Origin: a virus
Length of the DNA stretch: 46,361 nt
Virus record (IMG/VR): IMGVR_UViG_3300007609_000039
Coordinates: 1 to 46,361 of that record
Direction: 5' to 3' (one strand)
The notes below the pieces were generated by a model. The model ran no database searches. It saw only the letters and a program-made list of their open reading frames with translations, and was not told the origin of the DNA. How positions within the stretch are numbered: position 1 is the first letter of the stretch; each line of letters opens with the position of its first letter. Shown one piece after another: positions 1 to 46,361 of the stretch. Position numbers and translations under genes: made by a program.

Positions 1-1
1 A

Positions 2-136
2 GTAATAGAAAGCCCTCTACGAGTAAACGAAAAGTTTATTATACCTGTTCTCACAAAAGCTATTCAAGAACTAAAAGAAATCATAGACAACCAACAACAG
101 CAAATAAACGATTTAAAAGCACAGATCACTAAATAG
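2..136 (+). CDS. C-terminal end of a tail fibre/tailspike protein (5' truncated by window edge)
   Basis: An open frame runs from base 2 to a TAG at 134-136 and encodes the last 44 residues of a larger protein. The residues around VNEKFIIPVLTKAIQELKE, followed by a Gln-rich helix ending QITK, match the usual end of intramolecular chaperone (peptidase S74-type) domains that trimerise phage tail fibres and are then cleaved off; these commonly end in an LVP(V/L)L-KAIQEL coiled coil. The catalytic Ser-Lys part would lie outside the window, so the identification rests on the tail alone. Its presence shows that host-recognition genes lie immediately left of the terminase block. The missing 5' part is not found at the other end of the window, so the window is not a complete circle. 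Confidence 0.7.
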   Translation, partial: VIESPLRVNEKFIIPVLTKAIQELKEIIDNQQQQINDLKAQITK

Positions 137-143
137 TATTACC

Positions 144-151
144 TATATTTG
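144..151 (+). promoter_or_regulatory. Bacteroidetes-type -7 promoter box TATATTTG
   Basis: The octamer matches the TAnnTTTG -7 element of Bacteroidetes promoters and lies 25 bases before the ATG at 177, in the short gap after the tail-fibre stop. No clear -33 TTTG is visible. It would start the terminase/portal transcript. Confidence 0.5.
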
Positions 152-176
152 TAGTGCAACTATAATTTAATTTATC

Positions 177-407
177 ATGTCAAAGATCACTAAAGAACAA
201 CTTAAAGAGCTTAACGAGAAGTACACCAACGTACAGCAGCTTAAGGTCTACGTGGGCGACCTAGAGGGTCAGAAACACATTCTACTACACCAGCTTGTGG
301 GGGCTCAGGACGAGCTACAGAAGATGCAGACAACGCTAGAGGAAGAGTACGGTAAGGTATCAATAGACCTTAAGGACGGTACGTATACTGCTATAGAACA
401 GGAGTAA
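177..407 (+). CDS. Small coiled-coil protein of unknown function
   Basis: A 76-residue protein that I do not recognise. Residues 5-60 are rich in Glu, Lys, Gln and Leu with heptad-like spacing, consistent with one long helix or coiled coil; the C-terminus has a short beta-like stretch ending in acidic residues. It is the first gene after a TAnnTTTG box, is followed four bases later by the next gene, and leads into the co-chaperonin/terminase block. This suggests a late or structural accessory role, but no function can be assigned. The start is the ATG 25 bases after the promoter box; the leader is AT-rich. Confidence 0.75.
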   Translation: MSKITKEQLKELNEKYTNVQQLKVYVGDLEGQKHILLHQLVGAQDELQKMQTTLEEEYGKVSIDLKDGTYTAIEQE

Positions 408-411
408 CCTA

Positions 412-627
412 ATGCGTATCAGGAAGCTTTCTATAGGCTCCGACTACAAGAACGCTATGCACTACATCGTAGGGCAGGACGTCTTAGGTGGGAACTACGT
501 CATAGAACAGATCGTCGAGTACGAAGACGGCTGGGGTGTGCTTATCAAGTCAGATGGCATCATACTGGAGTGGAAAAAGTTTGTGAACGTACCTGTAACA
601 ATAGAGTACAACATAAACCTCCTATGA
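412..627 (+). CDS. Small hypothetical protein
   Basis: A 71-residue protein of mixed charge with a predominantly beta-like pattern (MRIRKLSIGSDYKNAMHYIV, then VLGGNYVIEQIVEYEDGWGV). No family is recognised. It starts four bases after the preceding stop, and its TGA overlaps the ATG of the next gene (ATGA at 624-627), so it is probably translationally coupled to the GroES-like protein. The repeated short strands and the Gly-Trp-Gly turn suggest a small barrel, but this is inference. Confidence 0.7.
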   Translation: MRIRKLSIGSDYKNAMHYIVGQDVLGGNYVIEQIVEYEDGWGVLIKSDGIILEWKKFVNVPVTIEYNINLL

Positions 628-1184
628 CCCCACGCTACGGACACCTTATCACCCCGCTCGGATCTGAGTATAACAACACCAAGGACGTTGATGGCGTAGA
701 GCTTGTGCTTAACACCACCATAGAGGACGCAGCTTACGTGAACAGGGTAGGTATACTAAGGAGGTCGAACGACCCTGAGATCCCTGAGGGTTCAGAGGTA
801 ATCATTCACCACAACGTCTTTAGAACCTACCTTGATATGCGTGGGCGTAAGCGTAAGTCTAACGAGTACTTCAGAGATTCTTTGTACCTTGTAGACCCGG
901 AGCGAGTATACCTGTTCAAGCACAAGGACAGGTGGAAGGCTACCAGGGACTGGTGCTTTGTGAAGCCAATCGATTACGTTCAGGACTCTGAGGTCATAAG
1001 AACCGACAAGGAGCAGAAGCACACAGGTGTGGTGGTCTACTCTAACTCTGTTCTAGAGTCCAAGGGGATAACCGAAGGCACCCTAGTAGGGTTCACGCGT
1101 AACAGCGAGTACGAGTTCGAGGTAGACGGAGAGAAGATGTACCGAATGCAAACAAACGACATATGTCTGACCGTAGAAGAATAG
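624..1184 (+). CDS. Tandem GroES-like co-chaperonin fold protein
   Basis: A 186-residue protein starting at the ATG that overlaps the upstream stop; an upstream in-frame start at 570 would lie inside the preceding gene and is rejected. Two halves each resemble a GroES barrel. In residues 6-98, a VGxxxR strand, 'EIPEGSEVIIHHNVFRTY', and a closing 'DSLYLVDPERVYLF' correspond to the GroES order GEVLAVG, VGDxVIF, LIMSESDILAI. In residues 110-184, 'HTGVVVYSN', 'GITEGTLVGFTRNSEYEF' and 'GEKMYRMQTNDICLTVEE' repeat the order. Phages such as T4 (gp31) encode co-chaperonins that let host GroEL fold the capsid protein. Placement just before terminase and capsid genes fits this. The fold match is by eye and a GroEL-binding mobile loop is not obvious. 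Confidence 0.55.
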   Translation: MTPRYGHLITPLGSEYNNTKDVDGVELVLNTTIEDAAYVNRVGILRRSNDPEIPEGSEVIIHHNVFRTYLDMRGRKRKSNEYFRDSLYLVDPERVYLFKHKDRWKATRDWCFVKPIDYVQDSEVIRTDKEQKHTGVVVYSNSVLESKGITEGTLVGFTRNSEYEFEVDGEKMYRMQTNDICLTVEE

Positions 1185-1444
1185 AGCGCATCATAGAAGC
1201 TGGAGAGCGTGCTGTAGACGAGCTAATCAAAGTTCTTCGAAGCGAGATCATAACAGATGATCCAGACCACGATCTGGCAGCAGACAGGCTGAAGAACGCC
1301 GCAGCTACAAAGAAGCAAGCGATGACCGACGCCTTTGATATGCTTAACCGAATACAGCTAGAAAGAGATAAGTTAGATGGCCAAGAAACTAAGCAAGATA
1401 CAGGATTCCACAGCTTCGTCGAGGGAAGAACCAAGAAGGCTTAG
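1163..1444 (+). CDS. Probable terminase small subunit
   Basis: A 93-residue, highly charged, helical protein. Its ATG lies within the last 22 bases of the GroES-like gene, and its end overlaps the terminase large subunit start by 68 bases. Residues 1-75 (RRRIERIIEAGERAVDELIK, then DLAADRLKNAAATKKQAMTD) resemble the short central helical domains of small terminases of Bacteroidetes podoviruses. A small subunit recognises the packaging site and recruits the large subunit ATPase. The call is mainly positional: no DNA-binding helix-turn-helix is clear, and the protein is shorter than most small terminases. The deep overlap with the large subunit suggests coupled translation. Confidence 0.55.
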   Translation: MSDRRRIERIIEAGERAVDELIKVLRSEIITDDPDHDLAADRLKNAAATKKQAMTDAFDMLNRIQLERDKLDGQETKQDTGFHSFVEGRTKKA

Positions 1445-3641
1445 TGTCACCATCCCTGACGCTGTACCCTCAACGGTAAGGAACTCTAAGAACAGGTCTA
1501 GGACGTGGAAGTACGGATACGACTCTAAGTACGATATCATTATAATATCTAAAGACGGAACACTTGGCGAAGTTATCGAGATACAGAACCTACGAGTTGG
1601 ACTACCAGCAGTACCTGATGGTCCGCATAAACGAAGCACAAAAAAGTCAGAGCAGTACTGGGAACCTTTTCCTGTACACAAGGAGCTTGACAGGATCAAG
1701 ACCATCTTTCAGTGGAACGAGTACCCCGCAGACTTCAAAAGCAACTGGGTAAGCTACATAGAGACCGAGTTCGATAGAAGAGAGAACGGTTTCTGGTTCT
1801 ACAACAACGGCACCCCTACCTACATAACAGGCTCGCACTACATGTACCTTCAGTGGACAAAGATCGACGTAGGTCACCCTGACTTCAGGGAGTCAAACAG
1901 ACTGTACTTCATATTCTGGGAAGCCTGTAAGGCGGATGACCGCTGCTACGGTATGTGCTACCTTAAGAACAGACGCTCAGGGTTCTCGTTTATGTCTTCA
2001 TCTGAGATCGTTAACCAGGCTACCATCACCTCAGACGCACGCTTCGGTATACTGTCCAAGACAGGGTCCGACGCCAAGAAGATGTTCACGGACAAGGTGG
2101 TACCGATATCGATAAACTACCCGTTCTTCTTCAAGCCTATACAGGACGGTATGGATAGACCTAAGACGGAGCTCGCCTACCGCGTTCCAGCATCAAAGCT
2201 TACGCGTAAGTCTATAGAGGACACCTCTATGAGCTCAGTACTTGAGGGGCTAGATACCACCATAGACTGGAAGAACACAGGAGACAACAGCTACGACGGG
2301 GAGAAGCTACGGTTCCTAGTACACGACGAATCAGGTAAGTGGCTCCCACCAGATAATATATTAAACAACTGGCGAGTTGTGAAGACCACACTGCGTCTAG
2401 GTAAGCGTATCATCGGTAAGTGTATGATGGGTTCAACCTCTAACGCACTAGACAAGGGGGGGTCTAACTTTAAGAGAATGTACGAGGACTCTGATGTAAC
2501 GGAGCGTAACGCAAACGGACAGACCAAGAGCGGTATGTACTCGCTGTTCATCCCTATGGAGTGGAACTTTGAGGGGTTCATAGACCGCTACGGGCAACCT
2601 GTGTTCAGGAAGCCAGAGGATCCTGTGTTCGATGCGGTAGGTGACGTGATAGAGCAGGGCGTGCTAGACTACTGGGAGAACGAAGTGGACTCACTAAAAA
2701 CAGATGCAGACGCACTTAACGAGTTCTACAGACAGTTTCCTAGAACAGAATCTCACGCGTTTCGTGACGAAGCGAACAATAGTTTGTTTAACTTGCAGCG
2801 CATCTACGAGCAGATAGACTTCAACGACGGGCTAGAAGCTCAGAGGGTGATCAAGAGGGGTGACTTCTCTTGGAAGGACGGTATAAGAGACTCGCAGGTG
2901 ATATGGACACCTAACAGCAGGGGTAAGTTTATAGTAACCTGGATCCCTAAGCCTGAGCTAAGAAACAACGTAATACTAAAAGATGGAAAGAAACATCCTG
3001 GGAACATTCATATTGGCGCATTTGGATGTGACAGCTATGACATATCAGGAACTGTTGGCGGCGGTGGCTCTAACGGAGCCCTACACGGCCTAACCAAGTT
3101 CAATATGGACGACGCTCCGAGTGACCAGTTCTTCTTGGAGTACATAGCAAGGCCGCAGACAGCTGAGCTGTTCTTTGAGGACGTGCTGATGGCTATCGTT
3201 TTCTACGGTATGCCTATACTGGCAGAGAACAACAAGCCGCGTCTACTTTACCACCTAAAGAACAGGGGATACAGAGCCTTTAGCGTAGATAGACCAGATA
3301 AGCACAAGAACGACCTGTCTAAGGCTGAGAGAGAGCTAGGAGGTATACCTTCATCACCAGCGGTTATATCTATACACGCAGAGGCTATAGAAGCCTACAT
3401 AGAGCAGCACGTAGGACTCAGAGACGAGGGCACCGGTCAGATGTACTTTAACCGTACGCTACTGGACTGGGCGAACTACGATATCGCAAAAAGAACGAAG
3501 TTTGATGCCACCGTTTCATCGGGTCTCGCTATAATGGCGAACCAGAAGTACCTGACCAAGCCAGAAAAGGGGGCTAAAGAAATAAATATTACCTTTGCAA
3601 GGTATAATAATAACGGTATAGTTAGTTCGAGAATATGGTAA
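1377..3641 (+). CDS. terL: Terminase large subunit (packaging ATPase/nuclease)
   Basis: A 754-residue protein that pumps DNA into the prohead and cuts the concatemer. The N-terminal ATPase has an unusual Walker A region, LKNRRSGFS at residues 196-204, in which the basic residues precede the loop instead of a classical GKS/T. It also has a Walker B/catalytic Glu, FLVHDE (313-318), and a coupling motif around CMMGSTSN. The RNase-H-like nuclease shows the acidic triad D552 (GCDSYDISG), E617 (PILAENNK) and D710 (FDATVSSG). The length is typical for terminases of crAss-like and Cellulophaga podoviruses. The stop overlaps the portal start by seven bases. The start is the ATG inside the small subunit gene. 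Confidence is high from the motif order and neighbours. Confidence 0.93.
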   Translation: MAKKLSKIQDSTASSREEPRRLSVTIPDAVPSTVRNSKNRSRTWKYGYDSKYDIIIISKDGTLGEVIEIQNLRVGLPAVPDGPHKRSTKKSEQYWEPFPVHKELDRIKTIFQWNEYPADFKSNWVSYIETEFDRRENGFWFYNNGTPTYITGSHYMYLQWTKIDVGHPDFRESNRLYFIFWEACKADDRCYGMCYLKNRRSGFSFMSSSEIVNQATITSDARFGILSKTGSDAKKMFTDKVVPISINYPFFFKPIQDGMDRPKTELAYRVPASKLTRKSIEDTSMSSVLEGLDTTIDWKNTGDNSYDGEKLRFLVHDESGKWLPPDNILNNWRVVKTTLRLGKRIIGKCMMGSTSNALDKGGSNFKRMYEDSDVTERNANGQTKSGMYSLFIPMEWNFEGFIDRYGQPVFRKPEDPVFDAVGDVIEQGVLDYWENEVDSLKTDADALNEFYRQFPRTESHAFRDEANNSLFNLQRIYEQIDFNDGLEAQRVIKRGDFSWKDGIRDSQVIWTPNSRGKFIVTWIPKPELRNNVILKDGKKHPGNIHIGAFGCDSYDISGTVGGGGSNGALHGLTKFNMDDAPSDQFFLEYIARPQTAELFFEDVLMAIVFYGMPILAENNKPRLLYHLKNRGYRAFSVDRPDKHKNDLSKAERELGGIPSSPAVISIHAEAIEAYIEQHVGLRDEGTGQMYFNRTLLDWANYDIAKRTKFDATVSSGLAIMANQKYLTKPEKGAKEINITFARYNNNGIVSSRIW

Positions 3642-6052
3642 ATCTTTCCGCGTATGGATTTCCCGACCAGTTAGCCTCTGACTCAGAAAAGAATTCTGTT
3701 GAGTACGGTTTAGCCGTAGGCAAAGCAATAGAGTCTGAATGGTTTAGAAGGGACGGTGGTGGATCATCTAGATTTTATAACAGCAGGGATACCTATCATA
3801 AGCTACGCACCTACGCGATGGGTGAGCAGTCTACAAGGAAGTACAAGGACGAGCTCTCCGTTAACGGGGATATATCGTACCTAAACCTAGACTGGACACC
3901 TGTTCCTATCATCCCTAAGTTTGTGGACATCGTTGTGAACGGTATGTCTAACAGGCTGTTTGATATCAAGGCAGAAGCTGTAGATCCAGTGTCTTCTAAT
4001 AAGAAGGCGGTATATAAGAACAGGATACAGACCGAGATGCGTAACAAGGACCTGTTCGAGCAGATAGGTGCCGTACTAGGTCAGGATATGTTCTCAATGG
4101 AAGCGGACTCGCTACCACAGAACGATGACGAGCTTGACCTGCATATGATGATCGACTACAAGGACGACATCGAGATCGCAGAGGAGAAGGCAATCGACGC
4201 TATACTAAAGCAGAACAACTACGAGCTACTAAAGAAGCGCTTTGACGAGGACGCCACGGTTGTGGGGATATCTGTCGCTAAGCACTCCTTTAACCTGCAC
4301 GACGGTATCAAGATCGACTACGTAGACCCAGCTAACTTTATATTTAGCCCAACAGAGGATCCTTACTTTGAGGACTGCTACTACTTTGGAGAGGTCAAGA
4401 ACGTAAACATAACAGAGCTAAAGAAGATAGACCCAACGCTTACTAAAGAAGATCTTAAGAAGATCGCTCAGGAGTCAAGCAAGTGGGACACATACCAAGG
4501 GGTTAAGGGTACCTTTAACTCGAACAACACAAACTTTGATGGTAATACTGCTACTCTACTTTATTTCGCTTATAAGACTGACAGAACTATCAAGTACAAG
4601 AAGAAGAAGACGGCGCTAGGCAACGATAAGGTCATCCAGAAAGACGGGGACTTTAATCCAGACCCTAACGATGAGCGATTCGAGGTGCTTAGCAGAAAGA
4701 TGGACGTGTGGTACGAGGGCGTTGTAGTTCTGGGTACCAACTACGTTCTTAAGTGGGAGGTGATGAAGAATATGGTGAGACCTAAGTCTGCCGTTCAGAA
4801 GGTGCTCCCTCCGTTTGTAGTCTCTGCACCTAAGATGTACAGGGGACAGATCGACTCACTGGTGAAGAGAATGGTTCCGTTCGCGGACCAGATACAGCTT
4901 ATACACCTAAAGCTACAGCAGGTAGCCTCTAAGATGATCCCAGACGGGGTGTTCTTAGATCTAGATGGACTAACCTCTATCAACCTAGGTAACGGTAACA
5001 CCTACACGCCGCAGGAGGCACTTAATATGTACTTCCAGACCGGTTCAGTTGTAGGTAGGTCTATGACCGAGGAGGGTGAGTTTAATCACGGAAAGGTTCC
5101 GGTACAGGAGCTTACCTCATCTGGAGCCAATAGCAAGATCAGCTCGCTTATTAATATGTATAACTACAACCTAAGTATGCTTAGGTCTGTTACAGGTCTT
5201 AACGAAGCTAGGGACGGCAGTATGCCTGACCCAGACTCTCTGGTTGGTATACAGAAGCTTGCTGCACTTAACTCGAACACAGCTACAAGACACGTACTTA
5301 AGTCAGGACTGTTTATCACACAGAGACTTGCTGAGTGCATCAGCAACAGGATATCTGATATACTAGAGTACTCCGACATGAAGGACGACTTCATTAAGAG
5401 TATAGGAAGAAACAGCGTAGAGCTTCTTGACGAGATCAAGGAACTTAACCTGCACGACTTTGGTATCTACATCGAGCTACACCCTGACGAGGAGGAGAGA
5501 AATATGCTGGAGCAGAACATCCAGATATCTATTTCTGCAGGTAAGATAGACATAGACGACGCTATAGACATTAGATCTATAAGGAACATCAAGATCGCCT
5601 CTCAGCTACTTAAGGTACGTAAGAGAAGGAAGGAGAAGATGGATCAGAAGCGTCAGCAGGAGAACATAGCCCTACAGGCTGAAGCCAACCAGCAGGCGAC
5701 GTTAAGCGCAGAGCAGGCGAAGCAGCAGACCGTATATGTAGAGGCAGAGACAGAGGCTAAGATTATTCAGCTTAAGGCTCAGATAGAGATGGAGCGTATG
5801 CAGCAGGAGTTCCAGCTAAAGGCTCAGCTCATTCAGCTACAGAAAGGTATGGACGGCCAGATAAAGCAGTCGGAGATACAGTTTCAGCTAGACAAAGAGA
5901 AATACAAAGAGGATCGTAAGGATCAGAGAACCGCTAAGCAGGCTTCTCAGCAATCAAAGTTAATCCAGCAGAGGAATCAGGATCTAGACCCTATTGACTT
6001 CGACGGACAGGACTCACTTGGTTCTGGACTTGAAGGGATGTTAGGTTTATAA
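3635..6052 (+). CDS. Portal protein
   Basis: An 805-residue protein directly after the large terminase, in the canonical portal position. The portal forms the dodecameric vertex ring through which DNA enters and leaves and to which the tail attaches. Residues 60-120 contain the 'YLNLDWTPVPIIPKFVDIVV' type segment seen in podoviral portals; the middle includes a basic/acidic stem-and-wing region with 'DYVDPANFIFSPTEDP'. Residues about 660-770 are a long Gln/Lys/Glu-rich helix, probably the barrel or a coiled-coil extension, followed by an acidic tail ending LEGMLGL. The start overlaps the terminase stop by seven bases. Identification rests on size, position and family resemblance. Confidence 0.88.
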   Translation: MVNLSAYGFPDQLASDSEKNSVEYGLAVGKAIESEWFRRDGGGSSRFYNSRDTYHKLRTYAMGEQSTRKYKDELSVNGDISYLNLDWTPVPIIPKFVDIVVNGMSNRLFDIKAEAVDPVSSNKKAVYKNRIQTEMRNKDLFEQIGAVLGQDMFSMEADSLPQNDDELDLHMMIDYKDDIEIAEEKAIDAILKQNNYELLKKRFDEDATVVGISVAKHSFNLHDGIKIDYVDPANFIFSPTEDPYFEDCYYFGEVKNVNITELKKIDPTLTKEDLKKIAQESSKWDTYQGVKGTFNSNNTNFDGNTATLLYFAYKTDRTIKYKKKKTALGNDKVIQKDGDFNPDPNDERFEVLSRKMDVWYEGVVVLGTNYVLKWEVMKNMVRPKSAVQKVLPPFVVSAPKMYRGQIDSLVKRMVPFADQIQLIHLKLQQVASKMIPDGVFLDLDGLTSINLGNGNTYTPQEALNMYFQTGSVVGRSMTEEGEFNHGKVPVQELTSSGANSKISSLINMYNYNLSMLRSVTGLNEARDGSMPDPDSLVGIQKLAALNSNTATRHVLKSGLFITQRLAECISNRISDILEYSDMKDDFIKSIGRNSVELLDEIKELNLHDFGIYIELHPDEEERNMLEQNIQISISAGKIDIDDAIDIRSIRNIKIASQLLKVRKRRKEKMDQKRQQENIALQAEANQQATLSAEQAKQQTVYVEAETEAKIIQLKAQIEMERMQQEFQLKAQLIQLQKGMDGQIKQSEIQFQLDKEKYKEDRKDQRTAKQASQQSKLIQQRNQDLDPIDFDGQDSLGSGLEGMLGL

Positions 6053-6060
6053 AATCTTTT

Positions 6061-6068
6061 TACCTTTG
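6061..6068 (+). promoter_or_regulatory. Promoter box TACCTTTG before scaffold gene
   Basis: A perfect TAnnTTTG, in the 34-base gap between the portal stop and the scaffold ATG at 6087. The leader after it is AT-rich (TTTAATATAAT) with no Shine-Dalgarno sequence. It would give extra transcription of the scaffold and capsid genes. Confidence 0.6.
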
Positions 6069-6086
6069 CCCTAAATTTAATATAAT

Positions 6087-7145
6087 ATGAATCTAGTATT
6101 TAAAGACGAGAACGGAAACGTTATCGGACAACAGGAACAACCTGTAGAGCAGGAAGCTGTAGAGCAGCAAGAACCTGTAGAGCAGGAAGCTGTAGAGCAG
6201 CAGGAACCTGTAGAGCAGGAGGCTGTAGAGCAACCTGAAGCGGATATTGACGAAGAGAAGGTAAGGGCTTACCTAAAGGAGCGCTACGAGATCGAGTCGA
6301 TAGAAGACGTTCTTAGACAACCTGAACCACTACCAGAGGACGTGGATGCGTTCCTGAAGTACAAGAAAGAGACCGGTAGAACGTTTGAGGATTACATCAA
6401 TCTTCAGAAGGACTGGTCTAAGGTAGACGAGACATCGCTACTTAAGCAGTACTATAAGGAGAACAGTCCACACCTGGATGACGAAGATATTAGCTACCTT
6501 ATCGAGGATAAGTTTTCTTATGATGAGGATATTGATGACGCTAAGGACATCAAGAAGAAGAAGGTAGCAATGAAAGACGAACTATTCAAAGCTAAAAGCT
6601 ACTTTGAATCGCAGAAGGAAAAGTATAAGGCGCCACTTGTGTCAAGTGAAGCTGACCTACCGGAGCAGTACAAGGAAGCCTACAGCTTTTATAGTGAATA
6701 TAATGAGCAGTCCAAGAGGGAAGCTCAACTTCAAGAAGAGCGGTCAAAGTTCTTTTCAGAGAAGACAGATGGCCTTTTTAACGAGGAATTCAAAGGTTTT
6801 GAGTTCGATCTCGGTGAGAAGCAGCAGCTGTTTGAACTTAAAGATGTTGATCGGGTAAAGTCAGAGCAGTCTGATATTACCAACTTCTTCAACAAGCATA
6901 TTGACGAGAAAGGCTACATCAAGGATGCGGCCTCTTATCATAAAGCTCTTTTTGCTGCAGCCAACGCAGATGCTATGGCTCGTTACTTTTACGAGCAAGG
7001 AAAGGCAGACGCTATAGAGGGTGTAGTCAAGGAGACCAAGAACATCAGCATGAGTGTTAGAGATAACAAGCCTGTTGAGGTGAAGGGGTTGAGGTTTCGA
7101 GAAGTTGATGGACCTAGTGGTAACTCACTAAAATTTAAAAAATAA
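6087..7145 (+). CDS. Probable capsid scaffolding protein
   Basis: A 352-residue, very acidic, helix-rich protein immediately before the major capsid gene, the usual scaffold position. Residues 18-50 are three tandem 11-residue units (EPVEQEAVEQQ type) encoded by near-perfect 33-base repeats. The rest is charged and probably coiled (KVRAYLKERYEIESIEDVL; central Lys/Glu helices), with a basic C-terminus ending SLKFKK, as expected for a scaffold that binds capsid subunits through a positively charged tail. Scaffolds guide prohead assembly and then leave. It starts 19 bases after a TAnnTTTG promoter box. No protease motif is seen. The assignment is by position and composition. Confidence 0.72.
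   Translation: MNLVFKDENGNVIGQQEQPVEQEAVEQQEPVEQEAVEQQEPVEQEAVEQPEADIDEEKVRAYLKERYEIESIEDVLRQPEPLPEDVDAFLKYKKETGRTFEDYINLQKDWSKVDETSLLKQYYKENSPHLDDEDISYLIEDKFSYDEDIDDAKDIKKKKVAMKDELFKAKSYFESQKEKYKAPLVSSEADLPEQYKEAYSFYSEYNEQSKREAQLQEERSKFFSEKTDGLFNEEFKGFEFDLGEKQQLFELKDVDRVKSEQSDITNFFNKHIDEKGYIKDAASYHKALFAAANADAMARYFYEQGKADAIEGVVKETKNISMSVRDNKPVEVKGLRFREVDGPSGNSLKFKK
6138..6236 (+). repeat. Three tandem 33-base repeats inside the scaffold gene
   Basis: Units begin at 6138, 6171 and 6204 and each encodes (Q/E)PVEQEAVEQ(Q/P). Differences between units are few and mostly silent or at the edges, pointing to recent expansion by slippage or unequal recombination. The frame is kept. Confidence 0.9.
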
Positions 7146-7166
7146 CTTTAAAAAACCTAAACAAAA

Positions 7167-8507
7167 ATGGCATTATCATTTAACCCGGCGATAGGAACTG
7201 CTACAATCACTCCTGCGCCAAGCAAAGTTGCCCTTCCAGGTAACTACCTAGGAGCTGATATTGAGTTTACTTCTCAGTATCTTCCTGACACATATGAAAA
7301 AGAATTCGCAAAGTACGGTAACCGTTCTGTGTCTTCTTTTTTAAGAAGAGTAGGAGCTGAGGTTCCTTTCGCTTCTGACGTAATCCAATGGTCTGAGCAA
7401 GGACGTCTTCACGTTGCTGTTACTGGTGCTACCCGTGCTGCTGACGTGATTACATCTGCTGGTCACCCATTCAGACTTAACCAAACAGTTATCATCAAAG
7501 ATGCTGACGGTACTATCGAGAAAGCTATCATCACTGCTGCTGACACCGATACATTTACTGTTGCTTCTTTCGAGAACGCTAACCTTGCTGCTGCTCTTGC
7601 TACAACTGGACTTTCTGTTTCAGTTTACGGTTCTGAGTTTAAGAAAGGTACTGGCGGTATGACTGGATCTTTAGAGGCTCCTAAGGACATCCAAACCACT
7701 AACCCTATCATCATCAAAGATAAGTACGAAGTATCTGGATCTGATATGGCTCAAATTGGTTGGATCGAAGTAGAGTCTGATCAAGGGTCAGGTTATATGT
7801 GGTACCTTAAGTCTGAGTCAGAAACTCGTAAGCGTTTCGAAGACTACCTAGAGCTTTCTTTGATCGAAGGTAAGCAAGCTGCTTCAGGTTCTGGTGCTGC
7901 TTCTGCTGGATACAAGGGAACTAAAGGTTTGTTCAGCCAAGTAGAAACTAGAGGTAACATCGCCACTGGTTCTATCGCTGACCGTTCAGATCTTGAGAAC
8001 CTAGTAAAAGTTCTTGACAAAGAAGGAGCTATTCAGGAGAACGTAATGTTCGTTAACCGTACAACTTCTTTCGAGATCGATCAAGTTCTTGCAGCTCAGA
8101 ACAACTTCGGTTCTTCTGGCGCTTCTTATGGTTTGTTTGATAACGACGATATGATGGCTCTTAGCCTTGGATTCAAAGGTTTCAACCTTGGATACGACTT
8201 CTACAAAACTGACTGGAAATACCTTAACGATCCTACTACTGGAGCGTTAGCTTCTGGTGTTGACGGACTAGTTGCACCTGCTGGTACTACTAGCGTTTAT
8301 GACGAAGTTATGGGTGAGAGCGTTGTTCTTCCTTTCCTACACGTTAAGTACCGCAAAACTGCTACTGAGGACCGTAAATACAAGTCTTGGGTAGTTGGTT
8401 CAGCTGGTGGCGCTAACAACAGCGATATCGACGCTATGAGCGTTCACTTCCTGTCTGAGCGTGCTCTATGTGTTATGGGAGCTAACAACTTCATCTTACT
8501 GAAGTAA
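7167..8507 (+). CDS. Major capsid protein
   Basis: A 446-residue protein between scaffold and connector genes. The N-terminus (ATITPAPSKVALPGNYLGAD, then a YLPDTYEKEFAKYGNRSV segment) and the later FEDYLELSLIEGKQAASGSG and ENVMFVNRTTSFEIDQVLA segments fit HK97-fold capsid proteins of crAss-like/Cellulophaga podoviruses. Residues about 80-165 (GHPFRLNQTVIIKDADGTI, DTDTFTVASFENANLA) look like an inserted beta-domain in the E-loop/A-domain region. Codon use differs clearly from its neighbours: GCT, CTT, GGT, CGT and TCT dominate, whereas adjacent genes use CTA, ATA and AGG. This indicates adaptation to very high expression. A partial promoter box TAACTTTA overlaps the scaffold stop upstream, and a strong hairpin follows the stop. 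Confidence 0.9.
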   Translation: MALSFNPAIGTATITPAPSKVALPGNYLGADIEFTSQYLPDTYEKEFAKYGNRSVSSFLRRVGAEVPFASDVIQWSEQGRLHVAVTGATRAADVITSAGHPFRLNQTVIIKDADGTIEKAIITAADTDTFTVASFENANLAAALATTGLSVSVYGSEFKKGTGGMTGSLEAPKDIQTTNPIIIKDKYEVSGSDMAQIGWIEVESDQGSGYMWYLKSESETRKRFEDYLELSLIEGKQAASGSGAASAGYKGTKGLFSQVETRGNIATGSIADRSDLENLVKVLDKEGAIQENVMFVNRTTSFEIDQVLAAQNNFGSSGASYGLFDNDDMMALSLGFKGFNLGYDFYKTDWKYLNDPTTGALASGVDGLVAPAGTTSVYDEVMGESVVLPFLHVKYRKTATEDRKYKSWVVGSAGGANNSDIDAMSVHFLSERALCVMGANNFILLK

Positions 8508-8521
8508 TTTTAATGGTAGAC

Positions 8522-8546
8522 TACCCTCGTCTTAGTGACGGGGGTA
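8522..8546 (+). terminator. Hairpin after the major capsid gene
   Basis: A 10-bp stem (TACCCTCGTC pairing with GACGGGGGTA, one G-T pair) around the loop TTAGT begins 14 bases after the capsid stop and is followed by TTTA rather than a long T run. It may act as an attenuating terminator or protect the 3' end of an abundant capsid mRNA. Confidence 0.6.
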
Positions 8547-8551
8547 TTTAC

Positions 8552-8559
8552 TACCTTTG
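8552..8559 (+). promoter_or_regulatory. Promoter box TACCTTTG
   Basis: A perfect TAnnTTTG directly after the capsid hairpin, 24 bases before the ATG at 8584. It restarts transcription for the connector block. The TTG inside this box opens a longer in-frame start at 8557, which is therefore not used as the gene start. Confidence 0.6.
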
Positions 8560-8583
8560 TTTTTTAATCTTAAATCTAATACA

Positions 8584-9339
8584 ATGGCAATCAGAAAAGC
8601 AGCTCCATCTTCGGAGCTAAAAGAAAGAGTATACGTACTCACCGGTGGTATCAGTCCAGTGAACTACATCCTTCGTTCAAGGCACACCACAAGTAAACCA
8701 CTACAGTTTTTTGACGCGGATAAGAAGGTCTACAGATCTCTACGCTTCTCTTCAAACCAAACATCAATCTTCGAGGACGAACAGTTCGGAGACGTGTCTC
8801 TACCTGCTATCGTTTTCAATAACGGCAAGCTGGTCGTAAGAAAAGAGGATACACTGCTTCAGGAGTTCTTAAGTAAGCACCCTGATAACGGTAAGGTGTT
8901 TCTTGAGTTTGACCCAGAGAAAAAAGCTGAGGAGGAACTAGCTACAGTTGAGGCTGAGCTTGAGGCTATGAATATGGCTAGACAGATGGAGATCGAGGAT
9001 CTTGAAGCTGTAGCCAGGGTAGTGCTTCGTTCAGCTGTCAATACAATGAGCTCAAAAGAAATTAGAAGAGATATGCTCATCTACGCTAAGAATAATCCAG
9101 GGCAGTTTATTCAGCTATCTAACGACGAGAATATCAAGCTACGCAACCTAGCCGTACGTGCTGTTGAGATGGGTATCATCAAGATCCTTGACGACAAGAG
9201 AACGGTGGCTTGGAACAGTGGCAAGAAAGAAAAGATCGTTACCGTACCCTACGGAGAGAACGTCTACAGCGCTTTAGCCGCGTACTTCAAGACCGATGAG
9301 GGGCTGGATGTCCTTCAGGGTATCACAAATAAGCTATAG
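8584..9339 (+). CDS. Virion-associated protein of unknown function
   Basis: A 251-residue protein beginning MAIRKAAPSSELKERVYVLT. I choose the ATG at 8584 because the earlier in-frame start overlaps the promoter box. The first 110 residues look beta-rich; residues 120-150 are a Glu/Ala/Met coiled segment (KKAEEELATVEAELEAMNMA); the C-terminal half is helical with a winged-helix-like 'NIKLRNLAVRAVEMGIIKILDDKRTVAW'. Proteins of this size and position, between capsid and connector, occur in related Bacteroidetes podoviruses and are probably capsid-associated. Function is not known. It is flanked by a hairpin plus promoter upstream and a strong terminator downstream, so it may be a separate transcription unit. 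Confidence 0.75.
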   Translation: MAIRKAAPSSELKERVYVLTGGISPVNYILRSRHTTSKPLQFFDADKKVYRSLRFSSNQTSIFEDEQFGDVSLPAIVFNNGKLVVRKEDTLLQEFLSKHPDNGKVFLEFDPEKKAEEELATVEAELEAMNMARQMEIEDLEAVARVVLRSAVNTMSSKEIRRDMLIYAKNNPGQFIQLSNDENIKLRNLAVRAVEMGIIKILDDKRTVAWNSGKKEKIVTVPYGENVYSALAAYFKTDEGLDVLQGITNKL

Positions 9340-9363
9340 CTCAACACTATAGGTACAGCAAGG

Positions 9364-9393
9364 GGGAGGACAAATTAGTCCTCCCTTTTTTTT
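9364..9393 (+). terminator. Rho-independent terminator
   Basis: A perfect 8-bp GC-rich stem (GGGAGGAC and GTCCTCCC), loop AAATTA, and an uninterrupted run of eight T residues, 24 bases after the preceding stop. This is the clearest intrinsic terminator in the window. Confidence 0.9.
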
Positions 9394-9394
9394 G

Positions 9395-9402
9395 TATTTT
9401 TG
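9395..9402 (+). promoter_or_regulatory. Promoter box TATTTTTG with conserved leader
   Basis: TAnnTTTG immediately after the terminator and 16 bases before the ATG at 9419. The box and following leader, TTTGCTTAAAATATT, recur almost exactly at 19836, which supports a functional promoter/leader. Confidence 0.65.
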
Positions 9403-9418
9403 CTTAAAATATTCATAG

Positions 9419-10108
9419 ATGATTAACCACGTAAGAAATACTGTTCTAACCATTCTCAACAAGGAGAATAGAGGGTATATTACGCCCGAGCAGTTTAATT
9501 CGTACGCAGCTCATGCACAGCAGGGTATATTCAACTTATACTTCGCTGAGTATGCTAGAATGGTTTCCCTAAAGAACGCAAGAAGGCTGAGCGCGGATTA
9601 CGGCGACAGAGTAAGAGAGATACAGGCCAATATAGACGCATTCACTAAGGTACAGAGCATTACTAAGTCAGGTGCGGTTTACCCGAAGCCTGCGGATATG
9701 TTCAAGCCACTTTCTATAAGATACAACGGTAACGAGGTCGTACAGATACCTATATATAAGGAGACCTTTGTAGATAACGCTAACCTTACAGCGCCAAGCG
9801 CTTCGTACCCTGTGTACGTAGATAAGGATAACGTTTTTGTAGTTAAGCCATCTACTATTACGTCCAGTATAGATCTGGTATATGTAAGGAACCCTATAGC
9901 GCCCAAGTGGACATATACTCTGGTTCTAGATGAACCTGTATTTAACCCGAGCGCTTCGGACTACCAAGACTTTGAACTAGGAATGGATGACTCCGTTTCT
10001 TTAGTTATAGAGATATGTAAGCTCGCTGGAGTGACTATAAGAGAGGCAGACGTAGTTACGTTCGCTAACAACGCTGACGTCCTTGAATCACAAAAGCAAA
10101 ATTCGTAA
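9419..10108 (+). CDS. Head-tail connector/ring protein
   Basis: A 229-residue protein after a strong terminator and promoter. Residues 1-45 (MINHVRNTVLTILNKENRGY, then 'ITPEQFNSYAAHAQQGIFN') are a helical opening typical of ring/adaptor proteins of crAss-like podoviruses. The middle is beta-rich, with 'KPSTITSSIDLVYVRNPIAP' resembling the fold that packs against the portal. The C-terminus is helical ('DDSVSLVIEICKLAGVTIRE'). Ring proteins join the portal to the tail muzzle. The neighbouring genes, 10112 (second connector) and 10966 (muzzle), give the same order as in those phages. No motif is catalytic. Confidence comes from pattern and position. Confidence 0.7.
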   Translation: MINHVRNTVLTILNKENRGYITPEQFNSYAAHAQQGIFNLYFAEYARMVSLKNARRLSADYGDRVREIQANIDAFTKVQSITKSGAVYPKPADMFKPLSIRYNGNEVVQIPIYKETFVDNANLTAPSASYPVYVDKDNVFVVKPSTITSSIDLVYVRNPIAPKWTYTLVLDEPVFNPSASDYQDFELGMDDSVSLVIEICKLAGVTIREADVVTFANNADVLESQKQNS

Positions 10109-10111
10109 GAG

Positions 10112-10966
10112 ATGGCACTAACAGATCAGCAGTATTATCAGAATAGCACAAACTGGGGAGGGTACCAGTACGTTAGCTTAGCCGATATCATAAATAACTT
10201 TTACTTATTCTACGTAGGAGATAACAAGATCATCAACGAGGTTGATAGGTACGACATTATATTTCACGCTAAGAGAGGGCTTCAGGAGCTTCACTACGAC
10301 GCTTTAAAGGACGTTAGGGCCCTAGAGCTTGATCTACCCGATGACCTTCAGCTAGAGCTTCCTAAGGACTTCGTGAGCCTCGTTAGACTTTCGTGGGTTG
10401 ATGAGCGCGGACGCTTCCACCCTATGATAGTGAACAACGACTCAGCGATCGTAACAGCTTACCTTCAGGACAACAACTACAACATTTTATTTGACGAGAA
10501 CGGAGAAGCGCTTCAGGCAGATTCGGTTACAGACATTAATATAGCAGAGGCCGACTCAGATAACGACACCTACGACGCTCTTTTCGAGTACAACCCAGGT
10601 GCTCGCTTTGGTATGGAGACATCTAGAGCGAACATCAACGGTACGTACCGCATCGATAAAAACTTAGGTGTTATTCGTTTTAGCTCTGACGTGTTCGGTA
10701 AGACTATAGTTATTGAGTACGTAACAGATGGCTTAAACGATCTTGCTGAATCTGATATAAAGGTAAATAAACTAGCTGAGGACTACCTATACAAGCACAT
10801 CGCTAACCAGATAATAAACCACAAGTTCGGTGTACAGGAGTACATCGTGAGACGCGTGAAGAATGAAGCATTTTCTGCGCTAAAGAACCTGAAGATAAGA
10901 ATGATGGACGTACACCCTATGGATCTGGTTCAGGCAGGCAGAGGTCGTGATAAGTGGATTAAGTAA
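10112..10966 (+). CDS. Tail tubular/ring connector protein
   Basis: A 284-residue protein starting three bases after the preceding stop, with its stop overlapping the next ATG by one base. The N-terminal part (SLADIINNFYLFYVGDNKII, RYDIIFHAKRGLQELHYDAL) matches connector proteins of podoviruses that act like T7 gp11 or P22 gp4. A central beta-domain carries an acidic insert (DINIAEADSDNDTYDALFEY), and the C-terminal 'YLYKHIANQIINHKFGVQEY' helix is followed by a basic tail. It probably forms the second ring between portal and muzzle. The identification is by family resemblance and gene order; no enzyme motif is present. Confidence 0.75.
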   Translation: MALTDQQYYQNSTNWGGYQYVSLADIINNFYLFYVGDNKIINEVDRYDIIFHAKRGLQELHYDALKDVRALELDLPDDLQLELPKDFVSLVRLSWVDERGRFHPMIVNNDSAIVTAYLQDNNYNILFDENGEALQADSVTDINIAEADSDNDTYDALFEYNPGARFGMETSRANINGTYRIDKNLGVIRFSSDVFGKTIVIEYVTDGLNDLAESDIKVNKLAEDYLYKHIANQIINHKFGVQEYIVRRVKNEAFSALKNLKIRMMDVHPMDLVQAGRGRDKWIK

Positions 10967-13900
10967 TGAAGATAAAAAGCTTTTTTACATCTGGTAAGAT
11001 GAATAAAGACGCCGACGAGCGTCTTGTTCCTAATGGAGAGTATAGAGATGCCCTTAACGTAAGGGTAAACAACTCTAACGGATCTGATGTAGGAGCTATC
11101 GAGAACACCTTGTCTAACCTGCAGGTCACCTCACTTTCTTTGGGAAGTAATGCACAGTGTATTGGTGTGGTAGACGACGACGGTGCCGATACTGTGTTCT
11201 GGGCTGTATCTTCAGACAGCGGATCTTATGTATGCTCATACAGTAGAGAGACGGGAGCTCAAGCCATAATACTTCAGGACACAAGACCAGTTGGGACTAG
11301 GGTTCTAAACTTCAGTGGCTTAGGATACGTAGATATGGCTGTGCTTAACGACCAGGAGAACGGTAAGAAGTTTATACTACTAACCGATGGTGTAAGTGAG
11401 CCTAAGTACTTCAGGGTAGACAACACTATAGCTGACGACAACTTTACGTTAGCTGAGATATCTCTTATCAAGGCTCCGCCTATAGACGCTCCACAGGTTA
11501 CGCTTATAGAGACCAATGAGGCTGAGAACAACATCAGGGACAAGTTCTACTCATTTGCTTACCGCTACATCTACGAGGACAACGAGATCAGTGCGCTCTC
11601 TCCGTTCTCTGAGTTTGCTTTTATGCCTAGCACCTTTAGGTACGACTACAACTCAGGTAACAACAAGTCTATGTTCAACGACAAGAACAAGGCAAGGCTT
11701 ACTATAAACACGGGCGGTAGTAGGGTAAGAAAGATAGAGGTCATCGCTAAGGAGTCAGATACGAACGCTTACTACATCTTAGAGAAGATAAGTAAGGAAA
11801 CCAAGAGCCTGTCGGATAACGCTTCATATAACTTTGACTTCACGAACAACAAGGTATTCAAGGCTTTAGACATCTCTCAGACCAGAAGGGTGTACGATAA
11901 CGTCCCTGTAAGCGCTAAAGCGGTTGAGCTCATAGGTAACAGAGTTGTTTTCGGTGGATATACCGAAGGATATGACATAAGCTACGGCGGAGTAGCTATC
12001 TCACCAGAACTGTCGTTACAGCTCAGCTCTACGGCCGGTACATCGGGTGTGCCACACACATCACTTAAGTCTAATATGGACTACGAGGTTGGTATCACCT
12101 ACCTTGACGGTAAGGGTCGTATGACCACTCCGTTTACTAGCGAGGATAACAGTATCCATATACCATTCTCTGCCTCAGATAAGAAAAACACGCTTAGCGT
12201 ATCTATATCTTCTAAAGCTCCAGACTGGGCTACGAACTACAGGTTCTTTGTAAAGCAAAGCAGAAACGACTACGACGTAATATCTCCTGTATCTTTCTAC
12301 AAGGAAGGTATCTACGCATGGATAAAGCTAGAGGGCGAGGACATCAACAAAGTTAATAAGGGCGACTTCTTGTTTGTTAAGTCAGACACCTCTGGACTTA
12401 AAGGGTCTCAGATCAGGGTCAAGGTGCTTGATTCGGAGTTCAAAGAAAGAAACTTCTTAGAGGACGATTCTGAGGAGAACATCAGACAGGAAGCTGGTAC
12501 CTATATAAAGATAAATACAGAGGACATCTTTCTAGATGAGACCTCTGCTAGTACATTTGGATACGAAGGCTACGCGTTTAGATCTGACGCTACCAAGAAC
12601 GACTTCAACACGAACCAGTCCTACGTAGAGTCCGTTGTATTCTACGGTACAGGTACTAACGATCTTTCTGCGTCCGGCACATTTACAGGTACCACTGACT
12701 ACAGGTACGAGGTACGTATAGTTAGTGAAGGTACACCCGATACATTTAAGTGGAGAAGAAGAGACTGCGCTACAGACGTTGTAGGTGCGTGGGATGATAA
12801 CTCTGGTGCTGGATATCCTGCAGGAACTTCGTTGTCACTAGGCGATGGTCTATCGATCAACTTCACCTCCTCTACAGGACATACCTTAAATGATAGGTGG
12901 GCTATAAACGCAAAGTCTTTAGAGAGAGCGGATGGATGGGACGGAGGAGACTCTGTGGACAGCTACGGAAGAAACGCCATAATGCTGTTCAAGTGTAAGA
13001 GCTCCGGTTCTGAGGCTATAAAGTCAGGTGCTATAATCACCCTAGAGTACGACGACAGTAAGTCTACCGGTGACTCAGGGACCACCGAAAATATTAAAGG
13101 CGCTGTATACCAGCGTTTTATCGCTAGCAACAACTATGCCAATATGGAGGAGTGGTTCTGGGAGGACGACGTCCTATCTCAGATGAAGCACCCTGAGACC
13201 GCAGGAGAGGTTATGTTCAGAAGAGGATCTCTTGTTAAGCTAGACGGACAGCAGATGCAGATAACTCCTTCAGGAGATCTTTTCTTATGTATACTTTCTC
13301 CGGCGAACTACATCGGTGGCGGAAGGGTTAGAGTTGACCTCAATATGAAGATAGTTGAGCTAGAGAACCCTATTATATTTGAAACAGACTACGAAAACTC
13401 TGTTAACGAGATCTTCTACGAGATCCCTGGTACATACGGTATAGATGCTGGTGGCAACCACCTAGGGGATGTCAATCAGGTGTTCGGTACCACAGACGCT
13501 GTGGTTAATCTAGACTACTTCAACTGCTTCGGGTGGTATAACGGATACGAGTCTATTAAGATCGCTGACGCTTTCAATGAGAAAAAGATGCTTAACGACT
13601 CTAAGCCACTTGTCCCCATAGATGACTACAAGCAGATCAATCGAGTGGCTTCGCTTACCTACAGTAACGCGTACGAGTCAACCACATCTTACAACGGATT
13701 AAACGAGTTCAACCTATCTACAGCGAACTACAAGGACCTAGACGCTAACTACGGAACCATAGCTAGGATACTGTCTTCCGACGGAGATCTAACTGTGTTC
13801 CAGAGCAACAGGGTGTCTAGGATACTATATAACAAAAACGTTATACTTGCTGCCGACGGTAGCGGTACTATCGCTCAGTCAAACACAGTGCTGGGTCAGG

Positions 13901-16900
13901 ATGTACCTTACCAGGGTGAGTATGGTATCACTAACGGTCAGGCTTCACTGGTTCGATGGGGGGGAGGTATATTCTTCGCTGACGAGAAGAGAGGATCTGT
14001 ACTTCGTTTAGGAGCAAATGGTATTATACCTGTGTCGGGTTACGGTATGGATGAGTGGTTCAACGACAACCTTACCTACGGGGTAAGAACCGTAGGAACA
14101 TACGACCCTCAGAACGATCAGTACGTTATATCTCTTAGAGGTAATGTGATAGACTGGAGAGAAGATACGTACGAGTGCTTACAAGACGGTATCACTACAT
14201 CAACCACTACTACATCAACAACATCTGGAACGACTTCAACGTCGACCACAACAACATCAACTACAGCTGCAACAACTACTACTACATCGACTACCAGTAC
14301 GTCGACTACCAGCACCACAACATCAACCACGCTAGGTCCAGAGACCCTTACTATTACAGGTGACACCAATATAGACACACTGGGACAGACGGGAGAGGTG
14401 TACAGTATTAATACAGTATACCCATCAACGGAGTGGCAGATCACTGACGCGGCCGCATCTGGATTCAGTCCTATTTCTTTTTCTTTCGATTCCCCTACAA
14501 CAGGTACTGGGCCAGGGTCAATAACCATAGACTTCGCAGCTTATAACGGAGACGGAACAGAGACACTGAGCTCTGTGATCACGGTAAGTGAGGTTGGAGG
14601 AAGCGCTACTGGAGATATTACCATAGTACAGGAACCCGGCACTCAGACCATAGTTGATATATCTGGAGACTTTACTAATATACTAGAGTACAACTCTAGG
14701 GACTACACAGCCGTAGTTACCGGCACCACTTCAGGTGCCATAACCTACGCTTGGAGCGTAACGGGTGGTATCATAAATGGATCATCTACGTCTGAAACTG
14801 TAAATGTAACTTGGCAGGAGCCCGGTACAGGATCTATATCTGTTACAGCTACAAGAGGCGGTGTTCCCGATACAGATAGCGGAACGATAACTATCCTACC
14901 TATCTACTATATCTTTAACGCTTGTGACGGAGGAACTACTGTTATATCTAGACAGGTGAGCGCACCTCCGACTATAGCTCAGCAAAGGTATGCTGACTAC
15001 TCTGGTGGTGAGATCATTAAGTACTACACCTACAGCGGGTTTACTCAGAACGACTCTAGTGGATACCCAATAGCTCCGCTTCAGCCGATCACTCCTGCAG
15101 TAGCTGGATGTCCTGTAACGACTACAACTACTAGTACTCAAGCGTACCAGCAGGTTATCCTTTACGAGCAAAGCCCTTCATACGGCTCAGGCTGGGATTC
15201 TACTAGCTATGCTTGCGCTGGTGTAGGTGGAACCAATACACTGCTACTTTATATAGGCACTAACGAGACCTTAAGTGTTAACACTGTGATATACACAGAT
15301 ACTAACCTTTCGGTGCCGTTCGCCGGCGACAACTACTGGTACCAGGTACAAGGAACTAGCGATATACTTAACGTAGCCGCCAACGGAACCATTAACTCGG
15401 TACAGTCTTGTTCGCCTACCACTATAGTATTCGTTAAAGATGTACCTACGTTCATCCTTGAGGGTCAAACAGATCAGTATACCTCTGAGGTGTGGTCTAC
15501 AGAGACGGGTACCCCAACCTACTCTTGGACTGTAACCAGAGGTTCGATTACCGCTGGTGCTGGAACAGCTACCATAGATGTGCTATGGGGAACAGATATA
15601 GGAACGGGTACAGTTGCCCTTACAGCTACCGTTAACGGTGTGTCTGGAAGCGATTCAGAGAACCTAGAGGTTCTTCCGATATACTACATATTCAACGCAT
15701 GTGATGGAGGCACAACTGTTATTGATAGACTAGCTTCGGCGCCTTCGGTTAACCAACAGAGATACGTAGACTTCTCTGTAACACCTAACAAGTACTACAC
15801 CTACACAGGAACTACTCAGAACGATGCTGGAAGTTATCCTATCGTAGATCTACAAGCGGCTATACCAACTGCTACAGGGTGTCCTACTGCAACCACAACA
15901 AGTACTACTGCGGCTCCTACAATTAGCTTGATTATAGATAGCGACTGTGCTGGCGGAGTTGGTACTGGATACATAAACTTATCTCAGTCTGGCGGAGTAG
16001 GACCTACGTTTACTTATCACATAGGAACATCTGCTATTGGATTTGACAATGTAGCTAACTACAACGGTATTCAGAACGCTAACTCTTTAGCTAACGGAAC
16101 GTATTATGTAGCAGTTTATGACAACGGAACTGGAGCGTATAGCTTCACAACTATAAATATAAGCTGTGTAGATCCTACTACAACTACATCTACAAGTACT
16201 TCTACATCTACAAGTACTTCAACAAGCACAACAAGTACAACTAGTACCACTGCAGCTCCTTTGAACTACGCTATTTTTATAGATTGTGACAACCCGGGCG
16301 GCGCTACACTACAGGTGTTTAGCACAAGTCCTATAGGATTCCAGGTGCTACAAAGTGGCGGTACGTGTTACCAGTACACTTCTACAGGTGGAGATGGATC
16401 TAATGGAGATATAGCAGGATACACATCATTCCCTGACTGTAATACGTGTAACCCACCGACAACGACAACTTCAACAAGTACTTCTACGTCTACTAGTACT
16501 ACCTCAACAAGTACATCGACATCTACAAGTACTACTACGAGCACGACAACAGCTCCTCCGACTACAACTTGTCCTCCGGCAGGTACACTTGTAAGTACGG
16601 TATGTATTGGATTTGATCTATACGGATACTACGCCGATGGAAACTGTGGAGAGAACTTTGAGCTTATAGAGCCTAACAGTCCAAGCTGTGGATATGTTCC
16701 GCCTACGACTACAACGTCTACAACTGCAGCTCCAACAACTACAAGTACTACAGCCGCTCCAACGACTACAAGTACTACAACAAGTACTACGGCAGCGCCT
16801 CCTACAACGACTTCAACGTCGACTAGTACAACAACTACTAGTACTACGGAAGCGCCACCTTGTACGCAGTTGTTTATGCAGACGTCTGGTAGCTCAACAA

Positions 16901-17109
16901 GCAGCACAGCTTGTAGCGGAGCAAGCGCGCCTACAAGAAGAAGACATAACGGATTGTTGCCTTACCCAGGCGTAGGAGACACAATCTACGAAGATATCAG
17001 CTGTAGCAATACTTTCAACGGAGGTAGCTTATGGTACTTCATCTCAGTGGACGGATCTGCTATACGGGTGAATAGTTCAGGTACAGTAATAGATAAAGCG
17101 ATATGTTAA
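10966..17109 (+). CDS. Muzzle/tail stabilisation protein with Thr/Ser-rich linkers and Ig/BACON-like modules
   Basis: A 2047-residue fusion. Residues 1 to about 1070 begin MKIKSFFTSGKMNKDADERL and contain 'VPNGEYRDALNVRV', the opening typical of the P22 gp10-like stabilisation or crAss-like muzzle protein that forms the tail nozzle. A Thr/Ser-rich linker follows (nt 14194-14330), then a BACON-like domain (14341-14640), an Ig/PKD-like domain (14650-14895), a 'YYIFNACDGGTTV...GCP' module (14904-15118), a second Ig-like domain (15421-15675) and a second YYIFNACDGG module (15682-15890). Three more small Cys-containing domains are separated by linkers at 16174-16260, 16456-16572 and 16702-16860. 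The linkers use varied Thr and Ser codons, so they are kept as protein sequence. The C-terminal part is probably exposed and may bind host glycans. Two glycosyltransferase genes follow directly. Confidence 0.82.
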   Translation: MKIKSFFTSGKMNKDADERLVPNGEYRDALNVRVNNSNGSDVGAIENTLSNLQVTSLSLGSNAQCIGVVDDDGADTVFWAVSSDSGSYVCSYSRETGAQAIILQDTRPVGTRVLNFSGLGYVDMAVLNDQENGKKFILLTDGVSEPKYFRVDNTIADDNFTLAEISLIKAPPIDAPQVTLIETNEAENNIRDKFYSFAYRYIYEDNEISALSPFSEFAFMPSTFRYDYNSGNNKSMFNDKNKARLTINTGGSRVRKIEVIAKESDTNAYYILEKISKETKSLSDNASYNFDFTNNKVFKALDISQTRRVYDNVPVSAKAVELIGNRVVFGGYTEGYDISYGGVAISPELSLQLSSTAGTSGVPHTSLKSNMDYEVGITYLDGKGRMTTPFTSEDNSIHIPFSASDKKNTLSVSISSKAPDWATNYRFFVKQSRNDYDVISPVSFYKEGIYAWIKLEGEDINKVNKGDFLFVKSDTSGLKGSQIRVKVLDSEFKERNFLEDDSEENIRQEAGTYIKINTEDIFLDETSASTFGYEGYAFRSDATKNDFNTNQSYVESVVFYGTGTNDLSASGTFTGTTDYRYEVRIVSEGTPDTFKWRRRDCATDVVGAWDDNSGAGYPAGTSLSLGDGLSINFTSSTGHTLNDRWAINAKSLERADGWDGGDSVDSYGRNAIMLFKCKSSGSEAIKSGAIITLEYDDSKSTGDSGTTENIKGAVYQRFIASNNYANMEEWFWEDDVLSQMKHPETAGEVMFRRGSLVKLDGQQMQITPSGDLFLCILSPANYIGGGRVRVDLNMKIVELENPIIFETDYENSVNEIFYEIPGTYGIDAGGNHLGDVNQVFGTTDAVVNLDYFNCFGWYNGYESIKIADAFNEKKMLNDSKPLVPIDDYKQINRVASLTYSNAYESTTSYNGLNEFNLSTANYKDLDANYGTIARILSSDGDLTVFQSNRVSRILYNKNVILAADGSGTIAQSNTVLGQDVPYQGEYGITNGQASLVRWGGGIFFADEKRGSVLRLGANGIIPVSGYGMDEWFNDNLTYGVRTVGTYDPQNDQYVISLRGNVIDWREDTYECLQDGITTSTTTTSTTSGTTSTSTTTTSTTAATTTTTSTTSTSTTSTTTSTTLGPETLTITGDTNIDTLGQTGEVYSINTVYPSTEWQITDAAASGFSPISFSFDSPTTGTGPGSITIDFAAYNGDGTETLSSVITVSEVGGSATGDITIVQEPGTQTIVDISGDFTNILEYNSRDYTAVVTGTTSGAITYAWSVTGGIINGSSTSETVNVTWQEPGTGSISVTATRGGVPDTDSGTITILPIYYIFNACDGGTTVISRQVSAPPTIAQQRYADYSGGEIIKYYTYSGFTQNDSSGYPIAPLQPITPAVAGCPVTTTTTSTQAYQQVILYEQSPSYGSGWDSTSYACAGVGGTNTLLLYIGTNETLSVNTVIYTDTNLSVPFAGDNYWYQVQGTSDILNVAANGTINSVQSCSPTTIVFVKDVPTFILEGQTDQYTSEVWSTETGTPTYSWTVTRGSITAGAGTATIDVLWGTDIGTGTVALTATVNGVSGSDSENLEVLPIYYIFNACDGGTTVIDRLASAPSVNQQRYVDFSVTPNKYYTYTGTTQNDAGSYPIVDLQAAIPTATGCPTATTTSTTAAPTISLIIDSDCAGGVGTGYINLSQSGGVGPTFTYHIGTSAIGFDNVANYNGIQNANSLANGTYYVAVYDNGTGAYSFTTINISCVDPTTTTSTSTSTSTSTSTSTTSTTSTTAAPLNYAIFIDCDNPGGATLQVFSTSPIGFQVLQSGGTCYQYTSTGGDGSNGDIAGYTSFPDCNTCNPPTTTTSTSTSTSTSTTSTSTSTSTSTTTSTTTAPPTTTCPPAGTLVSTVCIGFDLYGYYADGNCGENFELIEPNSPSCGYVPPTTTTSTTAAPTTTSTTAAPTTTSTTTSTTAAPPTTTSTSTSTTTTSTTEAPPCTQLFMQTSGSSTSSTACSGASAPTRRRHNGLLPYPGVGDTIYEDISCSNTFNGGSLWYFISVDGSAIRVNSSGTVIDKAIC
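14194..14330 (+). repeat. First Thr/Ser-rich mucin-like linker
   Basis: About 46 codons of nearly pure Thr and Ser with occasional Ala/Gly, ending before LGPETLTITG. All four Thr codons and several Ser codons are mixed, so the DNA is low-complexity but not an exact microsatellite. It marks the junction between the conserved muzzle body and the variable exposed modules. Confidence 0.85.
16174..16860 (+). repeat. Cluster of three Thr/Ser linkers with TTAAP caps
   Basis: Linkers at 16174-16260, 16456-16572 and 16702-16860 are built from TTTST and TSTS units and often end in TTAAP or TTEAPP. They separate short Cys-containing domains (CDNPGGATLQVF, CPPAGTLVSTVC). The spacing suggests duplication of a [linker + small domain] cassette. 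Confidence 0.8.
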
Positions 17110-17110
17110 G

Positions 17111-18058
17111 ATGATATATTTAAGTTGCCAGCCAGCCATACCAAGATTCACTTGGGAAGTCGAAGTGTACGTGAACAACTTTATCGATATGGGTATAGAC
17201 CCTAAGGACATACACGTTGTTTTAGGTACAGATGAAGGGAGCCCACAACTTCTAGAAGACTGGAAGAAACTGGAGACCTGCTATAGTGATGTAAACTTTT
17301 TCTTTTACCCAGATACAAGAGGTGTCAACACATACCAGCCGTCTCTACAGGCGCACATTTTAGAAAAACACTGGACAGCAAATCCTTGGCTAGAAAACGA
17401 AGCTATATTTTTCCACGATGCTGACTTTATTTTTACTAGACCATTTGACTTTTCGCCTTTCCTATATGACGATATATGGTATTTATCAGATACAGTATCT
17501 TATATAGGCGCGGAGTATATAAAGTCTAAAGGAGACGAGGTGCTAAATACTATGTCAAACCTAGCAGGTATACCTGTAGACTTTTTGTTGCAGCAGCAAA
17601 GTAATTCTGGTGGAGCACAGAAGCTAATGAAAAACGTCCCTGCGCTGTTTTGGCAAAACAGCTACAACCTTCAGATGTGTATGTGGAGAGAGATACCACC
17701 TATATCTCAAAGAATAAAGGAGGAAAAAGACAAGGCGGGTGAGGACTACCTTATGCTTCAGCACTGGACGATGTCTATGTGGTCTGAACTATGGATGGCT
17801 TGGAAGCTTAAAAAACAAACAAGAGTTCCGAAGGAATTTAACTTTCACTTTGCTATAGATCACATAAACAGGTGGGGAGAGTACGCTTTCTTTCACAATG
17901 CTGGTGTTGTTGATGAATCTAGGGGTATATTCTTTAAAGGCAAATTCAGCGATCAGCTACCTTACGGCTACGAGATACCAAATGCAAATACAAAAGTGAC
18001 CGGATGGAAGTACTTCCAGTACATACAGGAGGTAGGTAAAAAAAGTTGTTTAGTATGA
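17111..18058 (+). CDS. Glycosyltransferase (GT-A-like, HDAD motif)
   Basis: A 315-residue protein starting two bases after the muzzle-protein stop. A Rossmann-like N-terminus (MIYLSCQPAIPRFTWEVEVY) leads to FFHDADFIFTRPF, with HDAD at residues 102-105. This is a DxD-type metal and nucleotide-sugar site. NSGGAQ (165-170), aromatic-rich 'DYLMLQHWTMSMWSELWMAW' and late His residues (FHFAIDHINRWG, FFHNAG) complete a GT-A-like pattern. The enzyme would move a sugar from a nucleotide sugar to an acceptor in the host cytoplasm. Its place next to a protein with hundreds of Thr/Ser residues points to O-glycosylation of the tail, although the acceptor is inferred. The exact GT family and sugar cannot be read from the sequence. 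Confidence 0.72.
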   Translation: MIYLSCQPAIPRFTWEVEVYVNNFIDMGIDPKDIHVVLGTDEGSPQLLEDWKKLETCYSDVNFFFYPDTRGVNTYQPSLQAHILEKHWTANPWLENEAIFFHDADFIFTRPFDFSPFLYDDIWYLSDTVSYIGAEYIKSKGDEVLNTMSNLAGIPVDFLLQQQSNSGGAQKLMKNVPALFWQNSYNLQMCMWREIPPISQRIKEEKDKAGEDYLMLQHWTMSMWSELWMAWKLKKQTRVPKEFNFHFAIDHINRWGEYAFFHNAGVVDESRGIFFKGKFSDQLPYGYEIPNANTKVTGWKYFQYIQEVGKKSCLV

Positions 18059-18906
18059 AGGTAAGGTACTCTACGTTTCTAAATAACGAATACTACAACC
18101 AGTTCCTGGTTCTATATAAAAGCTTTCTACTTTACGAGCATAAACACCCTTTCAGAGTTTACAGCTGGAGCTTACTAGATGAAGATAAGAAGCAGAACCT
18201 TAGAGATATAGGTGTTGAGGTTGTAGATGTGGTTCAGGGTGACTGGAGCTTCACGACGTACTTTAGCTTATATGGTTTTAAGTGGAAGGGCTTGCTAGAA
18301 AGCGACTGTGACGTTGAAGTACTCCTTGATGCTGATACTTTATTTTTAGACAACCTTGACGATCTTGTAGAAGCCTATGCCAACTACGAACTGGTTGTTG
18401 TTCCTGAATACGTTAGCGGCGGCAGAGCTGGAAACTTATTTAATATAGGTCTTATGGTCTGCGGGAAAAGGAGCAAGTACCTTTTAGAAAAAAGTGTCCA
18501 GCGAATGATAGATCTTCCTTATAAGAACGGCACTGCTCCAAACACCGAAATGTTTTCTTTATGTGATATTGTACAGGAAGACAAGGTGAATGTACTTGAG
18601 CTAGACTACAAACACTATATGCATTTATGGGGAAACCATAAACTTAAGAAGACTTTGTCAGTTGAAAATGGTAAATTTGTTGTACAAAACGAGGATGGTA
18701 GCAGGGTAAGGTTCTACCACTTCACCACGCATATAGATCCGTACCAGGGCAGCAATGTACTGCGCTTCTCTTACGAAAGTAAAACAACTAACAGGATGTG
18801 GTTTAAGAGGTTCAACAACCCAGTTGGACTCATATACAACCACCTAGATGTAAATGAAGATTTTAATACAATTAAAGAAAGTCAAGAATCATGGTCGATA
18901 AAGTAA
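18055..18906 (+). CDS. Glycosyltransferase, GT8-like
   Basis: A 283-residue protein. The ATG at 18055 overlaps the preceding TGA (ATGA) and is preferred over a TTG nine bases earlier. The N-terminus (MKVRYSTFLNNEYYNQFLVL) resembles nucleotide-sugar binding folds. VEVLLDADTLFLDNLDDL, with DAD at residues 92-94, is a classic GT-A DxD motif, and 'LFNIGLMVCGKRSKYLLE', 'NTEMFSLCDI', 'YMHLWGN' and 'HFTTHIDPY' follow the GT8/glycogenin-like order with a C-terminal His for metal binding. It is a second sugar transferase in the tail cassette, so a disaccharide or two different sugars may be added. It overlaps the radical SAM gene by 16 bases, showing tight coupling. Substrate is unknown. Confidence 0.75.
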   Translation: MKVRYSTFLNNEYYNQFLVLYKSFLLYEHKHPFRVYSWSLLDEDKKQNLRDIGVEVVDVVQGDWSFTTYFSLYGFKWKGLLESDCDVEVLLDADTLFLDNLDDLVEAYANYELVVVPEYVSGGRAGNLFNIGLMVCGKRSKYLLEKSVQRMIDLPYKNGTAPNTEMFSLCDIVQEDKVNVLELDYKHYMHLWGNHKLKKTLSVENGKFVVQNEDGSRVRFYHFTTHIDPYQGSNVLRFSYESKTTNRMWFKRFNNPVGLIYNHLDVNEDFNTIKESQESWSIK

Positions 18907-19817
18907 GGTACGCTCAGATAGATCCTAACGGGTTATGTAACGCTGGATGTTGGTTCTGTCCAGTCGCTTATCACGGAAATCCTAAGGAGTCTGTAAACCA
19001 GATGTCTCCTGAAGATTTTAGGAATGTTATACAGCAGATACACGAGAACAAGGGCGGCATAGTTTCTGAGCAGTTCAATGGTATCTATACCTCTCACTAC
19101 AATGAGGCACTTATATACGCCTACTTCGAGGAGATGCTAGAAACGCTTAGAGAGTTTAGGCTAGGTATGGTTGTGCTTACTAACGGTACACCACTTACCC
19201 CTGCGAAAACGGATATCATAAACAAGTACCAAGACGTGGTGTGGGGAGTATGCGTTAACGCACCTATATGGACAGACGCTGAGCTTTTTGAGAAGCGAAC
19301 CAATATGAAGCAGCAGCTATTCTCTAGGCTAAACGAAAACGTAAGGTACGCTGCAGATAACTTTAAAAATAAGAACCTACTGTCTATTCAGATCAACGGT
19401 CACGACAGGGAGTCTGGAGCGCTAAAGGGTCCTAAGTTTCCTGATATATCCGCTACAGAGCTAGATGAACAGGTTGCCGCCGCTAAAGCGCTATTCCCTA
19501 ACGTAAACGTATTCAAGCAGCCGCACCTAATAGATAGAGCTGGACTCATTGATGACTATATTTCATCTTCTCCGTTTATTAAGAAGGATAAAAAAGTTAT
19601 AGGGTGCCAAGGTAAAAGAGATACAGAGTGGCTTCACATCAACGCTAACTCAGAGCTATTTTTATGCTGTAACGACTACCATATGGAGCATAAGTACGGT
19701 AGCTTGAAGGAAAATAGTTTACAGGATCTGTGGATGAGCGATAAGCATAAGGAGGTTCTAAACCACGCCTGGGGTACTATATGTGCTCAGTGTACGTCCG
19801 CTATATGGGAGGCATAG
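18891..19817 (+). CDS. Radical SAM enzyme with SPASM/twitch-like Cys tail
   Basis: A 308-residue protein. C16, C20 and C23 in 'GLCNAGCWFC' form the CxxxCxxC motif that holds the SAM-cleaving [4Fe-4S] cluster. Further elements fit the radical SAM barrel (GIVSEQFNGIYTSHYNEALI, VVLTNGTPLT). C-terminal Cys residues at 239, 259, 260, 298 and 301, within GCQGKR, LFLCCND and ICAQC, fit a SPASM or twitch auxiliary cluster domain, which is common in enzymes that modify peptides, proteins or sugars. The gene overlaps the second glycosyltransferase and ends before a promoter that starts another Thr-linker tail gene. A role in modifying the tail protein or its sugars is plausible but inferred. Radical SAM enzymes are uncommon in phage tail modules. 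Confidence 0.85.
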   Translation: MVDKVRYAQIDPNGLCNAGCWFCPVAYHGNPKESVNQMSPEDFRNVIQQIHENKGGIVSEQFNGIYTSHYNEALIYAYFEEMLETLREFRLGMVVLTNGTPLTPAKTDIINKYQDVVWGVCVNAPIWTDAELFEKRTNMKQQLFSRLNENVRYAADNFKNKNLLSIQINGHDRESGALKGPKFPDISATELDEQVAAAKALFPNVNVFKQPHLIDRAGLIDDYISSSPFIKKDKKVIGCQGKRDTEWLHINANSELFLCCNDYHMEHKYGSLKENSLQDLWMSDKHKEVLNHAWGTICAQCTSAIWEA

Positions 19818-19831
19818 TCCCTACAATTAAC

Positions 19832-19839
19832 TATCTTTG
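19832..19839 (+). promoter_or_regulatory. Promoter box TATCTTTG with conserved leader
   Basis: A perfect TAnnTTTG followed by CTTAAAATATT, nearly identical to the leader at 9395. It lies 17 bases before the GTG start at 19857, in the only gap of this cassette. Confidence 0.65.
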
Positions 19840-19856
19840 CTTAAAATATTTGTATA

Positions 19857-20912
19857 GTGGCTAATACAGGCATAAAGAACGTATTGACCTTAAGGAAGTA
19901 TGTGAACGGGATGGCTACCAGTGAAGTTAAGAACAACGTAGCCGGCGATCCTGACTACATAGCTCCGTACCAAGATTTAGTAGACTGCCCTACAGTAATA
20001 GCAACAACCACTACTACGTCATCAACAACCACCAGCACTACCGGTACTCCTCCATCTACTACCGTAGATATTACAGGTGTTACTGCACCTATAGTTCAGG
20101 GAGATGTAGACAACTACGGCGCTACCGTAGGTGGAACCACTACCGGAGATATTACCTACACCTGGAGAGTGACTAAGGGTGAAATAACAGGCGGCACCTA
20201 CGACGGTTCACTTAGAAGTGTTTTAACGGGTACCGCTGCATCTGTCCCTGACATAGAAGTAACCTGGGGTCTTTACGGAACGGGGGCTGGTCTTATAGAG
20301 CTTGATGTCACTAGAGGTGGCGTAAGCAACTCGGACTCTGAAGCTGTAAACGTACTACCTCTTTACTATATATTCAACGCGTGTGACGGTGGAACAACTG
20401 TCATAGATCAGCTATCTACACCACCTACAATGGATCAAGGCTTAGGTCAAAGGTATGCAGACCTGTCTCAGCAAACAGCAGTATACTACGTGTGGTCTGG
20501 ATTCACTCAAGCTGACTCTAGTGGATACCCTGTGGTAGATCTTCAAGCAGTTACACCAACGGCTTACGGATGCCCTAGCACATCTACTACTACATTAGCC
20601 CCTGAGAGTATTACGATCACTGGACCATTTACCGCAGCGAGCGCTGGCGAATCTGGCATAGAGTATACTGTAACCACTGTATATCCAACCACCGAGTGGG
20701 TGCTAACAGATCAAGCTTTAGCTGAGTTTACCCCTGTAGATATAACGATCACCACATCTACATCAGGAACTGGAACCGCAACGTTTGAGGTTACCTTTGG
20801 TCCGTACAACGGAGATGGAACAGAGACCCTAAGATCTCAGATCATAGCTACATCAGGTAACGTTACTCCGCAGGTGTCTGGAACTATAGAAATAACTCAA
20901 GGACCAAGCTAG
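19857..20912 (+). CDS. Secondary tail protein with Thr linker, Ig-like and BACON-like domains
   Basis: A 351-residue protein with a GTG start placed 17 bases after a promoter box. A short N-terminal domain (MANTGIKNVLTLRKYVNGMA, ending VDCPT) may attach it to the tail. A Thr/Ser linker (TTTTSSTTTSTTGTPPSTT) comes next, then an Ig/PKD-like domain (VDITGVTAPIVQGD... ITYTWRVTKGEITGG), a YYIFNACDGGTTV...GCP module (about 20362-20577) and a BACON-like domain (ESITITGPF... ETLRSQIIATSG... IEITQGPS). All three modules are homologous to modules of the 2047-residue protein. BACON domains are known in crAss-like phages and are thought to bind glycans or mucin. It is probably a tail-surface or receptor-binding accessory protein, and a second candidate substrate for the neighbouring glycosyltransferases. 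Confidence 0.75.
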   Translation: MANTGIKNVLTLRKYVNGMATSEVKNNVAGDPDYIAPYQDLVDCPTVIATTTTTSSTTTSTTGTPPSTTVDITGVTAPIVQGDVDNYGATVGGTTTGDITYTWRVTKGEITGGTYDGSLRSVLTGTAASVPDIEVTWGLYGTGAGLIELDVTRGGVSNSDSEAVNVLPLYYIFNACDGGTTVIDQLSTPPTMDQGLGQRYADLSQQTAVYYVWSGFTQADSSGYPVVDLQAVTPTAYGCPSTSTTTLAPESITITGPFTAASAGESGIEYTVTTVYPTTEWVLTDQALAEFTPVDITITTSTSGTGTATFEVTFGPYNGDGTETLRSQIIATSGNVTPQVSGTIEITQGPS

Positions 20913-20918
20913 AGAACT

Positions 20919-21650
20919 ATGTCTTATACACTAAGCTACGACGAAAAAGTAAACGGATGGGTTTCATTCTTCTCCTACCAGCCGGAGATGATGGTCAACC
21001 TTAACAACGATATGTATAGCTTCAAGAACGGACAGCTTTATATACACGAGCAGGAGAGCTCTACCAGAAACTCGTTCTACGGACAGCCTTCAGAACCCAC
21101 AACCGTTGAGGTCATCATGAACGCATCACCTTCAGAGGTTAAGATATTCAAGACCATAGAGCTAGAGGGATTCTCTTGTAACTGGGACGTAGAGATAGAT
21201 ACCAACCTAATATCAGGTCACGTGTCTAAGGAGTCGTTTAAGGATAAGGAGGGTATCTGCTACGAGTACATCAAAAGAAACGAGGAAGATGTACTGGACA
21301 CAAAACTACTGTCCGTACAAGGTGTAGGTGAGGTTTCATCTGTAAGCGGATCTACCGTTAACTTTACATCGGTACCTAACAACATCAACGTAGGGGACTC
21401 TCTCTACTACCAGGTCATAGGAACCCCAGTAAAGGTAGGAACAATAACAGCGGTCACAGGCACCTCTGTATCAGTTGGTTCTGTACTGTCCTCTCCGTCT
21501 GTAGGCAGCTTTGCTTTCGCGGCTAAGTCGTCTGTAGCTGAGAGCTATGGTCTAAAGGGATACTACGCTAGCGTTAAGCTAACCAACGAAGACACAGGAC
21601 CTGTAGAGCTATTCGCCGTAAACAGTGAGATCATCAAAAGTTTCCTCTAA
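20919..21650 (+). CDS. Tail/muzzle-associated structural protein
   Basis: A 243-residue protein six bases after the preceding stop. It starts MSYTLSYDEKVNGWVSFFSY and continues with 'NNDMYSFKNGQLYIHEQE' and a 'RNSFYGQPSEPTTVEVIMN' segment. This pattern is seen in crAss-like and Cellulophaga phage tail proteins, sometimes fused to the muzzle protein. Residues 140-200 form an inserted Val/Ser/Gly-rich beta domain (GEVSSVSGSTVNFTSVPNNI) resembling small tail beta-barrels. It is probably part of the tail nozzle or its fibre-attachment site. No catalytic motif is visible. The assignment is by family resemblance and position. Confidence 0.68.
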   Translation: MSYTLSYDEKVNGWVSFFSYQPEMMVNLNNDMYSFKNGQLYIHEQESSTRNSFYGQPSEPTTVEVIMNASPSEVKIFKTIELEGFSCNWDVEIDTNLISGHVSKESFKDKEGICYEYIKRNEEDVLDTKLLSVQGVGEVSSVSGSTVNFTSVPNNINVGDSLYYQVIGTPVKVGTITAVTGTSVSVGSVLSSPSVGSFAFAAKSSVAESYGLKGYYASVKLTNEDTGPVELFAVNSEIIKSFL

Positions 21651-21656
21651 TATTAG

Positions 21657-21664
21657 TATCTTTG
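21657..21664 (+). promoter_or_regulatory. Promoter box TATCTTTG before cargo genes
   Basis: A perfect TAnnTTTG, 20 bases before the ATG at 21685, in the 34-base gap after the tail gene. The leader is AT-rich (TTGATATAATATAAAGTAT). It would drive the internal virion protein genes. Confidence 0.6.
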
Positions 21665-21684
21665 CTTGATATAATATAAAGTAT

Positions 21685-22365
21685 ATGGCAATACCATTGA
21701 TAGTTGCAGCAGGTGTAGCCGCAGCAGGTTCTATAGCACAAGCGGTCAGTGGAGCTACTAGAGCAAGCCGAGCAAGAAAGGCGCTTGAAAATTTCCAGAG
21801 ACAGGAGCTAAGAAATGTTACCGAAGGGATGAGGATATCTACCTTAGGCGCAGAGCTACAGACACAAGAAGCACAGAGAAGATTTGCTACAAGCGTTGAG
21901 GCGCTTAGATCAGGCGGTGTTCGTGGTCTTGTAGGTGGACTTGGAGCTGTGGAACAGCAACAACAAGCAGCACAGCAACAGATAGCAACAGGTTTAGATG
22001 TACAGCAACAACAGATCGAGCAGATGAGAGCTCAGGATGAAGCCAATGTAAGAGCTATGCAGGAGCAGAGAGAGTCTTCTCAGATAGCGGGACTTGGAGC
22101 CGAGATGGCTGCAGGTAGACAGCAAGTTCAAGCTGGGTTACAGGGACTTGTTCAGACAGGTTTATCAGCAGCTACCATGGGATTAGGTTCAGCAGCAGGA
22201 GCAGCCTCTGGGGCGCAAGCAGCTGCAGGAGGAACAAATTTTACAGGACTTATGTCAACAGCTCAACAAGCATCGAACATACTTCAACAAGGAGTTCAGT
22301 TGCCGTCAGCATTCACAACTCCTAGAACAGCTATCCCTTTACCGAATCCTACAAGAAACCAATAG
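21685..22365 (+). CDS. Internal virion (cargo/ejection) protein, Gln/Ala-rich
   Basis: A 226-residue protein. The N-terminus (MAIPLIVAAGVAAAGSIAQA) is a hydrophobic Ala/Gly-rich segment able to insert into a membrane. The middle is a Gln/Glu-rich amphipathic helix (VEQQQQAAQQQIATGLDVQQ), and the C-terminus is again Ala/Gly-rich (GLGSAAGAASGAQAAAGGT) ending in Pro/Arg. This is the profile of podoviral ejection proteins such as T7 gp14 or P22 gp7, which leave the capsid ahead of DNA and form a channel through the cell envelope. It directly precedes two larger cargo genes, repeating the small-medium-giant order of ejection proteins. The assignment is by composition and order, not by motif. Confidence 0.72.
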   Translation: MAIPLIVAAGVAAAGSIAQAVSGATRASRARKALENFQRQELRNVTEGMRISTLGAELQTQEAQRRFATSVEALRSGGVRGLVGGLGAVEQQQQAAQQQIATGLDVQQQQIEQMRAQDEANVRAMQEQRESSQIAGLGAEMAAGRQQVQAGLQGLVQTGLSAATMGLGSAAGAASGAQAAAGGTNFTGLMSTAQQASNILQQGVQLPSAFTTPRTAIPLPNPTRNQ

Positions 22366-23700
22366 ATGGCAGCGAACAGCGGAGCATATTACGAAGGTCT
22401 ACAGTACGCCAGTCAGGGTGTACAGCCTGTTAATTTTGGAGAGCTCTCTATGGGTTTTGCCAAGATAATGGAGGACAAACGTCTAGAGGAGAAGAGAGAT
22501 AGAGAGAAGCGTGAGGCTACTCAGATGGAGATGACCCGACTCTTCGGGGAAGAGATCTACTCAGCTTTTGACGGCACTGGCCTAGCCGATATAGATATCG
22601 TTAACGCAAAGATCAAGGACTCTATCGTAGCGAGAGCTAACGTAATCAATAGTATGTACGATAAGGGTGAGCTCACTAACCCGCAGATGATGCAGGAGAT
22701 GGTGAAGCTGAACGCTCAGTCAAATAAGTACGCTTCGTTTGCTAACTCTATATCTACCAAGGTAGAAGAGATACAGGAACTTGGTGGCAACGCCTCTGAG
22801 TACACTACGTTGATGCTAGAAAGAATCGACGACCTAATGAAGAACGCGTCTCCTGTTATGGATAACGCTGGAAACCTTAAGTTCCTAACCAAGGACGGTG
22901 ACGCTGTGGTTTCTAATCCATTCAATGAGCTTGAGAGACTTCTAGATGTACGTCAGAAGTACGATACCACTCCTGTTATTGAGAGTATCATTAAGTCAAG
23001 AGGTAAAGAGCGAGTTACTGAAGGAGGTGCCGTTGTAGAGAAGCTTGTTGATCTAAACGAGAACGATGAGAAGGCGATCAGAGATATAGTTAATACCTTA
23101 GACGACGCCGACAAGTTTGATATCGCTATGAGAGCAGGAGTTGAGGTTAAGAGAGACCCTAGCTCTGTGTTTAAGATCCTAAACCAAGACGAGGTTGACA
23201 GTGGCATTGTAACATATATGAAAGACCTTGCCAAGGGACGCATCGATCAGATGAAGACCGTAGACGAGGTTGCTGGAGAACAACTTTCTATGCAACTAAA
23301 CCAAGATTACAGAGCAGCTCAGAAGTTCGCTAAAGAAAATCAAGGTGCCGTCGTTAATGTCGTAGGAGATAAAGAAGAAGATCAAGAGATACAGGTATTC
23401 CCAGCTCCAGGCAAGAATGTACTTGTTAAGTCTATTATAGTAGATAATAACGCTATACCTACAGCAAACATTGGAAGATATGTAGTTGATAAGGATGGCA
23501 ATCATAAGGCGACTATAAGTTACGTCACAACTAAAGAGGTACCGCCTGAACAAGGGAGAGGCCCTTCAACACTTAAGGAGGTTACTACCACAGAAGACAT
23601 AACGATCACAGACCCTGGAACTATAAACCAGATAAGAACTCAGTTTGGCTTAGACCCTATTAAAGAGGTGGCAGCTCCATCTAAACGTAAACCATACTAA
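22366..23700 (+). CDS. Internal virion protein, helical
   Basis: A 444-residue protein that begins right after the preceding stop; its last base is the first base of the next ATG. It is mainly charged helix: residues 25-60 (FAKIMEDKRLEEKRDREKRE) and 95-240 are coiled-coil-like, while residues 330-440 contain short beta segments and end in a basic KRKPY. It is not recognised as an enzyme. Position between the Gln/Ala-rich ejection protein and the giant injected protein, and the absence of signal or membrane segments, suggest a structural capsid core or ejection component comparable with T7 gp15. Confidence 0.65.
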   Translation: MAANSGAYYEGLQYASQGVQPVNFGELSMGFAKIMEDKRLEEKRDREKREATQMEMTRLFGEEIYSAFDGTGLADIDIVNAKIKDSIVARANVINSMYDKGELTNPQMMQEMVKLNAQSNKYASFANSISTKVEEIQELGGNASEYTTLMLERIDDLMKNASPVMDNAGNLKFLTKDGDAVVSNPFNELERLLDVRQKYDTTPVIESIIKSRGKERVTEGGAVVEKLVDLNENDEKAIRDIVNTLDDADKFDIAMRAGVEVKRDPSSVFKILNQDEVDSGIVTYMKDLAKGRIDQMKTVDEVAGEQLSMQLNQDYRAAQKFAKENQGAVVNVVGDKEEDQEIQVFPAPGKNVLVKSIIVDNNAIPTANIGRYVVDKDGNHKATISYVTTKEVPPEQGRGPSTLKEVTTTEDITITDPGTINQIRTQFGLDPIKEVAAPSKRKPY

Positions 23701-26700
23701 TGAACGAAGAGATCTTAAAAAAGTTATACGAAAGCGCTACTTCTGTTTTCGATATGCCTAACTACGATCAGTTTGTCTTGGATATGCAGGACGAAACAAA
23801 GTTAGACGTTTTTAGAAATAGTATGTCTGAGCATTATGATATGCCAGAGATGAATCAGCTAAAAGCTGACCTCGGTTTCGTAAAAAAAAAAGAAGATACG
23901 GAGTTACCTTCAGAGGATGGTTTATCGGAGCCTCAAGACTCTGAGTTCGTTAAGAAATTTAAGTCTACGGGACTCGCTACTCTATCGAATATAACTAGGA
24001 TCCCTTCCTACCTACAGGAGCAGGTTATAACAGTAGCCGCTGCATTTGATCCTGAGCTCAAGAAAACACTAGACGAGATGTCCTTCGAGGAGCGTGAGCG
24101 CACCTTCGAAACTATGGCTAATATAAGTGGCCAATTTGCTGCAGGAACAGCTGCAAGAGAGGCTTCTGAAAACCTAAGAGTAAGATCGAACGAGATAGCT
24201 GAGACATTCAAGCAGTACGATCAGACCATAACAGAAGACATCGCCGACCTTAAACTCGGTCAGGCTACAGCAAGATTATTCTCAGAAGTAGGTGGTGCTA
24301 TACCATCGATAATGCAAGCCTTTATTCCTGGTGTAGGTATAGCTTCTATAGCGGCTGGAACAGCTGCAGAGAAAAGTAGAGAGCTGCAGGAAGAAGGTGC
24401 TGATCTTGGGCTAAAAACATCTGCTACAGCTGCGTTATATGGAGCTGCGGAAGGAGCTCTAGAAACGGTAACCAGAGGTATAGGTAAGAAATTCTTCAAG
24501 TCCCTTGCAGGAAAGTCTAGCGAATTTATTGAAGGTACACTTAATAGCTTCTTTAAAGAAACAGCTAAGGACTTCGCGCTAGAGGGTAGCTCGGAGCTCG
24601 GTACAGAGCTTTTACAGAATCTTACAGACCTAGCTATACAGGGTGATGAGGAAGCATTCGACAAGAAGTGGCAGGAGTACGCAGATATATTTATCATAGG
24701 TGGTCTCGCTACAGCACCTATCAGTGGAGCTACTCAAGGAGCTAATATAACAAGACAGACACTTCAGAAGAGAGCTATCGATAGAAAACTTGAGACATCT
24801 AAGTACGACGATCTTGTGGATATGTTCAGTAACCCTGAGGTAGATCAAGATACAGAGGACCTAGCTGTACCGCAGACAAAGAAGTTCTTAAAGTTCCAGC
24901 TTGATCAGAAGGTGTTGGATGGAGATATCACTCGTGAAGACGCTGATAAGGCGCTAAAGAACTATGAGGATGCTACATATATTAAGAACGAGTTCAGTGG
25001 TCTAGAGATACCAACCGAGAACAGATCTAAGGTAGCTGCATTGCTACTAGAGAAACGCGATCTAAAATCTAAGATAGCAGGAAAAGAACCAGCCCTTGTG
25101 TCTAAGGAGATCGAAAGATTCCAGAGCATAGATGGAGAGATAAAGTCATTGCTAGAGGCAGCTCCTGCCGTAGCAGAGACCGAAATAGAACAAGCTGCTC
25201 CTGCTGTAGCACCAACCGTAACTCAGCAAGCACCTCAGACGGTAGAAGAGGCTCTTAACAGACCTGTCACGTTAACGTCTTTAGGAGGATCAGCTCTAGA
25301 AACTCCAATCGAAGGAGACCTATACGTAGAGGGTCAGCAGGTAGTTGTAGAGGACGAAGCTGGAAACATAACAGAGCTAGGTAACGTAGATGAGATATCA
25401 TCTAGCACGCTTGAGTCTATTGGTATTCAGGTAGCAGAGCCAGCCGTTAAGCCTATGACCGACGGTAACCTTATGTTCGAGGACAGGTTGCTTATCAGCG
25501 ACAAGAAAGGTATCAAGAGAAACAAGAGAGGTGAAATATCTCGCGTAACCCTTCGTGAGGAAGGTGGAGCTTTCGTAACTTTACGCGGAGCTAACGCTGA
25601 GCAGGCAGCCTATCAGATACTACTAAGAGAAGCCACCTCACCAGAGCAGGCTGAATTTATAAACCAACAACTAGAACAGGATGAAGAATTCCAAAACGAA
25701 TTTAGAGAAGCTACAGAGCCTACCGCTCCAGAAGCAGCTCAAGTACCTCAGCAAGTTGCAGGAAACAGGCTCAGAAACGAGCCCCTACCGGACGCGACAA
25801 GAATTAGCGATAAGCTTGCAGAAAGAACTGGCAGAGATCGACCAAGAACTGAAAACCTTAAGAGGTTAGACGAGGAGAAGTCTAAAAGAATATCTGACGC
25901 GTTTGACGCGTTAACAGAGACCCCTGCTGATCCGAGAACCGTAGAGTCTTATGAAGCGCTAGCTAACGAGACCTTAGAGCAGTACCAGTCTATTATAGAT
26001 GAGGGATACAGCGTGATCATTGATAACGCAGAGCCTTACGAGAACTCTCAGGACATGATAAGTGACCTCAGGGACAACAAGAGAATGAAGATATTCTCTA
26101 CGGAGGCTGGGTTCGGAGACACAGCTATCACAGAAGAGCAGAGAGCTTCTAACCCAATGCTCAGAGACAGTGGCCTTACCGACGCTAACGGTCAACCGCT
26201 GCTTGTAAACGACGTATTTAGATTCGTACACGACTTCTTTGGACACGCCAAGGTAGGAAACTCATTTGGTCCAAGAGGAGAAGAGATCGCCTGGCAGGTA
26301 CACTCTCAGATGTACTCACCTACAGCCAGAAGAGCGATGACCACAGAGACAAGGGGACAGAACTCTTGGGTTAACTTTTCTGGCGTAAACGACAAAGCTT
26401 TCGCTATAAGAGATGAAGCTAGAGCTCTAAGAGCTGAGGCTAATAGAACCACTGATGTAAACGAAAAGATCCGACTACTAGAGGAGGCTAAGAAGAAAAC
26501 CGAGCAAGCCTACGACACCATGAAGTTCGCTGACCAGAAGATCGGTCTACTTCCTGATGAGTTCGTATTCGAGGAGGTAACTCAGGATCCTATTCAGGTA
26601 GAGGTAGATAAGCTATCAGATATACTAGGAACCAAGAACGTTCAAGAACGTGTAGATAATGCCGTTAAGGCGCTATCTAAAATCGCTCCAGATGTACAGT

Positions 26701-29700
26701 TCCTGGTCTATGAAACAGAGCAAGAGTATACCAGAGCAACAGGTAACACCGCCTCAGGATCTTACGACCCTATCACAAGGGTGGTGAGCATAAATAAGCA
26801 GAAAGCTAACGGAAGAACCGTGGCTCACGAAGCATTCCACGCCATACTTACTAACTACGTTAAGACCGATGCAGAAGCTAAGGCTCTTACGGAGAAGATG
26901 ATAAAGGCGGTATCTAGAAACGCTCCGTTCGAGCTCAAGGAGTACCTTAATGAGTTCGCTGCTGACTACGATAACAATATTCAGTCTGAAGAAAAATTAG
27001 CTGAGCTCGTAGGTAAGTTAGCTGATGAGTATACATCGCTTCCCACAAACACGCAGAGCACCATCAAGAGATGGTTAGATAGCATAGCAAAAGCACTTGG
27101 ACTTGTACAGTTCACAGATGCTGAGGTTATAGATGTATTAAACACCATATCAGGTAAGCTAGCTGCTGGAGAAGAGATCGCGTTCGAAGATATAGATGTG
27201 CTAGGTGATCCTAAGACCATAGGTGCTAAGATGGCTAAACGATTCCAGGCCAACTTCAAGGACCCTATAAGCGGACTTTCATTTATATACGATAAGAACT
27301 CAGAGCGATTTAAGTCACTAGAGGAGCAGGGATTCATTACAAGAGATAGAAGCTTAGCTGACTTTGATGGGGATATATTGATGCTACATCAACCTGATGC
27401 GGCGTTCTCTGGGACCATAATGAAAGGTGATGAGGTCATCGTCGAAGGTAAGGGTGGTATATTCTATCCTATCAAGTTCCACGATGAAGGTTTCTTCTGG
27501 GCGAGCACTGAAAGAGCTGCTAACAAGATGGCTAAGGATCTCAATGAGATCTACGAAAGAAATAACGGTAGAGTGCTTATGGCACTCACCTCAGCTCCTT
27601 ATGATAAGCTGCTTTATAATACTACTATGTCTAATGCAGTTGTAGACTTTTTTATGTCAAAGGCTGTAGACAGAAGGTTCAAGATAAAGAAAGATGAGGT
27701 GCGAAAAGGCATCATCGAAGCATCAAACAAAACACTTGAGGTAAGTGATAGAACCACTGGTCTAGGTCTTAACATAAAGAAAAGCGAGAACGTAAACGAT
27801 GTGTTAGTTCAGGTAAGAGAGAAACTTCCATCAGCAACCTTTGCCGATAGAAAGGTCTTCGTTAACTCTCTTATTTCAAATATGGTAGACTTCATAAACA
27901 ACAATGAGGTCTCTGTTAAACAGTTCGGAGAGATATTCAGTACAGGCATACAGAACAAGTACTTCAAGGGTATCAGTAAGACAGGTAAGGTAAGGATATC
28001 TACAGCCAATATGATACAGGCTATATCTGAGATGTTCACTGAGCCTATACTAAAAGAAGGAGTAAGAAGAAATACAGGGGGACAGGTATACGCTATACTA
28101 GAGCTAAATGGTAGAGTAAAAGCGGTGGACTCTGACGCTCATGAATCTTATCCTAGAGCTATACAGTCTGAGGAGGGTCAGAAAACAGTTGTACATATCC
28201 TTAAAGATAGACTCGACTGGAACGACAACTTCATAGATCCTGAAACAGGTCAGGCTATACCAAAAGAATCTGAGCTAAGAATATATCCTCCAAGCGTAGG
28301 TATGTCCGTAAAAGGGCTTCAGCTTAAGGTAAGAGAGCAGGTATCAAACGTAAGACAGGTAGTTAGAACAGCTAAAGCTAATGGTATATCTGACGAATCT
28401 ATTCTTAAATACCTAGCTGACAACAAGCTTGACGTAAGAGAAGGTGTCGAGATACTAGATCGCATCAATCAGGAGCAGAGAAGAGCTAAACAGAAGGCAG
28501 AAGGACTATTCGATCCATCTAGAAATGTAGTCGTTAACTTCCTAGACAACGTATACAAGACGTGGATGTCTGGTAGAGGATACAGACCACTATCTATGCA
28601 GACCTTATCTGAGTACAAGGAAGGAGCTATAGAGGCTGAGATACGTATAGCCAGAAAGAACGTAAAGAGGATAGAGAACGCTATAAAAGGTGATAAGGAT
28701 CCTAAGAAGATCATCAGCGCTATAGACGCGTTTATGCGCGGAGAGCAGGATCACGGTGTGCCAGATGCTATGATACCTATGGTATCGGATATGCGTAGAC
28801 ACCTAGACAATCTTTCTAAGAAGCTTGTGGACTCAGGAGCTATTCCTTCTACAGAATCTAGACAGAATATCATAAATAACCTAGGATCTTATCTTAATAG
28901 GTCTTATGAGATATTCGATAACAAGAACTACGCTAAGAAAGTAACCAACCAAGTAAAGCAAGCTGCTAAGAATAAGCTTAGAGATATATATAGAGAGTAT
29001 GCTGAGACCGAGTCACTAAGATCTGGTGTACCTGTAGATATCGTTCTAGAAAGAAGGGTAGATAGAGCGATCGATGAGATCCTTAATCAAGACGAGGGTA
29101 ACGAGTTCGTTATGAAGTCTAAGCTTGGATCGAAGAATCTTAAGCCACTTGAACAGCGTAAGGATATACCTGCTGAGATCAGAGCTCTTATGGGAGAGTA
29201 TGGCGATCCTGCTATGAACTACGTAAGAAGTATCCAGAAGGTAGCTTCTATCATAGCTAGTCAGAACTATCAGAAGCAGCTTAGAAAAGAAGGTGAAGGC
29301 GTATATCTATTCACCGAGCCAACGGGTATATATAATGTAAAGATAGCTGGAGAGTCTTCTAAGAGTATGGATATCTTAGCTGGTATGTATACCACCAAGG
29401 ATGTCGCAGAGGCTATGACGGCTAGCGGAATAATAGATGTCAACCTTAGAAAAGCTCAACCTATATATGACTACTACCTTAAATCTGTAGGAGCGGTTAA
29501 GTACACTAAGACCATCTTATCATTAGGTACTCACGCTAAGAACATCATAGGTAACATACCTTTTATGATCGCCAACGGTAACTTTAGTTTCAAAGCATTC
29601 AACGAAGCTATCAACGTTTTAAGGGCTGAGTACAGTAAGGATGGCGGTCAAGAGCTCCTTAATAAGATGGACGAGTACACAAGGCTCGGTATCATCAATC

Positions 29701-31013
29701 AGAGCACCACACTTAACGAGGTAAAAGAACTTCTGTCCTCTGGAAAAACATTCGAGGATGTGATGATAGATAGAAGCGCTCAGAAAGGATGGGATAGGAT
29801 TGTAACTAAGGGAAGATCATTCTTTGGTATGGCTCAGAAAGCATATCAGGTAGAGGATGACTTCTTCAAGATCGCCGCATATGAATCAGAGAAAGTTAAG
29901 TACGCTAAAGCTTTATTCAAGAAGAACCCTAACCAGCTTACAGAAGCTGAATCAAAAGAGGTTTCGGATAAAGCAGCAGCTATCGTAAAGAATACGCTAC
30001 CTAACTACGGAAGAATAGGTGGATACGTGAAGCTATTGAAAGCTATACCTATCGCAGGTACCTTTATCTCGTTCACCTCTGAATCTGTACGTACATCTTA
30101 CAATACCATAGATCTTACGATGAAGGAGATCGCTGATCCTAAGACCAGGGCTATAGGTATAAACAGGTTAGCTGGTATAATGGCACTAGCCGCTGTGAAG
30201 GCGGGTATCGTAGTTCTTTGGGGAATGAACTCTGGAGATGATGAGGAAGAAAGCTTAGATCAGGCACGTAAGTTCTTGCCATTCTGGGATGAATATTCAA
30301 CCATAGCTCCTACAGAGATCAAGGACGGAGTGTTTAAGTACAGAAGTATTAGCGCATCTGATCCTCATGGATATATGACCAAGGTTTTCAATGCCTATTA
30401 CTCTAGCGATAGTTTTAGAGAGGGTCTTATAAATGCTCTAGGAGAAGCTGCTGAGCCTTGGACAAACCCAGATATATTATTCTCTCAGTTGACCGAAATG
30501 ATCTCTAACAGAGACGGAAACGGAAGGCCTATATTTAAAGAAGGAGACACCAGCGAAGAGATTACTGAGAAGGTGTTGTCTAGGATATGGAAGACCTATG
30601 AACCTGGTACCATCACCTCCGCAAAAAAGATAGCTAAGTCAGAGAACCCCGGTAACGAAGTAATAGGTCAGTTTACTGGATTTAAGGAGCACAGTGTAGA
30701 CGTACTAGATGTACTTGGATATAAGTCATATGATATAAGAGACAGGGCTTACGAATCTTCATCAGACTACTCTAGAGCAAAAAGACAATACGAGAGAGGA
30801 GAGATAACGATAGAGCAAAGAAATGAGGTATACGATAGGGTCAACGAGAAGTGGAAGAACGTATACGATGAAGCTATCGAGCACTACAACGGAGCGCTTT
30901 ACTTCGGTATAGATGAGAGAGATGTACAGCAGAAGATGCTTGACTCTCGCATACCTAAGTACGTACTTAGAGGTATTATCTTAGGTGAGATACCTGATAT
31001 GCCTTACGACTAG
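23700..31013 (+). CDS. Giant injected polyvalent protein with zincin-like domain
   Basis: A 2437-residue protein, the largest in the window. Residues 5-60 hold two copies of a short repeat (SVFDMPNYDQFVLDM; EHYDMPEMNQLKADL), known at the start of cargo proteins in related phages. Residues about 200-270 are hydrophobic Ala/Gly-rich. Residues 490-520 are a Pro/Ala linker. Residues about 770-960 contain a conserved domain with 'FVHDFFGHAKVGNSFGPRG' (H844), 'RRAMTTETRGQNSWVNF' and 'FADQKIGLLP'. HEAFH at 1043-1047 with a downstream Glu (NEFAAD, about 1085) is a zincin-type metallopeptidase signature. Residues 1220-1330 carry LMLHQPD... GGIFYPIKF... GFFWAST, found in polyvalent proteins. A hydrophobic segment near 2160-2190 may cross a membrane. 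Such proteins are packaged and injected to aid entry or disarm the host. Confidence 0.78.
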   Translation: MNEEILKKLYESATSVFDMPNYDQFVLDMQDETKLDVFRNSMSEHYDMPEMNQLKADLGFVKKKEDTELPSEDGLSEPQDSEFVKKFKSTGLATLSNITRIPSYLQEQVITVAAAFDPELKKTLDEMSFEERERTFETMANISGQFAAGTAAREASENLRVRSNEIAETFKQYDQTITEDIADLKLGQATARLFSEVGGAIPSIMQAFIPGVGIASIAAGTAAEKSRELQEEGADLGLKTSATAALYGAAEGALETVTRGIGKKFFKSLAGKSSEFIEGTLNSFFKETAKDFALEGSSELGTELLQNLTDLAIQGDEEAFDKKWQEYADIFIIGGLATAPISGATQGANITRQTLQKRAIDRKLETSKYDDLVDMFSNPEVDQDTEDLAVPQTKKFLKFQLDQKVLDGDITREDADKALKNYEDATYIKNEFSGLEIPTENRSKVAALLLEKRDLKSKIAGKEPALVSKEIERFQSIDGEIKSLLEAAPAVAETEIEQAAPAVAPTVTQQAPQTVEEALNRPVTLTSLGGSALETPIEGDLYVEGQQVVVEDEAGNITELGNVDEISSSTLESIGIQVAEPAVKPMTDGNLMFEDRLLISDKKGIKRNKRGEISRVTLREEGGAFVTLRGANAEQAAYQILLREATSPEQAEFINQQLEQDEEFQNEFREATEPTAPEAAQVPQQVAGNRLRNEPLPDATRISDKLAERTGRDRPRTENLKRLDEEKSKRISDAFDALTETPADPRTVESYEALANETLEQYQSIIDEGYSVIIDNAEPYENSQDMISDLRDNKRMKIFSTEAGFGDTAITEEQRASNPMLRDSGLTDANGQPLLVNDVFRFVHDFFGHAKVGNSFGPRGEEIAWQVHSQMYSPTARRAMTTETRGQNSWVNFSGVNDKAFAIRDEARALRAEANRTTDVNEKIRLLEEAKKKTEQAYDTMKFADQKIGLLPDEFVFEEVTQDPIQVEVDKLSDILGTKNVQERVDNAVKALSKIAPDVQFLVYETEQEYTRATGNTASGSYDPITRVVSINKQKANGRTVAHEAFHAILTNYVKTDAEAKALTEKMIKAVSRNAPFELKEYLNEFAADYDNNIQSEEKLAELVGKLADEYTSLPTNTQSTIKRWLDSIAKALGLVQFTDAEVIDVLNTISGKLAAGEEIAFEDIDVLGDPKTIGAKMAKRFQANFKDPISGLSFIYDKNSERFKSLEEQGFITRDRSLADFDGDILMLHQPDAAFSGTIMKGDEVIVEGKGGIFYPIKFHDEGFFWASTERAANKMAKDLNEIYERNNGRVLMALTSAPYDKLLYNTTMSNAVVDFFMSKAVDRRFKIKKDEVRKGIIEASNKTLEVSDRTTGLGLNIKKSENVNDVLVQVREKLPSATFADRKVFVNSLISNMVDFINNNEVSVKQFGEIFSTGIQNKYFKGISKTGKVRISTANMIQAISEMFTEPILKEGVRRNTGGQVYAILELNGRVKAVDSDAHESYPRAIQSEEGQKTVVHILKDRLDWNDNFIDPETGQAIPKESELRIYPPSVGMSVKGLQLKVREQVSNVRQVVRTAKANGISDESILKYLADNKLDVREGVEILDRINQEQRRAKQKAEGLFDPSRNVVVNFLDNVYKTWMSGRGYRPLSMQTLSEYKEGAIEAEIRIARKNVKRIENAIKGDKDPKKIISAIDAFMRGEQDHGVPDAMIPMVSDMRRHLDNLSKKLVDSGAIPSTESRQNIINNLGSYLNRSYEIFDNKNYAKKVTNQVKQAAKNKLRDIYREYAETESLRSGVPVDIVLERRVDRAIDEILNQDEGNEFVMKSKLGSKNLKPLEQRKDIPAEIRALMGEYGDPAMNYVRSIQKVASIIASQNYQKQLRKEGEGVYLFTEPTGIYNVKIAGESSKSMDILAGMYTTKDVAEAMTASGIIDVNLRKAQPIYDYYLKSVGAVKYTKTILSLGTHAKNIIGNIPFMIANGNFSFKAFNEAINVLRAEYSKDGGQELLNKMDEYTRLGIINQSTTLNEVKELLSSGKTFEDVMIDRSAQKGWDRIVTKGRSFFGMAQKAYQVEDDFFKIAAYESEKVKYAKALFKKNPNQLTEAESKEVSDKAAAIVKNTLPNYGRIGGYVKLLKAIPIAGTFISFTSESVRTSYNTIDLTMKEIADPKTRAIGINRLAGIMALAAVKAGIVVLWGMNSGDDEEESLDQARKFLPFWDEYSTIAPTEIKDGVFKYRSISASDPHGYMTKVFNAYYSSDSFREGLINALGEAAEPWTNPDILFSQLTEMISNRDGNGRPIFKEGDTSEEITEKVLSRIWKTYEPGTITSAKKIAKSENPGNEVIGQFTGFKEHSVDVLDVLGYKSYDIRDRAYESSSDYSRAKRQYERGEITIEQRNEVYDRVNEKWKNVYDEAIEHYNGALYFGIDERDVQQKMLDSRIPKYVLRGIILGEIPDMPYD

Positions 31014-31642
31014 CTGTTGTTGTAGAAGTAGTACGGAGAGTTACCGTAGGTACGATCGATGTCCTCTGAGGTCAGTTGCTCTTTGTATATAGAAAGCCTT
31101 GGAGGGTTCTCCTTGTCGTAGGGCACGATGAAGTCTGGGTTGTGCCACCTTAGAAGGTTATTAGGCTGCAAGCAAAAGTTACCGTCATCCAGCACTATAA
31201 AGTGGTAGCACTTAGAGTCCTGGTCGTTTGAGTAGCCTACATTTATCTCGTTGAGGTCACCCTCGTAGTCGTCTATAGTGAACACATACCTACCCTTCCT
31301 CCAGACCTTATCCCTGCAGAAGACCTCTACAGACTTATTCTGAAGAAACGCAAACGTAGTTACGGCTATGTTGTTAGACTGGCAGTCCCACGTCTGCAGT
31401 AAGGACAACCTCTTCTCCTCATCAACGGAGAGCACGTCATACTCCTCTGAGTGAACGAACGCGCTTATAGGCATATTCCAGAACACAGCTCCAAACGAAG
31501 ACTGAAAGTGGAAGTGCAGCGGCCTGTTAAGCATAGACTTAACGCCAAATATATACCCCTCGGTCAGGCCATCGCTATCCTTGATGTACTCGTTTCGTAT
31601 GTATGCCTGAATGTATGGTGTATTCGCGTTAAGCTGCGCCAT
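31010..31642 (-). CDS. Hypothetical protein at the convergent arm junction
   Basis: A 210-residue protein read leftward, whose stop shares bases with the stop of the giant cargo gene (CTAG at 31010-31013). Its ATG overlaps the upstream gene's stop by one base. The sequence is beta-rich with many aromatics (PLHFHFQSSFGAVFWNMPIS, then GRYVFTIDDYEGDLNEINVG) and a late NNLLRWHNPDFIVPYD segment. No known fold or catalytic set is clear. It is the last gene of the leftward operon and is cotranscribed with a metallophosphoesterase, so a role in DNA or RNA metabolism or late lysis is equally possible. Confidence 0.72.
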   Translation of the reverse strand: MAQLNANTPYIQAYIRNEYIKDSDGLTEGYIFGVKSMLNRPLHFHFQSSFGAVFWNMPISAFVHSEEYDVLSVDEEKRLSLLQTWDCQSNNIAVTTFAFLQNKSVEVFCRDKVWRKGRYVFTIDDYEGDLNEINVGYSNDQDSKCYHFIVLDDGNFCLQPNNLLRWHNPDFIVPYDKENPPRLSIYKEQLTSEDIDRTYGNSPYYFYNNS

Positions 31643-32772
31643 TAAAATAGGTGTGTTAGTCGGGCTATCTGCCCGTGGTTCTTGTCGTGAATGAATCCTT
31701 CAACAGCCTTAGGGGCGTGCTGATACCCGTTTCTATGATGCCACCCGTCTGTTCCGCTTGGGCTGCGTAAGCTCTCTATGGTTACGCCTATGTCGTCCTT
31801 AACGATCTTATGGTGCACGTGGTGCGTGTACACGTAACGCTTCTGGTTCTTACCACCTAACCACCTGTCGCACTCCACAGACATAAGCTTACCTAGGTCC
31901 TGCCACTTCGCTCCGTCGCCGTGCGTCGTGCAGATCAGGTTGTCTCCGTAGGTGTAGTACTTACGGTGAGCGATGCTCACATCGAAGGTAATGTTCTCAC
32001 AGGTCCTGTACCACGTCTGAATAGAGTCGGCTAAAAAGAACCCGTGGGTGTAGTCGTGGTTCGATGGGTTGTACATGAAGTGTACGTCAGCGATGGTCAT
32101 CAGCCTGTCTATCACGTCGATGTAAAGCTTCTTGGCGATCAAAAAGTTGTCGTACCACATCCCATCTGTGTCCTGCGGTGTGCCAGAGGTAGTTGTTCGT
32201 CTCGGCGAGTCGATGTGTAGGACGTCGTTTCCTGCCACGAAAACTATCTGGTCTATATCGAACCCCTTAGACTTCTCGATAATGCCTTCAACACCCTCTA
32301 AAACGCGTTTTACGGCTATCTGGTTGTTGTAGTCCTCGCCCGTCTCGAAAGATGAAGCAAGTTTACCGATATGAATGTCTGCCGGATCGATCACCAGCAG
32401 GTTACCTAACCCTTTATGCTCCCTAACTATCTTAGGGTACGTAAATGTGTGACTCTCTACAGCGTCTATGTGGTCCTTGAGCATCTCCTCAAAGGTTGGA
32501 CCGTTACTCTCAGCCTTGAAAGCTATCGACCAGTGCTTGCCCTTGTACCATCCGTGCTGTACGTTCTCTATAGGTATCCCTATCGACTCACACTCCTTTG
32601 CTAGCGCTGGGTTGTTCTTCTCAGCGTCAAGCCTCTTGTTCCAGTACCACACGATATTGTATAGCGCGTGGTAGCTCTTGTCGTAGAGGCCGCTGTCTTG
32701 TATTGATTTTGCTACCTTAGCTGGTGTTTGTCCAGCCCTTAGCATCTCAATCGCTTCTTGTTTAAATTTCAT
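31642..32772 (-). CDS. Calcineurin-like metallophosphoesterase with N-terminal helix-turn-helix
   Basis: A 376-residue protein. Residues 5-45 (EAIEMLRAGQTPAKVAKSIQ) look like a small helix-turn-helix. The phosphoesterase core has the metal-binding series D132-x-H134 (DPADIHIGK), G181-N-D183 (VAGNDVLHID), SNHD (237-240), THGD (283-286) and THHVHH (316-321). This is the order of calcineurin-like enzymes, including SbcD/Mre11-type nucleases and phage phosphatases. A dinuclear metal centre that hydrolyses phosphodiesters, possibly DNA ends, is expected. No Rad50/SbcC partner is in the window. Its start overlaps an unlisted 59-residue gene by 11 bases. The exact substrate is unknown. Confidence 0.85.
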   Translation of the reverse strand: MKFKQEAIEMLRAGQTPAKVAKSIQDSGLYDKSYHALYNIVWYWNKRLDAEKNNPALAKECESIGIPIENVQHGWYKGKHWSIAFKAESNGPTFEEMLKDHIDAVESHTFTYPKIVREHKGLGNLLVIDPADIHIGKLASSFETGEDYNNQIAVKRVLEGVEGIIEKSKGFDIDQIVFVAGNDVLHIDSPRRTTTSGTPQDTDGMWYDNFLIAKKLYIDVIDRLMTIADVHFMYNPSNHDYTHGFFLADSIQTWYRTCENITFDVSIAHRKYYTYGDNLICTTHGDGAKWQDLGKLMSVECDRWLGGKNQKRYVYTHHVHHKIVKDDIGVTIESLRSPSGTDGWHHRNGYQHAPKAVEGFIHDKNHGQIARLTHLF

Positions 32773-32941
32773 TGGATATAGATTTCCTGATGTAGTCTAC
32801 CAGATCCGATAGCTTTCTCAGATTGTACTCAACAGAAGGGAAGTCCTGATCACACAGCGCCTCGTAGATATCGTCGCACACGCCGTGAAGCTCACCCATA
32901 AGGATGTTAATTCTTTTTAGTCTGTCTTGTTCGTAGCTCAT
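32762..32941 (-). CDS. Small helical protein (59 residues)
   Basis: Found by reading the gap. The ATG at 32941 opens 59 codons (MSYEQDRLKRINILMGELHG ... YIRKSISNEI) ending TAA at 32762-32764, overlapping the metallophosphoesterase ATG by 11 bases in the same style as its neighbours. It is acidic to neutral, predicted helical, and has a CDDIYEALCDQDFPS segment with two Cys. A TAACTTTG promoter box lies nine bases upstream. No function is recognised. Confidence 0.7.
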   Translation of the reverse strand: MSYEQDRLKRINILMGELHGVCDDIYEALCDQDFPSVEYNLRKLSDLVDYIRKSISNEI

Positions 32942-32950
32942 TATGTATCA

Positions 32951-32958
32951 CAAAGTTA
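32951..32958 (-). promoter_or_regulatory. Minus-strand promoter box TAACTTTG
   Basis: CAAAGTTA on the plus strand gives a perfect TAnnTTTG on the minus strand. It lies in one of the few real gaps (32942-32991) of the leftward arm, nine bases before the 59-residue gene. It could boost the metallophosphoesterase block separately. Confidence 0.5.
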
Positions 32959-32991
32959 TTAACTATTGTGACCCAGATTACAGTAAAGATA

Positions 32992-33315
32992 TTAACACTC
33001 TGTTGATAACTTAGGATCGATCCAAGCACCCTCAGATACAAACTCTAGGAACATGTTCAGGTCGATCTCAAATACATCGTAGACCACAACGTCTGTGGGT
33101 GTCTCGTATATAATAGTAGCAGCGAAGTAGTAGTCCTCCTCAACCACGAAGGCTACGGTCTTGGTCTTTACCACGTCGTAGTCCGGCTTAACGTAAGATA
33201 GCGCGTCGATGATGTTCCACTTCATATCGTGCCAGTCCTCGTTTAGGTACGAGTCGGCAAAGTAAGAGACGGTAATCGAATCAATCGCCTCTATAGACTT
33301 CTGTTGTAAATCCAT
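32992..33315 (-). CDS. Hypothetical acidic protein
   Basis: A 107-residue acidic protein. Its ATG lies inside the end of the VRR-NUC gene (35-base overlap). The first 30 residues are helical (MDLQQKSIEAIDSITVSYFA); residues 45-95 alternate strands (TKTVAFVVEEDYYFAATIIY, DVVVYDVFEIDLNMFLEF). The strand pattern and acidic surface resemble small phage anti-host or DNA-mimic-like proteins, but there is no specific match. It follows a nuclease and helicase pair in one transcript. Function is unknown. Confidence 0.65.
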   Translation of the reverse strand: MDLQQKSIEAIDSITVSYFADSYLNEDWHDMKWNIIDALSYVKPDYDVVKTKTVAFVVEEDYYFAATIIYETPTDVVVYDVFEIDLNMFLEFVSEGAWIDPKLSTEC

Positions 33316-33523
33316 AGCCTTCTAGTTCTTTTAGTCTGTACTGTTGAATAGGGCTAAGCCTGCCCTTCTGGGTCTTTATCTCTGAAAATATAACGGCAGC
33401 GTCAGGTGGTATAGCTAAGACGTCAGGAATCCCGTTCCTGTTTGTCTTTATCAGCTTGATCACATAGTAGCCCTGCTTCTCGAGCTGGTCTATCCTTTTC
33501 TTCTGAATCTGCTGCTCAGTCAT
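33281..33523 (-). CDS. VRR-NUC domain nuclease
   Basis: An 80-residue stand-alone VRR-NUC domain of the PD-(D/E)xK superfamily. D34 (GIPDVLAIPP), E48-x-K50 (IFSEIKTQKG) and Q60 (RLSPIQQ) form the catalytic series in the correct order. The N-terminal helix EQQIQKKRIDQLEKQGYYVI is also typical. In phages these small nucleases are often encoded next to SNF2-type helicases, as here: the helicase gene ends one base before this gene starts. The pair probably processes branched or replication-linked DNA. Its minus-strand start is only four bases from a chance-like TATCTTTG inside the helicase end. Confidence 0.88.
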   Translation of the reverse strand: MTEQQIQKKRIDQLEKQGYYVIKLIKTNRNGIPDVLAIPPDAAVIFSEIKTQKGRLSPIQQYRLKELEGYGFTTEVYRGD

Positions 33524-33524
33524 A

Positions 33525-34763
33525 TTACAAAGATATCAAATCACTTCTAAAATGAGACAGCGTGTAATCTTTTTTGTTGCTGACCGCCTTGTAGATGCGT
33601 TTCTCTATACCGTTGTTAGCGAACACCCAGTATATCTTGTTGTGCTTCCTGTCCTTGGTGGTCATACGATCCCTAGCCTGCCAGTAGCTGGTAGCGCTGA
33701 AGTCGATGTTGTAGAACACGATAAAGTCTGCGTTGCGTAAGGATATACCCTCACGACCGCTAACGATCTGTAAGGCTATGTGCTTACACTTACCCGAGTC
33801 AAAGTCCTCTAGGTTGTCACAGATATCGCTACCGAACACCTTCTTAAGCGCGTTGTACTCCTCCTTGAACTTGTAGAATATACCTAGGCGCTCTGTGTCA
33901 AACTTCCACCTAATAAACTCAGCCTTGCTGTAGTCAAACACCATACTGTTACCGCTCTCGAACTTAACCGTTCCGCTGTACATCTGGTGCAGCTTAGACA
34001 TAAGCTTAGCGCCTGTATCCGCCAGTATCACCTCGCTAGCGCCCTCTATTACTAGGTTGCGCTTAAGGTTCTTGCACATCGCGTAGGTGTTGTCCTGCAT
34101 ATCTACGTACAGAACCTCCTCCTCTATGGTCGACTCAAACCCAGCCTGTGACTGCGTGTAGGAGATCGTGTACGGACTCATAGCCTCCGTGATCTCAGGT
34201 CTACCGTCAGAGTAGTCGTTGATGTTGAACCCGTTGATCTTCTTCTGCGTCACGTTCACGTACTCTGAAGCGAACTTGTAGAAGTTCTTGTACGCAGAGA
34301 ACGGGTTGCTAGGTACACCATATACCTGATGGTACATCTGCGAGTAGGACTCCGGAGTAGGGGTGCCTGACAGAAAGATAGCGTACGGGTTGTTCACTAT
34401 CATCAGCTGACGCACTAGCTTCGCTCTGGTGCTCGCCTTAGGGAAAGCTCCTAGCGAGTGTGCCTCGTCTACTATGATCGTGTGCCACCCCTTCTGAGGT
34501 ACCTTGTGCAGGCTCTCGTAGTTGATCACCGTCAGTAGGTAGTCCGGAGAAAGCAGATCGTAGTCGCTGACTATAGAAGATATAGCCTTCTTCTTGGTGA
34601 TGAACAGTACCTTAGTACCACTAGCTAGTCTGTTAGTTATTCCCAAACTGGTAAGTGTCTTACCTGTGCGCACCTCCATAGCGAGGTAGAGCATCCTGTG
34701 CTTCTCAAGGATACCCACACCCCTCTCTATGATGTCTTTCTGGTAGTCTCTGAACTCAACCAT
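33525..34763 (-). CDS. SNF2-like superfamily 2 DNA helicase
   Basis: A 412-residue protein with the superfamily 2 motifs in order: Q-like 'FRDYQKDII', Walker A RTGKT (32-36), DEAH box VDEAH (98-102), motif III SGTP (132-135), motif V region 'VSGREGISLRNADFIVFYN', and motif VI YWQARDR (360-366). This is the compact SNF2 form found in phages, without accessory chromatin domains. It translocates on double-stranded DNA with ATP. Coupling with the VRR-NUC nuclease just downstream suggests joint work in replication fork processing or recombination. It starts one base before the stop of the preceding 87-residue gene. Confidence 0.9.
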   Translation of the reverse strand: MVEFRDYQKDIIERGVGILEKHRMLYLAMEVRTGKTLTSLGITNRLASGTKVLFITKKKAISSIVSDYDLLSPDYLLTVINYESLHKVPQKGWHTIIVDEAHSLGAFPKASTRAKLVRQLMIVNNPYAIFLSGTPTPESYSQMYHQVYGVPSNPFSAYKNFYKFASEYVNVTQKKINGFNINDYSDGRPEITEAMSPYTISYTQSQAGFESTIEEEVLYVDMQDNTYAMCKNLKRNLVIEGASEVILADTGAKLMSKLHQMYSGTVKFESGNSMVFDYSKAEFIRWKFDTERLGIFYKFKEEYNALKKVFGSDICDNLEDFDSGKCKHIALQIVSGREGISLRNADFIVFYNIDFSATSYWQARDRMTTKDRKHNKIYWVFANNGIEKRIYKAVSNKKDYTLSHFRSDLISL

Positions 34764-35027
34764 TTAATTGTCGCCGTTAAGAAAATCAATAATAAATACT
34801 ATATCCTTTAGAAGGAGCTTGTTGGCGTAGTTGGTATTGTGATGCAAGTTATCTGCTACACCCTCTATCATGCGACAAACTTGATTTACGACTGAATATT
34901 CCATCGCAGAATCACCTAAGATGCCTCTTAACTCTTTTAGCTCCCACAGTGGATCCCGTTCACCATAAGCTTTTAATTGAATTCGCTTTAAATTTTCTTC
35001 GTTAACTAAATCTAACTTGTTATCCAT
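34764..35027 (-). CDS. Hypothetical protein
   Basis: An 87-residue, mostly helical protein (DLVNEENLKRIQLKAYGERD, then 'WELKELRGILGDSAMEYSV', then HHNTNYANKLLLKDIVFIID). It is more AT-rich than neighbouring genes, which may indicate later acquisition. It sits between the SNF2 helicase and a 102-residue protein, overlapping the latter by eight bases. A ParB/DNA-binding or nuclease motif is not visible, and no family is recognised. Confidence 0.65.
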   Translation of the reverse strand: MDNKLDLVNEENLKRIQLKAYGERDPLWELKELRGILGDSAMEYSVVNQVCRMIEGVADNLHHNTNYANKLLLKDIVFIIDFLNGDN

Positions 35028-35328
35028 ATTTTTCTTTTAACATTTTATATATAGACGGTAGCGCCGCCTGCGCCTCTTTCTGTGTCTTGTAGGTGGTAGA
35101 AGACTCAATAGAGATACTCTTCTTGAGCCTTCCGTTCACCATCTTCATCTCCTGACCCTCGGTGGTTATACCTCCGCGCTGTACAACGATCTTGCACTCG
35201 TTAGTTACACCGTTGAGTGTACGTACAAACACCTTGAAGTCGTTATCGATGCACCACTTGAAGTTAAGGTACTCCTCGTGGACCTCTGGGCTTACTCTAA
35301 AATACAAGTTCTCCTTCGTGTACGGCAT
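35020..35328 (-). CDS. Hypothetical protein
   Basis: A 102-residue protein with beta segments (ENLYFRVSPEVHEEYLNFKW, FKVFVRTLNGVTNECKIVVQ) and a C-terminal helix ('KTQKEAQAALPSIYKMLKEK'). Its start overlaps the end of the primase-helicase gene by 32 bases, so the two are probably translated together. The size and the final helix resemble small replication accessory proteins, but nothing specific can be assigned. Confidence 0.65.
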   Translation of the reverse strand: MPYTKENLYFRVSPEVHEEYLNFKWCIDNDFKVFVRTLNGVTNECKIVVQRGGITTEGQEMKMVNGRLKKSISIESSTTYKTQKEAQAALPSIYKMLKEKYG

Positions 35329-37708
35329 CTTCCTTAGTTTTAAACACTATCCATCGCCCTAACTTATCTCTGCCCTCCACAGCTTCAACGCCATCCATAA
35401 AGGTAGCGAACGCAAGCAGCCACTTGTAGAACAGTGTTCTAGATATAGTCATCTTCGCCTTCGGAGCAAAGTCAGGGTTATCAGTAATAAAATCATTATA
35501 CAGGTCGTCTTTAAATATCCTCTTATCGTACACGATAACATCCGCAGACTTGGTGCCCTCAACAAGTCCTAGCCACTCGATGAACTCGTGACAGGTCTCA
35601 GAGGCAAGCTTACGTATGCCTAGGTTCTTGAACTCAGACTTAACAAGCCCGCTCTCTAGGTACAGCTGTAGGTTGCTGATCATGTAGTTATCAAACGCAA
35701 GCCACTCCTGCTCTGTCCATTCGTCGAACAGCCGCATACCGAACTCATCCACGGGGGTGTAGTCCTTGTTGTAGTGCTGCCTGAACTCAAGCTCCCACTT
35801 ACGGCGCTCGAAGGAGTTACCCTTACCGCTTATCGCGTAGTTGGTCGTGATCACGATCTTAGGGCTGTGCCTGAAAGGTATCTTTATCGCGTCCTTGTTC
35901 TTCTTCTCAAGGGTGATACCCTCAGTTATAACAGAGAACAGTCTCTCGAAAGGGAAGCCCTTCTTGACGTCGTCAAACGATATCACCTGCGTGTCGGTAG
36001 ATATGGTCTGGAACGCAAACTGCTTGTCGAACGAGAAGGTCTTACCGTCGATGTACGACACCTTCTTCATCTTGCTTATAGCCTGAACAAACAGCCCCTT
36101 ACCCGTACCTCCCTCAGGGTTGTCGGTGATCACCTCGTCGTTTAGTATCACAGATGGGCAGAAGCCCGGATCCTTGTAGCCGCTCATAAGGAAACCTATG
36201 GTAGACCTGAACGACAGTATAGCCTCCTCACTGCCTCCAGATATGTTAGACAGGAACCCCTTGAAGTCACAGTCGTCATTGTCTGCAGGGATGTAGTCCC
36301 TATCTATCACCTGATCTCTCCACACGAACCCACCAAGGTCCACGTAGTCTATCTGCTCCAAGCTGTCCTTCATAACCTTTAGCGCGCAGTTGCGGAAGTA
36401 GATGAACGACATATCAAGGGTGTCCTCGACGAAGTGGATGTTCACCGTGTCTAGCAGGGACAGGAAGTCCTCCTTGAAGAACCGCGTCTTGTCTGCGAAG
36501 TAGTTGTAGATGGACAGGTCCTCGAACTTCTCTAGGTAGCCTAGCACCATATCCTTCACGTCCTCCTCAGCAGCCTTATCGATAAGGTTGTTGGTCACCT
36601 TGACGAACATATACTTGTCGCTACCGTGTGGCGCGTACTTGTAGAAACCGTTCTGCTGAAGGAACTCCTTGAATACGTAGTGTATGATATTAACAGCCCC
36701 CTTGTCAGATACCGTCCAGAACTTACTCACGGACATGTTCTTCTCTATGGACTCCACCACCTCATCGACGTCTTCTTCAGCTACGCTAAGCTCTATTAGG
36801 TCTTTCTTTATTTCCTTCGAGGACGCGCCGCTTATGATCCTTGACTTGATCCGATGAACTTCGTTCTCGTCCTCGTAGAACTTTGTTCCGTGCGCAGCTC
36901 TGTTCCTGTAGGCAGACTCTATGGTGTTCTTTATCTCTGATGCCGGGAAGTCAGAGGACTGCATCTGCATTATAACGTACTCAGCCAGAGACTTACTGAT
37001 ACCGAAGTCGTTGAACGCCGCGGCAAGCACGAACACGTTGTTGTTACGAGCTCCCTCGACTAGACCGTACTCCTTCTCCCACCACCTCATCAGCCTGTCC
37101 ATTATCTTGTTCTCATCCCTGATCGGTATGGTGGTGCGTATAGACCTCATATCCAGTGGCTTAGACTCCTCCTCAGATAGCTTGGTCCATACGTCAGACT
37201 CTAGGTTGATGTGGATCTCCGGATCGTACGACTCGTAGCACACACGGCTGATGTTCTTAGAGGTCACATCAAACTCAGGGCACCCGAAGTACTTCTCCAG
37301 CGCATCAAAGTACCGCTTGTGGTTCTCTATCTCAGAAGGGATCTTAACGATCACCTTTAGACCGTCGCCGCTAGGGCTAACGAACACAGCCATCACGTGA
37401 GCGTCCTCCTTCAGGGTCTCCTTAAACTCAAGCATATCTCGCTTGGTCTTGTAGCCATCGAAGTCAAGGCAGATCAGTCCGCTGTGCTCGATGATCGCGT
37501 CGTCCGCTCTCTTCTGGAACGTACCCGAGAAACAGATCGCAGGGAGCCCCTTCTTCAGCTCGTTACGCTTGGTCTTATCCTTCTCCTTACGGATCTGCTT
37601 GATAAGGTCGGCGTACTTGCCCGTCTGTATCCTATCGAAGACAACCTTCACGTCTCTGTGAAACGGCGTGGACGTCTCCTTGATGTTGCTAAATATAGTT
37701 ACGGTCAT
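35297..37708 (-). CDS. Primase-helicase (BT4734/VirE-like N-terminus, D5-like SF3 helicase)
   Basis: An 803-residue replication protein. Residues 50-165 match the BT4734/VirE N-terminal primase-like domain, with LDFDG (81-85) and SPSGDGLK (111-118) carrying the acidic and basic residues of an archaeo-eukaryotic primase fold. Residues 480-660 form a superfamily 3 helicase with Walker A GGTGKG (533-538), Walker B VISFDD (575-580), motif C PKIVITTN (616-623) and a following Arg-rich 'SFERRKWELEF'. The C-terminus has a D5-like helical tail. It would unwind and prime the phage DNA. It follows directly on a DnaA-domain protein (four-base overlap), which suggests an initiator/helicase pair. No polymerase is seen nearby. 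Confidence 0.9.
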   Translation of the reverse strand: MTVTIFSNIKETSTPFHRDVKVVFDRIQTGKYADLIKQIRKEKDKTKRNELKKGLPAICFSGTFQKRADDAIIEHSGLICLDFDGYKTKRDMLEFKETLKEDAHVMAVFVSPSGDGLKVIVKIPSEIENHKRYFDALEKYFGCPEFDVTSKNISRVCYESYDPEIHINLESDVWTKLSEEESKPLDMRSIRTTIPIRDENKIMDRLMRWWEKEYGLVEGARNNNVFVLAAAFNDFGISKSLAEYVIMQMQSSDFPASEIKNTIESAYRNRAAHGTKFYEDENEVHRIKSRIISGASSKEIKKDLIELSVAEEDVDEVVESIEKNMSVSKFWTVSDKGAVNIIHYVFKEFLQQNGFYKYAPHGSDKYMFVKVTNNLIDKAAEEDVKDMVLGYLEKFEDLSIYNYFADKTRFFKEDFLSLLDTVNIHFVEDTLDMSFIYFRNCALKVMKDSLEQIDYVDLGGFVWRDQVIDRDYIPADNDDCDFKGFLSNISGGSEEAILSFRSTIGFLMSGYKDPGFCPSVILNDEVITDNPEGGTGKGLFVQAISKMKKVSYIDGKTFSFDKQFAFQTISTDTQVISFDDVKKGFPFERLFSVITEGITLEKKNKDAIKIPFRHSPKIVITTNYAISGKGNSFERRKWELEFRQHYNKDYTPVDEFGMRLFDEWTEQEWLAFDNYMISNLQLYLESGLVKSEFKNLGIRKLASETCHEFIEWLGLVEGTKSADVIVYDKRIFKDDLYNDFITDNPDFAPKAKMTISRTLFYKWLLAFATFMDGVEAVEGRDKLGRWIVFKTKEDAVHEGELVF

Positions 37709-38184
37709 AGCATCTTAATGATTGCGTCAAGCCTTAGCCTGACAAGTTCTACTTTATCTTCAGGTATGCGTGTGATGAGGTCCTCGAAGTTACCTACCTT
37801 CACTAGCCTGCGGTTCTCCTCCTCAACGATCTTCAGCTTGTACCTCAGGTTGGCGACTTCTCTCTTGGCCTCCTCATGCGATGCAGGTATGGTCTCGATC
37901 TGCCCCTGCTCGAAGTCTATCTCCTTACACAGCCTGTTGTAGGACTTCACTACATCCGGCTCGAAGCGTACTATGGTAGGGAACACGTTGCGTATGGCGT
38001 GAAGCACTGTCGCGTGGTCTGTGCCTACATCTTTTCCGATACTACTGAGGGTCCTGTTGAACATATCTCTCGCTATCTTATAGTAGACCGTCCTTCCGTA
38101 CACGTAGATCCTCGCTCTCGATCTCTTTGTTATATCTACCCCAAACTCTTTAGAAACCTTCTCAATGATATCTTTATTTTTCAT
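37705..38184 (-). CDS. DnaA domain IV-like DNA-binding protein
   Basis: A 159-residue protein. Residues 1-70 resemble the C-terminal DNA-binding domain of DnaA: a helix RARIYVYGRTVYYKIARDMF, a recognition turn SLSSIG-like (TLSSIGKDV), and the signature GTDHATVLHAIR (54-65), equivalent to the DHTTVxxA helix that reads DnaA boxes. No AAA+ domain is present; the C-terminal half is a coiled coil (EEAKREVANLRYKLKIVEEE). It probably binds the phage origin and loads the primase-helicase, whose gene overlaps this stop. Stand-alone DnaA domain IV proteins occur in several Bacteroidetes phages. Confidence 0.83.
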   Translation of the reverse strand: MKNKDIIEKVSKEFGVDITKRSRARIYVYGRTVYYKIARDMFNRTLSSIGKDVGTDHATVLHAIRNVFPTIVRFEPDVVKSYNRLCKEIDFEQGQIETIPASHEEAKREVANLRYKLKIVEEENRRLVKVGNFEDLITRIPEDKVELVRLRLDAIIKML

Positions 38185-38416
38185 TTCTCTTCATTACATT
38201 AATAAATAAACTCAGTTCTTTTGCGTCTTCAAATATTACCCTGCTCTCCATAAACTGGGCTATCCATTTACCGTCCTCTATCTCGTCGTGAGCTGGAGTA
38301 AGCAGGTACACATCCTCATCAAAGTCGTATACGTAGTAGTAGAATGGTTCGGCCCAGTTGCCTTCCCCCTCATCCTGTCTCTCGAATCCTAGGTCAATTA
38401 GTTCTTGCTCTGTCAT
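38174..38416 (-). CDS. Small acidic protein, paralogue A
   Basis: An 80-residue protein opening MTEQELIDLGFERQDEGEGN and containing an aromatic strand (PFYYYVYDFDEDVYLLTP), DGKW (48-51) and a final helix with FINVMKR. The same plan (MTExxLxxLGFE, DGKW, C-terminal Leu-rich helix) appears in the gene at 38658, so these are diverged paralogues separated by a 51-residue gene. Small proteins with LGFE and YYY features are common in Flavobacterium phages and plasmids, with unknown function. It overlaps the DnaA-like gene by 11 bases. Confidence 0.75.
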   Translation of the reverse strand: MTEQELIDLGFERQDEGEGNWAEPFYYYVYDFDEDVYLLTPAHDEIEDGKWIAQFMESRVIFEDAKELSLFINVMKRNEK

Positions 38417-38418
38417 AT

Positions 38419-38574
38419 CTACAAGTTTGTTCTTATTCCAATATTCCCTCTTGAGTCTATACGCATACGTTCTACCGGTCTTTTTTCTTGAATCGTTTTG
38501 TGTATAGCAACCGGTGCAATAACCGTAACTGCAGACAACGCACCGATGCTTTTTAAAAAATCTTTTCTGTTCAT
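38419..38574 (-). CDS. 51-residue protein with Tat-like signal and tail-fibre-like C-terminal motif
   Basis: Found in the gap between two paralogues. MNRKDFLKSIGALSAVTVIA resembles a twin-arginine-type (RKDFLK) export signal with a hydrophobic core. The C-terminal half has ERMRIDSRGNIGIRTN, very close to the MRIDSSGNVGIGT motif found in many phage tail-fibre repeats. It ends TAG at 38419-38421, two bases before the neighbouring ATG. A short exported peptide carrying a fibre motif could mimic or compete with fibre binding at the cell surface, or be a degraded fibre fragment. Direct repeats TTTTAGAGTTTGT lie just upstream. Confidence 0.6.
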   Translation of the reverse strand: MNRKDFLKSIGALSAVTVIAPVAIHKTIQEKRPVERMRIDSRGNIGIRTNL

Positions 38575-38657
38575 TTTAGAGTTTGTTGCGTTTTTGTTTT
38601 AGAGTTTGTGGTTAGCTTATACGCTTAATTTATACCACAATATGTAAGTTTATAGGC
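38575..38657. repeat. Leader with two TTTTAGAGTTTGT repeats and an inverted repeat
   Basis: This 83-base gap has two copies of a 13-base direct repeat in the plus-strand sense next to the 51-residue gene. It also has an inverted repeat TTGTGGT/ACCACAA with a 21-base loop, and a shorter GTAAG/CTTAC pair next to the stop of the following gene. It could end one transcript and start another on the minus strand. No TAnnTTTG is present. Confidence 0.5.
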
Positions 38658-38939
38658 TTACTCTATGTTTGGCAGAACCACATCTATTTCTCTGAGGGTT
38701 TTTAGTAACCATTTAAGTTTCTCAAGATTGACTTCCTTATACGAGTTGCTTGCTATACACAACGTCCATTTACCATCATTTACCTCATCATCTTGGAATA
38801 CATCAATGGTGTCTAACCAAGAACAAAACAAGTTACCAAACTGACCCACAAGACTGTATGTGATGTATTCCTTTTTAGCTACATCGTCATAGTCAGTTTC
38901 CTTCTCAAATCCTAATTCAAATAAATCTTTTTCTGTCAT
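38658..38939 (-). CDS. Small acidic protein, paralogue B
   Basis: A 93-residue protein starting MTEKDLFELGFEKETDYDDV, with 'YITYSLVGQFGNLFCSWLDT', DGKW near residue 60 and a final helix LEKLKWLLKTLREID. It shares the N-terminal motif, DGKW and helix order with the 38174 gene. Its ATG overlaps the stop of the downstream-coded DUF5664-like gene (ATGA). The duplication in a dense early operon resembles anti-host or anti-defence gene families, but this is inference only. Confidence 0.72.
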   Translation of the reverse strand: MTEKDLFELGFEKETDYDDVAKKEYITYSLVGQFGNLFCSWLDTIDVFQDDEVNDGKWTLCIASNSYKEVNLEKLKWLLKTLREIDVVLPNIE

Positions 38940-39232
38940 TGCTCAATAATTTTGGTTTGTCCAGCCTTCTCTAATTCCATCTGTAGGTTCGCTAGGGCTC
39001 TCCAAGCTACCTTGGCTGAGTGTCTTATACCGTCGTCGTCTATCTGTCCGGCCTGTATCAGGTGTCGTGATAGCGCGTCCAAGTGGTCGCTGGACTTACC
39101 CCTGTCCCAGTGCAGTGGCTTATCGGGGTGGTGCTGCTGGTTTCCAGCCCAAGAGGTGCGTGCTACCTCTAGTATCGCGTCAGGGAAGTACTTCAGTACG
39201 CCCGTGAACACAGGTTTATTTTTTCTGCTCAT
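38936..39232 (-). CDS. dATP/dGTP diphosphohydrolase-like (DUF5664) protein
   Basis: A 98-residue protein. 'LKYFPDAILEVARTSWAGNQ', 'HWDRGKSSDHLDALSRHLIQ' and 'GIRHSAKVAWRALANLQMEL' match the order of the DUF5664 family, described as the N-terminal part of phage dATP/dGTP diphosphohydrolases. Conserved features are the His/Asp pair around DHLDALSRHL and the RHSAKVAWRA helix. If active it would hydrolyse deoxynucleotides, shaping the nucleotide pool during infection, or acting with DNA base modification as in some phages. No purine-modification synthase is present in the window. It overlaps a 43-residue membrane protein gene by 17 bases. Confidence 0.7.
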   Translation of the reverse strand: MSRKNKPVFTGVLKYFPDAILEVARTSWAGNQQHHPDKPLHWDRGKSSDHLDALSRHLIQAGQIDDDGIRHSAKVAWRALANLQMELEKAGQTKIIEQ

Positions 39233-39347
39233 CGCCGATTAGTTTTACGATTATAAATGCTAAGATGATGGTGTTGACGTTTACAGGCAGTAGCCCGTTA
39301 AGTAGTGAAAGCGCCAAGAAGAACACTACCGTAAGTACGTACCTCAT
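39216..39347 (-). CDS. 43-residue double-membrane-segment protein (holin-like)
   Basis: Found by reading the gap. ATG at 39347 overlaps the stop of the neighbouring gene (ATGA), and the frame ends TAA at 39216-39218. The sequence is almost entirely two hydrophobic segments (YVLTVVFFLALSLL; NTIILAFIIVKLIG) joined by NGLLPVNV and ending in a charged GDEQKK tail. Minimal holins and superinfection-exclusion proteins share this layout. It is in the early leftward operon rather than beside a lysin, so membrane disruption is possible but unproven. Confidence 0.65.
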   Translation of the reverse strand: MRYVLTVVFFLALSLLNGLLPVNVNTIILAFIIVKLIGDEQKK

Positions 39348-39556
39348 TCTTCCTCCTTGAAGTACTTGTTAATCCACTCCTGCTCCTTAACCTCGTCGAC
39401 AAAAGATACGTATGCCTCGAAGAATAAGAACGATACTACGATATAGACACCTGAGTGGTCGTAGCTTATCTCTAGTGCTGGTAACACGTTTATCTGCCAC
39501 CAAGATACTGATGAGTAGAGCTCTAAGCTGTACCTTCCTAGTTTTGATTTTTTCAT
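39344..39556 (-). CDS. Hypothetical small protein with hydrophobic segment
   Basis: A 70-residue protein. The N-terminus is basic (MKKSKLGRYS). The middle alternates aromatics (YSSVSWWQINVLPALEISYD), and a hydrophobic stretch YIVVSFLFFEAYVSFV may associate with the membrane. The C-terminus is acidic (KEQEWINKYFKEEE). It shares an ATGA overlap with the 43-residue two-segment membrane protein, which suggests that the two act together. No known family is recognised. Confidence 0.65.
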   Translation of the reverse strand: MKKSKLGRYSLELYSSVSWWQINVLPALEISYDHSGVYIVVSFLFFEAYVSFVDEVKEQEWINKYFKEEE

Positions 39557-39695
39557 TTAAATAGATTTAGAGACGCCAGATCTAGGGTGCTCGGGTCACA
39601 CACCCCGTCACTGACTAATTAACCAAAAACTCAAATATGGAAAAACTCCCGATGTAGATCCCTGCCAAGGAGTCGAACCTCAGGCAGGGTGGTTA
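39557..39695 (-). other. Non-coding gap with T-arm-like hairpin
   Basis: In 139 bases there is no plausible gene. On the minus strand, just after the SSB-like stop, CCCTGCC (plus 39683-39689) and GGCAGGG (plus 39660-39666) enclose a short stem with loop TTCGACT. The loop fits the tRNA T-loop rule TTCRANY, and the stacked 7 plus about 4-5 bp helix matches a tRNA acceptor/T-arm minihelix, but D and anticodon arms are absent. It may be a terminator-like or processing hairpin, or the remnant of a tRNA 3' end. Further down are CGGG/CCCG pairings and AT-rich sequence. Confidence 0.55.
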
Positions 39696-40358
39696 CTAGA
39701 TGTCTAGCTCTAGTGTTTCTTCCTCGACCTCGATCTCTCTTAGGTCGTTAGAGAAGTAGTTGTCCATGTGCTTCTTAAGCGCACCTGCGGCGGAGTCCGC
39801 TTGGTTTGACTGATCAACGTTTAAGGGCTTGCCTAGCGAGAACACAGGTACGCTGTACTTAACGCTTCCCTTCTTCTCGTCCTTAGACGAAGTGACCTCA
39901 ACCCACTGGTTGTCGATGAGGTTCCTAGAGGCCTCCATAAAGTCAGACCACTCCTTCACGACCGCACCCTTGAGCGCGATGTTAGCGACAGATCCGTCCT
40001 CTAGCATTACGTACACAGATCGGTGGTACTTACCTCCGGCGGCAACAACATCAGGCTTGATGTCCTTGTAGAGCCCGCTAGCGATCTTCTTACCCTTGAA
40101 GGTCTGAACGCTTAGGTTCTCCTTACCGATGTAGAACACCTCGTTAGAGTAGATACCCGTCTGCGTGGCATCGTTCCACCCCTTTATGGTGTGGTAGTGC
40201 TGTAGGAAAACAAAGCGCAACGGAAGCTCAACAGCGATGTTGTCGCCTGAAGCTTTGTCGTAGTAGCTGAACTGCTTATCTACAGATTTCCAAGCTAGGT
40301 ACTTGGTCGTTGGGTTAGAGCTCTTAGGGCTCTCGTTAGTGTGGGCAAATCTTGCCAT
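39696..40358 (-). CDS. Probable single-stranded DNA-binding protein
   Basis: A 220-residue protein. I choose the ATG at 40358 (MARFAHTNESPKSSNPTTKY), since the longer frame begins with TTG inside a hairpin. Residues 15-165 are strand-rich with OB-like elements (KYLAWKSVDKQFSYYDKASG, GWNDATQTGIYSNEVFYIGK, 'YHRSVYVMLEDGSVANIALK'). The tail is strongly acidic (REIEVEEETLELDI), the usual protein-interaction tip of SSBs. This pattern recurs in Bacteroidetes phages beside recombination genes. It would coat single-stranded DNA at the fork and recruit the RecE-like nuclease and primase-helicase. Eight T residues precede the ATG on the minus strand. Confidence 0.7.
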   Translation of the reverse strand: MARFAHTNESPKSSNPTTKYLAWKSVDKQFSYYDKASGDNIAVELPLRFVFLQHYHTIKGWNDATQTGIYSNEVFYIGKENLSVQTFKGKKIASGLYKDIKPDVVAAGGKYHRSVYVMLEDGSVANIALKGAVVKEWSDFMEASRNLIDNQWVEVTSSKDEKKGSVKYSVPVFSLGKPLNVDQSNQADSAAGALKKHMDNYFSNDLREIEVEEETLELDI

Positions 40359-40377
40359 AAAAAAAAGTGTATTTGAT

Positions 40378-40399
40378 GCGAGGGACAAGCCCCCCTCGC
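40378..40399 (-). terminator. GC-rich hairpin between RecE-like and SSB genes
   Basis: A perfect 7-bp stem (GCGAGGG and CCCTCGC on the plus strand) with an 8-base loop lies directly after the RecE-like stop. On the minus strand the SSB leader's eight-T run follows 11 bases later. It probably reduces read-through or stabilises mRNA ends. Confidence 0.55.
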
Positions 40400-40404
40400 T
40401 TGGG

Positions 40405-41160
40405 CTAAAGTATTAGTGTGCCGTCCTGATGTTTCGGCCAGCTGTCGAAGCGCTCGATGTATCCGGTCTCTAGGTAGTTCTTCCACTTAGATACCGCTCC
40501 TACCATCAGCTCGTAGCCCTCCTCCTGCATCTGCTCAGATAGCGTGTAGGGCACCACGTCGTAGGGGTAGTTCTTCTGCATCGCTATGAACTTAAACTGA
40601 TCCATCGTGTAGCCGAGCACCTCGCAGTAGAACGCCGCCTGAATGTGCCAGTTGTACTTGTACACGTCGCGTCTGAATGCCTTAGGCGATGCGTTCTGGC
40701 AGGTCTTGATGTCCGACAGGAACTCAGGGTTCTTCACGTCTGGTCTTACCTTCACCTTGACGCCCATGTACTCGGAGTAGTGCGACAGCTCGACCTCCCC
40801 CTGCAGGTACATCTGCACCAGTGGGCTATCTCTTACGCTGTTCTCTAGTCCGGTGATCACGCCTCCGTGCTCAGCCTTCAGCAGTAGCTTGCCTGTCTTC
40901 TGATACTCAGCGTACAGCTCCTTTCCTGCCTTGTACGTCCTGTTCATAGGCTCCATCACTAGGTAGTTCTTCAGGTACTCGTTAGGCTCTAGGAACCTAG
41001 CGTGCACAGCCGTGCCGAGGAACATATCCTCAGACTCCTTGTACGGGGTAGAGTGCAACAGGTGGTACACCGACATAGACGCTATGGTCTTCACCGCTGA
41101 TGATGATAGGTAACGCTTGTTCGCGTGGTACTCCTCGTTTGTCTCTACCTTGGTTGTCAT
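40405..41160 (-). CDS. RecE-like PD-(D/E)xK exonuclease
   Basis: A 251-residue protein. 'LGTAVHARFLEP' (48-59) is the conserved N-terminal region of the exonuclease VIII/RecE-like family (DUF3799). D141 (VRPDVKN), D150-x-K152 (LSDIKT) and Q174 with Y178 (HIQAAFYCEV) form the PD-(D/E)xK active site in the right order. It would resect double-stranded ends to expose 3' single strands for annealing or recombination, together with the SSB gene downstream. No Erf/RecT annealase is visible. It overlaps the preceding 99-residue gene by four bases. Confidence 0.88.
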   Translation of the reverse strand: MTTKVETNEEYHANKRYLSSSAVKTIASMSVYHLLHSTPYKESEDMFLGTAVHARFLEPNEYLKNYLVMEPMNRTYKAGKELYAEYQKTGKLLLKAEHGGVITGLENSVRDSPLVQMYLQGEVELSHYSEYMGVKVKVRPDVKNPEFLSDIKTCQNASPKAFRRDVYKYNWHIQAAFYCEVLGYTMDQFKFIAMQKNYPYDVVPYTLSEQMQEEGYELMVGAVSKWKNYLETGYIERFDSWPKHQDGTLIL

Positions 41161-41456
41161 AGGTTCTCTAGCTTTTTAGTTAGGGCGTTTGTTATGTACT
41201 TAGACCCACCGAAGTCTCTGATCTGCCTGAGGTACTTGTCCCTCTTGTAGGCCTTCACCCCCTCATCGAAGCCCTGCTCCAAGAAGATCGTGACGATGTC
41301 GTTACCTACCTTGACGTAGAAGTCACTCTCGGTGGACAGCATATGGAACCCGTCCTCGTCCTTCACCATCTTCAACCCCTGATACAGTCGCGCCTCGTAG
41401 TCTCTTGTACTTAGATCCGCTCCGCGCTCTACAAATTCATTCCAGATGTGTTCCAT
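41157..41456 (-). CDS. Hypothetical protein upstream of RecE-like nuclease
   Basis: A 99-residue protein, mixed alpha/beta (MEHIWNEFVERGADLSTRDY, then 'SDFYVKVGNDIVTIFLEQGF', then a basic 'KAYKRDKYLRQIRDFGGSKY'). A minus-strand promoter box TATATTTG lies nine bases before its ATG, so it may open a recombination sub-operon with RecE-like and SSB genes. It is not recognised, but the close coupling suggests a recombination accessory. Confidence 0.65.
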   Translation of the reverse strand: MEHIWNEFVERGADLSTRDYEARLYQGLKMVKDEDGFHMLSTESDFYVKVGNDIVTIFLEQGFDEGVKAYKRDKYLRQIRDFGGSKYITNALTKKLENL

Positions 41457-41465
41457 TTCTTTTCA

Positions 41466-41473
41466 CAAATATA
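41466..41473 (-). promoter_or_regulatory. Minus-strand promoter box TATATTTG
   Basis: A perfect TAnnTTTG on the minus strand in the 32-base gap between the AP2-domain gene and the recombination genes. The distance to the ATG is short (nine bases), giving a very short leader. Confidence 0.5.
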
Positions 41474-41488
41474 TGTTTATAAACCATT

Positions 41489-41683
41489 CTAAACAAGCTT
41501 TCTCTTAAAAAAGTTTGTCTTCCTGCTTAAATTATTTTTTATCACGAACAGGTCGTAAGCCTTGGCCGCGTCCTTAGGGTCGTCGTAGTACCCAAGCTGA
41601 ACCGTCTCGTTGTTGTACTTGATCCTAGCTATCCACTTCTTCTGCCCCCTCGATACCCCAAGGTATGGTGTCGTTTTTCTCAT
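41489..41683 (-). CDS. Stand-alone AP2 DNA-binding domain protein
   Basis: A 64-residue protein that is almost only an AP2/ERF domain: residues 6-50, 'YLGVSRGQKKWIARIKYNNE', 'VQLGYYDDPKDAAKAYDLF'. The three-strand sheet with WxARI and LGYYDDxxxAAxAYD followed by a helix is diagnostic. AP2 domains in phages usually sit at the end of HNH homing nucleases; here no nuclease is attached. It probably binds DNA as a small regulator or is the remainder of a homing gene. A cluster of TGTCGATTT repeats lies directly upstream. The basic C-terminus ends FFKRKLV. Confidence 0.88.
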   Translation of the reverse strand: MRKTTPYLGVSRGQKKWIARIKYNNETVQLGYYDDPKDAAKAYDLFVIKNNLSRKTNFFKRKLV

Positions 41684-41744
41684 ATACTTCTTTTTTATTT
41701 TTTAATACTACTTTTATTTTTCTTTGGCTCTCTCATATAGAGTA

Positions 41745-41829
41745 AAATCGACATTTTCGACACCCCCCTGTATTTACAGGCCTTCCGAGATGTCGATTTG
41801 GTGTCGATTTACCTATCTGGTGTCGATTT
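41745..41829. repeat. Iteron cluster GGTGTCGATTT with central hairpin
   Basis: TGTCGATTT occurs at 41791, 41802 and 41821. The inverse AAATCGACA is at 41745, and a partial inverse TTCGACACC is at 41756. Between the two orientations is a perfect CCTGTA-TT-TACAGG hairpin (41767-41780). Together they form a large imperfect palindrome in a 129-base gap on the minus strand between the AP2 gene and the secreted-protein gene; the last copy reaches into the end of the latter. This layout suits an operator, an origin or a strong transcript-folding signal. Confidence 0.75.
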
Positions 41830-42157
41830 TCAGCTTTATGGTCACGTTGTCCCACCTGCCGAACCGTCTTTTTTTCGATACGAGGAAGTCTATTCTGTTC
41901 CTCCACCGCTTGTTCATTCGGTCTTCTATGGTCCACTCTCCGTCCATATCACCCGCTCCCGACACGATCACCTTGCTCCCCATAGTGAACCCATCAGCCT
42001 CAAGGTCTCTGCTTACCGCTATCCACCTCTCAGGCTTGTATGGGTCTTCTATGGTCTTAAGTGACGCTGTGGTCAGGTAGTCTTCGTTACACTGAGCAGG
42101 ATCTGCGTGATATATCGTCGCTGTAACGCAGGCGACTATCAACAGCTCCCTTATCAA
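41813..42157 (-). CDS. Secreted double-psi beta-barrel (3D/RlpA-like) protein
   Basis: A 114-residue protein with a TTG start that overlaps the upstream TGA (TTGA). Residues 1-18 form a signal peptide (IRELLIVACVTATIYHA). The mature part has 'KPERWIAVSRDLEADGFTMG', 'SKVIVSGAGDMDGEWTIEDR' and 'MNKRWRNRIDFLVSKKRRFG', the arrangement of 3D/RlpA-like double-psi barrels with the Asp-rich GDMDGEW and RIDFL strands. Related domains bind or cleave peptidoglycan (MltA, RlpA, resuscitation factors). It may help degrade the cell wall in lysis, although no catalytic pair can be proven. It is the only candidate lysis enzyme in the window. Confidence 0.72.
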   Translation of the reverse strand: MIRELLIVACVTATIYHADPAQCNEDYLTTASLKTIEDPYKPERWIAVSRDLEADGFTMGSKVIVSGAGDMDGEWTIEDRMNKRWRNRIDFLVSKKRRFGRWDNVTIKLKIDTR

Positions 42158-42573
42158 GATATAAACTTAATCAAAGATTCAACAGACTGAAGGTCGTCGC
42201 ACTCGATAGATCGTCCGTTTCTGCGTACGATAGCCTTACCGTTACTGAAGTTGATGGTGATGCCGTTACCCGCGGTAACCTGATGTGATACCACACGCTC
42301 GGCGTTAGTCGCAACGCGCTTTGTCTTGTTCTTTATATCTCTCTTGATCCTAGAGGCGATGCTCTTAAGGTTATTGAAGGTGCGGATGTTTATCTCCTCC
42401 TCCTTAAGCCACACGTAGGTACTGCCAACCTTGCCTATGATGTTGGTCTCAAGTAGTGCCTTAATGAAGTAGTACGACGCACCGCTGTCCTTAGCTAGTG
42501 TGGTTGATGATCTGTACCTAACCTTAGAGCTAAGTAACTGTTTTACGTTCTTGATGTTCTCGAAATTTGTCAT
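42154..42573 (-). CDS. Hypothetical DNA-binding-like protein
   Basis: A 139-residue protein. I choose the ATG at 42573 (MTNFENIKNVKQLLSSKVRY); the longer frame begins with TTG. Residues 10-55 look like a winged helix ('STTLAKDSGASYYFIKALLE' as helix-turn-helix, 'IIGKVGSTYVWLKEEEI' as wing). Residues 75-95 are basic (RIKRDIKNKTKRVATNAERV), and a C-terminal sheet GITINFSNGKAIVRRNGRSI follows. This fits a small regulator, but no family is certain. It leads the AP2/secreted protein group. Confidence 0.68.
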   Translation of the reverse strand: MTNFENIKNVKQLLSSKVRYRSSTTLAKDSGASYYFIKALLETNIIGKVGSTYVWLKEEEINIRTFNNLKSIASRIKRDIKNKTKRVATNAERVVSHQVTAGNGITINFSNGKAIVRRNGRSIECDDLQSVESLIKFIS

Positions 42574-42627
42574 TGTAAATTGAATTAAATAGTTAGTAAA
42601 ATAAATAAAGTTGTCCAAAAAATTAGT

Positions 42628-42843
42628 TTAATTAATCCTGTTCTCGAATCCATGATAGAGTTTGATGATAGTGAACACCTCTTCGTCAGATAGAACGGAT
42701 GTTACCGTCTGACAGTCGATGATGTACTTATCGTCTAGGGGCTCTACCTCATAGATTACGTAGTTGTTCCCGATGCTACCTGTTATCTTGTAGCGCCCGA
42801 AACGTTCCTGTACTACGAGTCTTACCATTTTCCTAGTGGGCAT
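42628..42843 (-). CDS. Hypothetical small protein
   Basis: A 71-residue protein; an alternative ATG at 42828 would give 66 residues. It is strand-rich at the start (KMVRLVVQERFGRYKITGSI, 'NNYVIYEVEPLDDKYIIDCQ') with a final helix DEEVFTIIKLYHGFE. It overlaps the zinc-ribbon-like gene by about 22 bases. It is not recognised. Confidence 0.6.
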   Translation of the reverse strand: MPTRKMVRLVVQERFGRYKITGSIGNNYVIYEVEPLDDKYIIDCQTVTSVLSDEEVFTIIKLYHGFENRIN

Positions 42844-43076
42844 TTAGAGTTAGTAGATAAAGTCTTAGCTGAGATGTTGCAACCGCAACCACCTACAAGC
42901 TGTCCTGTAGCTACGTGCTCGCCCTTCTTGCGGGGGTCACACGTGTTACCTGTTCTGATGTCACAGCTATCGCATAGCAGTAGCCTGTCCTCCGATAGCC
43001 TCTTGGTATCGGGGTCTAGTTGGTTGAACCTGTCCTTGACAACGTTCGCCCACCCTTCTATGATGTCCCGTATCAT
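42822..43076 (-). CDS. Cys-rich zinc-binding small protein
   Basis: An 84-residue protein with an N-terminal helix (MIRDIIEGWANVVKDRFNQL) and six Cys in LLCDSCDIRTGNTCDP, VGGCGCN and SKCPLGKW. The series C-x2-C, C, C-x-C, C and the terminal CPLGKW occur in short proteins of many marine phages and suggest a zinc knuckle. Zinc ribbons may bind DNA or host proteins. It is coupled to the next gene by a four-base overlap. Confidence 0.72.
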   Translation of the reverse strand: MIRDIIEGWANVVKDRFNQLDPDTKRLSEDRLLLCDSCDIRTGNTCDPRKKGEHVATGQLVGGCGCNISAKTLSTNSKCPLGKW

Positions 43077-43234
43077 ACGTTCTCTCTTAGGTAGGTGGAT
43101 AGCTTCAGTTGGTTGGATAGGCTAGGACGAGAAACGTCGTCCTTGAGTACGGCGCGAACAAGGTCATGCTCAAGCGCTATCTCCGGTAGTACACCCACGT
43201 CGTCGCAGATGAATTGAAAGTCATTCTGTGTCAT
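43073..43234 (-). CDS. Hypothetical 53-residue protein
   Basis: I choose the ATG at 43234 (MTQNDFQFICDDVGVLPEIA) over the TTG at 43255. It is acidic and helical, with a short hydrophobic C-terminus (LSNQLKLSTYLRENV). It overlaps the 39-residue coiled coil by 14 bases and the zinc-binding gene by four. No family is recognised. Confidence 0.6.
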   Translation of the reverse strand: MTQNDFQFICDDVGVLPEIALEHDLVRAVLKDDVSRPSLSNQLKLSTYLRENV

Positions 43235-43340
43235 GCTGTGATAGTTTAAATTCAAGGTTCAGCACCTCGATGTTCAGGTTGTATATCTCCTTCTCCATAG
43301 CGGCTACTCTAGCCCTAAGGAACTCTAACTCTTCTTCCAT
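43221..43340 (-). CDS. 39-residue coiled-coil micro-protein
   Basis: Read from the gap: ATG at 43340 (MEEELEFLRARVAAMEKEIY ... FKLSQHDTE) to TGA at 43221-43223. It has clear heptads of Leu/Ala/Ile and is probably a parallel coiled coil. Three bases separate it from the upstream stop, and it overlaps the downstream start by 14 bases, so it fits the dense operon pattern. Function is unknown. Confidence 0.6.
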   Translation of the reverse strand: MEEELEFLRARVAAMEKEIYNLNIEVLNLEFKLSQHDTE

Positions 43341-43342
43341 AT

Positions 43343-43516
43343 CTATGCTTCGTTACGGTTAAACTCTATCTGGTCTACAAGGTCCGAGAAGATGTCCGCT
43401 AGGTCCCTAGCGTCCTCCCAATCACAGTTCTTCATACAGAAGGTGAAGACCTCCTTAGGTGTCTTGTTAAGTAGCACCCTTATGGTGTCGGGGTCGAAGT
43501 AGTACTTTCGTGTCAT
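43343..43516 (-). CDS. Hypothetical 57-residue protein
   Basis: I choose the ATG at 43516 (MTRKYYFDPDTIRVLLNKTP), which overlaps the upstream TGA as ATGA; the longer frame uses TTG. The C-terminal half is a helix with DWEDARDLADIFSDLVDQIE. It is acidic and not recognised. Confidence 0.62.
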   Translation of the reverse strand: MTRKYYFDPDTIRVLLNKTPKEVFTFCMKNCDWEDARDLADIFSDLVDQIEFNRNEA

Positions 43517-43911
43517 AGTGTCCAAAATTTAAGTCCGTGATTTATTATCGTTTCCTCTACCTGATCGTCCGACGATAGGTGGTCCTCCTCGTCCGCTAGC
43601 CACTCAACTATCTCGTCCTCTAGCTTGTCGATGAAGGCCTCTAGGTCGCCGTCCTGCTTGTAGTCCCTAGCTATGTTAGCTAGATCGTTGTTGTTCATCA
43701 TCAGCACTATCTCCTCAGCCACCTGCTCAGGTGGTAGGTATAGCTTGATGCTCGCGGCATCTCTGCTGTGGTATATGATATCTATACCCATGTCCTGAAA
43801 CATATCGTATGTCTCTAGCCACCAACCGTCGTACAGGTTGATCTCTCTGTGCTCCTCTATGGCTATCTGTTTCTGCCTAGTGGTTAGCTCGTCGTAGTGT
43901 AGGTGTCTCAT
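43513..43911 (-). CDS. Hypothetical acidic protein
   Basis: A 132-residue protein starting at ATG 43911 (MRHLHYDELTTRQKQIAIEE), which shares ATGA with the stop of the Cys-rich micro-gene. It has a Trp/Tyr/Asp segment (NLYDGWWLETYDMFQDMGID), a hydrophobic strand 'AASIKLYLPPEQVAEEIVLM' and a long acidic tail (DKLEDEIVEWLADEEDHLSS). The acidic C-terminus resembles DNA-mimic type inhibitors, but there is no specific match. The longer start at 43953 would run through the preceding gene. Confidence 0.65.
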   Translation of the reverse strand: MRHLHYDELTTRQKQIAIEEHREINLYDGWWLETYDMFQDMGIDIIYHSRDAASIKLYLPPEQVAEEIVLMMNNNDLANIARDYKQDGDLEAFIDKLEDEIVEWLADEEDHLSSDDQVEETIINHGLKFWTL

Positions 43912-44015
43912 TGTGTTTCGATAAATTCGCAGTGCTCCTTGCACGCACCGCATATGCCTAGGTCCTCGTTGTTAAGCCACGGTGATGCACCGCAGCAGTC
44001 GCTTTCTATGTTCAT
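43908..44015 (-). CDS. 35-residue Cys-rich zinc-ribbon micro-protein
   Basis: Read from the gap. ATG at 44015 (MNIESDCCGASPWLNNEDLG, then ICGACKEHCEFIETQ) to TGA at 43908-43910, with ATGA overlaps on both sides. CCGASPW and CGACKEHCEF resemble short zinc-ribbon proteins seen in many phages (CCGAxPW...CxxCKEHCEW). It probably binds one zinc ion; its role is unknown. Confidence 0.72.
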   Translation of the reverse strand: MNIESDCCGASPWLNNEDLGICGACKEHCEFIETQ

Positions 44016-44263
44016 ATCTGCTTAATTTCTTTGATTATCTCTTCCTTATTTTCTTCTACGTATTCATGAATCTTACTGTTGATGAACTCAACGATTTCAT
44101 CTCCGTATGATAGCAGCACAGACCTCATCTCGTTGTCAAAGAAGCTATCAAACTTATCTTGCTTCGCTACGTATTCTTTAGCGTCTATCTCATGGTATAT
44201 TTCTAGGTAGGACTGAACGTCTAGCCCTGACCAACTTACTGCGGGTATAATATCTTTGCTCAT
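44012..44263 (-). CDS. Hypothetical helical protein
   Basis: An 83-residue protein (MSKDIIPAVSWSGLDVQSYL, 'KEYVAKQDKFDSFFDNEMRS') ending in a long Lys/Glu helix (HEYVEENKEEIIKEIKQI). It overlaps the 35-residue Cys-rich gene by four bases and starts two bases before the stop of the following gene. No family is recognised. Lower GC than its neighbours suggests separate origin. Confidence 0.65.
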   Translation of the reverse strand: MSKDIIPAVSWSGLDVQSYLEIYHEIDAKEYVAKQDKFDSFFDNEMRSVLLSYGDEIVEFINSKIHEYVEENKEEIIKEIKQI

Positions 44264-44264
44264 C

Positions 44265-44516
44265 TTAATTAAATTTATAGTAGTTTGACTGAATGGTTTC
44301 TATTAAGTTTCTTCCGTAGGCCGTGTGGAACCCGTAGCTGTGGGTTCCGGTCATCGGCTCGTTCTCTATCAGCAGGTGAAATAGCTTCACCGCGTTTAGC
44401 TTGTACTCCTTAGCTACCGCCCTGCAGGCGCTCACTAGCGCCTCTACGTTGTGTCTAGGGCGTCCGTAGTTCCTTGTGATGTAGGCCTCAGCCTGCTTTA
44501 CCGTTAGTGTCTTCAT
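44265..44516 (-). CDS. Hypothetical small protein
   Basis: An 83-residue, basic, helical protein (MKTLTVKQAEAYITRNYGRP, 'NVEALVSACRAVAKEYKLNA') with a Gly/His/Tyr-rich segment 'TGTHSYGFHTAYGRNLIETI'. It may bind nucleic acid, but there is no clear match. It overlaps the upstream gene by four bases. Confidence 0.65.
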   Translation of the reverse strand: MKTLTVKQAEAYITRNYGRPRHNVEALVSACRAVAKEYKLNAVKLFHLLIENEPMTGTHSYGFHTAYGRNLIETIQSNYYKFN

Positions 44517-44788
44517 TTGAATTGCTCGTAATAATGGTTAATACTATCGTAGGCGATCTCGTCGCCGGTCTGCTCGTCGAAGGCGAAGACCTGTATCTGC
44601 TCCTCGTCCGTGCGCCCCTCGAATAGGGCTAGGCTTATGCCGTCGTACACCACGTACACGTAGCCGCTCCACTCGTTGTAGCCCACCTCCTCGATAGACT
44701 CTCTATCTACTATGTGGTGTCTGCTGTACAGGTACTCTAGCAGTGCGTTCAGCGAACGTACCTGCCTTAGGTTTCTTAGGTCAATCAT
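44513..44788 (-). CDS. Hypothetical small acidic protein
   Basis: A 91-residue protein with an N-terminal helix (LRQVRSLNALLEYLYSRHHI), two strands (WSGYVYVVYDGISLALFEGR) and an acidic C-terminal region ('FAFDEQTGDEIAYDSINHYY'). It is not recognised. Four-base overlaps at both ends place it firmly in the leftward operon. Confidence 0.65.
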   Translation of the reverse strand: MIDLRNLRQVRSLNALLEYLYSRHHIVDRESIEEVGYNEWSGYVYVVYDGISLALFEGRTDEEQIQVFAFDEQTGDEIAYDSINHYYEQFK

Positions 44789-45102
44789 GGCTCAATAAAG
44801 TAGTCTTGGTTAAACGTAAACTTCTGCCCTCTGTAGTTAGGGTTAAATACTAAGCGGCCCTTGCCGTCGCGCTTAAGCGCTATCGCTTCCTGCGTCGTCT
44901 GCTCGCACAGCGTCTGTAGCTGTACGCGGGTCAAGCGCTCGTTCTCGTACACTAGCACTAGCGTAGGCTCAACGTCGCCCTTGTACTCGCCATCGATAAG
45001 GCTCCGCTTGACGGGAGCCCTACCCACTAGCTTGTTCAGGGTCTGCGTTATCTCTTCTGTGGTCTTGGGGTTGTTGTTCAGCCCGATATTTAGTGTTGTC
45101 AT
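44785..45102 (-). CDS. Hypothetical protein
   Basis: A 105-residue protein (MTTLNIGLNNNPKTTEEITQ, 'YKGDVEPTLVLVYENERLTR', 'GKGRLVFNPNYRGQKFTFNQ'). Sheet-rich with one helix (TRVQLQTLCEQTTQEAIALK); a Gly/Arg-rich end suggests a compact barrel. No family is recognised. It overlaps the first processed cistron (45099) by four bases. Confidence 0.65.
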   Translation of the reverse strand: MTTLNIGLNNNPKTTEEITQTLNKLVGRAPVKRSLIDGEYKGDVEPTLVLVYENERLTRVQLQTLCEQTTQEAIALKRDGKGRLVFNPNYRGQKFTFNQDYFIEP

Positions 45103-45329
45103 ATGTGGTTCATTGGTCTAAAGTCCATTGCTCGTACATCGTTGATGTAGCGCTTGCTCAGCACCTTTGATATCACTTGCACCACGTAGAACATATCTCT
45201 TGGCGCGTTCTCAGGTCTGTTGTCCCAAACGTTTCTAGCTTCTCTTAGTGAGCTCTCTAGCCTCTCAGTGCTAACGCCCTCACAGGCTCTTCTAAAATCC
45301 TTTGCAGGTGTTCCAAAAATTGTAATCAT
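45099..45329 (-). CDS. Hypothetical protein downstream of hammerhead ribozyme
   Basis: A 76-residue protein starting at ATG 45329 (MITIFGTPAKDFRRACEGVS); the longer TTG start at 45392 would put the ribozyme core inside the coding region. It is helical and basic (ESSLREARNVWDNRPENAPR, 'VQVISKVLSKRYINDVRAMD'). Its ATG is 14 bases after the end of ribozyme stem I, so after self-cleavage the mRNA for this and all later leftward genes would begin with a 5'-OH 21 bases before this start. Function is unknown. Confidence 0.65.
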   Translation of the reverse strand: MITIFGTPAKDFRRACEGVSTERLESSLREARNVWDNRPENAPRDMFYVVQVISKVLSKRYINDVRAMDFRPMNHI

Positions 45330-45343
45330 TGCTTTTGAGTTAT

Positions 45344-45412
45344 GGTTAAGACGCGCAAGCGAATTCGCTTCGCTCATACGCGTTTCGTCCAATAAGGACT
45401 CATCAGTTAACC
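45344..45412 (-). ncRNA. Hammerhead ribozyme (type I)
   Basis: Minus-strand 5' to 3': stem I GGTTAA (plus 45407-45412), core CTGATGA (45400-45406), stem II GTCC-TTATT-GGAC (45387-45399), GAA (45384-45386), stem III ACGCG (45379-45383) closing with CGCGT (45351-45355), C17 (45350), stem I TTAACC (45344-45349). All invariant hammerhead nucleotides are present, with a GUC cleavage triplet; stem I pairs perfectly over 6 bp. Stem III holds a perfect 14-bp palindrome AAGCGAATTCGCTT forming its own hairpin with AATT loop. The upstream gene's TAA lies in stem I. Cleavage between 45350 and 45349 would separate the first leftward cistron from the rest of the operon. Confidence 0.93.
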
Positions 45413-45679
45413 TTTGCTTGACCGGCCGTTATTGTAGATAGACCAATAAACTTCTTGTATCTGAGACTCGGTGTCGATTGACTTCATGGTGAAAATGTCC
45501 TGCTCGTGCACCTTCTTGGTGCCCCACCTGTTCTCTAGGTAGGTGCTAATCTCGCCGTGCTCGTACATGCTCACCCATTTATGCTTTAGGTCTACATCAA
45601 AGGTGTACTTGTGTACCTTGCCTTCGGCTAGCTTAAGTTCTTCAGCGATTAGGTTCAGTAGGTCATAGATAGTTTTCAT
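45407..45679 (-). CDS. Hypothetical first cistron of leftward operon
   Basis: A 90-residue protein (MKTIYDLLNLIAEELKLAEG, 'KVHKYTFDVDLKHKWVSMYE', 'GEISTYLENRWGTKKVHEQD') with a C-terminal helix DTESQIQEVYWSIYNNGRSS. Mixed alpha/beta, slightly acidic; not recognised. It is the first leftward gene after the long structured leader, so it is probably an early protein. Its stop is in stem I of the hammerhead, which means ribosomes finishing here would unfold the ribozyme, linking translation and cleavage. Confidence 0.7.
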   Translation of the reverse strand: MKTIYDLLNLIAEELKLAEGKVHKYTFDVDLKHKWVSMYEHGEISTYLENRWGTKKVHEQDIFTMKSIDTESQIQEVYWSIYNNGRSSKG

Positions 45680-45699
45680 AGTGTGTAGTGTTAATGGTT

Positions 45700-45870
45700 A
45701 GTCCCTATGCAAGGTTTCGCTCCTTGGCCACTTAGTGGTAAGCCCGTCGGCACATAGGGTTAGGTATCCGAACCTGATTCGCCGCGTACTAAGGTCACCC
45801 ACTTGTTTGTTCGCATATGTTGCGGCCGCATCTTCGTACGGCACTAGTGGTCATCCCTAGGCTAGCAGTA
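45700..45870 (-). ncRNA. GC-rich structured leader with three diverged repeats
   Basis: A GC-rich block upstream of the leftward operon in AT-rich surroundings. CCCTATG (45703-45709) and CATAGGG (45753-45759) close a 7-bp stem around CAAGG-TTTCGCT-CCTTG (45710-45726) and a CCAC/GTGG hairpin, giving a cloverleaf-like outline with a T-arm-sized third arm. Three related segments (TTCG followed by ACTWAGTGGTCAYCCC) start at 45716, 45778 and 45833. Palindromes CATATG, TGCGGCCGCA, CGTACG, CACTAGTG, CCTAGG and GCTAGC crowd 45814-45866. It may be a cis-regulatory RNA, an origin or a packaging signal; the strand is inferred from the operon. Confidence 0.5.
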
Positions 45871-46361
45871 AATCAGTATTTCAAAGAACGTCCCGACATC
45901 ATTGTTATCGTTTGACATTGCAATGATATGGCAGAATGTTAATACGTGTCAAGTTTTTTTTCAATTATTTTTAAAATCCCAGCGTTTATGCGGCCTGCGA
46001 GAGGTAAATTTTTTTTTCGATGTTGGATGTTATCAACAAAATATAGGCTCAGCCCACGCTATCAGAGGGATAGGTAGCGATTTGGTGGGGGTAATGGCCG
46101 CGATACAGGCGTTTAATGGTTGACGTTATGGGGACGGGAGTTATTCCTCATCTCAAGGTACCTTGCAATGCAAAATAATGCAGAACGAAAACGGTGCTTC
46201 ATATGCATAAGTAGATTTAAGTAGGTATACACCAGCCACAAACAAAACCTGAAAAGTTTGACTTCATTACATATATATAGGAGGGGGGTGGGTAAATAGA
46301 AACGACTTTCCTGTGGCGCGCGTGTACGTGAAATATATATATAACCCATTTTCTACATATA
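45870..46361. other. AT-rich non-coding window end
   Basis: No convincing gene in nearly 500 bases: the frames present start with TTG or have implausible composition. It contains two long T runs (T8 at 45953, T9 at 46009), one DnaA-box-like TTATCAACA (46030-46038), AT repeats (ATATATATA near 46275 and 46335) and a G6 run. This could be the control region for leftward transcription or part of a replication origin or genome end. Nothing more is supported. Confidence 0.55.
45878..45889 (-). promoter_or_regulatory. boxA-like antitermination element
   Basis: The minus strand reads GTTCTTTGAAAT, very similar to the boxA found before ribosomal RNA genes in Bacteroidetes (GTTCTTTGA). Its place at the head of a long structured leader of a 14-kb operon would suit Nus-factor antitermination. 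A 12-base match could be chance. Confidence 0.35.

Follow-up and report, generated by a model that had tools for sequence, protein, structure and literature searches.

Hammerhead ribozymes that occur in clusters in phage genomes cleave both in vitro and in E. coli, and in 2011 they were proposed to process long polycistronic phage transcripts (PMC3088659). Not every consensus sequence is active, as four of 18 tested consensus hammerheads were not (PMC3088659). In the haloviruses HF1/HF2, the 5' end of an mRNA maps no more than 3 nt from the site of hammerhead cleavage (PMC3088659). The function of hammerheads in phages is regarded as an open question (PMC6155905), and the reason for their gene associations is still unknown (PMC10085705). 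The ribozyme described here is a further clear case of this known phage ribozyme type. On the evidence of its sequence, it is very probably a genuine type I hammerhead that cuts a leftward early viral transcript between C45350 and U45349.

The stretch of DNA analysed, hereafter the window, is 46,361 nt long and constitutes the whole of the IMG/VR virus record IMGVR_UViG_3300007609_000039. Judged by its terminase, portal and primase, it lies near the Flavobacterium elemo phages and the Cellulophaga phages; the nearest record with annotation is MW202828, and the host of the phage is probably a Flavobacteria-like bacterium. Genes A and B, which open the leftward operon as its first and second ORFs, lie 77 nt apart on the minus strand. 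Gene A, the upstream cistron (45407-45679), encodes 90 aa, and gene B, the downstream cistron (45099-45329), encodes 76 aa from the ATG at 45329, or 92 aa from an alternative one at 45377; no homologue was found for either. The following three junctions of the operon are 4-nt overlaps, and a hammerhead is present at only one junction.

The original prediction of a complete hammerhead between these genes was right in every coordinate: all of its elements are present on the minus strand at 45412-45344, and the ribozyme is of type I. Stem I begins with the 5' strand GGTTAA (45407-45412), the last three bases of which (45409-45407) are the TAA stop of gene A. The catalytic core CTGATGA, C3 to A9 (45400-45406), which was aligned to Rfam RF03152 and RF00008, is followed by stem-loop II (45387-45399), in which GTCC at 45399-45396 pairs with GGAC at 45390-45387 around a TTATT loop that fits TNANT. 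The core GAA, G12-A14 (45384-45386), then leads into the stem III hairpin (45351-45383), where ACGCG (45383-45379) pairs with CGCGT (45355-45351) below an upper stem. The cleavage triplet GTC (45352-45350), read from the sequence like the GAA, ends at the C before the 3' strand of stem I, TTAACC (45344-45349), which is the predicted 5' end of the downstream product. Thus, all three perfect stems that had been claimed, GGTTAA/TTAACC, GTCC/GGAC and ACGCG/CGCGT, were found paired. The features that define type I are all in place, namely the core CUGANGA with GAA, an A15.1-U16.1 pair, an H17 preceding the cleavage site, an open-ended stem I, and stems II and III closed by loops in the minimum free energy fold of an 81-nt stretch. 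From membership of the hammerhead family, cleavage is predicted to fall between C17 (45350) and U (45349). The ATG at 45329-45327 begins 20 nt past this cut and 14 nt past the end of stem I, the latter as the original prediction had it, so that the predicted post-cleavage leader of gene B, TTAACCATAACTCAAAAGCA (45330-45349), is 20 nt long, a length that agrees with the ATG distances surveyed below.

Energy minimization of the 81-nt stretch gives precisely the hammerhead fold (-26.7 kcal/mol; z -3.68), a stability reached by none of 200 shuffles. With a descriptor that requires the core and three stems and scores base pairs, counting G-U as half, the window hammerhead scores 16.5; in 13.9 Mb of the order-1 shuffled window, the maximum was 10 and only three matches reached 9 or more. 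No second hammerhead was found in the window by either the descriptor scan or the covariance model. The Rfam hammerhead models, with which the original prediction was to be checked, match the site in a permissive search (RAGATH-1-hammerhead, 24.6 bits; Hammerhead_3, 20.9 bits), but both matches fall below their cut-offs. The whole window yields no match at the gathering thresholds, and the permissive search elsewhere in it gives chance-level matches only. A covariance model of our own, built from 65 other viral hammerheads with the window and its closest early-region relative left out, gives the window 63.7 bits (E 2.6e-11 over 215 kb). Stem I is the weak element, with a predicted pairing probability of 0.89 in an 86-nt context and 0.03-0.71 in longer ones, under an energy model that ignores tertiary contacts. 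The window has the TNANT loop together with an A at both -7 and +7. Among the first-scan matches listed, a set chosen without selection on stem I, both A residues accompany a TNANT loop II in 28 of 28 cases and another loop in 27 of 98, an association whose significance is inflated by shared ancestry. It suggests that loop II may make a tertiary contact with the stem I side.

The closest early-region relative is the uncultured contig L203, the primase of which shares 87% protein identity with that of the window. Its corresponding operon contains five type I hammerheads, which score 58.7-79.5 bits with our covariance model and 25.9-28.6 bits with RF03152, and the ATGs that follow them lie at +20 to +22. 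The original prediction would have fallen without covariance support in related phages, and this support was found in compensatory stem II and III changes relative to L203. In the comparison of six sequences, stems II and III have both-sided changes at three pairs, every pair cell is paired, and the covariation score was reached by none of 500 shuffles. Stem I, GGTTAA/TTAACC, is common to all six and hence invariant between the window and L203; it covaries in the wider hammerhead set. Pair counts in that wider set are high, but part of it was chosen by pairing, and the claim of covariation therefore rests on the six-sequence comparison and on matches to a pattern without pairing, GGTTAACTGAYGAG..CGAAAC. 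As this pattern contains no pairing requirement, it provides a fair check of the stems: among the matches listed, stem II has at least 4 bp in 124 of 140, and in 135 of 140 stems I and III match and the cleavage dinucleotide is TH. The genes that flank the ribozyme are not homologous between the window and L203, while the operon further along is, the first shared gene among those compared being E (69.5% identical). On these grounds, the ribozyme seems either older than its present neighbours or to have moved between junctions.

The region ahead of gene A was also inspected. A leader of about 236 nt (45674-45915, minus strand) contains a CCCTATG...CATAGGG pair and has ACTAACCATTAA ahead of the ATG. 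A promoter-like site lies at 45952-45923; four such matches were found against 2.7 expected, and a match is no evidence of function. Window positions 45968-46039 and L203 positions 611-683 form a 73-nt alignment of 90% identity, though the early genes after them are unrelated, and this conserved stretch is perhaps a promoter or operator. A search for a second ribozyme in the gene A leader (45674-45800) gave no Rfam match and folding no better than shuffles, and the L203 leader (790-1012) likewise folds no better than shuffles. The L203 leader ends in GTCTTAACCATAA..ATG like the post-cleavage leaders of that contig, yet without a hammerhead core ahead of it. A nucleotide search of a phage collection returned no relative of the ribozyme region. 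A search with the exonuclease gene (40405-41160) returned one distant viral locus, L001, which has no hammerhead, and none was found in the annotated relative MW202828. The few hammerhead-like descriptor matches among 80 terminase loci (L123-L202) had low scores or long unpaired inserts and were treated as spurious.

The arrangement of the window, in which the ribozyme sits between a stop codon and the next ATG, had been thought unusual. It is not, as hundreds of other hammerheads in viral DNA have a comparable layout, and processing of phage transcripts was proposed in 2011 (PMC3088659). A first pattern scan of viral contigs, made without selection on stem I, gave at least 120 stretches, and a second scan, with the GGTTAACTGAYGAG..CGAAAC pattern, gave at least 120; together with other loci, these contain at least 273 distinct type I and at least 51 type III hammerheads by the descriptor. 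For 244 type I hammerheads among the matches listed, we surveyed 300 nt on each side for ORFs of at least 50 codons, taken as simple open frames and not as curated genes, and used positions shifted by 300-1000 nt as controls. In 78% of the 244, an upstream ORF stops no more than 16 nt away from where the core starts (5-13% at the shifted positions, with 3-15% as the range of these controls across both scans), and an ORF-opening ATG lies 14-45 nt past the cut in 74% (14-25% at shifted positions). Both are in place in 59%, against 2-6% at shifted positions. The first-scan matches alone give 77% for the stop, 69% for the ATG and 54% for both. The ATGs are concentrated +18 to +28 past the cut with a peak at +20 to +24, and the window, where the stop lies at -3 and the ATG at +20, is typical. 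Our literature search, the coverage of which did not extend to subscription journals and preprints, found no paper on this stop-codon geometry. Several contigs (L029, L056, L081, L105, L109, L112, L017 and L036) carry four to seven hammerheads per few kilobases, with many copies at successive gene junctions. In the Pelagibacter phages Jormungand and HTVC131P (L329, L332), hammerheads lie ahead of a MarR-family gene and an integrase, and Jormungand has ardA close by, a gene linked with hammerheads previously (PMC3088659).

The original prediction also held that the ribozyme cuts the mRNA between cistrons. The geometry of the stop and the ATG fits this claim; the cleavage in vivo we infer, as we do its purpose, the separation of cistrons and the fixing of mRNA ends. 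After cleavage, the gene A mRNA would terminate in the folded ribozyme right past its stop codon and carry a 2',3'-cyclic phosphate. A new 5' terminus would be created for gene B and the translationally coupled genes that follow, with a 5'-OH and a short, A-rich, unpaired leader of 20 nt before the ATG. Cleavage may, on the other hand, be subject to translation: ribosomes finishing gene A would melt stem I and the core, cleavage would be confined to times when translation of A has slowed or ceased, and the end of the gene B mRNA would depend on gene A translation. Such control is physically plausible because the gene A stop codon sits in stem I, and it would suit a stem that is weak and context dependent. 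Conserved bases of the ribozyme (TAA at -3 or TGA at +1) supply the stop in 87 of the 244 type I hammerheads listed, and the stops near the type III hammerheads listed lie mostly 16-40 nt ahead of the ribozyme 5' end. However, compact packing in gene-dense phage genomes yields the same geometry, and the excess of TAA at -3 comes partly from the selection for GGTTAA in the second scan, without which the count is 24 of 112 listed. We consider this gating possible but rather doubtful. Equally tentative is its extension to phage type I hammerheads as general termination-linked cistron separators, in which the stop would lie in stem I or the UGA of the core, the terminating ribosome would gate folding and cleavage, and the leader of the next gene would be fixed at about 20-24 nt.

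The ribozyme could also be mainly a recombination joint, with near-identical junction copies allowing early genes to be gained, lost or swapped and with cleavage being secondary. The five L203 copies do share stem I and leader, and the genes flanking them are unrelated to those at the window copy, with homology resuming further along the operon. Nevertheless, a pure joint does not need the compensatory changes that keep stems II and III paired, and we find it unlikely that recombination is the main role. Another possibility arises from the in-frame ATG at 45377-45375, inside the stem III hairpin, which the original prediction missed and which gives gene B two possible starts. If gene B started there, cleavage would cut its codons and the ribozyme would lower its expression, a reading that draws on the frame being open from 45392 through the ribozyme. 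But an open frame of about 21 codons is expected by chance in roughly one case in three, and this ATG is buried in the most stable stem, with a pairing probability of 0.96-0.97. The ATG at +20, by comparison, falls within the survey cluster of +18 to +28 and matches the L203 copies at +20 to +22. Given the survey geometry, the copies in L203 and site accessibility, 45329 is favoured as the gene B start, and an origin at 45377 appears quite unlikely. Finally, the presence of one copy in the window against five in L203, with no other copy left in the window, is what an inactive relic of a decayed L203-like array would leave. Decay is hard to reconcile with core and stem positions that are all undamaged, with a stem II that differs from L203 by paired changes, and with the retention of the positions linked to the suggested tertiary contact, and this explanation is very unlikely.

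Taking the hammerhead as a working separator of genes A and B, the combination of a stop codon at or inside the ribozyme with an ATG about 20-24 nt past the cut offers a testable account of the role of such ribozymes, in which cistrons are separated with defined ends. This account possibly includes coupling to translation. A BLAST search with the window hammerhead led to cultured phage carriers, and such ribozymes are present in related cultured phages that infect Flavobacterium sp. BAL314; a functional test is therefore independent of the uncultured virus. One of the cultured carriers is the Flavobacterium phage elemoC_14-1A (L328), a related phage for which the elemo-group terminase is about 45% identical. 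The core of its type I copy is intact, with a stop at -8 and the deposited start of the downstream gene at +28, in agreement with the surveyed layout. It differs in having an AGGCAA-like stem I instead of GGTTAA and an extra type III copy before the first early gene. In this phage, the annotation omits the upstream 21-aa ORF that ends at -8, and a deposited reverse-strand CDS (L328:3962-4069; PHANOTATE) that spans the hammerhead is probably a false gene.

Among the described systems, the HHphage ribozyme of HF1/HF2 (PMC3088659) shares with the window a place in an early operon, lies 13 nt before a start codon and has a mapped mRNA 5' end near the cut. In contrast to the window copy, it has a variant core, belongs to an archaeal virus and lies ahead of the first gene, not between two cistrons. 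RAGATH-1 (RF03152) is the best Rfam match, at 24.6 bits over the whole model, and has the same type I architecture. However, the window stays below its gathering score of 56.3 and matches the upstream P0-like hairpin of the model only with mispairs. The phage and prophage type I hammerheads (RF00163; Perreault et al. 2011, PMC3088659) differ from the window in that the latter has a single copy and a longer stem III (33 nt) and does not reach the RF00163 cut-off. As in that class, hammerheads flank individual genes of phage operons, with a single copy in the window, five copies in L203 and four to seven in several contigs. The window shares with these ribozymes the core, the three stems with an open stem I, the site between genes of a polycistronic phage operon and, in relatives, the clusters at successive junctions.
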